64,000 nt of DNA. Source: Pseudanabaena sp. (GTDB taxonomy: Bacteria; Cyanobacteriota; Cyanobacteriia; Pseudanabaenales; Pseudanabaenaceae). The position numbers and the translations under genes are program-made. This document shows positions 1 to 64,000 of this stretch, piece after piece. Numbering within the stretch: position 1 is the stretch's first letter; every line of letters begins with the position of its first letter. The stretch spans positions 62,001 through 126,000 of the forward strand of contig QBMK01000004.1 of the NCBI GenBank assembly GCA_003249035.1, written 5' to 3'. Under the pieces are notes generated by a model that did no database searches, was not told the DNA's origin, and saw nothing but the letters and a program-made list of their open reading frames with translations.

Positions 1-2
1 CG

Positions 3-722
3 ACTCATCCACTCACGGGTAAGCGAGTCCGTGCTCTCAGTAACTATGCTGAGCAACTGGGCCTAGCGATGGAATTTGATATGGGTCGTGTGGTTGCTGA
101 AGGTAAACAACTCGACGAAAAACGTCTCTATGGAACTTTCTATCAAGATTTCCTGCTCTTTGGGGCAGAATTCATCGCGATCGCAGTAGGTTTAGCGATC
201 GGAGCTGCCACATACACTAGTATTGGCGGGATCAGAGCATTTGGAGCAATTCCTCTATTGTTACTTGGCGCTGTGATGCTCTTTAAGCGATCGGTGATGT
301 TTCCAAGTTCTAAGAATGCGCCTGCGAATGATGTGATTACGCTCATGTCTGATGCCTACGCTAGCCCCTTGCGCGGTCAACCTGTGCAATTGGAGGGAAC
401 TCTCATCGGTCGTGGTGATGCGGGTTATGTATTTGGTTCTGACCTGAAGTTGCAGGACAAAACTGGCATGATGTATCTGCTCTATGCTTCGCGTTGGGGT
501 CCCTTGGGTAATTTCTTCTTCGGCATGAAGCGTGTAGAAGGCTTGATCGGAACAGAAACCACTGCCAAAGGTTGGTTCCGTCGCGGTGTTGCATCTTGGA
601 TGGATTTAGAACTTCTATCTACCAAAAATGGCAACAAAGTTTCGAGTCATCCTGCTTTTTGGGGGCTGTTATGGTCAATCGTCTTTTTAGCGATCGGTGC
701 ATTACTATTTTTTGTTAAATAG
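3..722 (+). CDS. M48-family membrane metallopeptidase, C-terminal part (5' end outside window)
   Basis: The reading frame is open from base 3, so the protein begins before the window and only its last 239 residues are seen. The first residues (THPLTGKRVRAL) match the segment that follows the catalytic zinc site in HtpX-like M48 proteases of cyanobacteria; the HExxH site itself lies outside. Two hydrophobic segments follow (about residues 55-95 of the visible part) and a third forms the C-terminus (LLWSIVFLAIGALLFF), so the protein is membrane bound. The first in-frame ATG at 69 is internal and not a true start. A strong hairpin follows the stop. Family assignment rests on the C-terminal pattern only. 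Confidence 0.75.
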   Translation, partial: THPLTGKRVRALSNYAEQLGLAMEFDMGRVVAEGKQLDEKRLYGTFYQDFLLFGAEFIAIAVGLAIGAATYTSIGGIRAFGAIPLLLLGAVMLFKRSVMFPSSKNAPANDVITLMSDAYASPLRGQPVQLEGTLIGRGDAGYVFGSDLKLQDKTGMMYLLYASRWGPLGNFFFGMKRVEGLIGTETTAKGWFRRGVASWMDLELLSTKNGNKVSSHPAFWGLLWSIVFLAIGALLFFVK

Positions 723-746
723 TTTCTAACCTAGATCCCAAAGCAA

Positions 747-775
747 AAAGAGAGGGCGATCGCTCTCTCTTTATT
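747..775 (+). terminator. Rho-independent terminator of the M48 gene
   Basis: A 13-bp stem of AAAGAGAG type closes over a GCGATCGC (HIP1) octamer, with one G-T pair, and is followed by a T-rich stretch, 25 bases after the stop codon. Confidence 0.75.
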
Positions 776-828
776 GTGAGATATAGACAAGTAATTTCAT
801 AGACGTTTAATTAAGCTTTCAATCAACT

Positions 829-1458
829 ATGAATCGAAAAAAAGCAGATGAATTAAGTAAGGAATTTGGATTAAATGTTGTTCAATCTCGCTATAGTGAT
901 TGGGGGAATTTCTACGGTTTAGTTCAAAATTATCCTTGTGCTCTCTGGGATAAATCGGGTTATGTCATTTTTAATAACGAGGATGATCTAAATATCCCTG
1001 AAATCTCTGTTGCTAAAAGAATCAACATACCAAAACGCATATCCTCACTAAAAACTTATAAGCTAGTGCTGCATGAAGCTCAACTACCAGAAGAGCTACC
1101 TAGCGGAGTTGAATATCAGGAAGGTACTGTACAAAAAATTATAGTAAATAAGTATGAAAGAGATAAAAACGCACGATACGCTTGCTTGTCACATTACGGT
1201 TATATCTGCCAAGTATGTCATGTGAAACTCAGCGATGTTTACGGAGATATAGCTGAAAATCTTATTCATGTACATCACCTCAAGCCAATAAGTGAGATTG
1301 GTGAAAACTACACAGTAGATCCAATCTCCGATTTGCTTCCTGTTTGCCCGAATTGTCATACAGTCATTCACTTAAGAAATCCTCCATATTTACCTCAGGA
1401 AGTAAGCCACATGCTTCATAAAGCTTCTACATCTCAAACTGATAAAATCGCCATTTAA
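829..1458 (+). CDS. HNH endonuclease domain protein
   Basis: A 209-residue protein whose C-terminal half is an HNH nuclease fold: a CQVC knuckle at 127-130, the HVHH core at 147-150, then CPNC at 173-176 and H181, giving the two zinc-binding CxxC pairs and catalytic histidine of McrA-like HNH enzymes. The first 105 residues are a separate domain I do not recognise. It stands alone: no methyltransferase or partner lies beside it, and the next 350 bases hold only a decayed transposase fragment. Free-standing HNH proteins of this type are often restriction or mobile-element nucleases, but which applies here cannot be told. Base use is more AT-rich than in neighbouring housekeeping genes. Confidence 0.8.
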   Translation: MNRKKADELSKEFGLNVVQSRYSDWGNFYGLVQNYPCALWDKSGYVIFNNEDDLNIPEISVAKRINIPKRISSLKTYKLVLHEAQLPEELPSGVEYQEGTVQKIIVNKYERDKNARYACLSHYGYICQVCHVKLSDVYGDIAENLIHVHHLKPISEIGENYTVDPISDLLPVCPNCHTVIHLRNPPYLPQEVSHMLHKASTSQTDKIAI

Positions 1459-1633
1459 CAGCCCATTAGTCTACAGAAATATCTTTAATCGCAATTCAAG
1501 TTATTCTGCTAATTTTTACGACACTTTATCAAGCGATCTATCTGATGTCTTGAATCAAATTTAGAGGGAAGTGAACAAGAGCGCATGGTACAAGTAAGAA
1601 AGTATTTGAACAAGCTAAGAATCTATGGAAAAA

Positions 1634-1780
1634 GAATGTCATCACCGCGAATCTAAGAGGATTACAAAAAGATGGCACAACTCGCCATGGTAAACAAAAT
1701 CATAAATGTAAGGATTGCCATCGTTAATTTGTCAGCGATCCTCAAAATCAGCCAATACCTGAATTAACAAAGCAAATAAA
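1634..1780 (+). pseudogene. Decayed IS1-type transposase fragment (InsA-like zinc-finger end)
   Basis: Reading from 1634 gives ECHHRESKRI, like the first CxxC region of IS1-family InsA; after a shift of frame at an A5 run (1666-1670) it continues KDGTTRHGKQNHKCKDCHR, stop, FV. Removing a single A from that run restores one frame, and the TAA at 1725-1727 stands where the family has CAA (Q of RQFV). The second Cys of the first pair is also lost (R for C). The fragment therefore carries a frameshift, a nonsense change and a lost zinc ligand, and no catalytic part or terminal repeat remains. Confidence 0.7.
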
Positions 1781-1814
1781 AAAGAGAGTAACGCTCTGCG
1801 TCACTCTCTTTTTT
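1778..1814. terminator. Bidirectional hairpin terminator
   Basis: Arms of AAAAAAGAGAGT and ACTCTCTTTTTT pair over 12 bp with a short inner stem (ACGC/GCGT) and a 3-base loop. Poly-A on one side and poly-T on the other let it serve transcripts from both strands; it lies 3 bases after the selO stop. Confidence 0.75.
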
Positions 1815-1816
1815 AT

Positions 1817-3244
1817 TTAGTGTTTGAGTTGCGCGATCGCATCATATAGAGGTTGCCAATCATCATCAACGGTAATCCTTTCCCAGAGTTCTTCAATTTT
1901 AGGACGCAGGAAAATGATGCTGGGATTAGCTTGTTTAAGTTGCTGGGCAATATTTTCCATTTCCGCGATCGGCTGACGGATTAGCAATTGATGGTAAACG
2001 ACACGCCATTTTTCTAATAGCGGCAATTGCTCATCACTTAGTTCCCAATCATGATCAGCAAAAATCTTGTTTGCACCTTCGCGCCAATTATTTTGGAAAG
2101 ATTGACGCAGCTTGACAAAAAATTGGTTGTAGCCGATTGCTTGCACGCCTGATAGCAATTCTAGAGTTGCCCCTATCAAATCCTCTGTTTCAGGCTCAGA
2201 GAGGGTGATAAAACCTAAACGCTTTAACATCATTTCGCAATAGGCATCTCGATAGAAGTCTTTGAACTTCCCTAAAGAAGATCTCATATCATCTTTGTCC
2301 ATCACCATGCTGAGAGGATCTTGCAGTTTTTCAAGATTCCAATAGCAAGCGGCGGGTTGATTGGCATAGCTATAGCGTCCTGCATGATCGAAGTACGCGG
2401 CTGTAAATCGTGGATCGTAGGTAGGAATAAAAGCAAATGGCCCATAATCAAAGCTTTCACCAGTAATCGACATATTGTCAGTATTGAGAACCGCATGACA
2501 AAAACCTGCTGCCATCCATTGAGCGCAGAGAGTGGCAACTCGTTCGACAAGTTCTAAATAAAATATGCCATCTTGGTTCTCTTTACCCCAGATATGTGGA
2601 TAGTAAATTTGCAGAACGTGATCCAGTAATTTGCGAGTGAGATCAGCGCGTCCAATCCAACGCAACCTTTCAAAAGTGCCGAAGCGAATATGCGATCGCG
2701 AAAAGCGCACCATCACCGATGATCTCGTTGGCGAAGGTTCATCACCACGCCATAGGTCTTCGCCCGTTTCTACGAGACTGAGGCAACGGGAAGTTGTCAC
2801 GCCCATACGATGCAGAGCTTCAGATGCAATTATTTCGCGGACACCGCCTTTGAGCGTAAGCCTGCCGTCCGCAGAGCGAGAGTAGGGAGTTCGTCCAGAG
2901 CCTTTAGTTCCAAAATCGTAAAGCTCGTCATCAATGCCACGTACTTGCCCATAGATAAAGCCACGTCCGTCGCCGAGTTGTGGATTATACTCTCCAAATT
3001 GATAGCCGTGATAGCGCAGTGCTAGGAATGGGCGCACCGCCTGAAAATGCCCAAATGCTTCGATAAAGTCATCGTCGCTGACCTGCGAGGGTTTGAGTCC
3101 TAGTATCGGTAAAATATCGTCATTACGCCAACGCAATTTGTGCATCGGATATTCGGCAGCAGTAACGATGTCGTGATAGTCTGCTAAAGACTCGATCGCA
3201 GGTTCGTAGTTGAGATTAAGGAAAGGGTTGCTAGGGTGACTCAT
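1817..3244 (-). CDS. selO: Protein adenylyltransferase SelO (YdiU/UPF0061 family)
   Basis: A 475-residue pseudokinase that transfers AMP from ATP to Ser, Thr or Tyr of target proteins; in other bacteria SelO is linked to redox stress. Family signatures are clear: LGDGRGFIYGQV, then GTKGSGRTPYSRSADGR with the nucleotide-binding Lys, KGGVREIIASEALHRMGV, NTDNMSITGESFDYGPF holding the metal-binding Asn and Asp, and DHAGRYSYANQP. The C-terminus (AIAQLKH) lacks the selenocysteine or cysteine tail of animal SelO, as is usual for many bacterial forms. Its start codon overlaps or abuts the divergent pseudouridine synthase gene, so the two promoters must lie inside each other's 5' region. Confidence 0.9.
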   Translation of the reverse strand: MSHPSNPFLNLNYEPAIESLADYHDIVTAAEYPMHKLRWRNDDILPILGLKPSQVSDDDFIEAFGHFQAVRPFLALRYHGYQFGEYNPQLGDGRGFIYGQVRGIDDELYDFGTKGSGRTPYSRSADGRLTLKGGVREIIASEALHRMGVTTSRCLSLVETGEDLWRGDEPSPTRSSVMVRFSRSHIRFGTFERLRWIGRADLTRKLLDHVLQIYYPHIWGKENQDGIFYLELVERVATLCAQWMAAGFCHAVLNTDNMSITGESFDYGPFAFIPTYDPRFTAAYFDHAGRYSYANQPAACYWNLEKLQDPLSMVMDKDDMRSSLGKFKDFYRDAYCEMMLKRLGFITLSEPETEDLIGATLELLSGVQAIGYNQFFVKLRQSFQNNWREGANKIFADHDWELSDEQLPLLEKWRVVYHQLLIRQPIAEMENIAQQLKQANPSIIFLRPKIEELWERITVDDDWQPLYDAIAQLKH

Positions 3245-4891
3245 ATCGAAGAAATAAGCGACGAAATATTAAATGCTTCTGCCATGATACTTGGTTCAGA
3301 TCGCGATCAAGATGCAACCTACTGGTATGAGGGGCGTTGTCCCTATAGTGGCGAAGTATTGAGGTTGCCAAGAACCTTGCAATCTGAGGCGATCGCTCAT
3401 AGTTTAATGCAGGAACTAGGGTGCATTTATCCTCATGATATGGAAGGCAAAATGTATGGGGTATTACTTGTCGAATCATTAACGGGAGAAAGAGCCGTTC
3501 TGAAAGCCTTTTCTGGTTTATTAAATGGGAAAAGCCAACTCGAAGAATGGGTTCCACCGATCGCAGGTAGAGAAAAAGTAGCCATTGAGGAATCTATTAC
3601 CCTAAACAAGTTAGCGACAATTAAACAGGAACTAATTGAGTTAAGTGAGATTCCTGAACGCTTAGAATATGAGAAAAAGGTACAAGAATATGAGTTGAAA
3701 TTTCAAGTTTTACGCGATCGTCATCAAGTTTCTAAACAAGCGCGACAGCTAAAAAGAATTCTCAATAATGCAGATTTAGAAGGTTTAGATCGCGAAAGCC
3801 AGTTAGAGAAGGTGGCAAGACGTGATTTTAAACGCGATCGCGATCAAGTTTTGCTGCCATTAAAAGAAGTGATCGCCTTAGCTGATGCAAAAATGCAAAT
3901 TCTCAAAAAGCAACGCCGAGAGTTATCACGCACTCTACAAACACAGATGCATAGCGCTTATGTATTAACAAATTTTGCTGGAGAAACGCGATCGCTACGA
4001 GAATTAATTACGGAAGGCGCAATGCCCACAGGAATGGGAGATTGTTGTGCTCCTAAGCTGTTGCATTATGCAGCGACTAGTAATCTCATACCTTTAGCGA
4101 TGGCAGAATTTTGGTGGGGAAATCCTTCGGCTGATGGTTACAAAATTCAATGTGAGTTTTATGGCGCTTGCGTGGAGAGATGCCAACCTTTGATGGGATT
4201 TTTATTGTCAGGAAGAAGATCCCCCCCAGCCCCAAATATATCTGCAAATCTTGCTCCGCAAGATTTGCAGATCATCTATGAAGATGCCTATCTAATTGCG
4301 ATCGCAAAACCTTCAGGACTTCTCTCTGTGCCTGGGAGGTACTTGGATACTCAGGACAGCGTTCTCAGTCGATTGCGTCAATCTCTAGGCGCAGATGCAC
4401 CTATTTATCCAGTGCATCGCCTCGATCGCCAAACTTCAGGAATTTTATTATGTGTGCGTGATTTAGAATCTCTTCGCAGTTTAAATCATCAGTTTGAACA
4501 AAGACTAATTCACAAAATATATGAGGCTTTATTATCTGGAAAGATAGGGCGTGAGCATGGGAAAATTGATTTACCATTGTGGGGTAACCCCGAAAATCGT
4601 CCCTTCCAACAGGTCGATTTTGAACGAGGCAAACCTAGCGTGACTGAGTTTCGCTTGTTTGAAAGTAAAGAAAATTATTCGCGAATAGAATTTATACCTT
4701 TAACTGGTAGGACTCATCAATTGCGGGTTCACTCTGCCGATCCCAGAGGTTTAGGGATAACAATCTTAGGCGATCGCCTTTATGGTTGTCAGGCAGTAAC
4801 AAGTCGTCTACATCTCCATGCACGGGAGTTGTCTTTCAGACATCCGCGATCGCAAGAAGTAATTCATCTGCAAATACCTGTTCCATTTTAA
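3236..4891 (+). CDS. RluA-family RNA pseudouridine synthase with long N-terminal extension
   Basis: The catalytic domain fills roughly residues 345-551: HRLDRQTSGI (about 394-403) carries the catalytic Asp, and GRTHQLRVH near the C-terminus is the second RluA signature. It isomerises uridine to pseudouridine in rRNA or tRNA; the target base cannot be read from sequence. The first 340 residues form the extension seen in large cyanobacterial relatives: YWYEGRCPYSGE, EGKMYGVLLVES, VLKAFSGLLNG, then a charged coiled coil (about 120-245). The listed GTG start overlaps the divergent selO start by 9 bases; an ATG at 3284 (residue 17) just before the conserved region is an alternative. Neither has a clear ribosome binding site. 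Confidence 0.85.
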   Translation: MTHIEEISDEILNASAMILGSDRDQDATYWYEGRCPYSGEVLRLPRTLQSEAIAHSLMQELGCIYPHDMEGKMYGVLLVESLTGERAVLKAFSGLLNGKSQLEEWVPPIAGREKVAIEESITLNKLATIKQELIELSEIPERLEYEKKVQEYELKFQVLRDRHQVSKQARQLKRILNNADLEGLDRESQLEKVARRDFKRDRDQVLLPLKEVIALADAKMQILKKQRRELSRTLQTQMHSAYVLTNFAGETRSLRELITEGAMPTGMGDCCAPKLLHYAATSNLIPLAMAEFWWGNPSADGYKIQCEFYGACVERCQPLMGFLLSGRRSPPAPNISANLAPQDLQIIYEDAYLIAIAKPSGLLSVPGRYLDTQDSVLSRLRQSLGADAPIYPVHRLDRQTSGILLCVRDLESLRSLNHQFEQRLIHKIYEALLSGKIGREHGKIDLPLWGNPENRPFQQVDFERGKPSVTEFRLFESKENYSRIEFIPLTGRTHQLRVHSADPRGLGITILGDRLYGCQAVTSRLHLHARELSFRHPRSQEVIHLQIPVPF

Positions 4892-4914
4892 TTTCTCAAA
4901 AAAAGTCTACATTT

Positions 4915-5865
4915 TTAGCTGTCTCGTGAGAGAAGACTGCCGAGATATTGATGTGCTTCTACCCAATCAGGAACAAGCTCGATCGCAGATTGGAAACAAG
5001 CGATCGCTTCATCGATTTTGCCGATGTTATTTAAGACAATACCGAGATTAAAGTAAGGTTGAGCAAAATTTGGATCGATATCGATCGCTTCTTTGTAGGC
5101 TAAGATTGCATCTTTGATTTGATCTTTACGAATGAAGGTATTGCCCAAATTGCAATGAGCATCAGCACAGGCGGGATCGATCTGAATTGCACGTTCAAAA
5201 CAGGCGATCGCTTTACTCTCTAAATCCTCTTTTGTTGATCGGTCCTCAGAATCAATTGAATTGATTTTTTGTAACCAGGCTATCCCCAGCGTATTACAGT
5301 CTGTGGCTTGCAGCAGTTCAGAATTATAATTTTCAGCGCGTTCATAAATGGCATTGACTGCTTCGGGATCATTTTTCTGCAAATACACTTTCGAGATCGC
5401 CCGATAGCCATCAAGATAATTGGGATTTGTGGCGATTGCTCTTTCATAACTAGCTAATGCCTCTGTAATTTTGCCCCGATCCTTGAGACTATCCCCCAAT
5501 TTGCAATGATATTCCGCCAAAAAACGATCGGGATGAAATTCAAGTGCTTTTTGAAAATGGGTAATTGCTAGCTCAGCCCATCCCATCTGTTGATATGCAT
5601 TACCCAGCCCTAACTGTGCCTCCAAAGATTTGGGGTCAAACTGCACGGCTTGACTAAAACTGGCGATCGCCTCAATCGCATTTCCTTGTTGTTGTTGAAT
5701 TGTCCCAATTCGCTCATGGGCTGGCGCAAATTCTGAATTGATTGCTAAGGCTCTTTGATAATGTTTCAGAGCAAGGGGCATATTGCCAGAGTTGCGGTAG
5801 CGATCGCCAAATTGCAAATATGTCTCAGGTGATTCAACAGTTGGTGGATGGATAACATCAGTCAT
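4915..5865 (-). CDS. Tetratricopeptide-repeat protein
   Basis: A 316-residue protein made almost entirely of TPR units of about 34 residues (for example ALKHYQRALAINSEFAPAHE, AIACFERAIQIDPACADAHC, AIACFQSAIELVPDWVEAHQ). I count about seven to eight units, with a longer, less regular segment in the middle (around 170-215). No signal peptide or catalytic domain is visible, so it is probably a cytoplasmic scaffold for protein contacts. It converges with the pseudouridine synthase gene with 23 bases between them. The specific partner is unknown. Confidence 0.85.
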   Translation of the reverse strand: MTDVIHPPTVESPETYLQFGDRYRNSGNMPLALKHYQRALAINSEFAPAHERIGTIQQQQGNAIEAIASFSQAVQFDPKSLEAQLGLGNAYQQMGWAELAITHFQKALEFHPDRFLAEYHCKLGDSLKDRGKITEALASYERAIATNPNYLDGYRAISKVYLQKNDPEAVNAIYERAENYNSELLQATDCNTLGIAWLQKINSIDSEDRSTKEDLESKAIACFERAIQIDPACADAHCNLGNTFIRKDQIKDAILAYKEAIDIDPNFAQPYFNLGIVLNNIGKIDEAIACFQSAIELVPDWVEAHQYLGSLLSRDS

Positions 5866-5992
5866 GGCAATTAAAGTCGGCTATATTATTTGGATTTCCG
5901 ATACAGTAGTTGGCGCTATGCCAAAAGTCTAACAACATATTTCCCAAAAACATTACAGCAATTTCAGTCCCATTCAATATCGAAGTTTTCTT

Positions 5993-7525
5993 ATGTCAGC
6001 AAACATTGCTACTCGATTCTTCTCCGTTGTTGTATCTACTAGTTTCTTAGCAGCAATCGGCGCTCATCCAACCTTTTCTCAAGTTGGTGAATATTGTCAA
6101 TTTGAACGTGAAGCGATCGCTACCAAAGAAAATTTACGTAATGCTGTTTTTGAAGACCCAAGCAAAAGTAAAAATCCAGAGGCTACTAAAGAATATCAAG
6201 CGATCGTCAAAGAACACAGCCAAGCACTAAACACTTGTCGGCAGAAATCTTGGCTCAAAACCCAAGGAATTTGGCTGCGTCTATATCCCTGCGATCTTTT
6301 GTCAGGAAGGCTTGATGAAGTGATGGATCGGATTGTGAATAAGGGATATAACCAAGTCTTTATAGAGGTTCTCTCTGATGGCAAGATTCTGTTACCACAA
6401 TCTGAGAATGTGACAGCTTGGAATTCTCTAGTTCTGTCGGAGAAATACAAAAATGCAGATTTATTAAAACTGGCGATCGCTAAGGGGCACGAACGTGGGA
6501 TTAAGGTTCATGCATGGATATTTACGATGAATGTGGGAACTGGTTATGGGAGCGGATTAGATCGTAAGGGATTGTCGAAATTAACTGTGGCTCGTCAAAA
6601 TGCGATCGCTCGCAATGCGGATGGGGATAGCACAATTTCCATAGTTGAGAACTTGGGAGAAAATAGTGCAGGAGAAGTTCCAACTAAGGGGCAGCTATTC
6701 ATCGATCCCTACAATTATCAAGCTCAGATTGATTTGTCTTTAGTGGTGAATGAGGTCGTTAAGCGTAAACCTGACGGGGTAGTATTTGATTATGTTCGTT
6801 ATAAGCGCGGTGCAGGTGCTGCCTCAGTGGTCAGTAATGTCCGCTATCTGTGGATTTACGGAGCATCATCATTACAGGCTTTTCGCGATCGCGCCGAGAA
6901 TTTCCAAGGCAGAGAAATTATCAATCGCTTTCTCAAACAGGGTTATGTCACATCAAACGATCTTAAAAACGCTAAAAAACTTTATCCTCAAGAAAAAGAA
7001 CCTCTCTGGCAAGGTCGCCAACCATCCAATCAAAAAAATCCTGCGATCGCATACTGGCAGCAAGAGCTATGGCAATTGGCTATTGGTCACGCTTTTGTCG
7101 GTGTGACTTACTATCTTGATATTGTCTCACAGCCTGCTTTTCGCAAAGGGATTCCTGCTAGTATTGCCTTTTTCTCCGATGGTAATCAACCCGTAGGTGA
7201 TGGATTTGACTCTCGAATGCAGCCTTGGCATTTATTTACTAGTGCCTATGAATGGCAACCGATGGCATATGCTGTTTGCGGTAAGCCAGACTGTATTGTA
7301 GATCAAGTTCGCAAGGTTGCTCAATACGCTCCAAATGGAACTAAAATCGCACCGATTTTAGTTGGTCAATGGAATGAGCCCTTTACAAATCGTCCTTCTT
7401 TAGAAGTGCAAATGCAAGCAATTCGAGCAGCCGTGCCTGCGATTAATTCCATTAGTCATTTTGCCTTTGGTTGGCAAACACAAGAAATCGAATTTACGCG
7501 ATCGCGCCAAATATGTAAACTTTAA
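5993..7525 (+). CDS. Secreted glycoside-hydrolase-like protein (GHL10-type TIM barrel)
   Basis: A 510-residue protein with an N-terminal signal peptide (hydrophobic residues 10-28, small residues before cleavage near 28-30). The segment KTQGIWLRLYPCDLL...KGYNQVFIEVLSDG opens the barrel, and HERGIKVHAWIFTMN plus PDGVVFDYVRYKRG are strand motifs typical of glycosyl-hydrolase-like GHL10 proteins; the acidic residues in FDYVR and FIEVL are candidate catalytic groups. It probably acts on extracellular or cell-wall polysaccharide, but no substrate is known. A coil of charged residues (about 35-80) links signal and barrel. Neighbours do not suggest an operon: 60 bases separate it from the helicase gene. 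Confidence 0.75.
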   Translation: MSANIATRFFSVVVSTSFLAAIGAHPTFSQVGEYCQFEREAIATKENLRNAVFEDPSKSKNPEATKEYQAIVKEHSQALNTCRQKSWLKTQGIWLRLYPCDLLSGRLDEVMDRIVNKGYNQVFIEVLSDGKILLPQSENVTAWNSLVLSEKYKNADLLKLAIAKGHERGIKVHAWIFTMNVGTGYGSGLDRKGLSKLTVARQNAIARNADGDSTISIVENLGENSAGEVPTKGQLFIDPYNYQAQIDLSLVVNEVVKRKPDGVVFDYVRYKRGAGAASVVSNVRYLWIYGASSLQAFRDRAENFQGREIINRFLKQGYVTSNDLKNAKKLYPQEKEPLWQGRQPSNQKNPAIAYWQQELWQLAIGHAFVGVTYYLDIVSQPAFRKGIPASIAFFSDGNQPVGDGFDSRMQPWHLFTSAYEWQPMAYAVCGKPDCIVDQVRKVAQYAPNGTKIAPILVGQWNEPFTNRPSLEVQMQAIRAAVPAINSISHFAFGWQTQEIEFTRSRQICKL

Positions 7526-7585
7526 AATAGACTTAGGATCGCAGGCAAATATGCAAGACAACACAAATAAGTCTCACAATAAAAT

Positions 7586-9088
7586 ATGCCTCGCATTCCT
7601 CAACTAACCTACGATCGCGGAACATTAGTTCTCCATCCACCTCCCAAGGGAAAATCATGGATTGAATTTGCAACATGGGATGATCGCATTGAGAAATTTC
7701 GCATTCCTGCTAATCGATATCGAGAGTTAATTTTGACTTTGCGTTCGGAGGGAATTGCGATCAAAGATAAATCAAGGGGGTATCAAGAAGTCAAATTAGA
7801 TTCTCATAGCAAAATGGAGCCTTACCCCCACCAGAGCGAGGCTCTCGCAGCATGGCAGAGGGTTGGGAAATGTGGTGTGGTTGTTTTACCGACTGCCGCA
7901 GGTAAAACTTATCTAGCACAGCTAGCGATGCAAGTCACAAATCGCAGCACCTTAATTGTTGTGCCCACCCTCGATTTGATGCATCAGTGGTATGCCCATT
8001 TATTAGCTGCCTTTCCCGATATGGATATTGGCTTATTGGGAGGAGGGTCGCGCGATCGCACCTCGATTTTAGTGTCAACCTACGATAGTGCTGCCATCCA
8101 AGCCGAATCTTTGGGAAATCTTTATGGCTTGATAGTCTTTGATGAATGCCATCATTTACCTACAGATTTTTTTCGTGTGATTGCCGAATACGCGATCGCG
8201 CCCTATCGACTAGGCTTAACTGCCACACCCGAACGTAGTGATGGTAAACATGCCGATTTGGAACTGCTAATTGGTGAAGAGGTTTATCGCAAGTCTTCCG
8301 AAGATTTAGCTGGCCAAGCATTAGCAGAGCATAAAATTGTCCAGATTAAAGTTTCTCTCTCAGAAAAGGAACGCGATCGCTATGATTTTCTAATTCAAAG
8401 TCGCAATCAGTTTTTAAAGGAATCGAAAATTTCCCTTGGTAGTCTCGATGGCTGGCAAAGATTTGTGCAGGCAAGTGCGCGATCGCAGGCAGGCAGAAGA
8501 GCCATGCTTGCTCATCGTGAGTCGAAGGAATTGTTCTTAGGAACAGAAGCAAAATTGCGAGTCTTGTCGGATTTATTGGCTCAACATTTTAGCGAAAGGA
8601 TTCTGATTTTCACGAACGACAATGCCACGGTTTATCGAATCTCGCAAGATTTATTAATTCCAGCCCTTACTCATCAGACTCCCGTGAAGGAACGTCACGA
8701 AATCCTAACTTTTTTTCGTGACGGCAAGTATAAAACCCTAGCGGCTTCTCATGTTTTAAATGAAGGTGTGGATGTTCCTGATGCAAGAATTGCCATCCTG
8801 CTATCGGGTACAGGCTCCGCTCGTGAATATATTCAGCGTTTGGGGCGAGTGTTGCGGCGTGGCACTGAGGCTAATAAACAAGCAATTCTCTATGAAGTGG
8901 TGACCGAGGATACCAGTGAAGTGCGGACTTCAGAGAGACGTAGAGGCCTCGAGCGATCTCGCCCACAAAATGATCTTCAGCATGGCAATGTGGTGCAAAT
9001 GGGAATTAAGTACGACCAAGATCTCCGTAAAGAGCAACCAATCGCTGCCGAAAACCCGAATGATTACGAAGTCAAACCCAAAAAATAA
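7586..9088 (+). CDS. Superfamily 2 DNA helicase, XPB/Rad25-like
   Basis: A 500-residue helicase. Motifs in order: PHQSEAL at 81-87, Walker A PTAAGKT at 102-108, DECHH box at 186-190, TATPERSDG at 212-220, then the second RecA-like domain with LNEGVDVPDA and QRLGRVLRRG (motif VI). The order and DECHH box place it with XPB-type DNA translocases, which open or remodel duplex DNA in repair. The first 70 residues are a small N-terminal domain common in cyanobacterial forms. The C-terminus is short and charged. The last three codons and the stop belong to the left arm of an inverted repeat (9073-9127), so the end of the protein may have been set by that element. Confidence 0.85.
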   Translation: MPRIPQLTYDRGTLVLHPPPKGKSWIEFATWDDRIEKFRIPANRYRELILTLRSEGIAIKDKSRGYQEVKLDSHSKMEPYPHQSEALAAWQRVGKCGVVVLPTAAGKTYLAQLAMQVTNRSTLIVVPTLDLMHQWYAHLLAAFPDMDIGLLGGGSRDRTSILVSTYDSAAIQAESLGNLYGLIVFDECHHLPTDFFRVIAEYAIAPYRLGLTATPERSDGKHADLELLIGEEVYRKSSEDLAGQALAEHKIVQIKVSLSEKERDRYDFLIQSRNQFLKESKISLGSLDGWQRFVQASARSQAGRRAMLAHRESKELFLGTEAKLRVLSDLLAQHFSERILIFTNDNATVYRISQDLLIPALTHQTPVKERHEILTFFRDGKYKTLAASHVLNEGVDVPDARIAILLSGTGSAREYIQRLGRVLRRGTEANKQAILYEVVTEDTSEVRTSERRRGLERSRPQNDLQHGNVVQMGIKYDQDLRKEQPIAAENPNDYEVKPKK

Positions 9089-9127
9089 AAAAGGGCACTT
9101 TGCACCTTTTCTTGTTTTTTGGGTTTG
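9073..9127. repeat. Inverted repeat overlapping the helicase stop codon
   Basis: Outer arms CAAACCCAAAAAA (9073-9085) and TTTTTTGGGTTTG (9115-9127) are perfect complements; inside is a second hairpin (AAAAGGGCA against TGCACCTTTT, one bulge). The left outer arm encodes the final residues of the helicase and the stop follows at 9086-9088. The T-runs suit a terminator. It shares the CCCAAAA foot with many other palindromes here. Confidence 0.8.
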
Positions 9128-9234
9128 ATCTCAGCGCAGAGTGCTTGAAAAGATCAACATAATACATTTTTTGACATGAAAAGCCAGAAAAAATCGTTTA
9201 AAATAAGACAGACTGAAATCATTTGGTAGCCGTT

Positions 9235-10398
9235 ATGGAACTTGCAGCATATATAAATGATGCATGGGCATATGAACAAGCCAATCAAGCAGCGACAGAG
9301 CTCAATCTGCCTACTCGCGATGTGCTTTGCACTGATGAATATCAGGTAGATAAGCTTGAATGGAATTTTGTCTCGAACAATCAGCAAGCCTACTTACTAT
9401 CAGCGATCGCCTTTGCTAGTTTGAGTGGGCTAGGCTGGAATTTAGCCCCAGCTGTTGCCGATCATCTGATGCCACAGCCATCTGTGAATGTTTCGCCTTG
9501 GTGTGACCACTTATATATATGCAATACCAGCTACATGTTGGAGGTACAGACTTTACTGGCTCAGCGTGGGTTTGCGGTTGGAGAAATTGATGGAGTCTAC
9601 GGTATACATACCAAGCAAGCCGTGATTGATTTTCAGAAAACTCAAACCAATTTAGTTGCTGATGGCATTCCTGGGGAGAAAACCTTGGCAATGTTGCGCA
9701 ATACATTAATGACTAAGTCCTTAGCTCGTCAACGTCCAAATCAAACTATAGGGATTACTACTAGCGATCGTGCAAATCAGCCGCAAAACCAGTCAATTGT
9801 GATTGTGCGATCAAATAGCTCTCAAATCATCAACTCTCGGCAATCACAGTTAAACGAAGTCGGAAATTTGCAAATACTACTGAAACAAAGGGGTTTTTAT
9901 CAAGGTGAAATTGATGGGCAACTAGGACAAACAACAACTAACGCCATATTGAAAGCTCAACAAGCCTATGCATTAGCTCAGGATGGCTTTGCCGGACCTT
10001 TAACAATGCGCTCATTGTTGGCTGGGGGTAATAATCTTCCTCTTACTCAGCCAGCATTACCGCGATCGCCAGCATCACAAGATGTCTTGACAATCCAAAC
10101 ATTACTCAAAGAACGAGGTTTTTATGATGCAGAGCTCAACGGTTTATACAATATGCAAACGCGAGCGAGTATCTTGAAAGCACAGCTTGCTTATGGACAA
10201 TTGGCTACAGGAGATTTGGGTGCTGATTTACTGGCAGCTCTTAACGCTCAAAATATTGCCCAAAGCATTCCAATTAATCCAAATCAAAACGACCAAAATG
10301 TCCAGCCTATTCCTAACAGTGCTCAGTTAAGAAATGGAACTCAAGTGCCGACTTCTAGTCAAAATGTCCCAGCCGCTAAAAACTCCAATTCATCCTAA
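9235..10398 (+). CDS. Peptidoglycan-binding-repeat protein (three PG_binding_1 domains)
   Basis: Starting at the ATG at 9235 the protein has 387 residues; a TTG at 9223 adds only four and is unlikely, because the downstream paralogue also begins MEL-AY. A hydrophobic segment lies near residues 50-72. Three repeats follow with the pattern LLxxRGFYxGExDGxxGxxTxxAxxxAQxxYxLxxDGxxG, each 60-70 residues, spaced by Ser/Gln/Asn-rich linkers. This domain binds cell-wall peptide stems. No catalytic domain is fused, so a structural or wall-anchoring role is likely. It is the first of two tandem paralogues. Confidence 0.85.
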   Translation: MELAAYINDAWAYEQANQAATELNLPTRDVLCTDEYQVDKLEWNFVSNNQQAYLLSAIAFASLSGLGWNLAPAVADHLMPQPSVNVSPWCDHLYICNTSYMLEVQTLLAQRGFAVGEIDGVYGIHTKQAVIDFQKTQTNLVADGIPGEKTLAMLRNTLMTKSLARQRPNQTIGITTSDRANQPQNQSIVIVRSNSSQIINSRQSQLNEVGNLQILLKQRGFYQGEIDGQLGQTTTNAILKAQQAYALAQDGFAGPLTMRSLLAGGNNLPLTQPALPRSPASQDVLTIQTLLKERGFYDAELNGLYNMQTRASILKAQLAYGQLATGDLGADLLAALNAQNIAQSIPINPNQNDQNVQPIPNSAQLRNGTQVPTSSQNVPAAKNSNSS

Positions 10399-10480
10399 CC
10401 AAAACTTGTCCAAAACCCTCCAATCCATCTGATTTTTTCAAACTTAACTCTTAAACCCTCAATCTTCACAAGGTCTAATT

Positions 10481-12241
10481 ATGGAACTCATAGCATATGT
10501 TCAAGAAGAATTTACCTATTCAGACGATGCAATCATCAGCGAAATTCCTGAAACTTTCCAATCATGGTTCAAGAAATTTACGACTAAATCTGCCAAACTC
10601 AGCTTGAATGTAATTTTAGCTAGTACGACCCTATTGATTGGTTTAGGCTCTTCCCTAAATGCTTTAGCCGTCGAAGCCCCATCTACGGATGTGAAGTTTG
10701 TGCAATCGCTACTAGCAAAAAATGGCTTTGATCCTGGACCGATCGATGGAGTGAAGGGAGCATCGACTAAAAATGCCATACTTTGTGCTCAAAGATCCTT
10801 TGGGCTTACTCCAGATGGCATTGTAGGTAGTCAGACGATCGCTGCGCTTGAAGGAAAAAAAGCCTCAGAACAAATTGCCACAAAAGTTGATGTTTCCACC
10901 ACCACTGTTACTGTAGGTGAATTAGCTGGCGCTTCATCGACAGTGATGAATCTTCAGAAATTACTTGCTGATCGAGGTTTTTACAGTGGTGCTGTTGACG
11001 GCATCATGGGATTGCAGACTCGCACGGCAATCGTAAAGGCTCAGAAAGCTTATAACCTCACTGCTGATGGTATTGCTGGGACAAAGACCTTTGCGGCACT
11101 CGAATCTAGCGGTAAAGCTAAAGCTTCAACCATTAGCACTACAACTACTAAGACTAAAAGTTCAGATACAGAAATCTCCAACCTGCAAGAATTGCTTAGC
11201 AAACGCGGTTTTTACAATGGTGCCGTTGATGGCATCATGGGACCACAGACTCGCACAGCAATCATTGCAGCCCAGAAAAGCTTCGGCTTGGTTGCTGATG
11301 GCATCGCAGGTTCTCAAACCATGGCAGCTCTCGAGTCAGGAGTTAGCAAGGTAAGTATTGCTTCCAAAAATTCAGAACCAACATCTTCAACGACGACAAA
11401 GACTAGCGACAATGATGTCGTTGAATTGCAACAGTTACTATCCAAACGCGGTTTTTACTATGGTGCGATCGATGGAGTCAAAGGACCTCAGACAATTGTA
11501 GCGATCGCAGCTGCTCAAAAAAACTATGGATTAACAATCGATGGTATTGCAGGTGTTCAAACTATGGCAGCATTACAGACAGATGCAAAACCGTCGGTTG
11601 CACCTAAAACAACCTCAAGTAATCAAGCTGCAAATACTGTGATTCCACCTATTGACGGCGGAGTAGCCAACTTACAAAATTTGTTGACGGATCGCGGATT
11701 TTATAACGGGCCAATTACCGGTTTTCTAGGTACGCGTACTAGGGAAGCTATTATTGCTGCCCAAAAAGCCTATGGTTTAACTGCGGATGGTGTAGCTGGA
11801 GCCAAGACGATCGCAGCTCTAGAAGCAGGTGCGCCAAAACAACAGATTGCGGCAACTAATGTCACCCCAGCGATTCAAGTGGAGCCCAAACCTCAGGTAA
11901 CTCCGCCACAACCTACAGCTCAACCCCAAGCAGCAGCTACTCCACAGCCTCAACCCGCAATCCAAGCTACTCCTAAACCTGCAACAGTACAGCCAACAGC
12001 CACAGTCTTGCAGCCAACTGCACCAGCTGCGTCTGCAAACCCGCAAGTCTCAGAATTGCAGCGGTTACTGGTTCAGAGAGGTTTCTACACTGGTAAAGTC
12101 GATGGAGTATTGAGTGGTGAAACTCGTAATGCAATCATCAGAGCGCAAAACTTTTACACGATTAGCCCTGCTGATGGCTCGCCAAGCAATAAACTGATTG
12201 ATAGTCTTAGTAAAGATACATTTATTTCTGAAGGCAATTAA
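10481..12241 (+). CDS. Peptidoglycan-binding-repeat protein (six PG_binding_1 domains)
   Basis: A 586-residue paralogue of the preceding gene. It starts MELIAYVQEEF, has a membrane or export segment at about 42-63, then six copies of the wall-binding repeat (LLxxRGFYxGxxDGxxGxxTRxAIxxAQxxYGLxxDGIAG) joined by Ser/Thr-rich linkers; between the fifth and sixth lies a Pro/Gln/Ala-rich linker of about 85 residues (near 440-525) that could span the wall. Repeats two to five are closer to each other than to the first and last, which suggests internal duplication. The downstream gene starts 5 bases after the stop, so the two are probably co-transcribed. Confidence 0.88.
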   Translation: MELIAYVQEEFTYSDDAIISEIPETFQSWFKKFTTKSAKLSLNVILASTTLLIGLGSSLNALAVEAPSTDVKFVQSLLAKNGFDPGPIDGVKGASTKNAILCAQRSFGLTPDGIVGSQTIAALEGKKASEQIATKVDVSTTTVTVGELAGASSTVMNLQKLLADRGFYSGAVDGIMGLQTRTAIVKAQKAYNLTADGIAGTKTFAALESSGKAKASTISTTTTKTKSSDTEISNLQELLSKRGFYNGAVDGIMGPQTRTAIIAAQKSFGLVADGIAGSQTMAALESGVSKVSIASKNSEPTSSTTTKTSDNDVVELQQLLSKRGFYYGAIDGVKGPQTIVAIAAAQKNYGLTIDGIAGVQTMAALQTDAKPSVAPKTTSSNQAANTVIPPIDGGVANLQNLLTDRGFYNGPITGFLGTRTREAIIAAQKAYGLTADGVAGAKTIAALEAGAPKQQIAATNVTPAIQVEPKPQVTPPQPTAQPQAAATPQPQPAIQATPKPATVQPTATVLQPTAPAASANPQVSELQRLLVQRGFYTGKVDGVLSGETRNAIIRAQNFYTISPADGSPSNKLIDSLSKDTFISEGN

Positions 12242-12246
12242 GTCAG

Positions 12247-13038
12247 ATGCGGTTCCGTAAACTTGCGATTAATTTGGGGGTGATCGCCATTTTGGGAGCG
12301 ATCACCCTTAGTTTGCAATTTCCAAAACTCAATCAAAGATTGAGCGGACAAACAATCGAAGAAACTCGTAAGGCAGTTAGAGACGAAGAAGCACGCCTCA
12401 AATTAATTCAGCAATTACCGCCACGCGGACTTGGCTTTAATAACATGATTGCCAACTTTGTTTTTTTGCAATTTTTGCAATATTTTGGTGATGATGTTGC
12501 CAGAAATGACTTTCAAACTGGTTATAGTCTAAGTCCACTTTATTTTGACAACATTATTGGTCGTGATCCTCGATTTTTAAGTAGCTACATATATATGTCG
12601 GCTAGTTTGTCCATGTTTGCTGGAGTTCCTAGTAAAGCGATCGATATCTATAGCAAAGGTTTAAAATCGCTAGATCCCTATCGACAGCCCAGCGCATATA
12701 CAGCCTGGCGATACAAGGCAACCGATCAACTATTGTTCTTAGGTGATGCTAAAGGAGCAAGAGAGTCCTACTTCAAAGCTGCCGAATGGGCTGATATAGC
12801 AAGCTTGTCAGGTAAAAAACTTGTCGAAGATCCCAAACTTTCTGCTGAATTATCCCGTCAATCAGCAAAATGGCTCGAAGAAGAGCAGGATCTGACTAAT
12901 GCTCAAATTGGTGCTTGGTCATTAGTTTTACAAAATGCTTCAGACAAAAAAACTGTCCAAATTATTGCTCAAGAGCTAGATAAACTGGGCTTGAAAATAG
13001 AAATTAAAGATGGGGCACAAACTATTGTCCCGAAATAA
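12247..13038 (+). CDS. Conserved cyanobacterial membrane-anchored protein of unknown function
   Basis: A 263-residue protein with an N-terminal hydrophobic helix (about 7-25) and then a soluble, mostly helical part. The segment LPPRGLGFNNMIANFVFLQFLQYFGDDVAR and the later SPLYFDNIIGRDPRFLSSYIY resemble a family seen in many cyanobacteria; helical hairpins around 115-190 look TPR-like (AIDIYSKGL, AWRYKATDQLLFLGDAKGARESY). No catalytic residue is evident. It follows the wall-binding protein by 5 bases and ends in a strong terminator, so it is the last gene of that unit and may act at the same place, the inner membrane or wall. Confidence 0.7.
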   Translation: MRFRKLAINLGVIAILGAITLSLQFPKLNQRLSGQTIEETRKAVRDEEARLKLIQQLPPRGLGFNNMIANFVFLQFLQYFGDDVARNDFQTGYSLSPLYFDNIIGRDPRFLSSYIYMSASLSMFAGVPSKAIDIYSKGLKSLDPYRQPSAYTAWRYKATDQLLFLGDAKGARESYFKAAEWADIASLSGKKLVEDPKLSAELSRQSAKWLEEEQDLTNAQIGAWSLVLQNASDKKTVQIIAQELDKLGLKIEIKDGAQTIVPK

Positions 13039-13071
13039 CAAAAAAGGGGCACAACGTGCCCCTTTTTTGTT
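13037..13071. terminator. Strong bidirectional terminator
   Basis: A 16-bp perfect stem: AACAAAAAAGGGGCAC against GTGCCCCTTTTTTGTT, loop of 3. It lies between two convergent genes and includes the stop codon regions of both. Confidence 0.9.
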
Positions 13072-13481
13072 TAATTTGCAGATAGCCACTTCTGGGCATT
13101 TAAACGTTGAATTACGCCAAATACGAGTAAATCGAGAGGTGCTTTGCGCTCATCGATCAAAAATGGCTCGATCGTACTAGGCGATCGCCCAGCATCAGCG
13201 CAGGAAAAAGCTTTCTGAGCATTGAGATCAGCTTTAGAGAAATAAACAGTAAACTGACGTAAACCTTGTGCCCAGATCCCACGCACTTGAGAATTGCTAA
13301 ATTCCAATTGCAAATCATTGACATCTTGTTTAGCAAAAGCTTTGGTCAGAGCTGGTAGATAATGCTTGTTAATAAATTCGTCAAAGGGTAACTCTTCGAT
13401 CGCAGGTGGCTTTTCGGCTTTGGGCTTCGCAGCAGGTTTTGCCTTTGGCTCTTCAGAAGTTGGTGCAGTGGTTTCAGACAT
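13071..13481 (-). CDS. DUF2996 family protein
   Basis: From the ATG at 13481 the protein has 136 residues and starts MSETTAPTSEE; an upstream start at 13523 would add 14 unlike residues. The first 35 residues are Lys/Pro/Ala rich and probably disordered. The rest (FDEFINKHYLPALTKAF, VRGIWAQGLRQFTVYFSKADLNAQKAFSCADAG, IEPFLIDERK) is the DUF2996 domain, found widely in cyanobacteria and of unknown function. It lies 62 bases downstream of ndhM on the same strand, so joint transcription is possible. Confidence 0.8.
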   Translation of the reverse strand: MSETTAPTSEEPKAKPAAKPKAEKPPAIEELPFDEFINKHYLPALTKAFAKQDVNDLQLEFSNSQVRGIWAQGLRQFTVYFSKADLNAQKAFSCADAGRSPSTIEPFLIDERKAPLDLLVFGVIQRLNAQKWLSAN

Positions 13482-13543
13482 AATTTTTAAAATATTGCTA
13501 AATTTTATAACCAGAATCGACAACGAGGAGAGTTGACTATTCT

Positions 13544-13894
13544 CTATTTGGCTTCAGTATTGACAATCTGGGGTATTCCCATACTGTAGTTAAGCGATCG
13601 ATGATTAAGGTTGTAAGTAACTTCGCCTTGCTGCAATAGCGATCGCACAAAATGCTCTAAATCTGACCCAATGCGACGCAAGTTGTAATCTGTCAAATCA
13701 GCGCCTTTGTAGTCCGCTACAAGCTCATCGAACTTGCGATAAACTTTTTGCAAAGCACCATCTGTCCAGTTCAGTTCATTGTCAGGATCAACATCTATAG
13801 TCAAAGTATTTTCGCTATCGATTAGCTCATCATTCTGCTCCTCAACAATGGCAGCATAAATCTGAATATGACGGGTTGTAGATTTGAGCGGCAT
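13544..13894 (-). CDS. ndhM: NAD(P)H-quinone oxidoreductase subunit M
   Basis: A 116-residue protein matching NdhM along its length: LKSTTRHIQIYAAIV, LTIDVDPDNELNW, LQKVYRKFDELV, LTDYNLRRIGSDLEH and SMGIPQIVN. NdhM belongs to the peripheral, oxygenic-photosynthesis-specific part of the NDH-1 complex at the thylakoid membrane, which takes part in cyclic electron flow, respiration and CO2 uptake. Length agrees with the family. The DUF2996 gene follows on the same strand. This subunit is a strong marker that the DNA is cyanobacterial. Confidence 0.95.
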   Translation of the reverse strand: MPLKSTTRHIQIYAAIVEEQNDELIDSENTLTIDVDPDNELNWTDGALQKVYRKFDELVADYKGADLTDYNLRRIGSDLEHFVRSLLQQGEVTYNLNHRSLNYSMGIPQIVNTEAK

Positions 13895-14056
13895 AGAAGT
13901 TTGTGAGTGTGGTGAATAAATATTGAAGAACTAACTTTAGATTATTGCAAATTTTTAGAGATTCCTAACCAAATAATTTCTCTATGTATATGCATTAATC
14001 CTAAATGTTGGATGGGAAGTTCATCTTGAGGGAGATTCCCACTATATATAAACAAA

Positions 14057-14079
14057 TAGGAGGTGCTTTGCACCTCCTA
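14057..14079. repeat. Short perfect hairpin
   Basis: TAGGAGGTGC and GCACCTCCTA pair over 10 bp around a TTT loop, in the gap between ndhM and the sigma-factor gene, just outside the larger palindrome that follows. Confidence 0.8.
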
Positions 14080-14173
14080 CTCCCTTCCCACTATAAAACT
14101 AGACATTAAAACCCAAGAATTAGACGGTGCGGCGCGAAGCGCCGCACCGTCTAATTCTTGGCTGGAAAGGGAG
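14080..14173. repeat. Palindromic element, CCCTTCCC subfamily
   Basis: A 23-bp perfect stem (14113-14135 with 14139-14161) of foot CCAAGAATT and tip GTGCGGCGC closes over a GAA loop. Outer flanks CTCCCTTCC (left) and GGAAAGGGAG (right) are nearly complementary. The same foot, tip and outer flank recur at 32518-32605, and the outer flank again at 35770-35861. It lies 3' of the sigma-factor gene and may end its transcript. Confidence 0.9.
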
Positions 14174-14185
14174 TATTTGTTTTAT

Positions 14186-15196
14186 TTAGCTGGCTAAATA
14201 TTCTTGCATACGGGCTTTACGCTTGCGAAGATAATCCATCGCTTGACGCTCTAATTGTCTTACTTGCTCGCGGCTAAGATCCATGCGTTTGCTAATACTA
14301 GCTAATGACATTTCTTGACCATCATCTAGACCGTAGCGCAAAATCATAACTTGACGTTGCTTTTCGGGTAACTCTTTTAGCAAACTTTGAAGATCTGTAC
14401 GCAGAGATTCCCGTTCTACATAGTTATCAGGAGAACGTCCTGTATCTTCTAATAATTCGGCAAGTTCAGTATCTTGGTTATCACCAATGCGTAAGTCAAG
14501 GGAAATTGGCTGACGAGATAGGGATAAACATTCGCGAACTTGATCGGTTTTGATGTTTAGCTCATAGGCAATTTCAGCAACCGTGGCAACCCGACCAAGA
14601 TCTTGCGAAAGTTGGCGCTGGGCTTTTTTGATTTTGTTGAGCTTTTCAGTGATGTGAACTGGTAAGCGAATAGTACGTGCCTGTTGAGCGATCGCTCTCG
14701 TGATCGCTTGACGAATCCACCAATAAGCATAAGTTGAAAACTTAAACCCCTTAGTTGGATCAAACTTATCTACCGCACGCTCTAATCCGAGAGTTCCTTC
14801 TTGTACTAAGTCTAGAAGCTCTAAGTTTCTTTTTTGATATTTCTTCGCTACAGATACGACTAAGCGAAGGTTTGCCTCGATCATTTTGCGTTTAGCACGT
14901 GTGCCGACACGAATGAGACTATGCAAAATCTCTCGCTCAAGACCAGCAGTTTCAGCCCATTCTTGCTCCGTTGGTAGGCGATCACTATTTTGGGCGATCT
15001 TTTCTTGTACTTCAAACAACGCCATCATCTGTTGTACCTGCTTACCGTAGATAATCTCCTCTTCATTACTTAGTAAGGGGATTTTTCCGATTTCATGCAA
15101 GTACGTGCGAACCATGTCAGCAGACAGGCCGACCTGCTTGTTAGCTTGCCTATCCACTGTCTTTGGTGTGGGTTGGATCAATGGTTCTTCAGACAT
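14186..15196 (-). CDS. Group 2 RNA polymerase sigma factor (RpoD-like)
   Basis: A 336-residue sigma-70 factor lacking the long region 1.1 of the primary factor. Region 1.2 is SADMVRTYLHEIGKIPLL; region 2 holds NLRLVVSVAKKYQ, LDLVQEGTLGLERAVDKFDPTKGFKFSTYAYWWIRQAI; region 3 LPVHITEKLNKIKKAQRQL; region 4 LPEKQRQVMILRYGLDDGQEMSLASISKRMDLSREQVRQLERQAM. It guides polymerase to stress- or nutrient-dependent promoters, as group 2 factors (SigB to SigE) do in cyanobacteria; which class is uncertain. The ATG at 15196 is chosen because GAGGAG lies 4 bases upstream; the ATG at 15208 overlaps that ribosome binding site. A very long upstream region suggests complex control. Confidence 0.92.
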   Translation of the reverse strand: MSEEPLIQPTPKTVDRQANKQVGLSADMVRTYLHEIGKIPLLSNEEEIIYGKQVQQMMALFEVQEKIAQNSDRLPTEQEWAETAGLEREILHSLIRVGTRAKRKMIEANLRLVVSVAKKYQKRNLELLDLVQEGTLGLERAVDKFDPTKGFKFSTYAYWWIRQAITRAIAQQARTIRLPVHITEKLNKIKKAQRQLSQDLGRVATVAEIAYELNIKTDQVRECLSLSRQPISLDLRIGDNQDTELAELLEDTGRSPDNYVERESLRTDLQSLLKELPEKQRQVMILRYGLDDGQEMSLASISKRMDLSREQVRQLERQAMDYLRKRKARMQEYLAS

Positions 15197-16430
15197 ATCG
15201 CTCCTCATTTATTTAAACTAAGCGTTTTTCAAGAGTGCTTCTCCAAGACCAGAAGGCTGAGACAAAGAGGGATTCATAACTCTAAAATTCAAATCTACTA
15301 GCTCGATATATTAAATTCATAATGTTTAAGTTTTATAAAGTTGGCATACCAATGTGGCATTTGCTCCAAAGTTGATTTGTATAATACGTGATTAACCTTT
15401 TTTTATCTTGCGTCTAGAGTTACATATTATTACGAACCAACTAGAAAAGTCAAAGGACGGCTATCACCATCTCTCTATAAATTTTACTTAAATTTAAATA
15501 GGTATTTACACTCATTGAACTCGAATCTCCCACGATAGTCAGAAACCTCATTTGTTGTTGATCAGGTAACTAGAAATCTTTAATGTCTTAAGTAGCTATG
15601 GAGCTACAAAGTTGTTTAAAGAATTTAAAGCGATCAAATACAAATAAAGTTACGTGTGTAGCTGCTTATTTGGATTTAGAAAATTTGCAATAGTTACAAT
15701 TAGTTAGCGCAATTGTTTAGATATAAAAATTCAGCCGAAGGAGAATCTGAAACTCTATATTGACAAATCAAAAATGTGTAATAGGAAGTCGTACACATGT
15801 TTTGAGTAAAAACGAATGCTGAAATTGACCACTTAAACTAACTTTTACTGAATGCTAAGTTAAATAGGACTGAAGTAAGAAACTAGAGGTTCCCAATGCC
15901 TATAAATTCAAAATTAACGTTATCAATTTTGTTAAATCTAAAGAGTCATAATATAAGTTGCTACGATATAAACTTTGTATTAATTATTCTCTACAATAGA
16001 CTTTCCTTATCTTTAATTTTGCTTAAGAAAATTATATAAATTTACATGCAAGACTAGATAGGCTTAATCAACGAACTTTAGCCACTATCCTTAAGATTAA
16101 TTGTCACAAATGATTCATTTACGCGATCGCATAATTTGATTCCATTTATTGTTAGGTAAAAACTACAAGATGTAATCACTCATGTGGGTGAAGTCAAATA
16201 TACAAACTAAGAACCCTGAGCCAATTTTTTGAATTCATGAAATTGATTTAATGTAATTTATTGGTAAGTGTTTTGCAGTTATTGAGGGAGTGCTTTCCAC
16301 CGCTTCTCCTCTCCAAATATAAAGATTTTCGCAATCAGGGAACTTGTTTGCTTAACTTCTCGACCTGAAATCTATAATTAAGTTTTGGTAATAGTGATGT
16401 TGTACTTTGCTGAAGCTAGAAACAACTGGG
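15197..16430. other. Gene-free AT-rich region of about 1.2 kb
   Basis: No reading frame of useful length and no tRNA is visible on either strand. The stretch is markedly richer in A and T than its neighbours and holds only one HIP1 octamer. It separates the divergent sigma-factor and DUF928 genes, so both promoters lie here. Near its right end (about 16285-16313) a GC-richer patch looks like a worn hairpin element. It may hold a non-coding RNA or a decayed gene, but nothing I can name. Confidence 0.6.
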
Positions 16431-17270
16431 ATGATTACAACAATGACTTCAACTAACGCTCAAATTAAAATCAGCCTTAAAAAGGCGATCGCCCTCAGCA
16501 CAATCTGCATTGCCGCTGTTGCAAGTTCGACGCTCTCTGTGCCTTCTGCTTTTGCTCAATATGGATTGGGTCTGCCAAAATCCGCAAGTTCGGGGGGCGC
16601 AACTCGAGGAGACTTACCCCAGCTTACTATCCTTGTGCCTGATGATGGGGCAAAGACTTTATCATCTCGTCCAACATTTTACTGGTATATAGCTCCTGCC
16701 AATATTGCTTCAACTTCCTCAACGACAGCGCCTCAAGTTGATGATGTCAAAGGTTCATTTAAGGTGACTTTCTTTTTACGCGATGGCAATGAAAGAAAGT
16801 CACAACCAGTCTTTGTGGCTGAAGGTAAGGCAGAAGAGTCGGGACTGTATAAATTTACATTGCCAGAAAGTGCACCTGAACTAGTTAAAGGAAAAGTGCA
16901 GCGTTGGCAAATTCGTTGGCAAGGTAGCGGGGGCGCAGTGCAAGTTGATGTTAATGCTCCTATCCGTCGAGATGACGATCCTGCGGTTCTAAAAGCGATC
17001 GCTTTAGCCAAAAATGATTTAGAAAAAGCTAGAATTTATGCGAAAAACGCATATTGGTATGATGCGGTTGACTACTATACAATTTGGCTATCTCAAAATC
17101 CTAAGGATGAAATTGCACGCACGGAGCGTAACAAGCTGCTAAAAGAAGGATTGCAAACTAATGTTGCATTCAGTGAAGAACGAAAAGGTAGTTTACCCAT
17201 ATTGCTGGGCAAACTTGATGAAAGTAAACCTGCAATATTACTTGTATTGCAACCCAAAATTCGCCGCTAA
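16431..17270 (+). CDS. DUF928 domain protein, exported
   Basis: Using the ATG at 16431 gives 279 residues (a TTG at 16407 and an ATG at 16443 are alternatives). A signal peptide spans about residues 10-42 (KKAIALSTICIAAVASSTLS ending at AFAQ). The mature part is the DUF928 domain: LTILVPDDGAKTLSSRPTFYWYI, FKVTFFLRDG, YKFTLP, WQIRWQ and the later NAYWYDAVDYYTIWLSQNP. The function of the family is unknown; the beta-rich start resembles an extracellular sensory or adhesive fold. A 26-bp palindrome begins on the base after its stop codon. Confidence 0.82.
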   Translation: MITTMTSTNAQIKISLKKAIALSTICIAAVASSTLSVPSAFAQYGLGLPKSASSGGATRGDLPQLTILVPDDGAKTLSSRPTFYWYIAPANIASTSSTTAPQVDDVKGSFKVTFFLRDGNERKSQPVFVAEGKAEESGLYKFTLPESAPELVKGKVQRWQIRWQGSGGAVQVDVNAPIRRDDDPAVLKAIALAKNDLEKARIYAKNAYWYDAVDYYTIWLSQNPKDEIARTERNKLLKEGLQTNVAFSEERKGSLPILLGKLDESKPAILLVLQPKIRR

Positions 17271-17337
17271 TCAAACAAACCTCAAAAAGTTAGAGCCGTT
17301 GTAAAGCAGCAGCTCTAACTTTTTGAGGTTTGTTTGA
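17271..17337. repeat. Long perfect hairpin directly after the DUF928 stop codon
   Basis: Arms 17271-17296 and 17312-17337 are perfectly complementary over 26 bp (starting TCAAACAAACC, ending GGTTTGTTTGA) around a 15-base loop. The stem begins on the base after the stop. It lacks the GGCGC tip of the main family and can act as a terminator. Confidence 0.85.
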
Positions 17338-17533
17338 TCCCTGTACTGTAGCGTAAACCGAAATGATATGATGTGCAAAATTCTCACTGCTTACAGTAAA
17401 TCGTGAATTAGTAAACCGCTATATTTTTTACAAAAGCTATGCTTCGAAAAAAATGGGTTTAGTTTTGACGAAGTTTTCTGTAATCAACGCTTAAGCACTA
17501 TATCAATGTTTTTGAGATCGTTAAGGCAAAGCT

Positions 17534-17851
17534 ATGGCAGATAATTCAGGTAATTTTTGGGGAGGTTTTCTCTTCGGTGCTGCTGTTGGCGGCGTGGTCG
17601 GCGCATTGGTAGCAATTAAGCTCAGCGAACCAGATGATGATTTGATCGATCAGTCACCTGACCGAGAGCGCCTGATCGATAAGCCTCAAACCTCAAATGA
17701 ATTTGCTCGGCGTAATCTTGAGAAGAAAATCGCTCAACTTAATGCAGCGATCGATTCAGTTAGTCAGGAGCTGGCTACGGCAGAAGGGAAAAATGGTAGC
17801 AAGCAAACATCAGTTGAATCATTACGAGATATGACTATTAATGATCAGTGA
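17534..17851 (+). CDS. Small membrane-anchored protein (YtxH-like)
   Basis: A 105-residue protein. Residues 9-28 (WGGFLFGAAVGGVVGALVA) form a glycine-zipper membrane helix of the YtxH type; an acidic segment and a coiled coil (about 58-85) follow. No catalytic motif. Such proteins are common in cyanobacteria next to yggT, as here, where YggT starts 82 bases downstream. Function unknown; a membrane-organising role is inference. Confidence 0.7.
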   Translation: MADNSGNFWGGFLFGAAVGGVVGALVAIKLSEPDDDLIDQSPDRERLIDKPQTSNEFARRNLEKKIAQLNAAIDSVSQELATAEGKNGSKQTSVESLRDMTINDQ

Positions 17852-17933
17852 TGATAAAATCCTGATTTCTGCTGTATTCAGTAGAATAGTGATAGCTTTT
17901 TCTTCTAATTGTTCTATAACCTAACAACCTACT

Positions 17934-18209
17934 ATGGCAGTTATCCTTGGTACAGTCAGCTCGTTTATCTCGATCTATTTGGGTTTGCTTTTTATTCGCG
18001 TCTTATTGACTTGGTTCCCAAATATTGATTGGTACAAACAACCCTTTGCTGCGCTTGGTCAGATTACCGATCCTTATCTCAATCTATTTCGTTCGATCAT
18101 TCCTCCTCTAGGAGGCATGGACTTTTCTCCTATGCTTGCCTTCCTTGCGCTTAGTTTTTTACAACGCGCTCTCGCTCCATTGGCTGCAAGCGCAGGTATG
18201 GGCTTTTAA
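17934..18209 (+). CDS. YggT family membrane protein
   Basis: A 91-residue integral membrane protein of the YggT/YlmG family with two hydrophobic helices (about 3-24 and 62-80). The motif RVLLTWFPNIDW and the short segment ITDPYLNLFRSIIPPLGGMDFSP between helices are diagnostic. YlmG proteins affect nucleoid and thylakoid organisation and division in cyanobacteria and plastids. It lies between the YtxH-like protein and fabI on the same strand. Confidence 0.9.
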   Translation: MAVILGTVSSFISIYLGLLFIRVLLTWFPNIDWYKQPFAALGQITDPYLNLFRSIIPPLGGMDFSPMLAFLALSFLQRALAPLAASAGMGF

Positions 18210-18269
18210 GGTAAGCTTATTTCTAATTATAAATTACGAATTACGCTGCGTTCACGTTAGGAAATATAC

Positions 18270-19055
18270 ATGACGGGTTTGTTAGATTTGAGCGGGAAAA
18301 CTGCTCTTGTGACAGGAATTGCCAACAATCGTTCGATCGCGTGGGGTATTGCCCAAAAGTTACATCAGGCTGGCGCTAAGCTTGGTATTACTTACTTACC
18401 TGATGATCGCGATCGTAACAAAGGCAAGGTTGCTGAGTTAACCGATTCCTTGACACCAGATTTCTTGTTGCCATGCAATGTTCAAGATGATGCACAAGTA
18501 GATTCACTGTTTGCTTCGGTTGCCGAGAAATGGGAAAAAATTGACGTTTTGGTGCATTGTCTAGCATTTGCTAATAAAGAAGATTTATCAGGCAACTTTA
18601 CAGATATTTCTCGCTCAGGCTTTCAACTCGCCCTTGATGTGAGTGCTTACTCACTGATCCATTTATGCCGTGCTGCTAGACCTCTATTAAAAGATGGTGG
18701 TAGCGTGATCACCCTTACCTATATCGGCGGCGCAAAAGTGGTACCTAACTATAATGTCATGGGGATTGCTAAGGCTGCCTTGGAAATGAATGTGCGTTAC
18801 CTAGCTTCAGATATGGGGCCAGATAATATTCGCATTAATGCAATTTCCGCAGGCCCAATTCGCACTCTTGCCTCAGCAGCGATCGGTGACTTCCATAAAA
18901 TGTTGCACCACTACGAAGAAACCGCTCCTTTGCGTCGCTTGGTTACTCCAGATGATGTTGGCAATGTCGCAACTTTCTTGGGCAGCGATCTGTCAAGTGC
19001 AGTAACTGGACAAATTATTTATGTGGATGCTGGTTATGAAGTGATGGGTGCTTAA
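18270..19055 (+). CDS. fabI: Enoyl-[acyl-carrier-protein] reductase (NADH)
   Basis: A 261-residue short-chain dehydrogenase of the FabI type that reduces trans-2-enoyl-ACP in the last step of each fatty-acid elongation cycle. The N-terminal nucleotide site GIANNRSIAWGIAQ, the segment HCLAFANKEDL and the catalytic Tyr-x6-Lys arrangement (YNVMGIAKAAL) are intact, followed by NAISAGPIRTLAS in the substrate loop. Length is usual. The gene is preceded by AT-rich spacer with a short AATTACGAATTACG repeat. Confidence 0.95.
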   Translation: MTGLLDLSGKTALVTGIANNRSIAWGIAQKLHQAGAKLGITYLPDDRDRNKGKVAELTDSLTPDFLLPCNVQDDAQVDSLFASVAEKWEKIDVLVHCLAFANKEDLSGNFTDISRSGFQLALDVSAYSLIHLCRAARPLLKDGGSVITLTYIGGAKVVPNYNVMGIAKAALEMNVRYLASDMGPDNIRINAISAGPIRTLASAAIGDFHKMLHHYEETAPLRRLVTPDDVGNVATFLGSDLSSAVTGQIIYVDAGYEVMGA

Positions 19056-19122
19056 TAAGCACGGTTAACTTTTGCGATCGCCAAAACTCTTGCTCACCAG
19101 ATCAGTTTTTTAAACAATTCCC

Positions 19123-19806
19123 ATGCAAACGGATATCTTCAAAGAGCTATTTCCACTTTTCGATGCTGCTAGCGTCGAGACTTTGGAATGGCTCCTCGCT
19201 GAAGCAGTAGAACGTGACTATCCATCTGGACGAGCCGTACTAATGGAGGATGCTTGGGGCAACGCCGTATACTTTATTATTTCTGGTTGGTTAAAAGTTA
19301 GATTTTTGCGAAATCAGGATGCTACAACCCTTGCAATACTTGGTAATGGCGACTTTTTTGGGGAAATGGCGATTCTGGATGAGTCACCAAGATCTACGGA
19401 TGTTGTTGCGTTTACCCCAGTGCGGGTGCTGAGTGTTCCTGCGCAAAAATTTATCCAGTTTTTGTTTAAAGATCCACAATTGCATCACCGCATGTTGCAG
19501 TTGATGGTACGAAGATTACGCAAAACCAATCAGCGTATTCAGTTACGTCAACAAGTACCTGCGGTGAGGATTGCCACTATTCTGACTAGTCTGGCTCAGA
19601 CCTATGGCAGCAAGACTGATATAGGCATTGATATTTTCAATATACCTGTTCAAGATATTGCTGATCTCACAGAGGTAAGTCCAGACGACACTACCAAGGT
19701 TTTAGAGAAACTTAAAGAAAAGGGTTGGATTACGATCGATCCTAAGCGTCAGGTGATGAGTATCGTCAACGAAAAACAAATGTTGCAGTTAGCGACATTT
19801 CGTTAG
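19123..19806 (+). CDS. Crp/Fnr-family transcriptional regulator
   Basis: A 227-residue regulator: cyclic-nucleotide-binding fold (about 15-125) with GNGDFFGEMAILDESPRSTDVVA, which keeps the Glu and Arg positions used to hold the phosphate of cAMP; then a dimer helix (RMLQLMVRRLRKTNQRIQ) and a C-terminal winged helix (IPVQDIADLTEVSPDDTTKVLEKLKEKGWI). It therefore may bind a cyclic nucleotide, as SyCRP1 does, but this is inference. Lies 67 bases after fabI and converges with the oxidoreductase gene across a palindrome. Confidence 0.9.
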   Translation: MQTDIFKELFPLFDAASVETLEWLLAEAVERDYPSGRAVLMEDAWGNAVYFIISGWLKVRFLRNQDATTLAILGNGDFFGEMAILDESPRSTDVVAFTPVRVLSVPAQKFIQFLFKDPQLHHRMLQLMVRRLRKTNQRIQLRQQVPAVRIATILTSLAQTYGSKTDIGIDIFNIPVQDIADLTEVSPDDTTKVLEKLKEKGWITIDPKRQVMSIVNEKQMLQLATFR

Positions 19807-19812
19807 TTTTCC

Positions 19813-19865
19813 AAATCCAAAGCATTAAATGCGGCGCTTCGCGCCGCCTTTAATGCTTTGGATTT
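19813..19865. repeat. Palindromic element between convergent genes (GCGGCGC-TTC-GCGCCGC tip)
   Basis: A 25-bp stem with one mismatch: foot AAATCCAAAGCATTAAA and tip GCGGCGC over a TTC loop. It spans the space between the stop codons of the Crp-like and oxidoreductase genes and overlaps the latter's stop, so it can end both transcripts. Confidence 0.9.
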
Positions 19866-20869
19866 TAAATTGCCAGAACAATTTTTCCTGTCATTGATCC
19901 AGTTTCTAATAATTCATGGGCTTTAGCCGCATCTGCAAGCTGAAATACTTCGCTGACATGGATTTTGAGCTTACCTGAGTCAAATAAATCTGCACATTCA
20001 CTAAGAATTTGAGCCTGTTGAATTTGCATCTCAGCTTGCCCAAGCAACATCGGTGTGAGCATAAGTTCAAAACTAAATCTCAAGTTGCGGGTACGGGCGA
20101 CTTTCCAACTTATATCGGTGGGTGGTTCAAGAATAGTGACAATATCACCATAGATTTTAACGGCGGGAAAAGTCTGCTCAATCAGTTTACCGCCGACAGT
20201 ATCAAAGGCGAGATCTACCCCTTCTCCTTTTGTCCATGAGATCGCTGCATCCACAAAATTAGTTTGCTTATAGGCGATCGCTAAATCTGCACCCAAATCC
20301 CGTACGAATCGACCTTTAGCTTCCGAGCCAACGGTCGTGCAAACCTTTGCGTTCCTGAGTTTGGCTAACTGAATTGCCACATGACCGACACCGCCAGCTC
20401 CAGCATGAATTAAGACATTGCGACTGGGTGATCCTGATTTTAAATTGCCGCGATCGTATAGGGCTTCCCACGCAGTAATCAATACAAGGGGAGCGGCGGC
20501 GGCTTCTTCAAAACTGAGGGATTTAGGTTTAGGGGCGGCAAATTTTTCGTCTATCGTGGTTAGTTCGGCATAGTTACCTTGATGAAAACCTAGCCCACCA
20601 TTACAAAAATAAACCTGATCGCCTACTTTAAACTTAGTGACTTCTGACCCGATCGCTTCTACGATTCCTGCACCATCACAGCCGAGAATCGTCGGCAAGC
20701 GATCGGGCTGAAATGTGCCACGACTCCGTAGTTTCGTGTCAATGGGATTTATGCCTGCGGCCTTGAGGCGTACCAAAATCTCAGTCGGAGATTGAATAGT
20801 TGGTTCTTGAATATCCCCTAGTTGCAGCACATTGGGATCGCCTGCTGCGGTCATCAAAATTGCTTTCAT
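19865..20869 (-). CDS. Zinc-independent quinone oxidoreductase-like alcohol dehydrogenase
   Basis: A 334-residue medium-chain dehydrogenase/reductase. The GroES-like start (LKAAGINPIDTKLRSRG, LGCDGAGIVEAIG, GDQVYF) and the Rossmann motif HAGAGGVGHVAIQLAK are clear. The position where zinc-dependent members have the catalytic Cys carries N (GINPID), and the four-Cys lobe is absent, so it is a zinc-free quinone-oxidoreductase type, probably NADPH dependent. The natural substrate is unknown; reduction of reactive alkenals or quinones is usual in the group. Confidence 0.88.
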   Translation of the reverse strand: MKAILMTAAGDPNVLQLGDIQEPTIQSPTEILVRLKAAGINPIDTKLRSRGTFQPDRLPTILGCDGAGIVEAIGSEVTKFKVGDQVYFCNGGLGFHQGNYAELTTIDEKFAAPKPKSLSFEEAAAAPLVLITAWEALYDRGNLKSGSPSRNVLIHAGAGGVGHVAIQLAKLRNAKVCTTVGSEAKGRFVRDLGADLAIAYKQTNFVDAAISWTKGEGVDLAFDTVGGKLIEQTFPAVKIYGDIVTILEPPTDISWKVARTRNLRFSFELMLTPMLLGQAEMQIQQAQILSECADLFDSGKLKIHVSEVFQLADAAKAHELLETGSMTGKIVLAI

Positions 20870-20891
20870 GGATTTATTCCTATGATAATCA

Positions 20892-20938
20892 ATTTAAAGA
20901 TTAGAGGTGGCGCGAAGCGCCACCTCTAATCTTTAAAT
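20892..20938. repeat. Palindromic element (GGCGC-GAA-GCGCC tip)
   Basis: A 22-bp perfect stem, foot ATTTAAAGATTAG and tip GGTGGCGC, over a GAA loop. It lies between two genes on the minus strand, downstream of the 20943-21548 gene and upstream of the oxidoreductase. Confidence 0.9.
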
Positions 20939-20942
20939 GAGT

Positions 20943-21548
20943 TTATTGCGGAGTCGAAGTTGGTTGTGGTGATACAGTTGGTTTGATATTGATACTAGGA
21001 CTAGGTTGCTGTCTGATCGGGTTATTGTCAACAGATCGAGGAGCGTTTTGTACCGCACGGGTTTGCCAATCGCCAAAAAAACGATTCATTGCTGTAAACC
21101 CAAAGACGGCTGCACCGCTCATGATCGCTAATAAGACAATAATTGTTGTCCAAGTCTCCACGATCTCTGCGATGCCATAGCGAGTGCGATAAGGATCGAT
21201 TTTGCAATGACTATCGCGATCGCGGGCAGAAATTGGGCGACGAAACCGTAGTCGATGATCATCAAGCTTTTCTAATAAAATCCAGCCAGCTTGTGACTCC
21301 TCTGCGCAGACCTTGTTCAATACCTTGCGACCTCGAAAACCACCGCTACCAGTACGCAAGATCTTAAATTCCCAGCCCTTAGGCTGATCGCTAGATGTGT
21401 TGGACTCGTAGCGAGTAAGATTTTCTTCTTCCACTTCTTCCCGCCGCCTATTGCCTTGTTTTGCTCGAAATATTCTGTCGATAATCACGGACTGAATCCC
21501 AACATCGAGGATGATAGTACTGATAATGATTGCATTGACGGTCAGCAT
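20943..21548 (-). CDS. Conserved cyanobacterial two-helix membrane protein, function unknown
   Basis: A 201-residue protein. The first 24 residues are hydrophobic; a basic, charged region holds the conserved block GWEFKILRTGSGGFRGRKVLNKVC...SQAGWILLEKLDDHRLRFRRP...IDPYRTRYG, known from many cyanobacterial proteins without a function; a second membrane helix (about 134-156, TTIIVLLAIMSGAAVFGF) precedes a Pro/Ser/Thr-rich tail. The central block probably faces the cytoplasm. A hairpin begins 4 bases beyond its 3' end. Confidence 0.72.
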   Translation of the reverse strand: MLTVNAIIISTIILDVGIQSVIIDRIFRAKQGNRRREEVEEENLTRYESNTSSDQPKGWEFKILRTGSGGFRGRKVLNKVCAEESQAGWILLEKLDDHRLRFRRPISARDRDSHCKIDPYRTRYGIAEIVETWTTIIVLLAIMSGAAVFGFTAMNRFFGDWQTRAVQNAPRSVDNNPIRQQPSPSINIKPTVSPQPTSTPQ

Positions 21549-21888
21549 ATGCGCGGGACTAATCCTAATAGCAGCATAACAGCTTGATAATCAGCAAAAG
21601 TATACATGCTGATGCAGATTATTGCACTCAAGATTTTGCCTGAAATATTGTCTGTGTATTGATTTATCTCAAAGATAAAATTTTTTTAGCAAAACTAATT
21701 TTGTAGTTTGTAGTTTAATCGCCTAGGTATTGCTTTCACCATGATACTTACAGCGATTTACAACGTAGAAAAAATCTAAACCCAACGCTTTTTGGGCGGG
21801 TAAAAATCAGGTTTTTTGGTGATCGCTTAGCGATCGCGATATTATGATGATTAGTAAAAATCAAGCCGTAAGCTTTTGATACAAACTT
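21549..21888. other. Divergent intergenic region
   Basis: AT-rich spacer between the two-helix membrane protein gene and ssb; both promoters must be here. A small GATCGC-TTA-GCGATC hairpin (about 21822-21836) sits about 50 bases before the ssb start. No gene or RNA is recognised. Confidence 0.6.
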
Positions 21889-22356
21889 ATGAACTCTATT
21901 GTCCTAATGGCAGAAGTGCTGACAGATCCTGAGCTACGCCGTACTCCTGATAATCAAAGCTCGATCGCATCATTTCTCGTTCAGTTTGCAGGCGGACGTG
22001 CCGAAGATGCGCCTTATCGGATCAAGGTTGTGGGCTGGAATAGTTTGGCAGATGAGATGGTTGAGAAATATCATAAAGGTGATCAAGTTGTTGTTGAAGG
22101 TCGGTTACGTCTGGATACAGTCGATCGTGGTACTTATAAAGAAAAACGCACAGAACTTATTGCTCAAAGGGTGCATAGCTTTGGAAGTGGTAGTACTGCT
22201 AGCAATGCATCATCTCCACCAGCACGTACTGAGAGACTAGTCAATACATCTACATCTGGTACGACAGCTCCAAGTAACGTTGTACCTATGTCAACGTATG
22301 TGCCTGCGACAGCTCCTGCAGCCGATGTACTCGATTATGACGATATTCCGTTTTAA
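21889..22356 (+). CDS. ssb: Single-stranded DNA-binding protein
   Basis: A 155-residue SSB: OB fold in the first 105 residues (MNSIVLMAEVLTDPELRRTPDNQ, FLVQFAG, YRIKVVGWNSLADEM, GDQVVVEGRLRLDTV), then a flexible Ser/Thr/Ala-rich linker and the acidic tip DYDDIPF that recruits replication and repair partners. It protects single-stranded DNA in replication and recombination. The N-terminal sequence differs from classic E. coli SSB (no W or aromatic NRV start), resembling the Ycf41-type SSBs of cyanobacteria. Confidence 0.92.
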   Translation: MNSIVLMAEVLTDPELRRTPDNQSSIASFLVQFAGGRAEDAPYRIKVVGWNSLADEMVEKYHKGDQVVVEGRLRLDTVDRGTYKEKRTELIAQRVHSFGSGSTASNASSPPARTERLVNTSTSGTTAPSNVVPMSTYVPATAPAADVLDYDDIPF

Positions 22357-22411
22357 ATATACTGCAAAAAATAATAGAGAGAGTGCGCAAAGCATTCTCT
22401 CTATAAAATAA

Positions 22412-22483
22412 AGCCGATGATGAGATTTGAACTCACGGCCTGCTGATTACGAATCAGCTGCACTACCACTGTGCTACATCGGC
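22412..22483 (-). tRNA. tRNA-Thr (anticodon CGU)
   Basis: On the minus strand the 7-bp acceptor stem GCCGATG/CATCGGC, D arm GCACAGTGGTAGTGC, anticodon arm GCTGA-TTCGTAA-TCAGC and T arm with GTTCAAATC form a complete cloverleaf. The anticodon is CGT (CGU in RNA), reading ACG threonine codons. CCA is not encoded. A three-armed palindrome lies 80 bases upstream. Confidence 0.95.
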
Positions 22484-22565
22484 AAGCTAGCAAGTTAAAC
22501 ATATGCTTTTTGCGAGAGTTATTATAGCATCATCGCACACTTCTCAGAATCCCCAAAACTGATAC

Positions 22566-22696
22566 CAGCAATTCTCATTATGAAACTGATTTTGTGGTTT
22601 CCAGCGCCAAAGCCACTGGAAACCACAAAATCAGTTTTCTGAAAGTCCGCCTATGGCGGACTTTCAGAAAACTGATTTTTATAATGAGAATTGCTG
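22566..22696. repeat. Compound palindrome able to form a three-way junction
   Basis: Outer arms CAGCAATTCTCATTAT (22566-22581) and ATAATGAGAATTGCTG (22681-22696) enclose two hairpins: 22583-22604 with 22616-22637 (22 bp), and 22633-22651 with 22655-22673 (19 bp). The second stem can extend outward to 22627 and 22679 (25 bp), in competition with the first, because AAACTGATTTT or its complement occurs three times. All arms are perfect. It looks like one element inserted in or copied from another. Confidence 0.9.
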
Positions 22697-22938
22697 AATT
22701 GATACTCCATTGAAAACCTTCATAATTGAATTTCTGTTAACGGATTTGTTATGTAGAGTTTTGGCTAAAATTGAAAGATCGCAATGCATAGATTGCCTCT
22801 CTAGTAGAAATTGTTATTGCGATCACCTTGACTAATATTTTTTTCTGATTCTGCTCCAACCGATTCTATCTATGGCGCGATTGCATCAATATAATTGCCA
22901 GTTCCCAATAAAATGGAAGTGTCCCAAAGCGCTGTTTC

Positions 22939-23325
22939 TTAATGTTTCTGCAAGCGTTTTAGTTCATCCTGCAAAGATTGAACTTTGCTTTTGAGAGAAT
23001 CCACATCGCTAGCAGTTTGATTAGCTTGATTAGAATCATCATCTCCTTCGTCATCGATTGAGATCGTGCGAGGTGTATCTTTACCGCTAGGATTTGCTGA
23101 ATTTTGTGATTCACCGATTGGCTTTTGCGCGTTACGAACAAGATCGTCAACAAATTTTCTTGCTTCGTCAGTTGTCATTTCTCCGCGTTCGACTAGTTCA
23201 TCGGCTAACTTGCTAGCCTGAGTGCGGAGTTCGCCAATGGTTTCGCCTGCTTTTTCACTTGCGACAGTCGCCAAGCCTAGACCTAGATAAAATGCTTTTT
23301 GGACGATGCCACCAAATGGATTCAT
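22939..23325 (-). CDS. Phasin-family-like small protein
   Basis: From the ATG at 23325 (GGAG 8 bases upstream) the protein has 128 residues. It begins MNPFGGIVQKAFYLGLGLATVASEKAG, then LRTQASKLADELVERGEMTTDEARKFVDDLV, the amphipathic helix pattern of cyanobacterial phasin-like proteins; a Gln/Asn/Asp-rich linker and a short C-terminal coiled coil (SLKSKVQSLQDELKRL) follow. Phasins coat polyhydroxybutyrate granules, but no PHB genes are near, so a granule role is uncertain. The upstream ATGs at 23385 and 23331 are less likely starts. Confidence 0.7.
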   Translation of the reverse strand: MNPFGGIVQKAFYLGLGLATVASEKAGETIGELRTQASKLADELVERGEMTTDEARKFVDDLVRNAQKPIGESQNSANPSGKDTPRTISIDDEGDDDSNQANQTASDVDSLKSKVQSLQDELKRLQKH

Positions 23326-23350
23326 TACCATTACTCCATAAAATTTTATA

Positions 23351-23392
23351 ATAGTCATTGTAGATAGTGCAAACGCTATCCACAATGACTAT
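23351..23392. repeat. Inverted repeat in the divergent promoter of the phasin-like and menE genes
   Basis: ATAGTCATTGTAGATAG and CTATCCACAATGACTAT pair at 16 of 17 positions around an 8-base spacer. It lies between two divergent start codons, 14 bases from the menE ATG, where a terminator would make no sense for either gene. It could be an operator pair or a leader structure. Confidence 0.8.
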
Positions 23393-23406
23393 CATATCTC
23401 GATATT

Positions 23407-24924
23407 ATGAAATTTCCCAACTGGCTATCCCAACGATCTATTCAGAAAAAAGATGCGATCGCACTTATCTTTAGATCGCCTGTTAATCAAGAAGTAGAAC
23501 GCTGGACATACGCGGAGTTGGAAGCTGAAGTTAATCATTGGGTAGAACGTTTGCAAACATTGGGGATAAAATCTGGCGATCGCGTTGGCTTGTTACATAC
23601 TAATCATCCAAGGTATATCATGCTCGTTCATGCCTTGGTAGCATGTGAAGCGATCACCGTTTTTCTAAATATTCGCCTCACTGATGCGGAATTGCGTTGG
23701 CAGATAGAAGATAGTCTTACTAAATATTTACTTTGTGATGAAGCTACGCAGCTAACAGCTCATAGTTTGGATAATCAAGTTGATAGTTTAATAGTTGTAA
23801 ATCTCTCTAACCACTTAGCTTCTGCTAGTACTGTCAAATCGATTAGGAGCGATGGGTTACTGGGTAATAGTATACAAGGAATTTTTTATACGTCTGGTAC
23901 AACTGGCACACCTAAGGCAGTTCCATTAACCTATAACAATCATTTTTATAGCGCGATCGCATCTGCTTTAAATCTAGGCATTGAGCCCAATGATAACTGG
24001 CTGCTCTGTATGCCATTGTTTCATGTGGGTGGATTAGCGATCGCGTGGCGGAGTGTGATTAATGGAACGAAAATTACACTTTTACCAAAGTTCAATGAGC
24101 AGGAAGTTCTAGAAGCGATCGCTATTGAGGAAGTGACAATCATTTCCCTTGTGCCAACTATGTTGAGACGTTTGCTGGCGCATCCCCAATGGCAAAATCT
24201 TCGGAACCTACGTGCGATTTTATTGGGTGGCGCACCAGCGATTCCAGAACTAATTGAACAATGCCTGCAATTGCATTTGCCTTTAATGCCTACCTATGGC
24301 ATGACCGAAACTGCTTCACAAATAACCACGCTTTCTTCCCATGAAGTAGCTATGAAAAGAGGCTCATCGGGCTTACCACTTTTTGGCAATCAGCTGCGTA
24401 TTGTCGATGATCATGAGCAAGATCTTGCTGTTGGTGAGACTGGACAAATTCTTGTTCAAGGGGCAAGCGTGATGAATGGTTATCTCAATCAATCCGAAAG
24501 TACTCCTATTCAAGGAGGTTGGCTGAATACAGGAGATCTTGGCTATGTTGATAGGGATGGATACCTCTATGTTGTTAGTCGTCGTTCTGATTTGATTATT
24601 AGTGGCGGAGAAAATATTTATCCTTCGGAAATTGAAGCAGTTTTATTAAAACATTCTGCGATCGCGGAAGTTTGTGTAGTGGGTATAAGCGATCGGGAAT
24701 GGGGTGAAATAGTTGTGGCAATAATTGTGACTGATCTTCAATTATCACTAGAAGAAATTAGAGATTTTTGCGAGCAAAGATCTCTAGCACGATATAAATT
24801 ACCTAAGTCGATCTATATTTGGAAATCTCTCCCCAAAACAGTTTCTGGTAAATTATTGCGCAAACAAATTCGCGATCATATAGAGAAATTACAGGGATTT
24901 TGTTCTGATACTATTCGACTGTAA
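23407..24924 (+). CDS. menE: 2-succinylbenzoate-CoA ligase
   Basis: A 505-residue AMP-forming acyl-CoA ligase. The P-loop YTSGTTGTPKAVPLT (about 159-173), the A5 motif PTYGMTETASQ, STGD-type LNTGDLGYVDRDGYLYVVSRRSDLIISGGENIYPSEIE and the C-terminal KTVSGKLLRKQ with catalytic Lys are all present. In cyanobacteria MenE activates o-succinylbenzoate in phylloquinone (vitamin K1) synthesis for photosystem I. Substrate assignment comes from overall likeness and pathway; menC is also in the window at 40799-41818. An inverted repeat lies just upstream. Confidence 0.88.
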   Translation: MKFPNWLSQRSIQKKDAIALIFRSPVNQEVERWTYAELEAEVNHWVERLQTLGIKSGDRVGLLHTNHPRYIMLVHALVACEAITVFLNIRLTDAELRWQIEDSLTKYLLCDEATQLTAHSLDNQVDSLIVVNLSNHLASASTVKSIRSDGLLGNSIQGIFYTSGTTGTPKAVPLTYNNHFYSAIASALNLGIEPNDNWLLCMPLFHVGGLAIAWRSVINGTKITLLPKFNEQEVLEAIAIEEVTIISLVPTMLRRLLAHPQWQNLRNLRAILLGGAPAIPELIEQCLQLHLPLMPTYGMTETASQITTLSSHEVAMKRGSSGLPLFGNQLRIVDDHEQDLAVGETGQILVQGASVMNGYLNQSESTPIQGGWLNTGDLGYVDRDGYLYVVSRRSDLIISGGENIYPSEIEAVLLKHSAIAEVCVVGISDREWGEIVVAIIVTDLQLSLEEIRDFCEQRSLARYKLPKSIYIWKSLPKTVSGKLLRKQIRDHIEKLQGFCSDTIRL

Positions 24925-24992
24925 GGGATTGATGGTTGCTTTATAGCTTGTCTAAATTTGGGCGTAAAGTAGCAATTTTTTACTCTAATAGC

Positions 24993-25538
24993 TTAATTTA
25001 GGCTATTTCTCCATTTGGCTAATTGAGCTTTAGTCGCGCTATCTATTCGATTACCCAATAGATTATTAGTATTCGCTTTTTGATTCTTTTGGCGACTTTG
25101 AACCGATCTCAATGTCGCTTCTACTTCTTGTTCTAATGCTGGTGCTGATAGCCACTCCGCTCCAAATCCAACTGCGGTTAGCTGCTGAGCGCGATCGGAG
25201 GTCACTACAATAATGCGTTTTAAATGCCGTAATGGATCGCGGCGGTACTTGCCACATTGACGCTCAATGTATGTATCCGCCGTTTCGTTGTGATCGGTAA
25301 AATACAGCCTTAGATTTTTGGTTATTTTTTCAGCTTTAGCTGGGGTTGCCTGCACATAGGCATCGAATACTAAAGTCGTCTTATAGCCGTGATAAGCACT
25401 AAAGTTCACCATTGTTTCGGTTAAATGCGATCGCGCAATGTCAAACCCTTGCAGATCTCGAATCTCCTGCAAGTGCTTCCAAAAACCAATTACGTTATAG
25501 CCGTCCACCAACATAACTGGTGGATGTTCCGAAGACAT
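24993..25538 (-). CDS. NYN-domain ribonuclease-like protein (YacP/Rae1 family)
   Basis: A 181-residue PIN-like nuclease. MLVDGYNVIGFW opens the fold with the first acidic residue; LVFDAYVQATPAKAEKI, ETADTYIERQCG and IVVTSDRAQQLTAVGFGAEWLSA supply the later acidic and Ser/Asp residues. Relatives (Rae1 in Bacillus) cut mRNA within ribosomes. The tail (145-181) is Asn/Lys rich. It converges with menE with 68 bases between. Confidence 0.82.
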   Translation of the reverse strand: MSSEHPPVMLVDGYNVIGFWKHLQEIRDLQGFDIARSHLTETMVNFSAYHGYKTTLVFDAYVQATPAKAEKITKNLRLYFTDHNETADTYIERQCGKYRRDPLRHLKRIIVVTSDRAQQLTAVGFGAEWLSAPALEQEVEATLRSVQSRQKNQKANTNNLLGNRIDSATKAQLAKWRNSLN

Positions 25539-25661
25539 AATGGTAGACCGCTAGATAGAATTACTTACTTCAATTCTGACATTAGACTTTAACAAATGTT
25601 GCATTTCTTTTAGCAAAAATATTCAGAGTATGTTCAGCATATTTCTTTGTTACTCTGAACC

Positions 25662-25702
25662 CCAAAAGGAGATGCGGCGCTCCGCGTAGCATCTCCTTTT
25701 GG
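25662..25702. repeat. Palindromic element, CCCCAAAA foot
   Basis: CCAAAAGGAGATGC and GCATCTCCTTTTGG pair perfectly (14 bp); inside, GCGG and CCGC can pair again. A T-run follows. It sits upstream of recA and downstream, on the other strand, of nothing that needs a terminator; it belongs to the GCGGCGC family with a worn tip. Confidence 0.75.
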
Positions 25703-25854
25703 TTTTTTATGTTGCATTTTTTTAGTACAAATATCTAAACTCTAACAGCAGCAACATAATCATTTGAATTTCAGTGTAAATTTAATCCCTCAAATTAAGA
25801 GTCTTAGTGTCATAATGAGGCAGACTTATTAGACGAACTAAACCTCAAACGGTA

Positions 25855-26994
25855 ATGGCGAAAAATTCCTCTGCGACGGCAAATAGCCAAGTTGATAAGA
25901 CTGCTTCAAACGCTCAAGCTGCAAAGACAAGCATCAGCCCTGAGAAAAAGAAAGCCCTCGATGCAATCATGCAAAAAATCGAGAAGGATCATGGCAAAGG
26001 CGCAATCATGCGTCTTGGCGATGCGACAAATATGCGAGTCGAGACAGTCCCTAGCGGCGCATTACCCCTTGACCTTGCCCTTGGTGGTGGACTACCTAAA
26101 GGTCGCGTTATCGAAGTTTACGGGCCAGAAAGCTCAGGTAAAACCACTCTCGTCCTTCATGCGATCGCCGAAGTCCAAAAGCGTGGTGGTATCGCTGCCT
26201 TTGTTGACGCGGAACATGCCCTCGACCCAACCTATGCGGCGGCTGTAGGAGTTGATATAAACAACCTACTAATCTCTCAGCCAGACTCAGGCGAAATGGC
26301 ACTGGAAATAGTTGATAACCTCGTACGATCGATGGCAGTAAATATTATTGCGATCGACTCAGTTGCTGCTCTTGTGCCTCGCGCTGAGATCGAAGGTGAA
26401 ATGGGTGCATCTCATGTTGGTTTGCAGGCGCGTTTGATGAGTCAAGCCCTTCGTAAAATCACTGCCAATGTCGGTAGATCCAACTGCATCGTCATTTTCT
26501 TAAATCAGTTGCGTCAAAAAATCGGCGTATCCTATGGTAGCCCTGAAGTAACCACAGGCGGAACTGCCCTGAAGTTCTATGCTTCGGTTCGTCTAGATAT
26601 TCGCCGCATCCAAACCCTCAAAAAGGGCACTGAAGAATATGGCATCCGCGCTAAGGTAAAAGTTGCTAAGAATAAAGTTGCGCCACCTTTTCGAATCGCT
26701 GAATTTGACATTATTTTCGGAAAAGGGATTTCTACAGTTGGTTGCCTAGTCGATCTAGCCGAAGAGATGAGCATCATCGTCCGTAAAGGTGCTTGGTATA
26801 GCTATCAAGGTGACAACATTGGACAAGGTAGAGATAACACGATCAAATATATGGAGGACAAGCCAGAATTTGCTCAAGATATCGAACGCCAAGTGCGCGA
26901 CAAACTATCCGCAGGCGTTGAGGTCTCAGCGACAAAGATAGTCCCCGAAGAAATTGAACCTGAAGATGATGAAGTAATAATTGAAGATTTCTAA
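25855..26994 (+). CDS. recA: DNA recombinase RecA
   Basis: A 379-residue RecA, the strand-exchange ATPase of homologous recombination. Walker [10 protein letters not shown], the MAW-like Asp motif ([12 protein letters not shown]), loop L1 around [22 protein letters not shown] and loop L2 around [20 protein letters not shown] are intact. An N-terminal Ala/Ser/Lys-rich extension of about 28 residues and an acidic C-terminus ([15 protein letters not shown]) frame the core. A strong terminator follows the stop by 18 bases. No LexA box is obvious upstream. Confidence 0.97.
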
Positions 26995-27011
26995 CGCATT
27001 GCCATCGCTAT

Positions 27012-27046
27012 AAAAAAGACGAGTCGCGGTGCGACTCGTCTTTTTT
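27012..27046. terminator. recA terminator
   Basis: AAAAAAGACGAGTCGC and GCGACTCGTCTTTTTT form a perfect 16-bp stem with a GGT loop and terminal T-run. Confidence 0.92.
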
Positions 27047-27049
27047 GTA

Positions 27050-27086
27050 AAATTAAAAAGTGACGCAAAGCGCCGCTTTTTAATTT
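27050..27086. repeat. Hairpin overlapping the stop of the division gene
   Basis: AAATTAAAAAG and CTTTTTAATTT pair, with an inner GCGC-AAA-type tip (ACGC AAA GCGC). The right arm runs into the stop codon of the minus-strand gene at 27085. Same architecture as the other GGCGC elements, with decay. Confidence 0.75.
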
Positions 27087-29241
27087 AGAAGACTAACATT
27101 TCCCTAATTAGCCAACGATTATCTTTTTTTATCAAGTCGTACTCAACCGTATAGCTAGCATCCTCTTTTGATGCACTGCGATCGAGTTCACCATTGTTAA
27201 AGTAATTGCGTGACTCAGAAATCTTGGCAACTACCTTAGCTTTACTATCGCCATCGGGAGTAACACTATCAATTTCGCTTGATTTAGTTTGGTATTGCAA
27301 ATAGGAGTTACTAGCTTTGAGCTCTTTAGCTCGTCCTTTCCAATCACTAAGAGCAGGATCAACCAAAGATTCTTCTAAAAGATTGTCTTCATATGTTTTG
27401 CCAAGGGCTTTTGACTTAGTTGCTTGCCATGAATTAATGACTTTCGCAGCAGTTTCTTTATTTAAAGGCCCAGGCTGAGCCGCTGGGGCTGTGTTATTTT
27501 CTTTAACTGATTGGACTAGTTTTGTGATTGGTTTTTCTAAGGTTACAGGCTTAGGCTGCGGAGAAGAACCACTTAAGGCGCGAACAGCCCAAACAACTGA
27601 CCAAATAGAGCCACCTAGAAAGGCGATCGCTAAAATAATTACAGTTGCTAAACGACCGACATTAAATTTGCGCTTCGGTGGGGATAGATGACTTGAAGTG
27701 TGACTTTGCGATGGACGTTGGATTTCTGTGACAGCTTCGTTAGCGTTTCTTGTCAAATTCTTTGACGGTGACACATTACTGGAGCGACGAGACTTAGGTA
27801 GATCTCGAGTGCTACTACCACTTGCCTTGACAGATGCCGGCCGATCAACCACTGAAGCTGCAGAGCGTTGAAAACGGTTAGGGGTTTCTGGCGAGTAGGT
27901 GGAGAGTTTTGGCTCAGCTACGTTAATCTTTTTAGGATTCTGATCGAAACTACGACTTACAGTTGATGACTCATCTAGAGAAGATATAGCCGCGCCCACA
28001 GGGGAAGTCCATTCCGAAGACATCGCGCCAGTATTAGGTAATTCTTCTAGGTATGCCTGAACCTGCTCATCAGCAAAATAATCCTTGAGTGAAACAATTT
28101 GACTCATCAGATCGCGAAAATGAGGATAAACCTCTTCTTGCATCCAGCGTTCGCTATAGAGACATAGTCCTGGCAAAAGATCGGGAGCTCCTTCGGAATT
28201 TTGGCGGATAAAAGCGATTTGATCATCTTCGGCACTCTGATCGATCGCGGCACTTGCCTCTTCGGTTTGCCCCAGCAACAAAGCACATACTGCTTTCTCA
28301 AGATAAATATCTTGTTTAGCACTGAGTTTTACTAGTAGCCCTTTTGCGCGACGGATCAATGCGGGCTGGCGTTGCGAAAATCCACGGGCAATTAAGGAAT
28401 ATACAGCTAGATATGTTGCTACAGAAGATGGACGACGAGCTTCTTCTTCAAATAAGGTTTGCTGCTCGCTCACAGTCATGTAGCTGCGTAATTGCTGAAT
28501 AAATCGCAAAAAGTCATCAATACCAAGGCTAGAATAATCGTTACCTGAGCCATCAATGCCGCGCCGCGCATCCAGCATTTCTTGCAAAAGTGACATGCCT
28601 TTACGATGTTCGTTGGCGTGATTGTCAGGGGAAGCTAACAATTCGAGAATGCGATAGGGGCGGAGGCGAAATAGATCGGATTGAATTTCACTACGAATAC
28701 TGAGAAATAATCCTTCACGCAATAAAATTTCTTGAGCTGCTTCTAGGGATGAAGCCGCAGATTCATATTGTCCTTGTTTCCAATATTCGCGACCTAGGTC
28801 CAGGAAAGAAAGCGATACAGAGAGCAGCAGATCGGGATCATGAGGGGATATTCTCGCTGACTGATACTCAGCCTCTTCAGGATCGTAATAGGGCTTGGCA
28901 AGAGATAAAACTTTATCAGATTCGCCGAGTTCATACAAAACAAGTAGCAGCCCAGCAAAGTCTTTTTCGTCAGCTTCAATTTGAGGTGGCATTGTCAAAA
29001 CTGGACGAGCGCTATCTGTTGCCTCTAATGCATCACTTTCGGTGGGAGTGCTAAGGCGATCGCGTTCGGTCAAAGTTTCATAAGCTTTATCAATGATGTG
29101 CTTACGGGAGGCAATCGCGGCATCAGAATATTCTCGCCTTGGCATAGAGAGCAGGCGATCTCGATGGGCTTGATGAACTTTGTCTAGCCCTGATAGGTGC
29201 GTTAAACCAAGAATTCGGTAACAGTCTAGGGGAACTTTCAC
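27085..29241 (-). CDS. ftn2: Cell-division protein of the ARC6/Ftn2/ZipN family
   Basis: A 718-residue membrane protein that tethers FtsZ to the membrane in cyanobacteria and chloroplasts. The start (MKVPLDCYRILGL...VHQAHRDRL) is the J-domain-like region of ARC6; helical repeats follow to about 390; a long Ser/Pro-rich disordered linker (about 420-530) leads to one membrane helix (about 542-562, VIILAIAFLGGSIWSVVWAV) and the periplasmic IMS/DUF4101 domain (AAKVINSWQATKSKALGKTYEDNLLEESL...YTVEYDLIKKDNRWLI). Architecture and length fit Synechocystis ZipN. Symbol ftn2 or zipN is interchangeable. Confidence 0.9.
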   Translation of the reverse strand: MKVPLDCYRILGLTHLSGLDKVHQAHRDRLLSMPRREYSDAAIASRKHIIDKAYETLTERDRLSTPTESDALEATDSARPVLTMPPQIEADEKDFAGLLLVLYELGESDKVLSLAKPYYDPEEAEYQSARISPHDPDLLLSVSLSFLDLGREYWKQGQYESAASSLEAAQEILLREGLFLSIRSEIQSDLFRLRPYRILELLASPDNHANEHRKGMSLLQEMLDARRGIDGSGNDYSSLGIDDFLRFIQQLRSYMTVSEQQTLFEEEARRPSSVATYLAVYSLIARGFSQRQPALIRRAKGLLVKLSAKQDIYLEKAVCALLLGQTEEASAAIDQSAEDDQIAFIRQNSEGAPDLLPGLCLYSERWMQEEVYPHFRDLMSQIVSLKDYFADEQVQAYLEELPNTGAMSSEWTSPVGAAISSLDESSTVSRSFDQNPKKINVAEPKLSTYSPETPNRFQRSAASVVDRPASVKASGSSTRDLPKSRRSSNVSPSKNLTRNANEAVTEIQRPSQSHTSSHLSPPKRKFNVGRLATVIILAIAFLGGSIWSVVWAVRALSGSSPQPKPVTLEKPITKLVQSVKENNTAPAAQPGPLNKETAAKVINSWQATKSKALGKTYEDNLLEESLVDPALSDWKGRAKELKASNSYLQYQTKSSEIDSVTPDGDSKAKVVAKISESRNYFNNGELDRSASKEDASYTVEYDLIKKDNRWLIREMLVF

Positions 29242-29358
29242 TTTGCTTTTCTACCCAAAACTTCAATTGGAAATGCCGATCTGAACTCCGATAATATCAA
29301 CCTGCTTGCCTCTCAAGTCAAAGATGCTCAGTATCTAATTAACTAAGAACATTTGATG

Positions 29359-29386
29359 TAATGTACTCAATCTTGTAAGTACATTA
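29359..29386. repeat. Inverted repeat upstream of the division gene
   Basis: TAATGTACT and AGTACATTA are perfect 9-bp complements with a 10-base spacer, about 120 bases before the ftn2 start. The geometry (28 bp overall) would suit a dimeric repressor or a weak hairpin; I cannot tell which. Confidence 0.7.
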
Positions 29387-29401
29387 AACGCCCGAATTAT
29401 A

Positions 29402-29423
29402 CACCAAGTTAATCAACTTGGTG
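29402..29423. repeat. Short perfect palindrome
   Basis: CACCAAGTT and AACTTGGTG pair over 9 bp with a 4-base loop (AATC), in the same gap as two other palindromes. Confidence 0.75.
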
Positions 29424-29445
29424 AAAATAGCAGAAAAAGTCATCA

Positions 29446-29500
29446 AAAACTATTTTGGGGTTTGCAGCACACTAGTCTCTGCAAACCCCAAAATAGTTTT
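29446..29500. repeat. Long perfect hairpin, CCCCAAAA type
   Basis: Arms 29446-29467 and 29479-29500 pair over 22 bp (AAAACTATTTTGGGG against CCCCAAAATAGTTTT and beyond) with an 11-base loop. It lies 3' of the TetR-recombinase gene and can end its transcript. Confidence 0.88.
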
Positions 29501-29556
29501 CGTTATGAGAGTTGACTCTTAAAGACAAAATTGTTAACGAACTGACACTTTTATTT

Positions 29557-30810
29557 TTAAGCGTCAAGAGCGATCGCTTTATCAATCGCTAACTTTTGGT
29601 TGAGACGGGTTTGATAAGCTTGCAATTCCTTCGGCTTGATGCCGCTAATGATGCAAAAGCTATCAACATCGATGCCACGAGATAACATTTCGAGACACCA
29701 AGTATGACGTGCTTGATCAATTGTTAAAGGAGAGCCATTCAAATTTCGATAGGGCTGTGTCCAACGCTCCCAAAGTTGCTCGATCTCTTCTAAGGAAAGT
29801 GGTTTACCTTCGCTGCTGAGAATCAAAGGTGCAATTTCTTCAATATTTTTCAGATCTTTTAGATCCTTTAACTCATTCTTGCGAGTCTTGAGGTAAGCAC
29901 TAAGGGGATTATTCGTTGCTGAGCCATAGCGATGACCGAGAATTTTTTGATTGAGTGGTACTGATCTCTCGTTACCTGTAGCATCCCTAGTTAGTAAAAT
30001 TCCATGATTCGCTTGGTGCTGATAGTCTTTTAAGCGCAAACGAGTAATATCGATTGCCGTCAGCCCAGACCCAAATAATAAATAGGCGATCGCATAGTCC
30101 TTTGCCCCACATTTTTTTGCTTGCAAGAGGATTTCGCGCACGGTCTCCGCTGAAATATCGTTAATCGGTCTTGCTTGAGAGATCGGGTTAACTTCTTGAA
30201 CAAACATATCCACAAGCGTACTTACAAATTCGTCGCGATCGCGCCAAATTGCCTGCACATCGCTGGTTAAAGTGATCACTGCGTAGCCCAAAATACAAGT
30301 ATTCAATAAGTTAGCAAGCTTGATCGGTGGCAAAGAATATTGCAAGCGTGAATTGACTAATACATCGTTGATAGCAGTTGCGATAGTTTGGTTGACTTGG
30401 TTAATGCCTTGAGCCAAGGCTTGTCGGCTTTCGAGAGGATATTGTCCTGCCTCGCCAACTAGTGATCGCACCAACTCAGGTACACTTTCAAGTGCCCTTA
30501 ATGAACTTTGAATGTAATATTTGAGAAATCTGCGTAAATCGCTCTGACTAGAGATATCTGACACCATCAGCGACTCTCCCACTTGAGCCAACACCAAATA
30601 TTTTTGCAGACATTCTTGCAATACTGCTAGTAATAGTCCATGTTTATTTCCAAAATGACGGAATAAAGTTACTTCGTTGACCTGAGCAAAGTCAGCGATT
30701 TGGCGAGTAGTTGTCTCGGTGATTCCTTTACTAGCAAACAATTCTAGCGCTGTGTTCACTATGCGTTGACGTGTAGGAATTCGAGATACAGTCATTAGAG
30801 CATGTACCAT
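29557..30810 (-). CDS. TetR/AcrR regulator fused to a tyrosine-recombinase-like domain
   Basis: From the ATG at 30810 the protein has 417 residues (ATG at 30795 also possible; the TTG at 30825 lies in an operator). Residues 13-57 are a TetR helix-turn-helix (TRQRIVNTALELFASKGI...TTTRQIADFAQVNEVTLFRHFGNK); to about 205 follows a ligand-sensing helical part. Residues 220-410 resemble the phage-integrase catalytic fold: YLLFGSGLTAIDITRLRLKDY, then ARHTWCLEMLSRG and LQAY. In this alignment the first catalytic Arg is Thr and both His are replaced, while the second Arg and Tyr remain, so it is probably not an active recombinase. It diverges from a desaturase across two palindromes and probably represses it. 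Confidence 0.82.
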   Translation of the reverse strand: MVHALMTVSRIPTRQRIVNTALELFASKGITETTTRQIADFAQVNEVTLFRHFGNKHGLLLAVLQECLQKYLVLAQVGESLMVSDISSQSDLRRFLKYYIQSSLRALESVPELVRSLVGEAGQYPLESRQALAQGINQVNQTIATAINDVLVNSRLQYSLPPIKLANLLNTCILGYAVITLTSDVQAIWRDRDEFVSTLVDMFVQEVNPISQARPINDISAETVREILLQAKKCGAKDYAIAYLLFGSGLTAIDITRLRLKDYQHQANHGILLTRDATGNERSVPLNQKILGHRYGSATNNPLSAYLKTRKNELKDLKDLKNIEEIAPLILSSEGKPLSLEEIEQLWERWTQPYRNLNGSPLTIDQARHTWCLEMLSRGIDVDSFCIISGIKPKELQAYQTRLNQKLAIDKAIALDA

Positions 30811-30820
30811 TGAGATGATT

Positions 30821-30837
30821 TGCAAGTGATACTTGCA
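30821..30837. promoter_or_regulatory. Operator 1, probable TetR binding site
   Basis: TGCAAGTGATACTTGCA is a perfect 7-bp inverted repeat with a 3-base centre, 10 bases before the regulator's ATG. Its near copy lies 51 bases away at 30872-30888. Binding is inferred from position and symmetry. Confidence 0.8.
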
Positions 30838-30871
30838 TTATTACTTAAAAAGCAGTTAAACTTAATATAAC

Positions 30872-30888
30872 TGTAAGTGATACTTGCA
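30872..30888. promoter_or_regulatory. Operator 2, probable TetR binding site
   Basis: TGTAAGTGATACTTGCA differs from operator 1 at one base and keeps six of seven paired positions. It lies 30 bases before the desaturase ATG, so a bound regulator could block that promoter. The two sites are 51 bp centre to centre, close to five helical turns. Confidence 0.8.
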
Positions 30889-30918
30889 TCTCCTCACCAC
30901 CCACTAAGTTGTTATTTC

Positions 30919-31785
30919 ATGACCGCCACTACTGAAGCCATCTCAACTGAACAAAAACTGAACTGGACTAATGTCGCCTTCTTCAGTGCTTTTCATCTCG
31001 CTGCCCTAGCTGCTCCTTTTTACTTCTCATGGCAAGCTGTAATTCTTACAGTTTTCTTGCATTGGTTATTTGGCAGCATCGGTATTACTTTAGGATATCA
31101 TCGCTTACTTAGCCATCGGAGCTTCCAAGTGCCTCAGTGGTTGGAATACATCATCGCTACCATCGGTGCATTTGCACTGCAAGGCGGGCCAGTATTTTGG
31201 GTGGGCGGACATCGTCAGCATCATGGTTTTACAGAAGACAATCAAAAAGATCCCTACTCGGCAAACAAGGGTTTTTGGTGGAGTCACATGATGTGGATCA
31301 TGTACTCTAAACCTGAGCATTTTCAACGTTCAAACTACAGTAAATTTGCGCCCGATCTTGCTAACGATCCTTACTACAAGTTTTTAGATGTTTATTTCTT
31401 ATTGTTGCAAGTGCCACTCGCAATATTGCTCTATGTAATTGGCGAAAAGGTTTTCTCTGGACTAGGGTTATCATTCTTGGTTTATGGTGTGGCAGTTCGC
31501 TCAGTATTTCTCTGGCATAGCACTTGGTTGATTAATTCTGCTTGCCACAAATGGGGATACAAAAACTTTGCGGAAACCCCCGATCATTCTACAAATCTTT
31601 GGTGGGCAGCGATTTTGACCTATGGCGAAGGCTGGCACAACAATCATCACGCATTTCCCAAATCGGCACGTTCTGGTTTGAAATGGTGGGAAATCGATCC
31701 AACTTGGGGCGTGATCAATTTACTGCAAGCAGTTGGCTTAGCGAAAAAAGTTTATTTGCCTGAGCCTTGGCAGCCCAGTAAATAA
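30919..31785 (+). CDS. desC: Acyl-lipid/acyl-CoA delta-9-type fatty acid desaturase
   Basis: From the ATG at 30919 the protein has 288 residues; a GTG at 30877 falls inside operator 2 and is rejected. Three histidine boxes bind the di-iron centre: HRLLSH (61-66), HRQHH (98-102) and HNNHH (near 237). Hydrophobic stretches at about 22-55, 75-95 and 160-190 place it in the membrane. DesC enzymes introduce the first double bond (delta-9) in membrane lipids, usually in response to cold. Its divergent TetR neighbour with twin operators suggests feedback control by fatty-acyl or other ligands. Which desC class is uncertain. Confidence 0.9.
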   Translation: MTATTEAISTEQKLNWTNVAFFSAFHLAALAAPFYFSWQAVILTVFLHWLFGSIGITLGYHRLLSHRSFQVPQWLEYIIATIGAFALQGGPVFWVGGHRQHHGFTEDNQKDPYSANKGFWWSHMMWIMYSKPEHFQRSNYSKFAPDLANDPYYKFLDVYFLLLQVPLAILLYVIGEKVFSGLGLSFLVYGVAVRSVFLWHSTWLINSACHKWGYKNFAETPDHSTNLWWAAILTYGEGWHNNHHAFPKSARSGLKWWEIDPTWGVINLLQAVGLAKKVYLPEPWQPSK

Positions 31786-31805
31786 CAGATTATTGATTAC
31801 AACTA

Positions 31806-31834
31806 AAAAAGAGGACGCTTTACGTCCTCTTTTT
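31806..31834 (+). terminator. Desaturase terminator
   Basis: AAAAGAGGACG and CGTCCTCTTTT pair over 11 bp with a 5-base loop and T-rich end, 20 bases after the stop codon. Confidence 0.88.
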
Positions 31835-31920
31835 CGTGGAAAATTGAAATAAGTTCTAGCAAAAATAGATACATTGAAGGGATCAGTAGTGTGTAAACCT
31901 GATTCGAAATTGGTTAATAA

Positions 31921-32412
31921 ATGCAGGGATGCAAGCATATGGATCATCGCCACATTCGCTTTAGCGATCGCCACGAAGATGTCGATTTAGAGCAGTTACA
32001 AGGATTATTGCGAATTGGGGCATTTTGGGCAAAGGAGAGAACTTTAGCAGGTCTAGCGATCGCAATTTCTAACTCCAACCCAGTCGTGACTGTGTGGGAT
32101 GAACAAAAATTAATTGGACATGCTCGCGCAACCAGTGACGGCATTTATCGAGCCACAATTTGGGATGTGGTAATCGATCCTGCCTATCGAGGTGCTGGCT
32201 TAGGTCGAAAGTTAGTCCAAACGGTGTTGGCGCATTCCAATATTTGCAATGTTGAGCGTGTTTATTTGATGACCACTCATCAGCAAAAATTTTACGAGCA
32301 GATTGGCTTTGAGCAAAATTCTTCAACCACAATGGTTTTATTTGATAGGGCTCATGAGCGCGATCTTCAGCTTACAGCCTCTGAATTAATTCAAATAAGT
32401 GTTGTCCAATAA
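31921..32412 (+). CDS. GNAT N-acetyltransferase, Ycf52/cyanobacterial SNAT-like
   Basis: A 163-residue acetyltransferase. The block VVTVWDEQKLIGHARATSDGIYRATIWDVVIDPAYRGAGLGRKLVQTVL holds the acetyl-CoA site (YRGAGLGRKL), followed by VERVYLMTTHQQKFYEQIGF. This is the Ycf52 pattern of red-algal plastids and cyanobacteria; the Synechocystis relative has been described as a serotonin N-acetyltransferase, and related plant enzymes acetylate proteins, so the substrate here is open. An ATG at 31939 (MDHRHIRF) is an alternative start. The stop codon is part of the terminator stem. Confidence 0.85.
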   Translation: MQGCKHMDHRHIRFSDRHEDVDLEQLQGLLRIGAFWAKERTLAGLAIAISNSNPVVTVWDEQKLIGHARATSDGIYRATIWDVVIDPAYRGAGLGRKLVQTVLAHSNICNVERVYLMTTHQQKFYEQIGFEQNSSTTMVLFDRAHERDLQLTASELIQISVVQ

Positions 32413-32451
32413 GAAAAATAAGAGAGAGCAATTTGCTTTCTCTTATTTTTC
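32411..32451 (+). terminator. GNAT gene terminator
   Basis: AAGAAAAATAAGAGA and TCTCTTATTTTTCTT form a 15-bp perfect stem that starts within the stop codon. Confidence 0.88.
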
Positions 32452-32517
32452 TTATAGTATTTACAAATACTGTCGATCTTTACAAGTCATGTAAAGATAT
32501 TAGGATAAGTATATTAT

Positions 32518-32605
32518 CCCTTCCCAGTCTAAAAATAGACAGAAAACCCAAGAATTAGTGGTGCGGCGCGGAGCGCCGCACCACTAATTCTTGGCTGGGG
32601 AAGAA
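32518..32605. repeat. Palindromic element, CCCTTCCC subfamily
   Basis: A 22-bp perfect stem (32548-32569 with 32573-32594), foot CCAAGAATTAG and tip GGTGCGGCGC over a GGA loop, with outer flanks CTTCCCAG and CTGGGGAAG and an inner TCTA/TAGA pair. Left flank, foot and tip match the element at 14080-14173; the stem middle differs (GTGG for GACGG) but stays paired. Confidence 0.92.
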
Positions 32606-32654
32606 GTAAGAATATATTATTTTCTTTTTATCCCATTTGATTTGGTGGGAGCTA

Positions 32655-33332
32655 ATGGTCGAGACTTCGTCAATCCAAGGTCAGAAGCGGACAAGAAGTG
32701 AATTTGAACGCCAACTGCATCGCCTAGAACAAGATTCTTTGCGCATGGGAGCGCTTGTCGAAAATTCATTCCTCCTAGCTCATGCAGCTCTATTTGAGAG
32801 AGATCTGGAAGCCGCAACTCGGATCGATCCTCAAGACAAACAAATTGATCAAATCTATCGCCAAATTGAAATAGATTGTATTGGTCTGATCGCTTTACAA
32901 TCTCCAGTTGCTCGCGATCTAAGGCTTTTAAGTGCTCTGATGCAGCTAATCCGTGATATCGAGCGCATTGGTGACTATGCCGAAAATCTTGGTGATATTG
33001 CCATTAAACTCTTCCCTTATCCGCCATCTCCTTATCTTGCCGAATTGCAAGTAATGTCTAATCGCTGTCGAGCCATGCTTGCCATGAGTCTAGAAGCCTT
33101 GGCTAACCTTGATGAAAATATTGGTCTGCAAATTAAAACAAAGGACGATGCTGTTGACGACGACTACAAGCAAATCTATAACTTGTTAGCTTCGCAACGA
33201 CTGTTTAGTGGAGAACCAATGGAACCGGTAATGTTGATGGTATTGGCGATTCATCATTTAGAACGAATGGCAGATCATGCAACTAATGTTGGTCTGAGAG
33301 TTGCTTATATTGTTACAGGCAAGCTTGGCTAA
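32655..33332 (+). CDS. phoU: Phosphate signalling complex protein PhoU
   Basis: The ATG at 32655 follows GGGAG and gives 225 residues; the TTG at 32637 is rejected. Two repeats of a three-helix unit carry the PhoU metal motif pattern: LLSALMQLIRDIERIGDYAENLGDIA and VLAIHHLERMADHATNVGLRVAYI. PhoU dampens the Pho response and phosphate uptake by acting with the Pst transporter and histidine kinase, neither of which is here. Length is normal for the family. Confidence 0.93.
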   Translation: MVETSSIQGQKRTRSEFERQLHRLEQDSLRMGALVENSFLLAHAALFERDLEAATRIDPQDKQIDQIYRQIEIDCIGLIALQSPVARDLRLLSALMQLIRDIERIGDYAENLGDIAIKLFPYPPSPYLAELQVMSNRCRAMLAMSLEALANLDENIGLQIKTKDDAVDDDYKQIYNLLASQRLFSGEPMEPVMLMVLAIHHLERMADHATNVGLRVAYIVTGKLG

Positions 33333-33337
33333 ACCAA

Positions 33338-33410
33338 AAGAGAGTCGGAGCAAAGCGCCGCATCTCTTTAAAAATAAAAAATAGCAACACTAGCGCGATA
33401 GCGCGGTAAT
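33338..33410. repeat. Decayed palindromic element after phoU
   Basis: AAAGAGA and TCTCTTT bracket a worn GGAGC-AAA-GCGCC tip, and a separate GCGC-GATA-GCGC pair follows. It has the outline of the GGCGC family with several lost pairs. Confidence 0.55.
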
Positions 33411-33468
33411 CTAAGTTAAGTGCTTTACAGCACATCTGAATTTATGTGGGAAAGTTTTAAGGATTGAA

Positions 33469-34305
33469 ATGAAGTCATATTTGGCGGCCGCCGTACAAAT
33501 GACCAGTGTCTCTGATGTAGATAAAAATCTTGCTCAAGCAGAAGATTTGATCCAACTGGCAGTAAATCGAGGTGCAGAACTAGTTTGTCTACCTGAAAAC
33601 TTTTCGTTTTTAGGAGACGAGAACGAAAAGACAAGACTTTCTACAGAAATTGCAGAAAAGAGCGAAAAGTTTTTAATTACGATCGCGCAACGCTATCAGA
33701 TCCTTTTACTTGGAGGTGGGTTTCCTGTCCCAGTCGTTACTCCTGATAATTCTTCACCGATTAAGATGTACAACACCGCCTTGTTAATTGGGCGTGAAGG
33801 TGAGGAACTAGCTCGTTATCGGAAAATGCACTTATTTGATGTAGATCTCCCCGATGGCAATACTTATCAGGAGTCATCTACAGTACTTGCTGGAACTGAA
33901 TGCCCCCCTGTATATGTTTCTGATAAATATGGAAACTTAGGGCTATCAGTTTGCTATGACGTAAGATTCCCAGAGCTTTATCGTCATTTATCTCAAAATG
34001 GGGCAAATGTATTGTTTGTCCCAGCTGCTTTTACGGCTTTTACGGGCAAAGATCATTGGCAAGTTTTATTGCAAGCCAGAGCAATAGAGAATACTAGCTA
34101 TGTGATTGCACCTGCTCAGGTGGGTATGCATACGCCGCGACGTCAGTCTCATGGTCACGCGATGATCGTCGATCCTTGGGGAATTGTTCTCGCTGATGCA
34201 GGCGATCGCATTGGTGTAGCGATCGCTGAAATTCAACCTTCACGCATCGACCAAATTCGTCGCCAGATGCCATCTCTGCAACATCGTACCTTTTTCTGTT
34301 CTTAA
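33469..34305 (+). CDS. Carbon-nitrogen hydrolase (nitrilase family, Nit1/deaminated-glutathione-amidase type)
   Basis: A 278-residue amidase with the catalytic triad Glu43 (LPENF), Lys119 (YRKMHLFDVD) and Cys162 (SVCYDVRFPEL). The HLFDVD and YDVRFPELYR signatures fit the Nit1/Nit2 branch, which in other organisms removes deaminated glutathione, a by-product of transaminases; omega-amidase is an alternative. No partner gene is in operon. Start is the ATG with AAGG six bases upstream. Confidence 0.88.
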   Translation: MKSYLAAAVQMTSVSDVDKNLAQAEDLIQLAVNRGAELVCLPENFSFLGDENEKTRLSTEIAEKSEKFLITIAQRYQILLLGGGFPVPVVTPDNSSPIKMYNTALLIGREGEELARYRKMHLFDVDLPDGNTYQESSTVLAGTECPPVYVSDKYGNLGLSVCYDVRFPELYRHLSQNGANVLFVPAAFTAFTGKDHWQVLLQARAIENTSYVIAPAQVGMHTPRRQSHGHAMIVDPWGIVLADAGDRIGVAIAEIQPSRIDQIRRQMPSLQHRTFFCS

Positions 34306-34565
34306 GAAAAGCGGCGCTTCGGAACGACATTCATTGAATATGTACTAAAATTATAATGACTGGGTTATTCTGATTTACTACATCAATTTACTATCAAAAG
34401 AACTACAATAAAGTTCTTGAGAGTCCTGTAAAATATGACTTTCAAGAACTTTATTGGTACATGTTTAAGCGCAAAGCGTAATAAGTAGACAGTCCCGTAA
34501 GCCAAATTTTAATGTTTCAGGTCAATCTCATAGGCTTTATCAACTCCTTTTTGGCATGAGTAGCT

Positions 34566-35741
34566 ATGCAACCTTTCCCAGTAATTGGTAACACAATCCG
34601 TCCATTACAACACCGCGACTTAGAGATCATTCAGCGATTCGCATCACCCAATGATCTCGAACAAATTGCGGTAAGCGATCTTAGTGGTTGTCGCAGTCGT
34701 CAAAAAATCAGCTTGCACCAGCTAGCCAGTTGGTTGCCAGCACCTGTGCAAACCCTCCTCAAGCCCTATGTACGTGCCTATGTCTCCGAATGCAATGGCA
34801 TTATTCAAGGCTTTATTCGGGTTTCCCCTTTCAATAACAATAGTAGTACTTGGCAGATTGATCGTGTCGTTGTCTTGCCAGAAGCTCAAAATGGTCAACA
34901 CAATGTCGGCACACAATTGATTCGCTATTGCCTAGAATCTTGCCTAGAAGCAAGGACATGGGTATTGCAAGTTGATATTAACCAAAAAGATACGATCGCA
35001 CTCTATCGGCAAAATGGATTTCAGCCACTGGCTCAGTTCACAGATTGGGAAATTGATACTGCCAGTCTTCACGAACTTGCACGGCATTCTCCCGATCTGC
35101 CAAATTTGATGCCTGTTAGTAATGCTGATGCTAGCTTGCTCTATCAACTTGATACAGCGGCGATGCCACCACATATTCGCCAAGTTTACGATCTCAATGT
35201 CGATGATTTTCGAGCAAAGACTATCGACAAACTGGTCAATCACAGTTCTTTACTGATCAACCATTTGCAAGATGTATCGGGCTATGTTTATGAGCCACAA
35301 CGCAAAGCAGCGATCGGCTACTTTTATTTGCTCTTACAGCGCCCGACCGTCAACCAGCCTGATGAAAAATTCGTTCACCATTGCCAGCTTACGGTTCATC
35401 CTGCATATACATGGCTTTATCCTGAACTCACTTCTCAAATTGCTCAAATTGTTACTAAGCAATCTCCTGAGAAGCTGGCTGAAAACGTCAGTTTGCAACT
35501 ATCATCAGCAGATTATCAACCCGAACGTGAAGATTATTTAGAAGGAATTCATGCTCAGCGACAAGGGCACTCTTTGCTAATGGCGAGATCGGTTTGGCAC
35601 AAAATTCGTGAGACTAAGACTGTGCTTGATGGCTTGCAACTTTCGCGCATGTTGTCAGGGCTGCAACCCACCCAAAAGCCGATCCCAGGCAGGATTGAGA
35701 CTTTGCCCCAGCAACATCAGCATACCGACGAATCCCTTTAA
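34566..35741 (+). CDS. Two-part GNAT acetyltransferase-like protein
   Basis: A 391-residue protein. Residues 10-160 are a GNAT fold: TIRPLQHRDLEIIQRF, IIQGFIRVSPF, WQIDRVVVLPEAQNG (acetyl-CoA loop less canonical, QNGQHNVGTQLIRY) and ALYRQNGFQPLAQF. The second half (about 175-350) looks like a second, more diverged GNAT-like fold (MPVSNADASLLYQLDTAAMPPHIRQVYDL, AIGYFYLLLQRP). Such double-domain proteins are common in cyanobacteria but no substrate is known. A 92-base palindromic element follows after about 30 bases. Confidence 0.75.
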   Translation: MQPFPVIGNTIRPLQHRDLEIIQRFASPNDLEQIAVSDLSGCRSRQKISLHQLASWLPAPVQTLLKPYVRAYVSECNGIIQGFIRVSPFNNNSSTWQIDRVVVLPEAQNGQHNVGTQLIRYCLESCLEARTWVLQVDINQKDTIALYRQNGFQPLAQFTDWEIDTASLHELARHSPDLPNLMPVSNADASLLYQLDTAAMPPHIRQVYDLNVDDFRAKTIDKLVNHSSLLINHLQDVSGYVYEPQRKAAIGYFYLLLQRPTVNQPDEKFVHHCQLTVHPAYTWLYPELTSQIAQIVTKQSPEKLAENVSLQLSSADYQPEREDYLEGIHAQRQGHSLLMARSVWHKIRETKTVLDGLQLSRMLSGLQPTQKPIPGRIETLPQQHQHTDESL

Positions 35742-35769
35742 CGATATCTCTTGGAAGTCCTGTAATTGC

Positions 35770-35861
35770 TCCCTTCCCACCCAAAAAATAGGCATTATTA
35801 AAACGAATGCATAGTGGTGCGCGGCTTCGCCGCGCACCACTATGCATTCGCGGGGAAGGGA
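35770..35861. repeat. Palindromic element, CCCTTCCC subfamily with CGAATGC foot
   Basis: A 22-bp perfect stem (35804-35825 with 35829-35850), tip GTGGTGCGCGGC over a TTC loop. Outer flanks TCCCTTCCC and GGGGAAGGGA match the elements at 14080 and 32518, but the stem foot is different, so flanks and tip are conserved while the arm is not. Confidence 0.9.
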
Positions 35862-35879
35862 ATATGATTATAAAAATTG

Positions 35880-35920
35880 GGTTTGATAAAAGCCAGTCTT
35901 AGTCTTATTTTTATCAAACC
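35880..35920. repeat. Inverted repeat upstream of cphA
   Basis: GGTTTGATAAAA and TTTTATCAAACC pair perfectly over 12 bp with a 17-base loop. The rest of the 35921-36225 gap is AT-rich spacer; ATAATGAGAATT at about 35986-35997 matches the outer arm of the compound palindrome at 22566-22696. Confidence 0.8.
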
Positions 35921-36225
35921 TTTATCTAAATTGACATTGATACTTCTCATATCTTTGGCATGGAAAGTACTAATGACAGGTTCATAATGAGAATTAGTGA
36001 TAGCAGCAAAAATGACTAGAAATTTTTGTTGAAAGTGCTTTAAATTAATAGTTAAAAAAATTTGGATTTACTTCAGTGCAAAGCTCTGCAAGAATCTGAA
36101 TTAATGAAGTTATTGTTAACTGAATCTAATTTTGGTTTAATTTATACAAAATAAAGATCCACAAGATCGATAGGATTAGATACTGGACATTTAGGCATTG
36201 GATGCACCTTTAAAAACGCTTGACT

Positions 36226-38817
36226 ATGAAAATTCTCAAAATCCAGACATTACGTGGTTCAAACTATTGGAGTATCCAACGGCACCAGCTTGTTGTTGTG
36301 CGATTAGATTTAGAGGATTTTCAGTTACAACGTACTAGCTTTTATCAAAATTTATGTAAGGTTTTACCAAGCCTCGCAGCGAAAGACTTAGCTCAACGAA
36401 CAAATATTAGTGATGCGGATTTCTTAGCAGAAATTGTTAAAGATATTTCGATCGCGCTTCAAGGCTATGTCGGCATGAAGGTGGATTTTGGGGCAATTAG
36501 ACAAACTGTTGAGAATAATGTCTATCAAGTAGTATTTGAGTATCAAACGGAGGGGGCAGGACGTTATGCAGCGCGAGCTGCCGTAAGGATCTGTACTAGT
36601 GTTTTGTTGACGGGAACCTATGCAACTGCTGAGTTGCAAGAGGATCTTAAGGATTTGAAAGATATTCGACTTGATGGTCAATTAGGTCCAAGTACTGACT
36701 CGATTGTAGGCGAAGCTAAAGCAAGAAATATTCCTTGGTTAGAATTGGGTAGCCGTGCCATGATTCAGCTTGGTTATGGAGTGCATCAGAGTCGCATTCA
36801 AGCAACTTTATCGAATAAGACGGGGATCTTGGCAGTTGAGCTAGCTTGCGACAAGGAAGGTACAAAGAGTATTCTCCGGGCTTCAGGTGTACCAGTGCCG
36901 ATGGGTACGACGATCCGATCGCTTAAATATTTAGAAGACGCGATCGCGGATGTTGGCGGCTTCCCGATCGTAATTAAGCCTCTCAATGGCAATCATGGAC
37001 GCGGGATAACCATTGATGTGCGGACAGTTAAAGAGGCGATAGATGCCTTTGATATGGCTCAGGAAGTATCTGAAGAAGTAATTATTGAACGCTTTCATAC
37101 TGGGCGCGATCATCGCATACTGGTGATCAATGGCAAATTTGTGGCTGTTGCAGAACGGGTTCCTGCCAACGTCACTGGTGATGGCGTGTCATCAATCTCT
37201 CAATTAATTGAAATTACCAACCAAGATCCTCGTCGTGGCGATGGTCATGACAACGTATTGACTCGCATCGAGATCGATCGCACCAGCATAGATATTCTTG
37301 CTAGACAAGGTTTTACCTTGGAATCTGTACCACCATCGGGTCAGATTTGCTATCTCAAGGCAACTGCAAATTTAAGTACAGGTGGCGTATCGGTCGATCG
37401 CACTGATGAGATTCACCCTGAGAATATCTGGCTAGCTGAGCGCGTGGCAAGAATTATTGGTCTGGATATTGCGGGGATCGATATGGTCACTGAGGATATT
37501 TCCTTGCCTGTGCGTCAAACTGCTGGTGCGATCGTTGAGGTAAATGCCGCTCCTGGGTTTAGGATGCATACCGCTCCAAGTATTGGCACACCTCGCAATG
37601 TGGCTGCCCCAGTTATCGATATGCTTTTCCCTTCTGGTGCGCCTACGCGAGTGCCTATTGTGGCGATCACAGGGACAAATGGTAAAACTACTACTACGCG
37701 CCTAATCGCTCATATTTTCAAACAAACTGGCAAAAGAGTTGGTTACACTACGACCGATGGCATTTACATTGGCGAATGTTTAGTTGAGAAAGGAGACACC
37801 ACGGGCCCATATAGTGCCCAAGTGATCCTGCGCGATCCCACTGTTGAAGTTGCGATTCTCGAAACTGCTAGAGGCGGCATCTTGCGATCGGGCTTAGGCT
37901 TTGATGGCAGTGATGTGGGTGTGGTGATGAATGTCGCCGCCGATCATCTTGGCATTGGGGACATTGATACAATTGATGATCTGGCACAACTCAAGAGCGT
38001 GGTTGTGAAGACAACCTTACCAAGTGGCTATGCGGTACTTAATGCTGACGATCCATTGGTTGTCGCCATGGCAAAGGATGTGCAGTCAAAGGTTGCTTAT
38101 TTCAGTATGAATCCTGCTAATCCTTTGATTAAGTCCCATGTTGCCGAAGGTGGTCTTGCGGCAGTCTATGAAGAAGGATTTCTGACGATTTTGAAGGGGG
38201 ATTGGAAATTGCGAATTGAAAAGGCGGAAAATGTGCCACTGACTCTTGGTGGACGGGCAGCCTTCAACATTCAAAACTCTTTGGCTGCAAGTCTAGCTGC
38301 GTTTGCTCAAGATGTTCAAATTGATCATATTCGTCAAGGTTTAGCCACGTTCGTAGCTTCTAGTGAGCAAACTCCTGGGCGGATGAATTTGTTTGATTTG
38401 GGCAAATACCATGCGCTGGTTGATTATGCTCATAATCCTGCTGGTTTTAAGGCGATCGCGGAGTTTATCCAGAAATGGGAGGGTGAAGCAGTTGGGGTGA
38501 TTGGCGCACCTGGCGATCGCCGTGATGAAGACATCATTGAGTTAGGGCAATTAGCCGCCGAAATGTTTAGTCGTATCTTTATCAAAGAAGATAAGGATTT
38601 GCGAGGGCGCGCTCCGCGTGCTGTGGCTGACCTACTACGTCAAGGAGTTGAAGAAGTGAATAGCAATATTCCCTGTATTACAATTCTTGACGAATCGGAA
38701 GCCATCACAGCCGCCTTGGATAGCGCACCTCAAAGTAGTTTAGTTGTAGTATTTCCTGACAAAGTGGATTCAGCTATTGCTATTATTGAATCGCGAAAGT
38801 CCAAAATGTCGTCGTAA
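36226..38817 (+). CDS. cphA: Cyanophycin synthetase
   Basis: From the ATG at 36226 the protein has 863 residues; a TTG two codons earlier is rejected. Order of parts: N-terminal domain (1-160, MKILKIQTLRGSNYWS), ATP-grasp (about 215-475, with GFPIVIKPLNGNHGRGI and EVNAAPGFRMH) and a Mur-ligase-like domain (from 485, AITGTNGKTTTTRLIAH; DYAHNPAGFKAI near 730). It polymerises aspartate and arginine into cyanophycin, the nitrogen store of cyanobacteria. A cyanophycinase gene (cphB), usually just upstream, is not in the window; the PfkB kinase gene starts 9 bases after its stop. Confidence 0.96.
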   Translation: MKILKIQTLRGSNYWSIQRHQLVVVRLDLEDFQLQRTSFYQNLCKVLPSLAAKDLAQRTNISDADFLAEIVKDISIALQGYVGMKVDFGAIRQTVENNVYQVVFEYQTEGAGRYAARAAVRICTSVLLTGTYATAELQEDLKDLKDIRLDGQLGPSTDSIVGEAKARNIPWLELGSRAMIQLGYGVHQSRIQATLSNKTGILAVELACDKEGTKSILRASGVPVPMGTTIRSLKYLEDAIADVGGFPIVIKPLNGNHGRGITIDVRTVKEAIDAFDMAQEVSEEVIIERFHTGRDHRILVINGKFVAVAERVPANVTGDGVSSISQLIEITNQDPRRGDGHDNVLTRIEIDRTSIDILARQGFTLESVPPSGQICYLKATANLSTGGVSVDRTDEIHPENIWLAERVARIIGLDIAGIDMVTEDISLPVRQTAGAIVEVNAAPGFRMHTAPSIGTPRNVAAPVIDMLFPSGAPTRVPIVAITGTNGKTTTTRLIAHIFKQTGKRVGYTTTDGIYIGECLVEKGDTTGPYSAQVILRDPTVEVAILETARGGILRSGLGFDGSDVGVVMNVAADHLGIGDIDTIDDLAQLKSVVVKTTLPSGYAVLNADDPLVVAMAKDVQSKVAYFSMNPANPLIKSHVAEGGLAAVYEEGFLTILKGDWKLRIEKAENVPLTLGGRAAFNIQNSLAASLAAFAQDVQIDHIRQGLATFVASSEQTPGRMNLFDLGKYHALVDYAHNPAGFKAIAEFIQKWEGEAVGVIGAPGDRRDEDIIELGQLAAEMFSRIFIKEDKDLRGRAPRAVADLLRQGVEEVNSNIPCITILDESEAITAALDSAPQSSLVVVFPDKVDSAIAIIESRKSKMSS

Positions 38818-38826
38818 AGTCCGCCT

Positions 38827-39804
38827 ATGCCGCGTGTAATTTGTCTTGGCGAAGTTTTAATCGATCAAATATCTGAAGATATAGGTGCTCCCTATGAGCA
38901 AGTTAGCTCTTGGAAGCCCTATTTTGGGGGAGCACCTGCCAATGTTGCCTGTGGTCTAGCCAAACTGGGAACCCCTGTAAGCTTAATTAGTTGTGTTGGT
39001 CAAGATGCTGCAGGAACCGATTTACTCAAACAATTGGGGGCAGCGGGTGTAGAAACTTCAGGCGTGCAAGTGCATCCTGAAGCTATTACCCGCGAAGTCT
39101 ATGTTACTCGTGATGCTCAAGGCGATCGCAGTTTTGAGCGCTTTAATGGTGATGACCAAACTGTATTTGCAGATACCCTGATGTCTGCCGAGCATTTGCC
39201 TGAGCATTTATTTGCTGATGCTAAGTTCTTGGTATTAGGCACACTGGGTTTATCTAGTCCGCAGACCTCTAGAGCGATCGGTCGCGCTCTGAAGCTTGCT
39301 GAAGAGAACTTTGTGAAGGTGGTAGTTGATGTCAATTGGCGGGCGATGTTCTGGAAAGCTCCTGAGCAGGTAGTTAAGCTATTGCCATTGTTACTGAAAT
39401 ATACTGATTTCCTGAAAATGACCGAGGATGAGGCAAAGCTGCTATTTCGGTTAACTAGCCCCGCTGCGATCGCTCAAGCCTATAGCCATCTCGAAGGAAT
39501 TCTGATCACTAATGGGGATAAAGAATGTCGGTATTATTTGGGTGAACGGCAGAACAAGCATCCCGTTTATCCGGTATATTCAGTCGATACAACTGGTGCT
39601 GGCGATGCTTTTTTAGCAGCATTTATTCATAAAATCTATCATCGTCCCCTTACCAATTTGCTCGATCCTAAGTTTGCTGATGGAGTGGTTGCTTATGCCT
39701 GCGCCGCCGGTGCTTTAGCTACACTAAATATGGGTGCGATCGCGGGGCAACCTAGCGATCGACAAATTCGCGAATTTTTAGCGATGCGCGAAGCCAAACA
39801 TTAG
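38827..39804 (+). CDS. PfkB-family carbohydrate kinase, probable fructokinase
   Basis: A 325-residue ribokinase-fold enzyme: VICLGEVLIDQI and FGGAPANVACGLAKLG at the start, LGTLGLSSPQTSRA mid-way, and the anion hole with catalytic Asp in SVDTTGAGDAFLAAFIH near 255-270. Fructokinase is the most likely activity by general pattern, with other sugars or nucleosides possible. It starts 9 bases after cphA, so co-transcription of a sugar kinase with cyanophycin synthesis is probable. Confidence 0.85.
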   Translation: MPRVICLGEVLIDQISEDIGAPYEQVSSWKPYFGGAPANVACGLAKLGTPVSLISCVGQDAAGTDLLKQLGAAGVETSGVQVHPEAITREVYVTRDAQGDRSFERFNGDDQTVFADTLMSAEHLPEHLFADAKFLVLGTLGLSSPQTSRAIGRALKLAEENFVKVVVDVNWRAMFWKAPEQVVKLLPLLLKYTDFLKMTEDEAKLLFRLTSPAAIAQAYSHLEGILITNGDKECRYYLGERQNKHPVYPVYSVDTTGAGDAFLAAFIHKIYHRPLTNLLDPKFADGVVAYACAAGALATLNMGAIAGQPSDRQIREFLAMREAKH

Positions 39805-39858
39805 CAGCAGAATGTCCTCACCGTGAGAAGTGTGGTGAAAGCATTATTAGGAAAAACT

Positions 39859-40167
39859 ATGCACTCTTTATCTTTGCCAACATGGGTAATCCATATCTCT
39901 AGCGTCATAGAGTGGACTTTAGCAATTTGGCTCATTTGGCAATATGACAAACAAAATCCCAATCGCGGTTGGCGAGGCTTAGCATGGGCGATGTTTCCTG
40001 CCTTGGTTAGTGCTATGTGTGCGGTGACTTGGCATTTTTTTGATAATGCGGACTCATTGGAATGGCTAGTAACCGTGCAAGCTGCATTAACTTTGATCGG
40101 CAATACCACCCTTGCGATCGCTGCCTACTTTATTTGGCAAATTGCGATCGCCAAACCTCAATCGTAA
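39859..40167 (+). CDS. DUF2499 (Ycf49-like) membrane protein
   Basis: The ATG at 39859 (AGGA 8 bases upstream) gives 102 residues; the GTG-type start at 39823 is rejected. SLPTWVIHISSVIEWTLAIWLIWQY begins the domain, with three hydrophobic helices in all. Ycf49 occurs in cyanobacteria and algal plastids with no known function, usually next to a DUF3593 gene, as here. Confidence 0.85.
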   Translation: MHSLSLPTWVIHISSVIEWTLAIWLIWQYDKQNPNRGWRGLAWAMFPALVSAMCAVTWHFFDNADSLEWLVTVQAALTLIGNTTLAIAAYFIWQIAIAKPQS

Positions 40168-40207
40168 TTTGGGCTATTAGCCGTTAGCTTTTTATATGTC
40201 AATTTCA

Positions 40208-40318
40208 TAGCTAAGTACCTCAGCATAATTAAAAAAACAAAGCTAAAATCTGCACCGCCCGCCGCGCGTACGGTGCGGATTTTGGGGTTTTGTATTTAAT
40301 TGCACTTAGCTACTTAAT
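40208..40318. repeat. Palindromic element, TAAGTA subfamily
   Basis: AGCTAAGT and ACTTAGCT form outer arms; inner AAAATCTGCACCG and CGGTGCGGATTTT pair around a CCCGCCGCGCGTA tip. The left sequence TAAGTACCTCAGCATAATT and the right TTTTGGGGTTTTGT recur at 49411-49517. It separates the normally adjacent DUF2499 and DUF3593 genes. Confidence 0.85.
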
Positions 40319-40339
40319 AGCCAATATTTATAAAAAATT

Positions 40340-40621
40340 ATGCCCCAAGAAGCCTTATTTGGATTATCACTCTTCCCTTATCTTGCCTTTCTCTGGTTTG
40401 CCACCAAATCACGCCAATTTCCCAAGCTGGGCCTTTGGGGATTTTATGGAACATTAGTATTTGTGGCGATTACAATTCCCGCAGGACTTTATGCTCAAAT
40501 TCAATATGGTGAAGCTTTAGCCAATGTTGATTGGTTGCATGGCAGCGCTGAATCATTTTTGACAATAACCAATATTTTGTTGGTATTAGGCTTCAAAAAT
40601 GCTCTTAAACCTAAAGTCTAG
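40340..40621 (+). CDS. DUF3593 membrane protein
   Basis: A 93-residue protein with two to three hydrophobic helices (LFGLSLFPYLAFLWFATKS, GFYGTLVFVAITIPAGLYAQ, SFLTITNILLVLGF). The order DUF2499 then DUF3593 is a conserved cyanobacterial pair; here a palindromic element stands between them. Function unknown, presumably thylakoid or plasma membrane. Confidence 0.82.
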   Translation: MPQEALFGLSLFPYLAFLWFATKSRQFPKLGLWGFYGTLVFVAITIPAGLYAQIQYGEALANVDWLHGSAESFLTITNILLVLGFKNALKPKV

Positions 40622-40648
40622 CTACAGTCACTTGCTTTTTGGAAAAAT

Positions 40649-40705
40649 CAAAACCCAAGAATTGATTGGCGACCCTCTGCGCCGTCAATCAATTCTTGGG
40701 TTTTG
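40649..40705. repeat. Palindromic element, CAAAACCC foot
   Basis: CAAAACCCAAGAATTGATTG pairs perfectly with CAATCAATTCTTGGGTTTTG over 20 bp; the GGCG/CGCC tip is partly worn. It shares ACCCAAGAATT with the elements at 14080 and 32518. Confidence 0.88.
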
Positions 40706-40765
40706 CGACGGTTTATATTGAAATGTCGCACAGACTTTATCTAAAGATCGATACAAATTCCATGT

Positions 40766-40812
40766 TCATAGAAAGTTGAGACGATGCTTTGCTCAATCTC
40801 AACTTTCTATGA
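40766..40812. repeat. Hairpin containing the last codons of menC
   Basis: TCATAGAAAGTTGAGA and TCTCAACTTTCTATGA pair over 16 bp with a 15-base loop. The right arm overlaps the stop and final four codons of the minus-strand menC gene. Confidence 0.85.
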
Positions 40813-41818
40813 GCAAATGTCCTGTAGCTAAACCGCAAGCTCGATTAATTGGTAAAGCGGCGGCTAGGTCAAACGCTGCTTGACGAGCGATCGCACCGTC
40901 GATTGTCGTTGTTATCACAACATCTAAACCAGCTTTGAAAGCGATCACTGCTGCACGATTTGCTGTGATGATTCCGCCCAGCGCCATTGGTTTGAGAATA
41001 ATAATATCGGCAGCTTGAGCATTTATCACTTGCTGTAACTGTGCGAGATTATTTACGGATTCATCGGCAGCAACTGGAATTAATTGCGATCGCCTGACTT
41101 CTGCCATGCCCAACAAATTGGCAGCAGCGACAGGTTGCTCGACATATTCTATTTGTAAAAATTTAAGTTTTTTAAAATTAGCGATCGCTTCGTTCACTGA
41201 CCATCCTTGATTTGCATCAATGCGAATTTGGATATGATCGCCAACTTGCGATCGCACTGCTTCCACTCTTTGCAAATCCATTTCAAAATCCTTAGTTCCC
41301 ACTTTGACTTTGAGACAGCGATAACCTTGATCTACATATTCTTTTGCTTTTGTTGCGGCTTGGTCAGGTGCGATCGCGCCAATCACCGCATTAACGGTTA
41401 CTCGATCGCGAATTTCGCCAGAGGAAGAGTCTACTAGCAATTGTGAGATTGACCGACCTTGATCTTGAGACAATAAATCGAGTAGTCCTAATTCAATTCC
41501 ATGTTTAGCGGCGGGTGTGCGATCGTATTTTGTAAGTAAGTTCTCAATATCATTTAGATTATTAATTTCAACGTTAATAAGCGATCGTTGAGCTTCTATT
41601 AGTACTCTCTCTGTTTCGGCAAGAGATTCCATCCCAAACCCACTAAGGGGTGAGGATTCACCCAAGCCGATATACTGAAATCCATACTGAGATTTGCGAT
41701 CGCAAATCTCAATCTCAAATCCTTCTCGATAAAAAAGTGTGCCTAATGATGTTTGGAATGGTTCGCGAAAAGCAAGCCGATAAGGTTGATAATGAATAGA
41801 TTGAACAATAAAAGCCAC
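40799..41818 (-). CDS. menC: o-Succinylbenzoate synthase (enolase superfamily)
   Basis: A 339-residue enzyme of the muconate-lactonising subgroup. In order: YRCLKVKVG with the KxK catalytic Lys, IRIDANQGW with metal Asp, IEYVEQP with metal Glu, VAADES with metal Asp, and IILKPMALGG with the opposing Lys. It dehydrates SHCHC to o-succinylbenzoate in phylloquinone synthesis. Dipeptide epimerase is the main alternative in this superfamily, but menE in the same window and the phylum favour MenC. The final codons belong to a hairpin. Confidence 0.85.
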   Translation of the reverse strand: MAFIVQSIHYQPYRLAFREPFQTSLGTLFYREGFEIEICDRKSQYGFQYIGLGESSPLSGFGMESLAETERVLIEAQRSLINVEINNLNDIENLLTKYDRTPAAKHGIELGLLDLLSQDQGRSISQLLVDSSSGEIRDRVTVNAVIGAIAPDQAATKAKEYVDQGYRCLKVKVGTKDFEMDLQRVEAVRSQVGDHIQIRIDANQGWSVNEAIANFKKLKFLQIEYVEQPVAAANLLGMAEVRRSQLIPVAADESVNNLAQLQQVINAQAADIIILKPMALGGIITANRAAVIAFKAGLDVVITTTIDGAIARQAAFDLAAALPINRACGLATGHLLIES

Positions 41819-41920
41819 AGCTAAACCAGCAATAAGTTATATGAATATCAATCTATTTTTAAAATAAGATTTTATAATTTCATAGTCACATTACAAAATT
41901 GTTTTTGACAGATCAAGATC

Positions 41921-42262
41921 ATGATTAAGAAAAGTTTTTTGGTGTCTGCAAGCCTACTTGCTTTCAGTTTAGTTGCAAATGTCGCTTCCGCTTCTGCCGA
42001 TCAGTGGTACTTCTTCGTTAAAAATAGCAGCAATTCTACAATCAAGAAGCTAATGGTTGGTGAGCCAAATAAAACTTGGGGCTTATTTGATATTGGTTCA
42101 GGTATATCTCCAGGAGAAAATACTAAGATAGTCTGGGACAGTTCCACTGACAATCAATCTTGTAAGCAATGGATTAAAGCTCAATTTGCTGATGGTAGTG
42201 AAAGCGAACCATCTTATATGGATTTCTGCAAAAATCTAGATGATCCAATTGTTTTCAAGTAA
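41921..42262 (+). CDS. Small exported protein of unknown function
   Basis: A 113-residue protein with a clear signal peptide (MIKKSFLVSASLLAFSLVANVASA, cleavage near 24-26). The mature part is 88 residues, rich in beta-strand pattern (WYFFVKNSSNSTIKKLMVGE, GENTKIVWDSS, CKQWIKAQFADGSESEPSYMDFC) with two Cys that may form a disulphide. I do not recognise a family. It lies alone, divergent from menC by about 100 bases. Confidence 0.6.
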   Translation: MIKKSFLVSASLLAFSLVANVASASADQWYFFVKNSSNSTIKKLMVGEPNKTWGLFDIGSGISPGENTKIVWDSSTDNQSCKQWIKAQFADGSESEPSYMDFCKNLDDPIVFK

Positions 42263-42385
42263 TTTACTGATGTTACGTAGAAGGAATTCTTGTGATGATA
42301 GAAATATAGGATAACCACGGGGATATTGCTCTGCGTTGCTAGCAGTATGCATTAGATTCATCATTTGAGTTCCACCTAATACCAG

Positions 42386-42414
42386 CTCTCAAAATGACAT
42401 TGCTATTTTGAGAG
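42386..42414. repeat. Short hairpin
   Basis: CTCTCAAAAT and ATTTTGAGAG pair over 10 bp around a 9-base loop. The preceding ATACCAGC recalls the outer start of the compound palindrome at 22566. Confidence 0.75.
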
Positions 42415-42491
42415 TCAAAAATCTTGCTCGGTTTGTTTTTTAGTTCTTGATAAGGGTAACCACAATTTCAAGAATATGTATATCGCCACAT

Positions 42492-42540
42492 AACCTCAAA
42501 AACAGTTTCGTCGCTTAGCGACGAAACTGTTTTTGGGGTT
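42492..42540. repeat. Palindromic element, CGC-TTA-GCG tip
   Basis: A 23-bp stem with a single G-T pair: foot AACCTCAAAAACAG, tip TTTCGTCGC over a TTA loop, right foot TTTTTGGGGTT. It lies just 3' of the antiporter gene (minus strand) and can end its transcript. Confidence 0.9.
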
Positions 42541-42555
42541 TTATTATGGGAATCT

Positions 42556-43842
42556 TTATATGTCTGATTGTATATTGAATGGAACTGCCAAAACATTGAC
42601 TAATGGCGAACAAATTAAAGTTGTGACGATCGCCATGATTACCATTATCGTGAATAAAGTTGGCGTGATTAAACCTTGCTCTAAGCCGATATTCAGAATA
42701 ATCAATTCCATCATTCCGCGTGTATTCATCAAAGCTCCAATCGTCATCGATTCGCGCCAACCTTCGCCAGACTTTCTAGCTGCTAGGGTGCAAGCAATGC
42801 CTTTGCCAGATATAGCGATCGCGATAATTAGAAAAGTTAGCGCCCATAGCTGCGGCGTGTTTAGTAAGCCCAGTTGAGTATTTAGTCCCGAAAAGACAAA
42901 GAAAATTGGAACAAGTAGTGCAGTTGTAAGATATTCCAGATGCTGGTGAACAGACTTAGCAAAATGTCCTCGCGGCATGACTGTACCCAATATAAAAGCT
43001 CCAAAGACCGCATGAACGCCGACAAAATCGGTGTAATAAGCGCACAACATCATAATGATGATTACAAAAGTAAAAGTCTGTATTGTGACTTCACCGTCTC
43101 GGCGCGTCCAATAACTAAAACAGCGTAATATTCGTCGCCCCACAAACCACATAAACAGTACATATATCAATGTGCCACCGATCGCAATCACGGCAATATT
43201 AATCGAGCTTTTGATACTTGCCAAAACTAGGGCTAACAAACACCATGCGATCGCATCATCTATAGAACCAGCGGCTAAAACCAAAGTCCCTAGCTTAGTT
43301 TTGATTAATCCTTTCTCATGCAAAATTCTTGCCAACATCGGAAAGGCCGTAATCGACATTGATGCACCCATATAAAGGGCGGCTGCCCAAGGTGTAATAT
43401 TTGGACTAAACAAGCCGTTGCTGCCATGCAAGCAAAATGCAGCGATCGCGCCTAATATAAAAGGAGAAATAATTCCAGCTAGAGATACTAATCCTGCACT
43501 TTTAGCCCGATTTCTTAATAGTTCGGTATTTAAATCTAGCCCAACCAAAAACATGTAGATAATTAGTCCAATTTGGCTTAGAGCATACAAAATTGACATT
43601 GAGGAGTTAGGAAATATCTGAGTTGCACCTGTAACAATTGGATTTTTGGGAAATAGCCATTGTTGTAATTCCGGAGCAATCATGCCAAATAGAGAGGGCC
43701 CCAGCATAATTCCAGCCAACATTTCACCCACCACATCGGTTTGTCCTAGATAACGTTTCCCGATATAAGAAACTAATCGGCAAACTGACAAAATTACAAT
43801 CAATTGCAATAGTAGCTCTAGCAGTAGTTCCGAATTTGTCAT
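42556..43842 (-). CDS. Cation:proton antiporter, CPA2 (KefB/NhaS3-like)
   Basis: A 428-residue membrane protein with about twelve helices. DVVGEMLAGIMLGPSLFG begins the first conserved block, GASMSITAFPMLARILHEK carries the CPA2 fold's central unwound helix, IDDAIAWCLLALVLA the conserved acidic pair for ion binding, and MNTRGMMELIILNIGLEQG the last. It exchanges Na+ or K+ for H+ at the plasma or thylakoid membrane; substrate is not readable. No regulatory TrkA domain is attached. Confidence 0.88.
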   Translation of the reverse strand: MTNSELLLELLLQLIVILSVCRLVSYIGKRYLGQTDVVGEMLAGIMLGPSLFGMIAPELQQWLFPKNPIVTGATQIFPNSSMSILYALSQIGLIIYMFLVGLDLNTELLRNRAKSAGLVSLAGIISPFILGAIAAFCLHGSNGLFSPNITPWAAALYMGASMSITAFPMLARILHEKGLIKTKLGTLVLAAGSIDDAIAWCLLALVLASIKSSINIAVIAIGGTLIYVLFMWFVGRRILRCFSYWTRRDGEVTIQTFTFVIIIMMLCAYYTDFVGVHAVFGAFILGTVMPRGHFAKSVHQHLEYLTTALLVPIFFVFSGLNTQLGLLNTPQLWALTFLIIAIAISGKGIACTLAARKSGEGWRESMTIGALMNTRGMMELIILNIGLEQGLITPTLFTIMVIMAIVTTLICSPLVNVLAVPFNIQSDI

Positions 43843-43880
43843 AGGTTCTTGTATTTGGTGATGGCGATATCAAGTAAGCA

Positions 43881-43911
43881 ATAAAAAAAGTATCCTTTCG
43901 CAAGGATACTT
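43881..43911 (-). terminator. Terminator of the clp transcript
   Basis: AAGTATCCTT and AAGGATACTT pair over 10 bp with a TCGC loop; on the minus strand the stem is followed by a run of seven T, downstream of clpP. Confidence 0.85.
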
Positions 43912-43958
43912 GAAATAATTTGAGGATTGTGAACCTCGACGCTTTTTCGCGTTAATTT

Positions 43959-44552
43959 TTATTGTGGCGAATCGAGGACGCGATCGATTAATCCATAGGT
44001 AAGAGCTTCTTGTGAAGACATGTAATAGTCACGATTCATATCGCGTTCAATCTTTTCTATCGGCTGTCCTGTCCGTTGGGCATACTCTTCATTAAGTTTA
44101 TGGCGAATACGGATAATCTCCCGTGCCTCAATCTCAATATCGGATGCTTGACCACGAGTGCCACCAGATGGCTGGTGAATCATAATTCGTGCATTTGGCA
44201 ATGCATAACGCTTGCCTTTAGTGCCAGCCATCAATAGGAATGAGCCCATCGAAGCCGCCAGTCCGACGCAAATTGTAGTCACATTCGCCTTGATATGTTG
44301 CATCGTATCAAAGACAGCCAATCCTGCTGACACAGATCCACCAGGAGAATTGATATAAATATAAATATCTTTGGTCTGATCTTCAGAATCAAAGTAAAGA
44401 AGGCGGGCAATAATTCCATTTGCCATCCCATCTGTAACTTCACCACTCAAAAAGATAATACGCTCCATTGACAAACGCTCGTAGATATTAATCCACTGCG
44501 TATAAGAATCACCAGGATAGCGATATGGAACTCTAGGAACACCGATAGGCAT
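43959..44552 (-). CDS. clpP: ATP-dependent Clp protease proteolytic subunit
   Basis: A 197-residue active ClpP with catalytic Ser101 (GLAASMGS), His126 (IMIHQPSGG) and Asp175. The start [27 protein letters not shown] is that of cyanobacterial ClpP3/ClpP2-type subunits. It is 71 bases downstream of clpR on the same strand; in cyanobacteria ClpP3 and ClpR form one essential mixed protease core, the counterpart of the chloroplast Clp ring. Confidence 0.95.
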
Positions 44553-44566
44553 AAGTTTAATTAAGA

Positions 44567-44624
44567 ATTAGGAGTTAGGAATTACAAATTAGGAATTACG
44601 AATTGCAAATTCGCAGTTCCTAAC
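44567..44624. repeat. Degenerate short tandem repeat between clpR and clpP
   Basis: About four imperfect copies of a 13-14-base unit (GGAATTACAAATTA, GGAATTACGAATT and relatives), with GTTAGGAA and TTCCTAAC at the ends able to pair. AATTACGAATTACG also occurs before fabI (about 18228-18243). It resembles the AT-rich short tandem repeats common in cyanobacteria. Confidence 0.7.
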
Positions 44625-45325
44625 TAAACGAGTGCAGGAACTGATTTAGGTAGATCTTTTGCGCTTTCGAGAACGCGATCGATCAGCCCATACTCTTTGG
44701 CTTGCACTGGAGTCATATACAACATCCGATCCATATCTTTGGTGATGTCTGTGGTTGCTTTGCCTGTGGTGCGCGACAAGATTTCTAGCATCGCGGCACG
44801 GTTAGTCAATACTTCCTTTGCCTGAATCTGCAAATCAGATGCTTGTCCTCTGGTCTGGCGACGTGCTTGGTGCAAGACAATAGTGGCATTGGGCAAGCTA
44901 GCGCGGAAGCCTTTGGTTCCACTGGCGAGAATCATCGCCGCAGTTCCCATGGCTTGTCCGAGGCAGATGGTATGAACAGGAGGCTTGATATAGTTGAGCG
45001 TGTCGCAAATAGCAAAGGCTTCGGTTTCAAAACCGATCGCATCACCCGTATACCAAGATGTCCCCGTGGAGTTGATATACAGAAAAATCGGTTTTTCTGG
45101 ATCTTCGTATTGCAAATATAAAAGTTGGGCGATCAGCAATTCAGTGACATCGACTCCAAGCTGCTGTTTGTATTCGTCGGGAGATACAAGAGGCAACCCA
45201 AAGTAAATAATCCGCTCTTTTAGTAGTAGCGAAGGTAAGTCAGGCGGCGGTGTGCGTCCGTATGACGAATCCCCTGAATAGGCGGCTTGTGCGGCTTGGG
45301 GGACAGAGCGAGAAGGTCGATCCAT
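44624..45325 (-). CDS. clpR: ClpR, inactive Clp protease subunit
   Basis: From the ATG at 45325 (a GTG at 45346 is possible) the protein has 233 residues and the fold of ClpP. The catalytic Ser is replaced by Gly (GQAMGTAAM against GLAASMGSF) and the Asp position by Met, while the His in LHQAR is kept, so it cannot cut peptides. The N-terminal extension with RTPPPDLPSLLLKERI is diagnostic for ClpR. It joins ClpP in one ring and is thought to set ring structure. Divergent from dapL by about 150 bases. Confidence 0.93.
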   Translation of the reverse strand: MDRPSRSVPQAAQAAYSGDSSYGRTPPPDLPSLLLKERIIYFGLPLVSPDEYKQQLGVDVTELLIAQLLYLQYEDPEKPIFLYINSTGTSWYTGDAIGFETEAFAICDTLNYIKPPVHTICLGQAMGTAAMILASGTKGFRASLPNATIVLHQARRQTRGQASDLQIQAKEVLTNRAAMLEILSRTTGKATTDITKDMDRMLYMTPVQAKEYGLIDRVLESAKDLPKSVPALV

Positions 45326-45476
45326 GTTTATTCGTGTTAATGACACTAACTCTGCTAGCTTATCACAGCGATCCCCCTGCTATGGGCGATGGTAGCCAAA
45401 ATCGAGGTAGGGTTAGCCGTCTAAGAAGGCATAATATAAAGCTATACAAAAATCAAAAAAGATTAACTCATCTATC

Positions 45477-46709
45477 ATGGCTACCGTTAACGACAACTAT
45501 CTCAAACTCAAGGCAGGCTATCTGTTTCCCGAAATTGCAAGAAGGGTAAACGCTTTTGTCGAGGCAAATCCTGACGCTAAGGTCATCCGCCTCGGTATTG
45601 GCGATGTTACCGAACCATTGCCCCAAGCTTGTCGCGATGCCATGATCAAGGCTGTTGAAGATATGGGCGATCGCAATTCATTTAAGGGATATGGGCCTGA
45701 ACAGGGCTACGCATGGCTGCGCGAAAAAATTGCGGCGAATGATTTTCAGGCGCGGGGCTGCGATATTGATGCTTCTGAGATATTTATTTCCGATGGCTCC
45801 AAGTGCGACTGCGGCAACATTCTCGATATTTTTGGCGATGATAACGTTATTGCCGTTACCGATCCTGTTTATCCTGTGTATGTTGATACTAATGTCATGG
45901 CAGGTCACACAGGCGAGATTAATGAGAAAGGCGAGTATGAAGGTTTCGTTTATTTACCTGTCACTGCTGAAAATAATTTCACTGCCGAGATTCCTACGAA
46001 GAAAGTCGATCTGATTTATCTCTGCTTCCCCAATAACCCCACAGGTGCAACCGCCACCAAAGAACATCTCACCGCTTGGGTAAATTACGCTAGAGCTAAC
46101 GGTTCGATCATTTTCTTTGATGCTGCATACGAAGCATTTATCACCGATCCTAGTCTTCCCCACTCGATCTATGAAATTGAAGGCGCTAAGGAATGTGCGA
46201 TCGAATTTCGCTCTTTCTCTAAGAATGCTGGATTTACTGGTACTCGTTGTGCGTTAACAGTCGTGCCTAAGAACTTGATGGGTAAGGCTAAAGATGGCTC
46301 CAATGTCGAACTTTGGAAACTCTGGAATCGTCGTCAATCCACGAAGTTTAATGGTGTTTCTTATATTGTCCAACGTGGTGCAGAAGCGGTTTATTCTGAA
46401 GAAGGTCAAGCCCAAATCAGAGCTTTGATTGACTTCTATATGGAAAATGCCAAAATCATCCGCGAGAAACTAACTGAAGCTGGTTTGGCGGTATATGGTG
46501 GCGAGAATGCTCCTTATGTATGGGTGAAGACTCCTACAGGGCTAACGAGTTGGGATTTCTTTGATAAGCTCTTGCAAACCTGTAATGTGGTTGGTACGCC
46601 TGGTTCAGGTTTTGGCGCTGCAGGTGAAGGTTACTTCCGCATCTCTGCTTTCAATAGCCGAGATAATGTGAATGAGGCTATGCGTCGTATCCTCGATAAG
46701 TTCAAATAG
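45477..46709 (+). CDS. dapL: LL-diaminopimelate aminotransferase
   Basis: A 410-residue PLP enzyme that makes LL-diaminopimelate from tetrahydrodipicolinate in one step, giving lysine and cell-wall precursor by the plant/cyanobacterial route. [50 protein letters not shown] and [16 protein letters not shown] (with the PLP Lys) fit DapL along the full length. A strong terminator follows at 46783. Confidence 0.97.
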
Positions 46710-46782
46710 CTGAATGCTTCACTTTTGCGTAAGGTGAGTTATTCAATATTCTAGAGATTGTATAGGTTTGTCTGTTCTATCT

Positions 46783-46829
46783 AAAACAAGATACGCGATC
46801 GGCGATCGCGTATCTTGTTTTGGTTTTTT
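46783..46829. terminator. dapL terminator built on a HIP1-rich stem
   Basis: AAAACAAGATACGCGATC and GATCGCGTATCTTGTTTT pair perfectly over 18 bp with a GGC loop and a T6 tail. It also lies 3' of the minus-strand Trypco1 gene. Confidence 0.92.
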
Positions 46830-46840
46830 AAGAGAGAAGT

Positions 46841-47185
46841 TTATTTGGGAGGGAATTTGCATTTAACTGAAATCTCAAAGTTGCTTTCGGCTGAGGCTTT
46901 GGTGAAGATGGGAATACCTGCTTTTCCGCCGATTTTAAGACTGAACTTGAGGGTGAGCTTCTTTACATCGGCAGAGCCTAAGTTCCGAAATGCACTGATC
47001 GCATAGGTGGTGTAGCCGCGAATGGTGTCATGGACTTTTTTGAGGTCAACGGTGGGTAAGTTATCCCGATATCCTTCTTCGGAGTCAGGTTCGTTGTAGG
47101 GTTCTTTGGGGGCTATGTAAATTAAGAACTCTTCACCGTTTTTATGTTTGACAGCTAGCTCTTGCACCTTGAGAAGAAATGCCAT
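46841..47185 (-). CDS. Trypsin-co-occurring domain (Trypco1-like) protein
   Basis: From the ATG at 47185 the protein has 114 residues, starting MAFLLKVQELAVKHKNGEEFLIYI, which is where the domain appears to begin; a TTG at 47296 would add 37 residues crossing two HIP1 octamers. The end SLKIGGKAGIPIFTKASAESNFEISVKCKF matches the Trypco1 pattern (kxxaeanfxVxlxW) seen in small proteins and fused to proteases and other effectors of predicted bacterial conflict systems. No partner effector lies nearby, only a divergent Uma2 nuclease. Assignment is by pattern recall, not search. Confidence 0.6.
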   Translation of the reverse strand: MAFLLKVQELAVKHKNGEEFLIYIAPKEPYNEPDSEEGYRDNLPTVDLKKVHDTIRGYTTYAISAFRNLGSADVKKLTLKFSLKIGGKAGIPIFTKASAESNFEISVKCKFPPK

Positions 47186-47314
47186 TGCATGATCCAATTC
47201 AAAGGTTGCGTGTGTTCTTTTATTGCGATCGCCGAGATCGCTAGTTGAAATCAGATTGCGATCGCAATCTCCCGCTCTATAATCAAACAATGACAACGTC
47301 GGAGAAAAATTGCA

Positions 47315-47890
47315 ATGACAACGACGATAGAAAAGCCTAAAACCATATCTCTAGAAGAATTTCTCGCCCTTCCTGAAACTAAACCCGCCAGCGAATATGC
47401 CCAAGGAATCATCACTCAAAAAGTTATGCCCAAAGGAAAACATAGCATCATCCAATTTGAACTAGCCTCTGCTATCAATCAACAGACCAAACCTCAAAAA
47501 TTTGCTTATGCCCTACCAGAATTTCGCTGTACCTTTGCTGAACGCTCCATTGTTGCCGACATTGCCGTTATCTGTTGGCAAAACCTACCCCTTGATCCTA
47601 ATGGCGAAATTGGCAATCAATTTAACCATCCTCCTGACTGGATTATCGAAATCCTCTCTCCCGATCAATCCTCTGTTTTAGTCATCGAAAAAATTCTGTT
47701 TTGCCTCAAGGAAGGTAGCGAAATTGGCTGGCTGATCGATCCCGCTACTAAATCAGTGATCATCTTCCAAAATGGCTCAACCCAGATTTACTTTGCCAAA
47801 ACCAAAACTCAGTTACCCTTGCCTGTCCTGAAAGGCTTAGAAGCATGGCAGATTACCGCCAGTGATATCTTTGCTTGGCTAAAAATTTAA
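47315..47890 (+). CDS. Uma2-family endonuclease-like protein (DUF820)
   Basis: A 191-residue protein with the restriction-like PD-(D/E)xK fold of the Uma2 group: SLEEFLALPETKPASEYAQGIITQK, ALPEFRCTFAERSIVADIAV with the conserved Asp, PPDWIIEILSPDQSS with the metal-binding Glu, and GSEIGWLIDPATKSVIIF. Many copies occur per cyanobacterial genome; roles are unclear but mobile-element or defence links are suspected. It diverges from the Trypco1 gene, and a perfect palindrome begins on the base after its stop codon. Confidence 0.85.
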   Translation: MTTTIEKPKTISLEEFLALPETKPASEYAQGIITQKVMPKGKHSIIQFELASAINQQTKPQKFAYALPEFRCTFAERSIVADIAVICWQNLPLDPNGEIGNQFNHPPDWIIEILSPDQSSVLVIEKILFCLKEGSEIGWLIDPATKSVIIFQNGSTQIYFAKTKTQLPLPVLKGLEAWQITASDIFAWLKI

Positions 47891-47935
47891 CATTACATAG
47901 AGTTGTGGCGCTTAGCGCCACAACTCTATGTAATG
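47891..47935. repeat. Palindromic element after the Uma2 gene (GGCGC-TTA-GCGCC tip)
   Basis: A 21-bp perfect stem, foot CATTACATAGAG and tip TTGTGGCGC over a TTA loop, beginning on the base after the stop codon. Confidence 0.92.
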
Positions 47936-47990
47936 CGTTTGATCGGCAATGATTCACGGTACGATATCAGACGAAGACTGAGAGAACTGT

Positions 47991-49190
47991 ATGGTGCATC
48001 AACTGCCGACTGGCGCAAAAGACTTACTTCCCCTAGACGTTGCTCAAAAGCGTTGGATCGAGAGCCGTATTCAACAAGTTTTTCAATCATGGGGCTATCA
48101 ACGCATCATTACCCCCACCGTCGAGCATCTGCGATCGCTCACCGCAGGTGGAGCCGTTAACCCAGAATCTGTGATCCAGCTGCATAGCAACAGTATCGAA
48201 ATTTTAGGACTACGCCCCGAATTTACAGCCTCAATCGCCCGTGCCTATGCTGCCCGGTTGGGACAAAGTTTGGCAACCTGTCCGCAGAGACTCTATTACA
48301 ACGCCAATGTATTTCGTCGCAGAGCCAATAACACCTCAGAGGAATCCTTTCAAGCAGGCGTAGAACTATTGGGTGCATCAGGCTTGCTAGCCGATGGTGA
48401 AATCTTGATGCTTCTAGCTGAAAGCCTCGATCGCGTAGAACTGCAAGACTGGCAGATTATTCTTGGTGATGCCAGATTGACGGGTGCATTACTAGACCTA
48501 CTGCCAGAGCAATATCGAGCCAAAGTGCGGCAATGCCTAGCTAGCCTCGATCGCATTGCCCTGACACAGATGGACTTACCTGCTGATGTCAAAGGCTATG
48601 CTCTCGAACTAATCGATCTGCGCGGCAAGCCCAAGGATGTCTTGAGTCGCTTATCGAATAGTGAATGGACATCAGGACTGACTGGCGAAATTAATTACCT
48701 TAAGTCCTTGATCGATCTCTGGGAAAGTACAGGACTAACTTCAGGCGATCGCCTGATCCTCGATCTCAGCTTGATGCAAACCTTCGACTATTACACAGGG
48801 CTTGTGTTTGAAGTTGCTTGCAATAATTATGTAGTCGCTCAAGGCGGACGCTACGATCGCTTGCTTGGTGTCTACCATCCTCAAAATGTCAGCTACCCCA
48901 GTATTGGCTTTTGCCTCAACCTCGAAGATTTACAGCAAGCTTTACAATCACGCTTACCGCAGACTCTCGCTACTTCTAACTGCCTAGTAGTCGCCAAAAA
49001 TGCAGCAGCAATGCAAGCCGCTTTTGCCCATGCCGCTTTGCTTCGTCAAGATCTAGGTGTTGAAGCGATCGAGTTAGAGCTGGAATTTCGAGCTGAAGAT
49101 GCTGTACGCGAACATGCGCGATCGCGTGGTATTCCCAAAATTGCTTGGGTCAGCAGTGGCGATGCGATCGAATTAGAAACGATCTTTTAA
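47991..49190 (+). CDS. hisZ: ATP phosphoribosyltransferase regulatory subunit
   Basis: A 399-residue protein with the class II histidyl-tRNA synthetase fold but used to regulate HisG in histidine synthesis. MVHQLPTGAKDLLPLDVAQKRWIESRIQ, LRPEFTASIARAYAARLG, YYNANVFRRR, SLMQTFDYYTGLVFEV and GGRYDRLLG are HisZ motifs; the C-terminal anticodon domain of true HisRS is reduced. It is found where HisG is the short form. A second start codon is not needed; the ATG at 47991 fits the family. Confidence 0.92.
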   Translation: MVHQLPTGAKDLLPLDVAQKRWIESRIQQVFQSWGYQRIITPTVEHLRSLTAGGAVNPESVIQLHSNSIEILGLRPEFTASIARAYAARLGQSLATCPQRLYYNANVFRRRANNTSEESFQAGVELLGASGLLADGEILMLLAESLDRVELQDWQIILGDARLTGALLDLLPEQYRAKVRQCLASLDRIALTQMDLPADVKGYALELIDLRGKPKDVLSRLSNSEWTSGLTGEINYLKSLIDLWESTGLTSGDRLILDLSLMQTFDYYTGLVFEVACNNYVVAQGGRYDRLLGVYHPQNVSYPSIGFCLNLEDLQQALQSRLPQTLATSNCLVVAKNAAAMQAAFAHAALLRQDLGVEAIELELEFRAEDAVREHARSRGIPKIAWVSSGDAIELETIF

Positions 49191-49199
49191 AAAATATGG

Positions 49200-49264
49200 G
49201 TAGTCCTAAAAAGCTAAGGATAGGCTGCGCGAAGCGCAGCCTATCCTTAGCTTTTTAGGACTAC
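49200..49264. repeat. Long perfect palindrome after hisZ (CTGCGC-GAA-GCGCAG tip)
   Basis: Arms 49200-49230 and 49234-49264 pair without mismatch over 31 bp, foot GTAGTCCTAAAAAGC, tip TAGGCTGCGC over a GAA loop. It starts 10 bases after hisZ. Confidence 0.95.
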
Positions 49265-49410
49265 CAAAAGATGAGGGAGGACTTTACCCTCTCTACTATT
49301 TTTTGAGTTTAAAATTATTCTGCTAAATATGGAGAACTTAGGGTAATCTATTCAACCAATCATCCATTTTGGTTAGATTGAGATTTTCTAGATAAATAGC
49401 ACTGCCAGCT

Positions 49411-49517
49411 TTAAGTACCTCAGCATAATTGAAAAACCTGAGACAAAATATTTACCGCCCGCGTAGCGGGCGATAAATATTTTGGGGTTTTGTGTTTAAT
49501 TGTGCATAGGTACTTAG
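49411..49517. repeat. Palindromic element, TAAGTA subfamily
   Basis: Outer arms TAAGTACCT and AGGTACTTA are perfect; the inner stem AAATATTTA...CCGCCCGC closes over GTA with one mismatch. TAAGTACCTCAGCATAATT on the left and TTTTGGGGTTTTGT on the right are shared with 40208-40318. It stands alone in the 480-base gap before the SH3 gene; the rest of that gap is AT-rich spacer without a gene. Confidence 0.9.
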
Positions 49518-49670
49518 ATATTGAAAAGCTCCAAATATATTGTTTTAAAATGTTGCAAAACAGACATCAAAAAATATACTGGGCTATTCTGAAGCGCAAA
49601 GTTTGGTATCTAAATTTATAAAATCGCTAACCTATTTTGTAAGTGATTCGATCGTGATAGGTATGACCGA

Positions 49671-50114
49671 ATGAGATTTCCAGAGACCGCAAAATCAACT
49701 ACAAGTTTAGCTTTCAGCCTAGGATTAATTGGGGCAATTGCAACGACAGGCTGGTACTACGTCATTGTGCCCTATCGAAAGACGCCTCAAAAACCTGCTT
49801 TCTCTAATGATATTAAAGCTGCGCCTGCACCAAAATCACCGATCGCGGAGATCAAAGTGCAACCAATTCCTGTGCCCACGGTCAAGGCTAAGCCAAAGTC
49901 CAATGACGCAAAGTATCAAGGTAAAGTTAATGCCAGCATTGGTCTAGTATTTCGCGCCGATCCCAATCAGGCTGCTCGCAATGTTGGTGGTGCAGACTTT
50001 AATACCAAAGTTGCAGTAATTAAAGAAACCCCCGATCGCGAATGGGTCTTTGTTAGAAATGAAAACACTAAAGAAGAAGGCTGGGTAAGGACTGGCAATA
50101 TCAATAAAGAATAA
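49671..50114 (+). CDS. SH3b-domain membrane-anchored protein
   Basis: A 147-residue protein: one N-terminal membrane helix (about 11-32, SLAFSLGLIGAIATTGWYYV), a Pro/Lys-rich linker (35-78), then an SH3b fold (NASIGLVFRADPNQAARNVGG...VAVIKETPDREWVFVRNENTKEEGWVRTGNI). Bacterial SH3 domains of this type often bind cell-wall peptides; with the anchor it would sit in the periplasm. A palindrome lies 22 bases after its stop. Specific role unknown. Confidence 0.78.
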   Translation: MRFPETAKSTTSLAFSLGLIGAIATTGWYYVIVPYRKTPQKPAFSNDIKAAPAPKSPIAEIKVQPIPVPTVKAKPKSNDAKYQGKVNASIGLVFRADPNQAARNVGGADFNTKVAVIKETPDREWVFVRNENTKEEGWVRTGNINKE

Positions 50115-50136
50115 ATTTATAGCTGTCGCCGCTTGG

Positions 50137-50193
50137 CAAAACCCAAAAAGAGAATGGCGGCGCATCGCGCCGCCATTCTCTTTTTGGGTTTTG
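50137..50193. repeat. Long perfect palindrome, CAAAACCC foot (GGCGGCGC-ATC-GCGCCGCC)
   Basis: Arms 50137-50163 and 50167-50193 pair over 27 bp without mismatch around an ATC loop. The segment CCCAAAAAGAGAATGGCGG is identical to part of 52698-52740, 2.5 kb away. Confidence 0.95.
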
Positions 50194-50291
50194 ATGCTTC
50201 TTCACTGCATAATATAGGTAAGACCGATAGAGATAATCCTGTAAGTTAAGTGGGTTGTCTTTGTTAGACAGAGCAAGTAATTGAGTTAGCA

Positions 50292-51287
50292 ATGCATTTT
50301 ATTGATCGAGTTACGATACATGTGAAATCTGGAGATGGCGGCGATGGGCTAGTTGCATTTCGGCGCGAAAAATATGTGCCTGCGGGTGGGCCTGCGGGTG
50401 GAAATGGTGGTCATGGTGGTTCGGTTATTTTGCAAGCAACAACCGATCTCCAAACCCTTCTAGATTTTCGCTTCGAGAATATTTTTAAAGCTGAAAATGG
50501 CGAGCGCGGTGGCCCCAGTAATATGACTGGCAAGAAAGGAAGTGATCGCGTGATCAAAGTCCCCATCGGCACGGTGGTGATGGATGAAGAAACCGGCGAA
50601 GTTTTAGGCGATCTCACCGAGCCTGACCAAACTTTGTTTGTTGCTAAAGGCGGCAAAGGCGGCTTAGGCAATAAGTATTTCTTGAGCAATCAAAATCGCG
50701 CTCCTGACTATGCTTTACCCGGATTACCAGGCGAAGAACTTAATCTTTATTTAGAACTAAAGTTAATTGCTGAAGTCGGAATTATTGGGTTGCCAAATGC
50801 TGGTAAATCAACGCTGATCTCAGTTGTATCCGCCGCTCGTCCAAAAATTGCCGATTATCCTTTTACAACACTCGTACCGAATTTAGGTGTAGTTTCTAAG
50901 CCATCAGGTGATGGCATAGTCTTCGCGGATATTCCTGGATTAATCGAAGGAGCTTCTGATGGCATCGGATTAGGGCATGACTTTTTGCGTCATGTGGAAC
51001 GCACTAAACTCTTAATTCATCTGATCGATGTCACTCAAGATGATCCGCTCACGGCGTATCACACTATTCAAGAAGAGCTAGCTGCCTACGGTCATGGCTT
51101 AGCTGACAAGCCCCAAATTCTGGCGCTGAATAAAATTGATGCGATGTTGCCTGAGGATGTTGAAGAAATTGCCTCGCAGTTTGATCTACCAATCCTAACT
51201 ATTTCTGCTGCTTCCAAAAAAGGACTAGATAAGCTCTTGCAATCAGTCTGGAAAACATTAGAAAAGTTCGATCAGCAAAATCCTTAA
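50292..51287 (+). CDS. obgE: GTPase Obg (CgtA)
   Basis: A 331-residue ribosome-assembly GTPase. The glycine-rich Obg fold fills the first 157 residues ([41 protein letters not shown]), and the G domain follows with GLPNAGKST (G1), TTLVPNLG (G2), DIPGL (G3) and LNKID (G4). The C-terminal OCT domain of some Obg proteins is absent. Obg is an essential factor in late 50S maturation and stress response. Its stop codon begins the terminator stem. Confidence 0.96.
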
Positions 51288-51315
51288 AAAAAGCAGTGCT
51301 TAGCACTGCTTTTTT
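51287..51315. terminator. Bidirectional terminator of obgE and the DUF4359 gene
   Basis: AAAAAAGCAGTGC and GCACTGCTTTTTT pair over 13 bp with a TTA loop; it overlaps the stop codons of both convergent genes. Confidence 0.92.
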
Positions 51316-51640
51316 ATTTGAACATAAAGAAATTGCCAAAGGCTGCGATCGTGGTTATTTTTCTATTTGGCATTTCAGTTTCAAAAAGACTTAAAACTAC
51401 AAAATTTTGCTGCTTCGTAGAATTCTCAACCAATGTTTTGATTACCCCTTTGCCTTGAGAAATCACAAATTTACAGGATTGCTGAGCGGCGACTGGTAGA
51501 TCGCCAGTACAAATTGAGGTTTTGCCTGTTTCGGAAAATTGCTCAGTTGCGTACTCGATGTAACGTTCTTTACTAGGATTGCTGACAGCCATTACGCCAA
51601 CGACTACAACAGTACCAATTAGGATTGCTTGTAATTTCAT
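51314..51640 (-). CDS. DUF4359 family protein
   Basis: The ATG at 51640 gives 108 residues; the start at 51655 adds five residues ahead of the hydrophobic helix and is less likely. An N-terminal signal or anchor (residues 1-18, MKLQAILIGTVVVVGVMAV) is followed by NPSKERYIEYATEQF and LFETEMPNRKITTIAAFGNFF, characteristic of DUF4359, an exported family with unknown function found in cyanobacteria. Two Cys (in SICTG and SCKFV) may pair. Confidence 0.75.
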   Translation of the reverse strand: MKLQAILIGTVVVVGVMAVSNPSKERYIEYATEQFSETGKTSICTGDLPVAAQQSCKFVISQGKGVIKTLVENSTKQQNFVVLSLFETEMPNRKITTIAAFGNFFMFK

Positions 51641-51743
51641 AATTGAAATAAACAAGGTGCTTAAGTACCTTGTTCCTTAAGTTTCTAGGTCTCTTTACTG
51701 TACTGACTAATTGCCACAAAAAGTAGGATTTGCATTGCCGAGC

Positions 51744-52592
51744 CTACTTTTTGATAGGCACGATCGCATCTTGGCTAATTTGACAAATTTCATTATGACA
51801 ATGACCATTACTTGCCACAATCGTTCCCCATTGGCGCAATTCCAGATTGTTGTAAGACAGCAAAGATAAATCTGAATGAGTAAGCTGTCCACCTGCCTCA
51901 GTCAAAATGATTTCGGGAGCGCAATAGTCCCAATCCTTGGGCGCAGATTTGCCTGACACCGAGATATAGACATCAGCATTACCCGATGCGATCGCGGCAA
52001 ATTTACCGCCAATACTCCCAACCGCAATTTCGGCAGCTTTGGGTAACTGTTGGAGAATACTTTCAAGTTGATAATTGCGATGGCTACGACTAGCCACTAC
52101 CACCATTTGATCGAGTTCAACCTTGTTAGAGACTTGAATCCGTTTCTGCAAACCATCTCTAGTTTCTATATATGCGCCTTTGCCTAACATCCCCTGAAAT
52201 AGACGATCTTGAGCAGGCGTGGCAACTAGTCCCAGCACAGGACGCTGACGATATGTCAAGCCAATGTGTACCGCAAACTCATTAGTCCGCCGAATAAAGT
52301 CACTCGTGCCATCCATCGGATCGATGATCCATACCCATTCATGTCCAAGGCGATCGCTATTATCTTCAGTTTCTTCGCTGAGATAGGCAAATTCTTCAGT
52401 CCCAAATACTTGTTTTAACTGGCTCAAGATAAAATCATTGGCGGCTAAATCGGCGGAAGTAACATTTCCTTCTTCGCCACCCTTAAATATGATTTCTAAA
52501 TCTTGAGGCTCTTGATAGTACTTCATCAGAATATCCCCCGCACCCCAAGCGATCGGGCGAGCAAGCGACATAATTTCGTTTAAATTCAGCAT
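51744..52592 (-). CDS. 3'(2'),5'-bisphosphate nucleotidase / inositol-monophosphatase family (CysQ-like)
   Basis: A 282-residue Mg-dependent phosphatase: GNVTSADLAANDFI with the metal-site Asp, YLSEETEDNSDRLG with Glu, IIDPMDGTSDFIRR (DPxDGT) and the C-terminal KDWDYCAPEIILTEAGG. CysQ enzymes hydrolyse PAP, a by-product of sulphate assimilation; inositol or fructose-bisphosphate phosphatases share the fold. The start is ATG with no strong ribosome site. Convergence with obgE's neighbour has no clear meaning. Confidence 0.87.
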   Translation of the reverse strand: MLNLNEIMSLARPIAWGAGDILMKYYQEPQDLEIIFKGGEEGNVTSADLAANDFILSQLKQVFGTEEFAYLSEETEDNSDRLGHEWVWIIDPMDGTSDFIRRTNEFAVHIGLTYRQRPVLGLVATPAQDRLFQGMLGKGAYIETRDGLQKRIQVSNKVELDQMVVVASRSHRNYQLESILQQLPKAAEIAVGSIGGKFAAIASGNADVYISVSGKSAPKDWDYCAPEIILTEAGGQLTHSDLSLLSYNNLELRQWGTIVASNGHCHNEICQISQDAIVPIKK

Positions 52593-52641
52593 CTTGAATT
52601 TTGGTGAAGCTAATGATTTGTACTATACCGTAACCAAAAGC

Positions 52642-52682
52642 CAAAAAGAAGCAGGTTGACTACGCCCACATGCTTCTTTTTG
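52642..52682. repeat. Inverted repeat upstream of the phosphatase gene
   Basis: CAAAAAGAAGCA and TGCTTCTTTTTG pair over 12 bp with a 17-base loop, close beside the next palindrome. Confidence 0.8.
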
Positions 52683-52697
52683 TAGCGATCTCCAACC

Positions 52698-52740
52698 CAA
52701 AAAGAGAATGGCGGCGCGAAGCGCCGCCATTCTCTTTTTG
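52698..52740. repeat. Palindromic element (GGCGC-GAA-GCGCC tip) after smtA
   Basis: A 20-bp perfect stem CAAAAAGAGAATGGCGGCGC with a GAA loop, a near-twin of 50137-50193. It lies 36 bases from the smtA stop and can end that transcript. Confidence 0.93.
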
Positions 52741-52776
52741 ATATTGATCAGCTAATACATTTGGCGAAAGCAATAG

Positions 52777-52944
52777 TTAGCCGCAACCACAGCCAGATTT
52801 TTTACAGCCAGCAGATCCTTCAGGATGTCCATCGGCACAAGCTCTGCTGCAATAAGGCTTGTCATTTGCCATGATTGCTGTGTCTAGGGAGACCATGCAA
52901 CTACATTTAGGGCAAGCGCACTTAGTTTCTGTAAGAGTTGTCAT
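52777..52944 (-). CDS. smtA: Metallothionein, SmtA/BmtA type
   Basis: A 55-residue zinc-binding protein from the ATG at 52944. Nine Cys at 9, 11, 14, 16, 32, 36, 47, 52 and 54 and His at 40 stand exactly as in Synechococcus SmtA; the second His ligand (49) is Lys here, which should change the zinc site slightly. It buffers zinc and other soft metals in the cytoplasm. The divergent smtB gene and the palindrome between them complete the classic system. Confidence 0.95.
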   Translation of the reverse strand: MTTLTETKCACPKCSCMVSLDTAIMANDKPYCSRACADGHPEGSAGCKKSGCGCG

Positions 52945-52976
52945 ATATTTAATCCTATCCAATTGAGATTAGTATA

Positions 52977-52994
52977 TATGAATATACGTTCATA
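52977..52994. promoter_or_regulatory. SmtB operator
   Basis: TATGAA-TATACG-TTCATA is an 18-base perfect inverted repeat with 6-base spacer, between the divergent smtA and smtB starts. Its TGAA/TTCA core is that of ArsR/SmtB sites. Repression lifted by zinc is expected. Confidence 0.88.
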
Positions 52995-53041
52995 CGTCAA
53001 AAACAGCAAGAAAAGCGATCGCTTTTTTGTAAGATGTAACA

Positions 53042-53419
53042 ATGCTAAATTCCTCTTCGCTTCCCCTTGACAACTTGCCGACTTGCGATATCCATGCGAT
53101 CGAGCCAGATGCATTACAAGATCTGATTAATGCGATTTTGCCAATTGAGAAAGCGCAGAATATGGCGGAATTTTTCGGGATGCTGAGCGATCCCAATCGG
53201 CTGCGGATTCTCTCTGTTTTATCGAAACAAGAACTATGCGTTCACGATCTTGCAGCAGTAGTGGGCATGAGTGAATCGGCGGTATCTCACCAATTGCGAG
53301 TTTTACGTACCATGCGTCTAGTCAGTTATCGAAAGAGTCAACGTAAAGTCTATTATCAACTCCTCGATCACCATGTTTTAGAGCTTTATAGATCTGTCTC
53401 TGAGCATTTAGATGAGTAG
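53042..53419 (+). CDS. smtB: Zinc-sensing repressor, ArsR/SmtB family
   Basis: A 125-residue winged-helix repressor. The helix-turn-helix is [25 protein letters not shown]. The alpha-5 zinc residues are Asp109, His111, His122 and Glu125, at SmtB spacing shifted by five; the alpha-3N candidates Cys15, His18, Cys66 (ELCVHD) and Asp69 are also kept. It should leave the operator when zinc binds and so induce smtA. Start lies 47 bases from the operator. Confidence 0.94.
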
Positions 53420-53558
53420 CCGATGTCATGTTTAGAGTTCTTTTGCTTCCTGCTCTTTTGTAAGGATTACTGTGCACACAAGCAACCAAGAAATAAAGCT
53501 CTTGGCTAAAAGCAAAAGTCAGCTAAAAGATAAAAAGCAAACCGTTTAAAGCCATATA

Positions 53559-53637
53559 TTAAGTAACTAAGCAAAATTAAAAACTGTACCGCCCGCGCAG
53601 CGGGCGGTACAGTTTTTAATTTTGCTTAGTTACTTAA
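53559..53637. repeat. Near-ideal 79-base palindrome, TAAGTA subfamily
   Basis: Arms 53559-53596 and 53600-53637 pair over 38 bp without a single mismatch around a GCA loop: foot TTAAGTAACTAAGCAAAATT, tip GTACCGCCCGC. It lies alone in the gap between smtB and the DUF1574 gene and is the least decayed member of its subfamily. The rest of the gap (53420-53558) is AT-rich spacer with no gene I can see. Confidence 0.97.
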
Positions 53638-53738
53638 TAAACTTTACTGACTGATAAAACAACTTTTTGTCTGGTTGTGAGGTCTTCGTGCTAGCCTTGT
53701 AACAAATTTTTTTTCCTGCTGACCTTGTCAAATAGCCA

Positions 53739-55826
53739 ATGGAAATAACATCTATAGATGCAAATCCACTAGTAATATCTCCAAGTGTAGATTCGCGTTC
53801 AGATGCAGGAGCAGATGCGAACCTATCAAGTTTGTCTAATAATCGATTGAGTGAGTATCCCAACGATCCAATTTTGGTGCGAGGGTCGTCACCGAACATT
53901 TTGACAGAAGAATTATCAGGGATAAAACTTTCACATACCAAGCAAAAAGGTGACTGCTTATATCTCTACAGTCAAGATCCAGAAGTAAACTGTGCAGCTA
54001 AGATCTTAGAAGCGATTGCACCAAGTACACAGGATCTAGAGCGTTCAGTTTTATTTGACGAAGGAATCCGCCGTCTTAAATTGCATGGTAATGCATGGGC
54101 GTTAGGACTAGATTTGCCGATCGCACCCTCTGCAATAGCCGCTGCCGAGATTATCGCCGCATTGCTTACGAGCTTCCGTCAAGACCTGCAACTTGCCCCA
54201 AGACTTGCCCCAACTAAGCTGAAGTTGCTATTACAAAACAATTGTCTGAATTTATTATGTGAGACGCGCATCCCTATTTTACAAGCAGAGATAGCATTGC
54301 CTATGCTAAATATCTTGCGAAGCGTGAATGCCTCGGATCATTTTCAATCAGTAACTGTATCTAGTCGCGTCTTCGGAGAGAAAAAGCCTAGTTGGTCTTT
54401 TGAAATTGATTTGTTAGCGATCGGGAGCCAGAATCCAAATACTGAGGAACTTGCGGTTGTCGAAAATGAGCAAGATCGTAGCATTGAATTTATCGACGAA
54501 GACAAAGAAGAACGCAATGCTTGGCAAAAATTAGGTGGATATACTGGAGCGAAACTACTTGCAGTTAGTCAGGCGATCGTTGGATTGAAATGGCTTGGGC
54601 AAACTGCACCAAAAATGCTCTCTTTACAAGCTTGTATAGCAAGTTTTGCAATTGGAATTGGTGCAACGATTGTCATTGATCGTACTCTCAGTAATTACGA
54701 ACAGACCGAGCAGCCTACCAAATTTGTTATTACCGATTCCAAAATTAATTTGCCTGTCAAAGCAAAAGACATTGTTGCTGAAAAAGGCATCAGCAATAAA
54801 CCTGCTCCCAATTTTAATATCGCTTTATTCAATGAAAAATTAGCCCTTCTTGATTGGCAGACCACCAATAAACAGCGATCGCCTGATATTTTAATCGTTG
54901 GTAGTTCAAGAGCCTTGCGCGGCATAGAACCAACTGTTTTAGAAAAAGCACTGATTAACAAAGGATTCAAAGACATAAGTGTCTTTAATCTTGGTATTGA
55001 TGGTGCAACCGCCAAAGTTGTGAATATCCAGCTCACCCAAATTTTGACTCGCCCTCAGTTACCGCGCATGATTATTTGGGCTGATGGATTGAGAGCTTTT
55101 AATAGTAATCGTAGCGATCTTACCTATGACGAAATCACTACATCAGTTGACTATAAACAATTGCAGACAAATCTAAAAAACAAAGATATCAATTCCGATT
55201 CTTTGTCTGAGCAAACTGCGATCGCACCCAAATCCCCCAATCTGATCGCCCAATCCTTTGATCTTCTATTTACTACTTTTCCCAAACGGCAAGAAGTTCG
55301 GACTTCGCTAGTCAAGAAATTTGATCGTAATACGCATATGCTCAGCAACAGCGAAGCCTTAATCGCCGCAACAATGCCCAGCACCGTCACCGCTCTAGAC
55401 CCCAAAGGCTTCGTCGCTTTTGATGTCACCTTCGATCCCAACACCTATTTCCAAAAGTTCCCGATGGTTCCAGGTGACTACGATCTTGACTATCGCAACT
55501 TTGAAACCAATGGATCACAATTCGAGGCTTTTGCAAATGTAGTTGATTTTTGTCGCCGCAATAATATTGAGCTTTTAGTAGTGAATATGCCCTTACATGC
55601 AACTTATCTCGATCAAATTCGCACGCGATTTGAAGCTAGTTTCAATGGCAGAATGAAAGAGATTGCCCTACGGGAAGGTTTTACCTATCTAGACCTGTCC
55701 CAAGCAATTCAAAATCAATCCGAGCTTTTTTCTGACCCAAGCCACTTAAATAAAAAAGGGGCGATCGCAATCTCGCAACTCCTTGCGCAAAACCCCAAAA
55801 TTCGTTGGCAAGCTCTTAAGAAATAG
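53739..55826 (+). CDS. DUF1574 family protein with SGNH-hydrolase-like domain
   Basis: A 695-residue protein. Residues 1-250 form an N-terminal domain I cannot name (CAAKILEAIAPSTQDLERSVLFDEGIRRL); one hydrophobic helix lies near 290-312; from about 380 the SGNH-like fold begins: ILIVGSSRALRGIE with the nucleophile Ser, FNLGIDGATAKV (block II Gly), and DPSHLNKKGAIAISQLL with the Asp-x2-His pair near 670. DUF1574 occurs widely in cyanobacteria; comparable folds acylate or deacylate sugars in surface polysaccharides, so a role in envelope glycan is plausible but unproven. Neighbours give no operon. Confidence 0.72.
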   Translation: MEITSIDANPLVISPSVDSRSDAGADANLSSLSNNRLSEYPNDPILVRGSSPNILTEELSGIKLSHTKQKGDCLYLYSQDPEVNCAAKILEAIAPSTQDLERSVLFDEGIRRLKLHGNAWALGLDLPIAPSAIAAAEIIAALLTSFRQDLQLAPRLAPTKLKLLLQNNCLNLLCETRIPILQAEIALPMLNILRSVNASDHFQSVTVSSRVFGEKKPSWSFEIDLLAIGSQNPNTEELAVVENEQDRSIEFIDEDKEERNAWQKLGGYTGAKLLAVSQAIVGLKWLGQTAPKMLSLQACIASFAIGIGATIVIDRTLSNYEQTEQPTKFVITDSKINLPVKAKDIVAEKGISNKPAPNFNIALFNEKLALLDWQTTNKQRSPDILIVGSSRALRGIEPTVLEKALINKGFKDISVFNLGIDGATAKVVNIQLTQILTRPQLPRMIIWADGLRAFNSNRSDLTYDEITTSVDYKQLQTNLKNKDINSDSLSEQTAIAPKSPNLIAQSFDLLFTTFPKRQEVRTSLVKKFDRNTHMLSNSEALIAATMPSTVTALDPKGFVAFDVTFDPNTYFQKFPMVPGDYDLDYRNFETNGSQFEAFANVVDFCRRNNIELLVVNMPLHATYLDQIRTRFEASFNGRMKEIALREGFTYLDLSQAIQNQSELFSDPSHLNKKGAIAISQLLAQNPKIRWQALKK

Positions 55827-55829
55827 ACT

Positions 55830-55876
55830 CAAAGGAGATGCGCTTCGGAGCGCCACGACTACTTTGAGGCTTTGAT
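55830..55876. repeat. Decayed palindromic element
   Basis: CTCAAA and TTTGAG bracket a worn tip (GCGCTTCGGAGCGCC) right after the DUF1574 stop. The GCGC-like core identifies it as a relic of the main family. Confidence 0.55.
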
Positions 55877-56106
55877 GTTGTCATTATCTGACTGGCGATC
55901 GCTATATTTAAAAAGCATTGAGCCATCTCGTAAATTTCTGACTTATTTTGTAAAACTATTAAACACTTGTGCTATTTTTGCCCAATATAGTTATGCAAAC
56001 AGCTATGATCGCCTTAAGTTGCTTTGCAATCGCTCTTAAAATACTACTTTGCGATCGCAAAGATTTAATCTCACTTGGGTAACGAACTCTAAGGAAATAT
56101 TGGGCT

Positions 56107-58128
56107 ATGAATACATCAGATCAAGCACCAACCACTGCCACAAGCTTAAAAAGTAAGAGACTTGTGAAAGACATTACTAGACGGGGTGGTCGTACTCCAT
56201 TCGAGACCAAACTGGTTCAAGCAGGACACGCCACTCCAGAACAGTTTGATCGTGCTGTCAAAGATAGCCAAGAACAGAATGTTCCATTCCTCAGCGTTCT
56301 AGAGCAAATTCTGGGACAGCAGCTCGCCCCAGACATTACCCGATATTACAAGCGCCAACAACTTTTTGAACTTCGTGTTCTTTATGGCATCGAACCAATT
56401 GATCCTGCTGTTGAAATTGACAAGTTTGATATTTCTAACCTCAGCGCGTTACTCGATTCCAATATCATTCCTATTTCCAGTTGTCGAGACTGCGAGATGT
56501 TGCCCCTAGTCAAGACCGAAAACAGCATCACGATAGCAGTTGTTTCGCCTGACAGCTATAAAGTCCAAAATGAGATCACACGAATCTTAAAAAATATAAC
56601 CGTTATCAAGCGAGTGATTGCTCGTGAGGATTTTCATCACATCTTTGATGAAATTATTCAATTTCAAGTAAATAAGAGCGCTAAGGCTGAAGGCGCAATC
56701 AGCGATGATGATCTTCAAATTAAAGATGATGTTTTTAATGAAGATATCACTGACGCCGATCAAGGTGATGAGCTCATGGTGGGTGGCGAAAACTCTGCCC
56801 CAATTATCAGCCTTGTCGATAAAATTCTCGTTAAAGCTCTCAAAGAAGGATGTTCAGACATCCACATCGAGCCACAAGAAAAAGACCTTTGCATCCGTCT
56901 GCGTAAGGACGGCGTACTTCGAGAATACTTCTTTCTGAGTGAAGGCAAGCGCTTACCGCGTAATATCGTTAATGCAGTAATCTCACGATTCAAGATTATC
57001 TCCAACTTGAATATTGCTGAAAAGCGAGTTCCCCAAGATGGCAAACTCAAACGCAACTTCCAAGGTCGGCGCGTAGACTTTCGTGTAAACACTTGCCCCA
57101 CCCAAAACGGTGAAAAAGTAGTTTTGCGGATTCTGGATAACTCCAATACTCAACTTGGACTTAACAAACTGATCAGCGATCCCGAAAGCTTAGAACTGAT
57201 GCAAAGCTTTGCCAAACGTCCATATGGACTGATTTTGGTTACAGGTCCCACTGGCTCAGGCAAAACCACCACCCTATACTCGACCCTTGCTGAATGTAAT
57301 GACCCTGGAATCAACATCAGCACAGCCGAAGATCCTGTTGAATACAATTTGCCTGGGTTGACCCAATGCCAAGTGCTACGGGAAAAGGGCATGACCTTTG
57401 CCAGTATTCTCCGAGCTTTCTTACGTCAAGATCCAGACGTAATTCTTGTTGGGGAAACGCGAGATGCGGAAACTGCTAAAACTGCGATCGAGGCTGCATT
57501 AACTGGACACTTAGTTCTCACCACATTACATACTAACGACGCACCTAGCAGTATTGCTCGTCTCGAAGAAATGGGAGTGGAGCCATTTATGGCAAGCACC
57601 GCCATTATCGGTGTTCTCGCTCAACGCCTCCTTCGCCGAATTTGTGACAACTGCCGCATCCCCTATAACCCTAGCCAAGAAGAACTCGATCGCTTCGGTC
57701 TACCCAGCAGCGACCTCGAAAAGACTTTCTACCGCGCGAACATCGTCAATCGTGAAGCCATGCTTCCGGGACAACGAGTCTGTCCAAAATGTAGCGGTTC
57801 TGGCTATAAAGGTCGTGCAGGTGTGTACGAGATCATGAAAATGACCGAACGCTTGCAAAGTGCAATCAACAAAGGAGCAACCACAGAAGTAATCAAAGAG
57901 ATTGCTGTCCAAGAAGGGATGAAAACTCTCATGGCGTATGCTTTCGATCTGGTCAGAAATGGTGCAACCACACTTGATGAGGTTTTACGAGTCGTCTATA
58001 CCGACAAGGGGCGAGAAGCTGAAGAACGTGCCCGACGAGGTAAAGGACTGGAATGTGACAACTGTGATGCTATGCTCACACCCGAAACAATTGAATGCCC
58101 TTACTGCACCACACCTAGAACCTTCTAG
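56107..58128 (+). CDS. pilB: Type IV pilus extension ATPase PilB
   Basis: A 673-residue secretion ATPase that drives pilus growth. An MshEN-type N-terminal part (about 25-185) is followed by DIHIEPQEKDLCIRLRKDG, Walker A GPTGSGKTT (near 380), Asp box, Walker B QDPDVILVGETRD, and a four-Cys zinc site (CDNCRIPY...CPKCSGSGYKGR). A second CxxC pair near the C-terminus (CDNCDAM...CPYCTTPRTF) makes an added zinc ribbon. First gene of a pilB-pilT-pilC group on one strand; type IV pili give motility and DNA uptake in cyanobacteria. AAGGA lies 12 bases before the ATG. Confidence 0.96.
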   Translation: MNTSDQAPTTATSLKSKRLVKDITRRGGRTPFETKLVQAGHATPEQFDRAVKDSQEQNVPFLSVLEQILGQQLAPDITRYYKRQQLFELRVLYGIEPIDPAVEIDKFDISNLSALLDSNIIPISSCRDCEMLPLVKTENSITIAVVSPDSYKVQNEITRILKNITVIKRVIAREDFHHIFDEIIQFQVNKSAKAEGAISDDDLQIKDDVFNEDITDADQGDELMVGGENSAPIISLVDKILVKALKEGCSDIHIEPQEKDLCIRLRKDGVLREYFFLSEGKRLPRNIVNAVISRFKIISNLNIAEKRVPQDGKLKRNFQGRRVDFRVNTCPTQNGEKVVLRILDNSNTQLGLNKLISDPESLELMQSFAKRPYGLILVTGPTGSGKTTTLYSTLAECNDPGINISTAEDPVEYNLPGLTQCQVLREKGMTFASILRAFLRQDPDVILVGETRDAETAKTAIEAALTGHLVLTTLHTNDAPSSIARLEEMGVEPFMASTAIIGVLAQRLLRRICDNCRIPYNPSQEELDRFGLPSSDLEKTFYRANIVNREAMLPGQRVCPKCSGSGYKGRAGVYEIMKMTERLQSAINKGATTEVIKEIAVQEGMKTLMAYAFDLVRNGATTLDEVLRVVYTDKGREAEERARRGKGLECDNCDAMLTPETIECPYCTTPRTF

Positions 58129-58275
58129 ATCAGTATTTGAAATTTGTGTTTCGCGCTGGGCTCAAATACTGATAACTTTACTAGATTATTTTTAAAGTTT
58201 GCGTGAAGCGCAGTTTTTATAAGCAACATAGGGAATCATGAACTTACTAGTATTAGATCAGGAGAATAGCTCGCT

Positions 58276-59436
58276 ATGGTAATGGATTACATCATTGAAG
58301 ACTTGATGGAAGAGGTTGTAGAACGCAAAGGTTCTGACATTCATATCTCCGCAGGCTTGCCCCCTTACATGCGCATCAACGGTCACCTCACCCGCACCGA
58401 TCGCGACCCTCTTACCCCTGAGGAATGTCAGCGTTTGATTTTTGCAATGCTCAATAACAATCAACGCAAAGCTCTAGAACAAAACTGGGAGTTAGACTGC
58501 TCCTATGGTGTTAAGGGACTAGCCAGATTTCGGGTCAATGTTTACAAAGATCGGGGAACCTATGCCGCTTGCCTGAGGGCTCTATCTTCCAAAATCCCCG
58601 ACATGGATGATCTCAACTTGCCGCCAATTGTACGCGAGCTTAGCGAAAAGCCACGCGGACTAGTGCTAGTAACTGGCCCAACTGGTTCAGGAAAAACCAC
58701 CACCTTGGCAGCGATGATTCAAACGATCAACAAAACCCGTGCCGAGCATATTCTCACTGTTGAAGATCCGATTGAGTTTGTCTATGAATCAGTAAAAAGT
58801 GTTATTCACCAACGCCAAGTCGGGGAAGATACTAAGACCTTTGCTAATGCACTAAAAGCAGCTCTTCGTGAAGATCCAGATGTAATTCTCGTAGGCGAAA
58901 TGCGCGACTTAGAAACGATTCAGCTAGCCGTATCCGCCGCTGAAACAGGACACCTCGTATTTGGTACATTGCATACCAGCTCTGCTTCCCAGACCGTAGA
59001 CCGTATGGTAGATGTATTTCCACCAGAGCAACAAGGTCAAATTCGGGTGCAACTCTCTAACTCTCTAGTTGCGGTATTAAGCCAAACCCTTGTGCAAAGA
59101 CATAATCCTCAACCCGGGCAATTTGGACGAGTAATGGCTCAGGAAATTATGGTGGTTACACCCGCGATTGCAAACCTAATTCGAGAAGGTAAAACCGCAC
59201 AGATGTATGGCTTTATCCAAACGGGTGGTAAAGAATCTATGCAAACCCTTGAATCGGTTTTAGCGAAGCTATATATGGATGGTGACATTACCTTTGAATC
59301 TGCGATGTCAAAGACTTCTCGACCTGAAGAGTTATTGCGCGTGGTTGGGCCCAACCCTGCCCCTGTGATGAAACGAAAAGCAACTGGAGATTTACGAGCG
59401 CCAGACATGATCAAGTCGCGATCAATTAGTGGTTAG
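58276..59436 (+). CDS. pilT: Twitching-motility retraction ATPase PilT
   Basis: A 386-residue ATPase for pilus retraction: KGSDIHISAGLPPYMRINGHL, Walker A GPTGSGKTT (near 136), HQRQVGEDTKTFANALKAALREDPDVILVGEMRDLETI (Asp/His boxes and Walker B), and the C-terminal AIRSP-like region ends in a short basic tail. A start two codons later (ATG at 58282) is equally likely. It follows pilB after 147 bases and precedes pilC by 43. Confidence 0.95.
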   Translation: MVMDYIIEDLMEEVVERKGSDIHISAGLPPYMRINGHLTRTDRDPLTPEECQRLIFAMLNNNQRKALEQNWELDCSYGVKGLARFRVNVYKDRGTYAACLRALSSKIPDMDDLNLPPIVRELSEKPRGLVLVTGPTGSGKTTTLAAMIQTINKTRAEHILTVEDPIEFVYESVKSVIHQRQVGEDTKTFANALKAALREDPDVILVGEMRDLETIQLAVSAAETGHLVFGTLHTSSASQTVDRMVDVFPPEQQGQIRVQLSNSLVAVLSQTLVQRHNPQPGQFGRVMAQEIMVVTPAIANLIREGKTAQMYGFIQTGGKESMQTLESVLAKLYMDGDITFESAMSKTSRPEELLRVVGPNPAPVMKRKATGDLRAPDMIKSRSISG

Positions 59437-59479
59437 TCTATAGTTCTTTATCCCTAATTCTTATTAAAGAGGTTCAATT

Positions 59480-60688
59480 ATGGCGAAGTTTCAGGCAAAT
59501 CTCAAAGATTCCAAAGGTAAGGCGGTACAGCAAACCATGGTTGCAGTATCCCTCAAGGAAGCCCGCGACACTTGGAAACAAAAAGGCTTTTATGTTCAAG
59601 ATGTTAAAGAGGTAAAGGGCGGTTTTGACTTTGCTGCCTTTACTTTGAAAAAGGTTACAGTCAAGGACTTAGCCTTGTTTTCAAGACAATTAGCAACCTT
59701 GGTTAATGCTGGTGTTTCGATGGTGCGTGGTTTGGGCGTTATGTGCGATCAATGCGCAAATCCTAGGCTCAAAATTGCCCTCACCGAAGTTCTTGACGAT
59801 GTGCAGCAAGGTACTAACTTTTCTGATGCGCTGCGTAAGCACCCGAAGGTCTTTGACAAATTGTATTGTGCAATGGTGCAGGCGGGTGAAACGGGTGGTG
59901 TACTAGATGATGTTTTAGCTCGTCTAGCAACATTACTCGAAGATTCGGCACGCTTGAATAATCAGATCAAATCGGCGATGACTTATCCAATTGTAGTTTC
60001 ATCGATCGCAGTTTTAATCTTCTTAGCGATGTGTATTTTTATCATTCCTGTGTTTGATGGGGTTTTTAAGAGCTTGGGTGGTGAGTTACCAGCATTTACC
60101 CAAATATTGGTGAATATCAGTAACTTTTTAAAGAGTGAGAAGATATTTATTATTCCAGCTGTAATCTTTGCGATTGTATTTGTCTATAAGCGCGTCTACG
60201 CAACTCCTGCTGGACAACTATACCTTGATGGTGTTTTCTTGAAATTGCCCTTGTTTGGCGATCTCGTAGTTAAAACTGCGGTTGCTCGATTTGCGCGGAC
60301 TTTTGGTTCACTCTCTCGTGCAGGTGTGCCAATTTTGGCTTCGCTCGAAATTACGGCTGAGACCGCAGGTAATCTGGTGATTTCTAATGCGATCGACTCT
60401 GCGCGAAATGCCGTAAGAGAAGGTGGTCAAATTGCTCCTGCAATGGAAAAAACGGAAGTATTTCCTGTAATGGCTTTGCAAATGGTCAGCATCGGTGAAG
60501 AAACTGGTGAAATCGACAAGATGCTTATGAAAGTCGCTGACTTTTATGAAAATGAAGTCGAAGAAGCAGTTAAGGCACTAACAAGTTTGATGGAACCATT
60601 AATGATCGTCGTCTTGGGCGGCATGGTTGGTTCGATTATCGTCGGGATGTACTTACCGATCTTCTCAATTATGGACAAGATCAAATAG
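59480..60688 (+). CDS. pilC: Type IV pilus inner-membrane platform protein PilC
   Basis: A 402-residue type II secretion F-domain protein with two repeats of that domain and three membrane helices (about 168-195, 220-240 and 372-395; VVSSIAVLIFLAMCIFIIPVFDGVF, IIPAVIFAIVFVY, PLMIVVLGGMVGSIIVGMYLPIF). FSRQLATLVNAGVSMVRGL and SLSRAGVPILASLEITAE mark each repeat. It couples the PilB/PilT motors to pilin assembly. AGAGG lies 8 bases before its ATG. Confidence 0.95.
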   Translation: MAKFQANLKDSKGKAVQQTMVAVSLKEARDTWKQKGFYVQDVKEVKGGFDFAAFTLKKVTVKDLALFSRQLATLVNAGVSMVRGLGVMCDQCANPRLKIALTEVLDDVQQGTNFSDALRKHPKVFDKLYCAMVQAGETGGVLDDVLARLATLLEDSARLNNQIKSAMTYPIVVSSIAVLIFLAMCIFIIPVFDGVFKSLGGELPAFTQILVNISNFLKSEKIFIIPAVIFAIVFVYKRVYATPAGQLYLDGVFLKLPLFGDLVVKTAVARFARTFGSLSRAGVPILASLEITAETAGNLVISNAIDSARNAVREGGQIAPAMEKTEVFPVMALQMVSIGEETGEIDKMLMKVADFYENEVEEAVKALTSLMEPLMIVVLGGMVGSIIVGMYLPIFSIMDKIK

Positions 60689-60710
60689 TATAACCATTGA
60701 TATTCGTAAA

Positions 60711-60758
60711 ACCCCAAAAAATATAAGAGTTGGCGCTTTGCGCCGACTCTTATATTTT
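60711..60758. repeat. Palindromic element after pilC (GGCGC-TTT-GCGCC tip)
   Basis: AAATATAAGAGTTGGCGC pairs with its right arm over 18-19 bp with one G-T pair and a TTT loop; the left side carries ACCCCAAAA foot bases. Confidence 0.9.
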
Positions 60759-60768
60759 GACTATAACT

Positions 60769-60796
60769 AAAAAGCCCTGCTCAGCAGGGCTTTTTT
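60769..60796. terminator. Bidirectional terminator between pilC and miaA
   Basis: AAAAAGCCCTGC and GCAGGGCTTTTT pair over 12 bp with a TCA loop; the end overlaps the miaA stop codon. Confidence 0.93.
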
Positions 60797-61694
60797 ATAG
60801 GAGTGAGATCGCCTCTTCCCAACTACTTCCCGATCGCAACCAATAGATTGGTAAATCGCCATTCCCCGAACCGCGAAACCATGTGCGCTGACGTTTAGCA
60901 AATTGGCAAGTATGCGTCACGGTTAATAACTTGGCAGTTTCCAGATCAGTCTTCTTGGCTAAATAATCGGACATTTCGCCATAGCCCAAAGTTTTTAAAA
61001 GCGGCAAATCTGCACCATAACGGTTTTGTAAATCGCGAATCTCATCAAGCCAGCCACTTTCTAGCATTTGCTCGGTGCGATCGCTAACTAACTTGCGATA
61101 AACATCCAGATCCTCACAATCCAGACCAATTTGCATAATGGGATAACTAGGAGGCTGCTCACATTGTTGTGATGATAGAGGCTTCCCTGTTACATAAAAA
61201 ACCTCTAGCGATCGCAAAGTTCTAATTTGATCGTTAGCATGAATTTTGCTAGCTCCTGCAGGATCGACTTGCTGCAAAATCTGATAGCAATAATTTTGTC
61301 CTAATTCCTCAAATTGCAATCTCAGGTCAGGCTGCGGCGGTACTTTTGGGATTTTTAAACCTGCGGTAATCGCCTTAATATATAAACCAGAACCACCAAC
61401 TAAGATTGGTGTGACTCCTTCAGCATGGAACTTAGCAATTAGAGTTTGAGCTTGAGCTTGATAATCAGCAAGGGTCAAGGTTGTATCTGGTTCGGCAATA
61501 TCGATTAAATAATGCGGAACTTGTTGTTGTTCTTCTAAATTTGGTTTTGCCGTGCCAATATCAAAATGGCGATAAACTTGTCGCGAATCGGCGCTTAAAA
61601 TTGGTGAATTCAGATGTTTGGCAATGGTGATCGCTAACCTCGTTTTTCCTGTTGCTGTTGCCCCCAAAACTACAATCAAACCGCATGAATGCAT
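60795..61694 (-). CDS. miaA: tRNA dimethylallyltransferase
   Basis: A 299-residue enzyme that adds dimethylallyl to A37 of tRNAs reading UNN codons. The P-loop VLGATATGKTRLA (about 9-21), ADSRQVYRHFDIGTAKP, HYLIDIAEP, VGGSGLYIKAI and RTLRSLEVFYVTG are the family blocks; the C-terminal FAKRQRTWFRG binds tRNA. The upstream nuclease gene ends 2 bases before this start, so both are on one transcript. Confidence 0.95.
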   Translation of the reverse strand: MHSCGLIVVLGATATGKTRLAITIAKHLNSPILSADSRQVYRHFDIGTAKPNLEEQQQVPHYLIDIAEPDTTLTLADYQAQAQTLIAKFHAEGVTPILVGGSGLYIKAITAGLKIPKVPPQPDLRLQFEELGQNYCYQILQQVDPAGASKIHANDQIRTLRSLEVFYVTGKPLSSQQCEQPPSYPIMQIGLDCEDLDVYRKLVSDRTEQMLESGWLDEIRDLQNRYGADLPLLKTLGYGEMSDYLAKKTDLETAKLLTVTHTCQFAKRQRTWFRGSGNGDLPIYWLRSGSSWEEAISLL

Positions 61695-61696
61695 GA

Positions 61697-62278
61697 CTAA
61701 TTACCCAACTGGCGGCGAAAGTCCCTAGGACTAAGGCGTAAAGGATTTTGGGTATCCCAAATTCCTAGCTCTTGCAATCTTGCTTTAGTTTGGGCGCGAC
61801 TGATCCTTGCGTCATACTTGACATTGGGCGAATAGGAATCAGCGATCGCTAGTCCCTCGGACACCAAATATTGATTAACTAATAAATTATCTTTCCAAAT
61901 ATAAGCAAGCAAGCGATCGGAGTTATCTTTTTGCTTTACATCAAACTCTAAAATCACTTTCTGCTCTTTAATGAGATCCGACAAACGCTGACGAGCGCGA
62001 TCGCCCCAAGGAGTTTGTTCTTTGAGTGGTGCACTAATTCCTAACAATCGCACCCGTTGCACAGTTGCATTGGGATTACTTACAATTGAGGCTTCTACGG
62101 TCTGCCCACTGACAACCCGATTAATGATCCATAACTCACCATTTACTTTTTCCTTGGGTTGCGTAAAGGTAATCGCCATATTTGCGATCACCAAAAAGGC
62201 AATCAATAGCACAACCAAAATAAATAAACGCGGTGGGGACTTAGCGATCACGTCTTTTTTTTCTGTTGTAGAGTTCAT
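61697..62278 (-). CDS. Membrane-anchored thermonuclease-like protein (SNase fold)
   Basis: From the ATG at 62278 the protein has 193 residues (a TTG at 62299 is rejected). One membrane helix at about 19-42 (LFILVVLLIAFLVIANMAITF) is followed by an SNase-like OB fold: VQRVRLLGISAPLKEQTPWGDRARQRLSDLI, FDVKQKDNSDRLLAYIW, NQYLVSEGLAIADSY. The catalytic Arg/Asp/Glu set of staphylococcal nuclease is only partly evident (DR in NSDRLLAY, E in SEGLAI), so activity is uncertain. It is translated with miaA from one transcript. Confidence 0.8.
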   Translation of the reverse strand: MNSTTEKKDVIAKSPPRLFILVVLLIAFLVIANMAITFTQPKEKVNGELWIINRVVSGQTVEASIVSNPNATVQRVRLLGISAPLKEQTPWGDRARQRLSDLIKEQKVILEFDVKQKDNSDRLLAYIWKDNLLVNQYLVSEGLAIADSYSPNVKYDARISRAQTKARLQELGIWDTQNPLRLSPRDFRRQLGN

Positions 62279-62301
62279 AGACTGTGCTGCATAATTCAAA
62301 A

Positions 62302-62328
62302 TTTAAAGGGCGCAAAGCGTCCTTTAAA
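62302..62328. repeat. Short palindrome (CGC-AAA-GCG tip)
   Basis: TTTAAAGGGCGC and GCGTCCTTTAAA pair over 12 bp with one G-T pair and an AAA loop, upstream of the nuclease gene and 5 bases beyond the ferredoxin stop. Confidence 0.85.
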
Positions 62329-62332
62329 CAAT

Positions 62333-62704
62333 TTAGTCATGATCAATGGGAATAGCAAATTGAAACCAGCGACGTTTGCGCTTGGCAAAAAAGTTACCGA
62401 ACTGTAACCGATAAACTTCATCCTCGTCTTGAGTTTCCAGATCTAAGTCTGAATTAGCGTAACTCGAACAAATCAGCGCATATCCTTCATCCTGCAATGA
62501 TTTGGATAAACCGATCACTTCGTGCTGATCTATTTTTCCTGCCTTGACCCTCATCGCACAAGCAGTACAAGCACCATTCAAACAGGAAAAAGGCAGGTTA
62601 ATACCTTGATCTTCTAAAGAATCAAGAATATAGCGATCGCCTTCGATATCAGCTTCGTAGACTTTATCCTTTTGGCGATCGTGAATACGAATGTGATAGG
62701 ACAT
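62333..62704 (-). CDS. Plant-type [2Fe-2S] ferredoxin with C-terminal extension (FdC-like)
   Basis: A 123-residue protein. The cluster ligands are CLNGACTAC (CxxxxCxxC) and a fourth Cys in ALICSSYA, as in plant-type ferredoxins. Compared with the 97-residue photosynthetic PetF it has about 25 more residues after the last ligand (EVYRLQFGNFFAKRKRRWFQF), the mark of the FdC group, with basic rather than acidic surface at the end. It would carry electrons to a partner other than the usual FNR. leuD ends 5 bases upstream, so both may be on one transcript. Confidence 0.88.
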   Translation of the reverse strand: MSYHIRIHDRQKDKVYEADIEGDRYILDSLEDQGINLPFSCLNGACTACAMRVKAGKIDQHEVIGLSKSLQDEGYALICSSYANSDLDLETQDEDEVYRLQFGNFFAKRKRRWFQFAIPIDHD

Positions 62705-62709
62705 AGGTT

Positions 62710-63258
62710 TTACACACGAGTAGGAATCATGCCCGTTAACCGCGCATAATCAAATAATCCGCCTGCATCAATAACAGGTCGGACATCGCCGAGGGATTTC
62801 AATGCGAAAGTTTCGCCAGTCGTCTCATTAGTAATGAGATTGTTATCGAAATCAATGGTTGCTTCTTCCCCAGTTTTGAAGCGCTTAACCAAACAATCAA
62901 CCGATTCCCAAGGATATAACTCACCTGTTGCAGTGCAGTTACGGAAGAAAATTCTGGCATAGGACTGAGCAACTACAGCATCTAGTCCTGCTGCGCCAAG
63001 TGCGATCGGTGCATGTTCTCTTGAAGAGCCGCAACCAAAATTTTCACCCGCAACAATAATTGAATAAATCGTTTTGCTTTCGCCTTCAGGAATAAAGCGA
63101 TCGTAGCGATCGGGAAGCCCAATCATTGCATAGCTGCCAAGTTTCTCATACTCATCAGGTTTTGATGGTACAAGTGTGAGATATTCCGCAGGAATAATTT
63201 GATCAGTGTCAATATTGTCATCCAAGACAAATACTTTGCCTTTAATTGTCTTACTCAT
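62710..63258 (-). CDS. leuD: 3-isopropylmalate dehydratase small subunit
   Basis: A 182-residue swivelling subunit: GKVFVLDDNIDTDQIIPAEYL, IIVAGENFGCGSSREHAPIALGAAGLDAVVAQSYARIFFRN and the following TGELYP are the LeuD signatures. With LeuC (not in the window) it forms the second enzyme of leucine synthesis. The family's two-subunit split is usual. The ferredoxin gene begins 5 bases downstream. Confidence 0.95.
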   Translation of the reverse strand: MSKTIKGKVFVLDDNIDTDQIIPAEYLTLVPSKPDEYEKLGSYAMIGLPDRYDRFIPEGESKTIYSIIVAGENFGCGSSREHAPIALGAAGLDAVVAQSYARIFFRNCTATGELYPWESVDCLVKRFKTGEEATIDFDNNLITNETTGETFALKSLGDVRPVIDAGGLFDYARLTGMIPTRV

Positions 63259-63317
63259 AATCTTCGTTTATAAACTGCTGGTTAAACAGAAAGAGCGCTT
63301 GGAGATCTTTCTGCTGT

Positions 63318-63821
63318 CTAATCAAAATAAAATAGTGTGACAACCTTGCGTTGTTCTTCAGCATCCTGACAAGTTTGTAATAAAGTCTCACTACCATGAA
63401 ACGCAAAGCAAATCAGTTGCTGACACTTGGAAATGATTTCTTGGTTGCATCGGCTACTCGCTTCAGCCAAAGATAGAGTGTCATTCTCGCTATGCTCAAT
63501 TAAATGGATCACATTTTCTAGCTGTTCACGAGATTCATAGGGCTGTCTATCAAGACTTTGGGGTAAAATCACGGTTAACAAGTTAGGGTCGGCTCGTAAA
63601 GCGCCCCGAATCGCAGCAAAATTTGTACCTGTTGCTCCAGAGGTAATAATACTGTTACCAGATAGTGCCAAAGCATAGCTGAGCAGTTCGATTAGCAGTT
63701 GATGAGTTAATGGCACATGGCGGGAACCTAAAAACGCAATCCGCTTTGAGCCTTGCTGTTGTATCGTTGCAAGCTCTTGCAAAAAGTCGTCTAGCTTGGG
63801 TAGATTAATTGACTGAGTCAA
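63318..63821 (-). CDS. DprA/Smf-like Rossmann protein (recombination-mediator type)
   Basis: A 167-residue protein conserved in cyanobacteria. KRIAFLGSRHVPLTHQLLIELLSYALALSGNSIITSGATGTNFAAIRGALRADPNLLTVILP is the DprA-like nucleotide-fold core (GSR and SGAxGT motifs); CNQEIISKCQQLICFAFHGSETLL and KVVTLFYFD complete it. True DprA is about 300-370 residues with an extra domain; this short form is often labelled a DNA recombination-mediator protein A, but its biochemistry is unproven. The remaining 179 bases to the window end hold no gene. Confidence 0.75.
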   Translation of the reverse strand: MTQSINLPKLDDFLQELATIQQQGSKRIAFLGSRHVPLTHQLLIELLSYALALSGNSIITSGATGTNFAAIRGALRADPNLLTVILPQSLDRQPYESREQLENVIHLIEHSENDTLSLAEASSRCNQEIISKCQQLICFAFHGSETLLQTCQDAEEQRKVVTLFYFD

Positions 63822-64000
63822 ACAAATCCCTCTCGTTTACTACTTACTGAACGAATACATACACAATATCACTTAACCATAGAGAAGCAAACTATAGAGT
63901 TAATCAAGATTCGCGTGTCCTGAAATATATATACTATTTAATATTATTTTCACTCTAAGAGCCTGCGTAATGATCAAAAGATAAATAGCAATCTATCACA

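Follow-up and report, generated by a model that had tools for sequence, protein, structure and literature searches.

A TetR-family regulator fused to a degenerate tyrosine-recombinase domain, with conserved twin palindromes, beside a delta-9-type desaturase gene in cyanobacteria

Introduction

Membrane fluidity in cyanobacteria is set by delta-9 desaturation. In other systems, the regulators DesT and MadR control fatty acid desaturation and respond to acyl-CoA, as set out in the excerpt of PMC8872791 on which we draw. A second, unrelated line of work concerns tyrosine recombinases that have become regulators. The excerpt of PMC10516654 describes MrpR (YopR), the master repressor of the Bacillus prophage SPbeta, as a dead tyrosine recombinase whose retained tyrosine supports DNA binding. 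In animals, the Crypton-derived DUF3504 proteins include KCTD1, ZMYM2/3/4, QRICH1 and WOC (PMC3212892, in excerpt). Here, we analyse a locus of Pseudanabaena sp. in which a TetR-type regulator and a degenerate recombinase domain are parts of the same protein. The locus lies within a 64,000-nucleotide stretch of DNA, which is referred to as the window below and whose numbering is used throughout.

Domain composition and predicted fold of the fusion protein

A single frame on the minus strand (29557-30825) codes for one protein in which both TetR_N (Pfam PF00440; 3.1e-13, 49.7 bits against a cut-off of 24) and Phage_integrase (Pfam; 1.8e-8, 34.8 bits against a cut-off of 27.1) are recognized. 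The more likely start, judging from the alignment, is the ATG at 30810, which gives a coding sequence of 417 amino acids (29557..30810, minus strand), since the initial MVH is kept in all 22 rows of the Pseudanabaena group (two of these rows being repeats) and since the second methionine is absent from two rows of this group, L046 and L055. All residue numbers used here follow P0001, the 412-residue version that starts at ATG 30795. In this numbering, the TetR_N helix-turn-helix matched by Pfam occupies residues 12-58 (30622..30762, minus strand) and belongs to a TetR half, residues 1-206 (30178..30795, minus strand), that combines the helix-turn-helix with an all-helical, ligand-type domain. 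Residues 207-412 (29560..30177, minus strand) form a degenerate tyrosine-recombinase catalytic domain, called the Int half below. The place of a core-binding domain is taken by the TetR half, the preceding 206 residues matching the TetR fold.

The original prediction had joined a TetR-type N-terminus to an integrase-like C-terminus, and this architecture was borne out, both Pfam domains being present in one frame and both folds being predicted. The full-length model had a mean pLDDT of 82.1, with low confidence around residues 70-80, and its pTM of 0.54 makes the relative placing of the two halves unreliable. Residues 4-206 of this model aligned with TetR structures in the PDB with Z of up to 17.6, and residues 210-412 aligned with XerA (Z 19.9, 178 aligned, rmsd 3.6). 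Structure prediction of the C-terminal half by itself also gave an integrase fold, with a pLDDT of 93.3 and a pTM of 0.90. All 50 of the 50 rows listed by Foldseek for this model were tyrosine recombinases, the best being XerA (7.1e-8). In the VIA list, XerA 5hxy_F (Z 19.8, 176 aligned, rmsd 3.5) is accompanied by lambda Int (Z 14.8), a chain of the phage SroF-Sar complex (Z 12.4), topoisomerases IB (Z about 12), YopR (Z 11.5) and MrpR (Z 11.1). At the level of profiles, the Int half matched archaeal Xer 4a8e (5.6e-11), and Phage_integrase was matched by 47 of 49 family Int domains, each scanned singly.

State of the catalytic residues

The catalytic columns of the window protein read T246, N275, D360, R363, I386 and Y394. 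The set R-K-H-R-(H/W)-Y of active tyrosine recombinases is thus incomplete: the first arginine (Arg-I), the lysine, the histidine and the third histidine or tryptophan are all replaced, and the second arginine (Arg-II) and the tyrosine remain. This agrees with the original residue-by-residue reading of this protein, in which Arg-I had become threonine, both histidines had been replaced, and Arg-II and the tyrosine had been kept. Ten stand-alone integrases, seven from the same genome and three from genomes of family f26, served as controls. They had arginine at column 246 (10/10), lysine at 275 (4/10), histidine at 360 (6/10), arginine at 363 (9/10), histidine at 386 (6/10) and tyrosine at 394 (6/10), the shortfalls being due in part to cut or poorly aligned rows.

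Across 105 distinct rows of the family, column 246 holds serine in 76, threonine in 20, lysine in three and arginine in one; column 386 holds cysteine in 37, tryptophan in 34 and isoleucine in 17. In active tyrosine recombinases Arg-II is a catalytic residue that contacts DNA. At the corresponding column 363, the relatives have glutamine in 72 rows and arginine in 25, and Arg-II is gone in 80 of the 105; judging from these rows, the arginine kept in the window protein is not a feature of the family, where this position is mostly glutamine. The tyrosine of column 394 is present in 100 rows and is replaced by phenylalanine in four and histidine in one. The role of the MrpR tyrosine in DNA binding suggests, by analogy, that Tyr394 may have been retained for a similar role. 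The net charge of the Int half has a median of +1 to +2, the control integrases ranging from -3 to +8; these values do not discriminate between binding of DNA and binding of protein.

The divergent desaturase gene

The gene that faces away from the regulator (30919..31785, plus strand; 288 amino acids from the likely start ATG 30919) codes for a delta-9-type fatty acid desaturase. The product passes the cut-off of Pfam FA_desaturase; in NCBIfam, its match to the DesA family stays below the cut-off (94.1 against 400 bits). Its histidine boxes, HRLLSHRSF, WVGGHRQHH and GEGWHNNHH, agree with those of sn-1 delta-9 desaturases as given in the excerpt of PMC2593844. Moreover, in one genome whose regulator lacks the Int half, the coordinates of the adjoining desaturase are those of CYB_0861 of Synechococcus JA-2-3B'a(2-13), which is listed as d9 in the same excerpt.

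A link of the regulator with the desaturase next door had been proposed from the window alone, and the wider family upholds it. In each of the 109 fused loci examined first (105 of them distinct), a desaturase with 56-100 % identity adjoins the regulator gene back to back. The genome from which the window comes also has a second delta-9-type desaturase gene, 60 % identical to the one in the window and present in two pieces (L197, G000:C5:1500-6500, 1143-3713); between the pieces lies a 530-residue frame in which DUF4277 and transposase DDE domains are recognized.

Twin palindromes in the shared promoter

Two palindromes said to lie 51 bp apart in the divergent promoter were located where expected. 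The tetR-proximal one, TGCAAGTGATACTTGCA (30821-30837), is a perfect 7+3+7 palindrome 10 bases before ATG 30810, and the desaturase-proximal one, TGTAAGTGATACTTGCA (30872-30888), matches the family consensus; both are putative operators, and their start-to-start distance is 51 bp. As an observation apart, the plus strand gives a terminator-like score where the tetR-side palindrome is followed by a run rich in T.

The search for further sites that the original prediction had suggested was carried out with the consensus TGCAAGT-N3-ACTTGCA, the reversed pattern serving as control. The genome of the window contains the two promoter sites only and no match to the reversed pattern. When 14 genomes were scanned whole, nine had exactly two consensus sites, both at this promoter. 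One extra strict site each was found in two genomes (G193:C22:3022-3038 and G332:C2:753620-753636), and in two others, G011 and G327, the strict pattern missed one of the paired sites. The reversed pattern was absent from 12 of the 14 genomes and occurred once in each of two.

The pair was present in all of the 109 fused loci examined first, within 500 bp of the start in 108 of them and further upstream in G174. After removal of repeats there were 130 distinct loci, classed as 118 fused, two frameshifted and ten lacking the Int half. Twin sites were found in 118/118 fused and 2/2 frameshifted loci; among the ten others, four had a pair and six a single site. In a later set from the window's own family, f1, which overlaps the earlier genomes in part, 19 of 20 loci were fused, and 18 of these 19 had the pair, the fused locus L208 having a single site.

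The distance between the two sites is 43-48 bp in 96 of the 118 distinct fused loci, 86 of which have 46 or 47 bp, i.e., about 4.5 helical turns. A spacing of 51-53 bp is seen in 20 loci, confined to the Pseudanabaena group and L030, and single loci have 58 and 85 bp. Since the desaturase match begins anywhere from 88 to 711 bp from the start of the regulator in the 109 fused loci and the spacing of the sites is nearly constant, the spacing looks as if it were under selection.

The spacer between the palindromes contains a conserved TA(A/G)C core, in most cases located 20-21 bp before the tetR-proximal palindrome; in the window it is TAAC on the minus strand (30855..30858). The core occurs in 123 of 124 spacers, compared with 22.5 % after shuffling of bases. 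It is also kept in loci without the Int half (L118, L141, L154 and those of genus g55), although it is absent from this position in another such locus, L203. Reading TA(A/G)C as an inter-operator site for the Int domain is therefore disfavoured; the retention of the core without the Int half makes it more likely that this candidate element is part of a promoter. A sigma-70 scan of 30600-31100 returned no promoter-like site and no -35 or -10 boxes.

An additional near-operator, TGCAAGTGCCACTCGCA, is found at 31406-31422, inside the desaturase gene. A site with 11-13 of 14 matches lies at about the same distance in nine of the 20 f1 loci. It could be a remote third site, or the resemblance could reflect coding constraint.

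Loci without the recombinase half

Loci in which the Int half is missing allow one to ask whether the presence of the domain is tied to that of the second site. Two of the ten loci so classed, L141 and L155, run into contig ends, so their Int halves are perhaps missing from the assembly only, and they were set aside for this reason. Among the nine complete loci without the Int half, two have twin sites and seven a single one. The twin-site loci are L118, with sites 47 bp apart and the desaturase kept, and L154, with sites 49 bp apart, one of them matching at 12 of 14 positions. The single-site loci are six from genus g55 and L203 of family f1, which codes for a 219-residue protein next to a divergent desaturase (68 %) and has one perfect site; no Int profile match was found in 7 kb of sequence at L203, and no other site above 9/14 nearby.

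L118, which comes from a single-contig genome, falls among fused rows, with SH-aLRT supports of 98, 89 and 99 at successive forks, in a quick tree that excludes L203, has long branches and a distant outgroup, is supported by SH-aLRT rather than bootstrap values, and is weak at 26 of its 69 inner branches. Given this placement, the twin sites of L118 probably outlived the Int domain. The fused L208, with its single site, is the converse case. The domain and the second site can thus be separated, but they occur together more often than not. With seven of nine complete loci being single-site when the Int half is missing, the Int domain may be linked with the second site.

Separately, we note several loci (L127/L157, L156, L204 and L205) in which the Int half is out of frame and both the desaturase and the twin sites are kept; the site pairs of L204 and L205 are 47 and 48 bp apart. 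These loci come from draft genomes, so assembly errors are possible.

Distribution and constraint

At least 79 loci of genome_contigs, all from cyanobacteria, match the query from residues 1-9 to 411-412 with 40-98 % identity, the closest among the matches listed being those of Pseudanabaena (95-98 %). In a sample of the phylum, 30 of 292 genomes, the window's own included, had both halves, as one row in 26 and as two adjoining rows in four. Of 116 class genomes, 57 gave a match of the Int-half profile to an open frame of 387-530 residues, the length of the fusion, a count that rests on the Int domain and the frame length rather than on the TetR half of each. The TetR half alone was found in at least 191 of 388 class genomes.

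Five genomes of family f26 gave weak matches of the Int profile (4e-8 to 6e-7) to stand-alone integrases of 322-366 residues. These f26 genomes are without the fusion, and three of their stand-alone integrases, L198, L199 and L200, have the usual catalytic residues; such proteins may point to where the Int domain came from. As to a viral origin of the fusion, 81 pattern matches were obtained in viral_contigs, none of which was confirmed. Seven further loci, L120-L126, code for paralogous TetR proteins with 31-57 % identity over the aligned part; no Int-half match, desaturase match or operator pair was found within the stretch examined around them.

Within the Pseudanabaena group, the median dN/dS was 0.113 for the Int half (72 usable of 171 pairs) and 0.027 for the TetR half (117 usable of 171 pairs), with many pairs near saturation; by this measure, the Int half is evolving faster than the TetR half, yet is constrained. 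In 24 columns of the Int half, the residue is the same in all 49 family rows or in all but one. Tyr238, Asn282, Asn296 and Trp366 are invariant in 49/49 and are mostly different in the ten control integrases.

Discussion

We consider it likely that the locus encodes a TetR-family repressor that controls both itself and a delta-9-type desaturase, is released by a lipid ligand and carries a fused, inactivated recombinase domain as an accessory module. The regulator is probably dedicated to the desaturase, because the gene pair is conserved, the twin sites are conserved, and nine of 14 genomes are without other sites. For this protein we infer repression, binding, a ligand and a role of the dead domain as follows. 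The catalytic domain of a tyrosine recombinase would have been fused to a TetR regulator and then inactivated. A TetR dimer would sit on each palindrome, the TetR half reading the sites; occupancy of the tetR-side site, just before the regulator's own start codon, would cause autorepression, and occupancy of the desaturase-side site in the shared promoter would repress the desaturase. Release of the regulator would be brought about by a lipid-derived ligand, probably an acyl chain carrier, so that membrane unsaturation is adjusted. This step is modelled on DesT and MadR as presented in the excerpt of PMC8872791; the TetR half resembles Bacillus FadR no more than it does many TetR proteins with other ligands. 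The dead recombinase half would make accessory contacts with DNA or protein and tune the occupancy or stability of the complex without recombination. A TetR half that reads the sites and a dead domain that serves as accessory contact module appear to us to be the most likely division of labour.

What the Int half contacts is where the readings part. It may, as a tentative possibility, be mainly a module for protein contact or stability that has no contact with DNA and faces, e.g., a co-regulator or RNA polymerase. Residues that are invariant in the family and mostly different in control integrases, such as the four named above, fit this reading, as does the change of Arg-II to glutamine in 72 of 105 rows, but no partner is known, and 100 of 105 rows retain the tyrosine, which in MrpR supports DNA binding (PMC10516654, in excerpt). 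Rather less probable, in our estimate, is a switch in which dead recombinase halves pair across two TetR dimers, so that the promoter is looped or bridged cooperatively. The catalytic domains of Cre, Xer and lambda Int assemble on paired sites, and the near-fixed spacing of two sites in every distinct fused locus (118/118), the long C-terminal helix and the retained tyrosine would all suit such pairing. What keeps looping in contention is the single site in seven of nine complete loci without the Int half. Against it stand the shift in spacing by about half a helical turn from one group of loci to another (46-48 versus 51-53 bp), the twin sites of L118 and L154 without an Int half, the single site of the fused L208, and the stiffness of DNA as short as the twin-site spacing. 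The original interpretation hence held only in part: the twin sites, the dead recombinase fold and the link with the desaturase stood, whereas the loop over about five helical turns is one possibility among others, most relatives having about 4.5 turns and L118, L154 and L208 being exceptions. The same spacing shift and the same three loci speak against taking looping by the Int half as a proven cause of the twin sites. A broader version, in which the domesticated domain uses recombinase-type subunit contacts to bridge two TetR dimers on the fixed twin operators, or to clamp them over the divergent promoter, and so puts the desaturase and its regulator under one common nucleoprotein switch, is likewise somewhat unlikely; the single site in most complete loci without the Int half fits it.

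Two other readings fare far worse than that of an accessory module. The recombinase fold, the paired palindromes and the retained tyrosine might suggest that the fusion is still an active recombinase acting on the palindromes. This is very improbable, as Arg-I is gone in 104 of 105 rows and Arg-II in 80, the lysine, the histidine and the third histidine or tryptophan are replaced in the window protein, a core-binding domain is missing, and the divergent gene order is constant in 109/109 loci. That the fusion is a recent accident or an assembly artefact of this genome has nothing to recommend it except the oddness of such a protein, and it is scarcely credible in view of at least 79 near-full-length loci at 40-98 % and of both halves in 30 of 292 genomes; the breadth of the family contradicts it.

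With an accessory recombinase half as the preferred reading, the locus would provide one probable dedicated regulator, with putative operators and target, of delta-9 desaturation across many cyanobacterial lineages, and an example, from a cellular rather than a phage setting, of how a tyrosine recombinase can become one part of a regulator. Natural variants, in which the domain or a site has been lost, separate the Int domain from the second site. If bridging were true, a recombinase domain would have passed from cutting DNA to bridging it in a widespread transcription switch of cyanobacteria.

Comparison with known systems

The window protein resembles DesT and MadR in that they regulate a fatty acid desaturase: its gene adjoins one, and the palindromes lie in the shared promoter. 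The likeness is drawn from the description rather than from sequence, and the excerpt of PMC8872791 makes no mention of a recombinase half. Bacillus FadR (3whc with stearoyl-CoA; 5gpa) shares the fold of the TetR half (Z 16.9-17.3) but matches this half alone, and many TetR structures tie with it. From the other side, XerA and other Xer proteins have the catalytic-domain fold in common with the Int half; the fusion differs in being without the catalytic residues and the core-binding domain and in being attached to TetR. MrpR, a repressor, also has the tyrosine-recombinase fold (Z 11.1-11.5 with the Int half), has lost catalytic arginine and histidine and has kept the tyrosine. However, as far as the excerpt describes it, MrpR has its own core-binding domain where the fusion has the TetR half, binds DNA through the recombinase fold and serves a prophage, whereas the window fusion adjoins a cellular lipid gene. 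The DUF3504 proteins resemble the fusion as old, conserved transcription regulators with an inactivated tyrosine-recombinase domain; they differ in being eukaryotic, in their partner domains and in the loss of the catalytic tyrosine in all of them (PMC3212892, in excerpt).

Among the open-access papers searched, no description of a TetR-recombinase fusion was found. Control of desaturases by DesT and MadR was already known, as were dead recombinases acting as regulators in phage (MrpR) and in animals (DUF3504), in the excerpts cited; the papers searched gave no instance of both in one protein, tied to one gene and broadly distributed in cyanobacteria.
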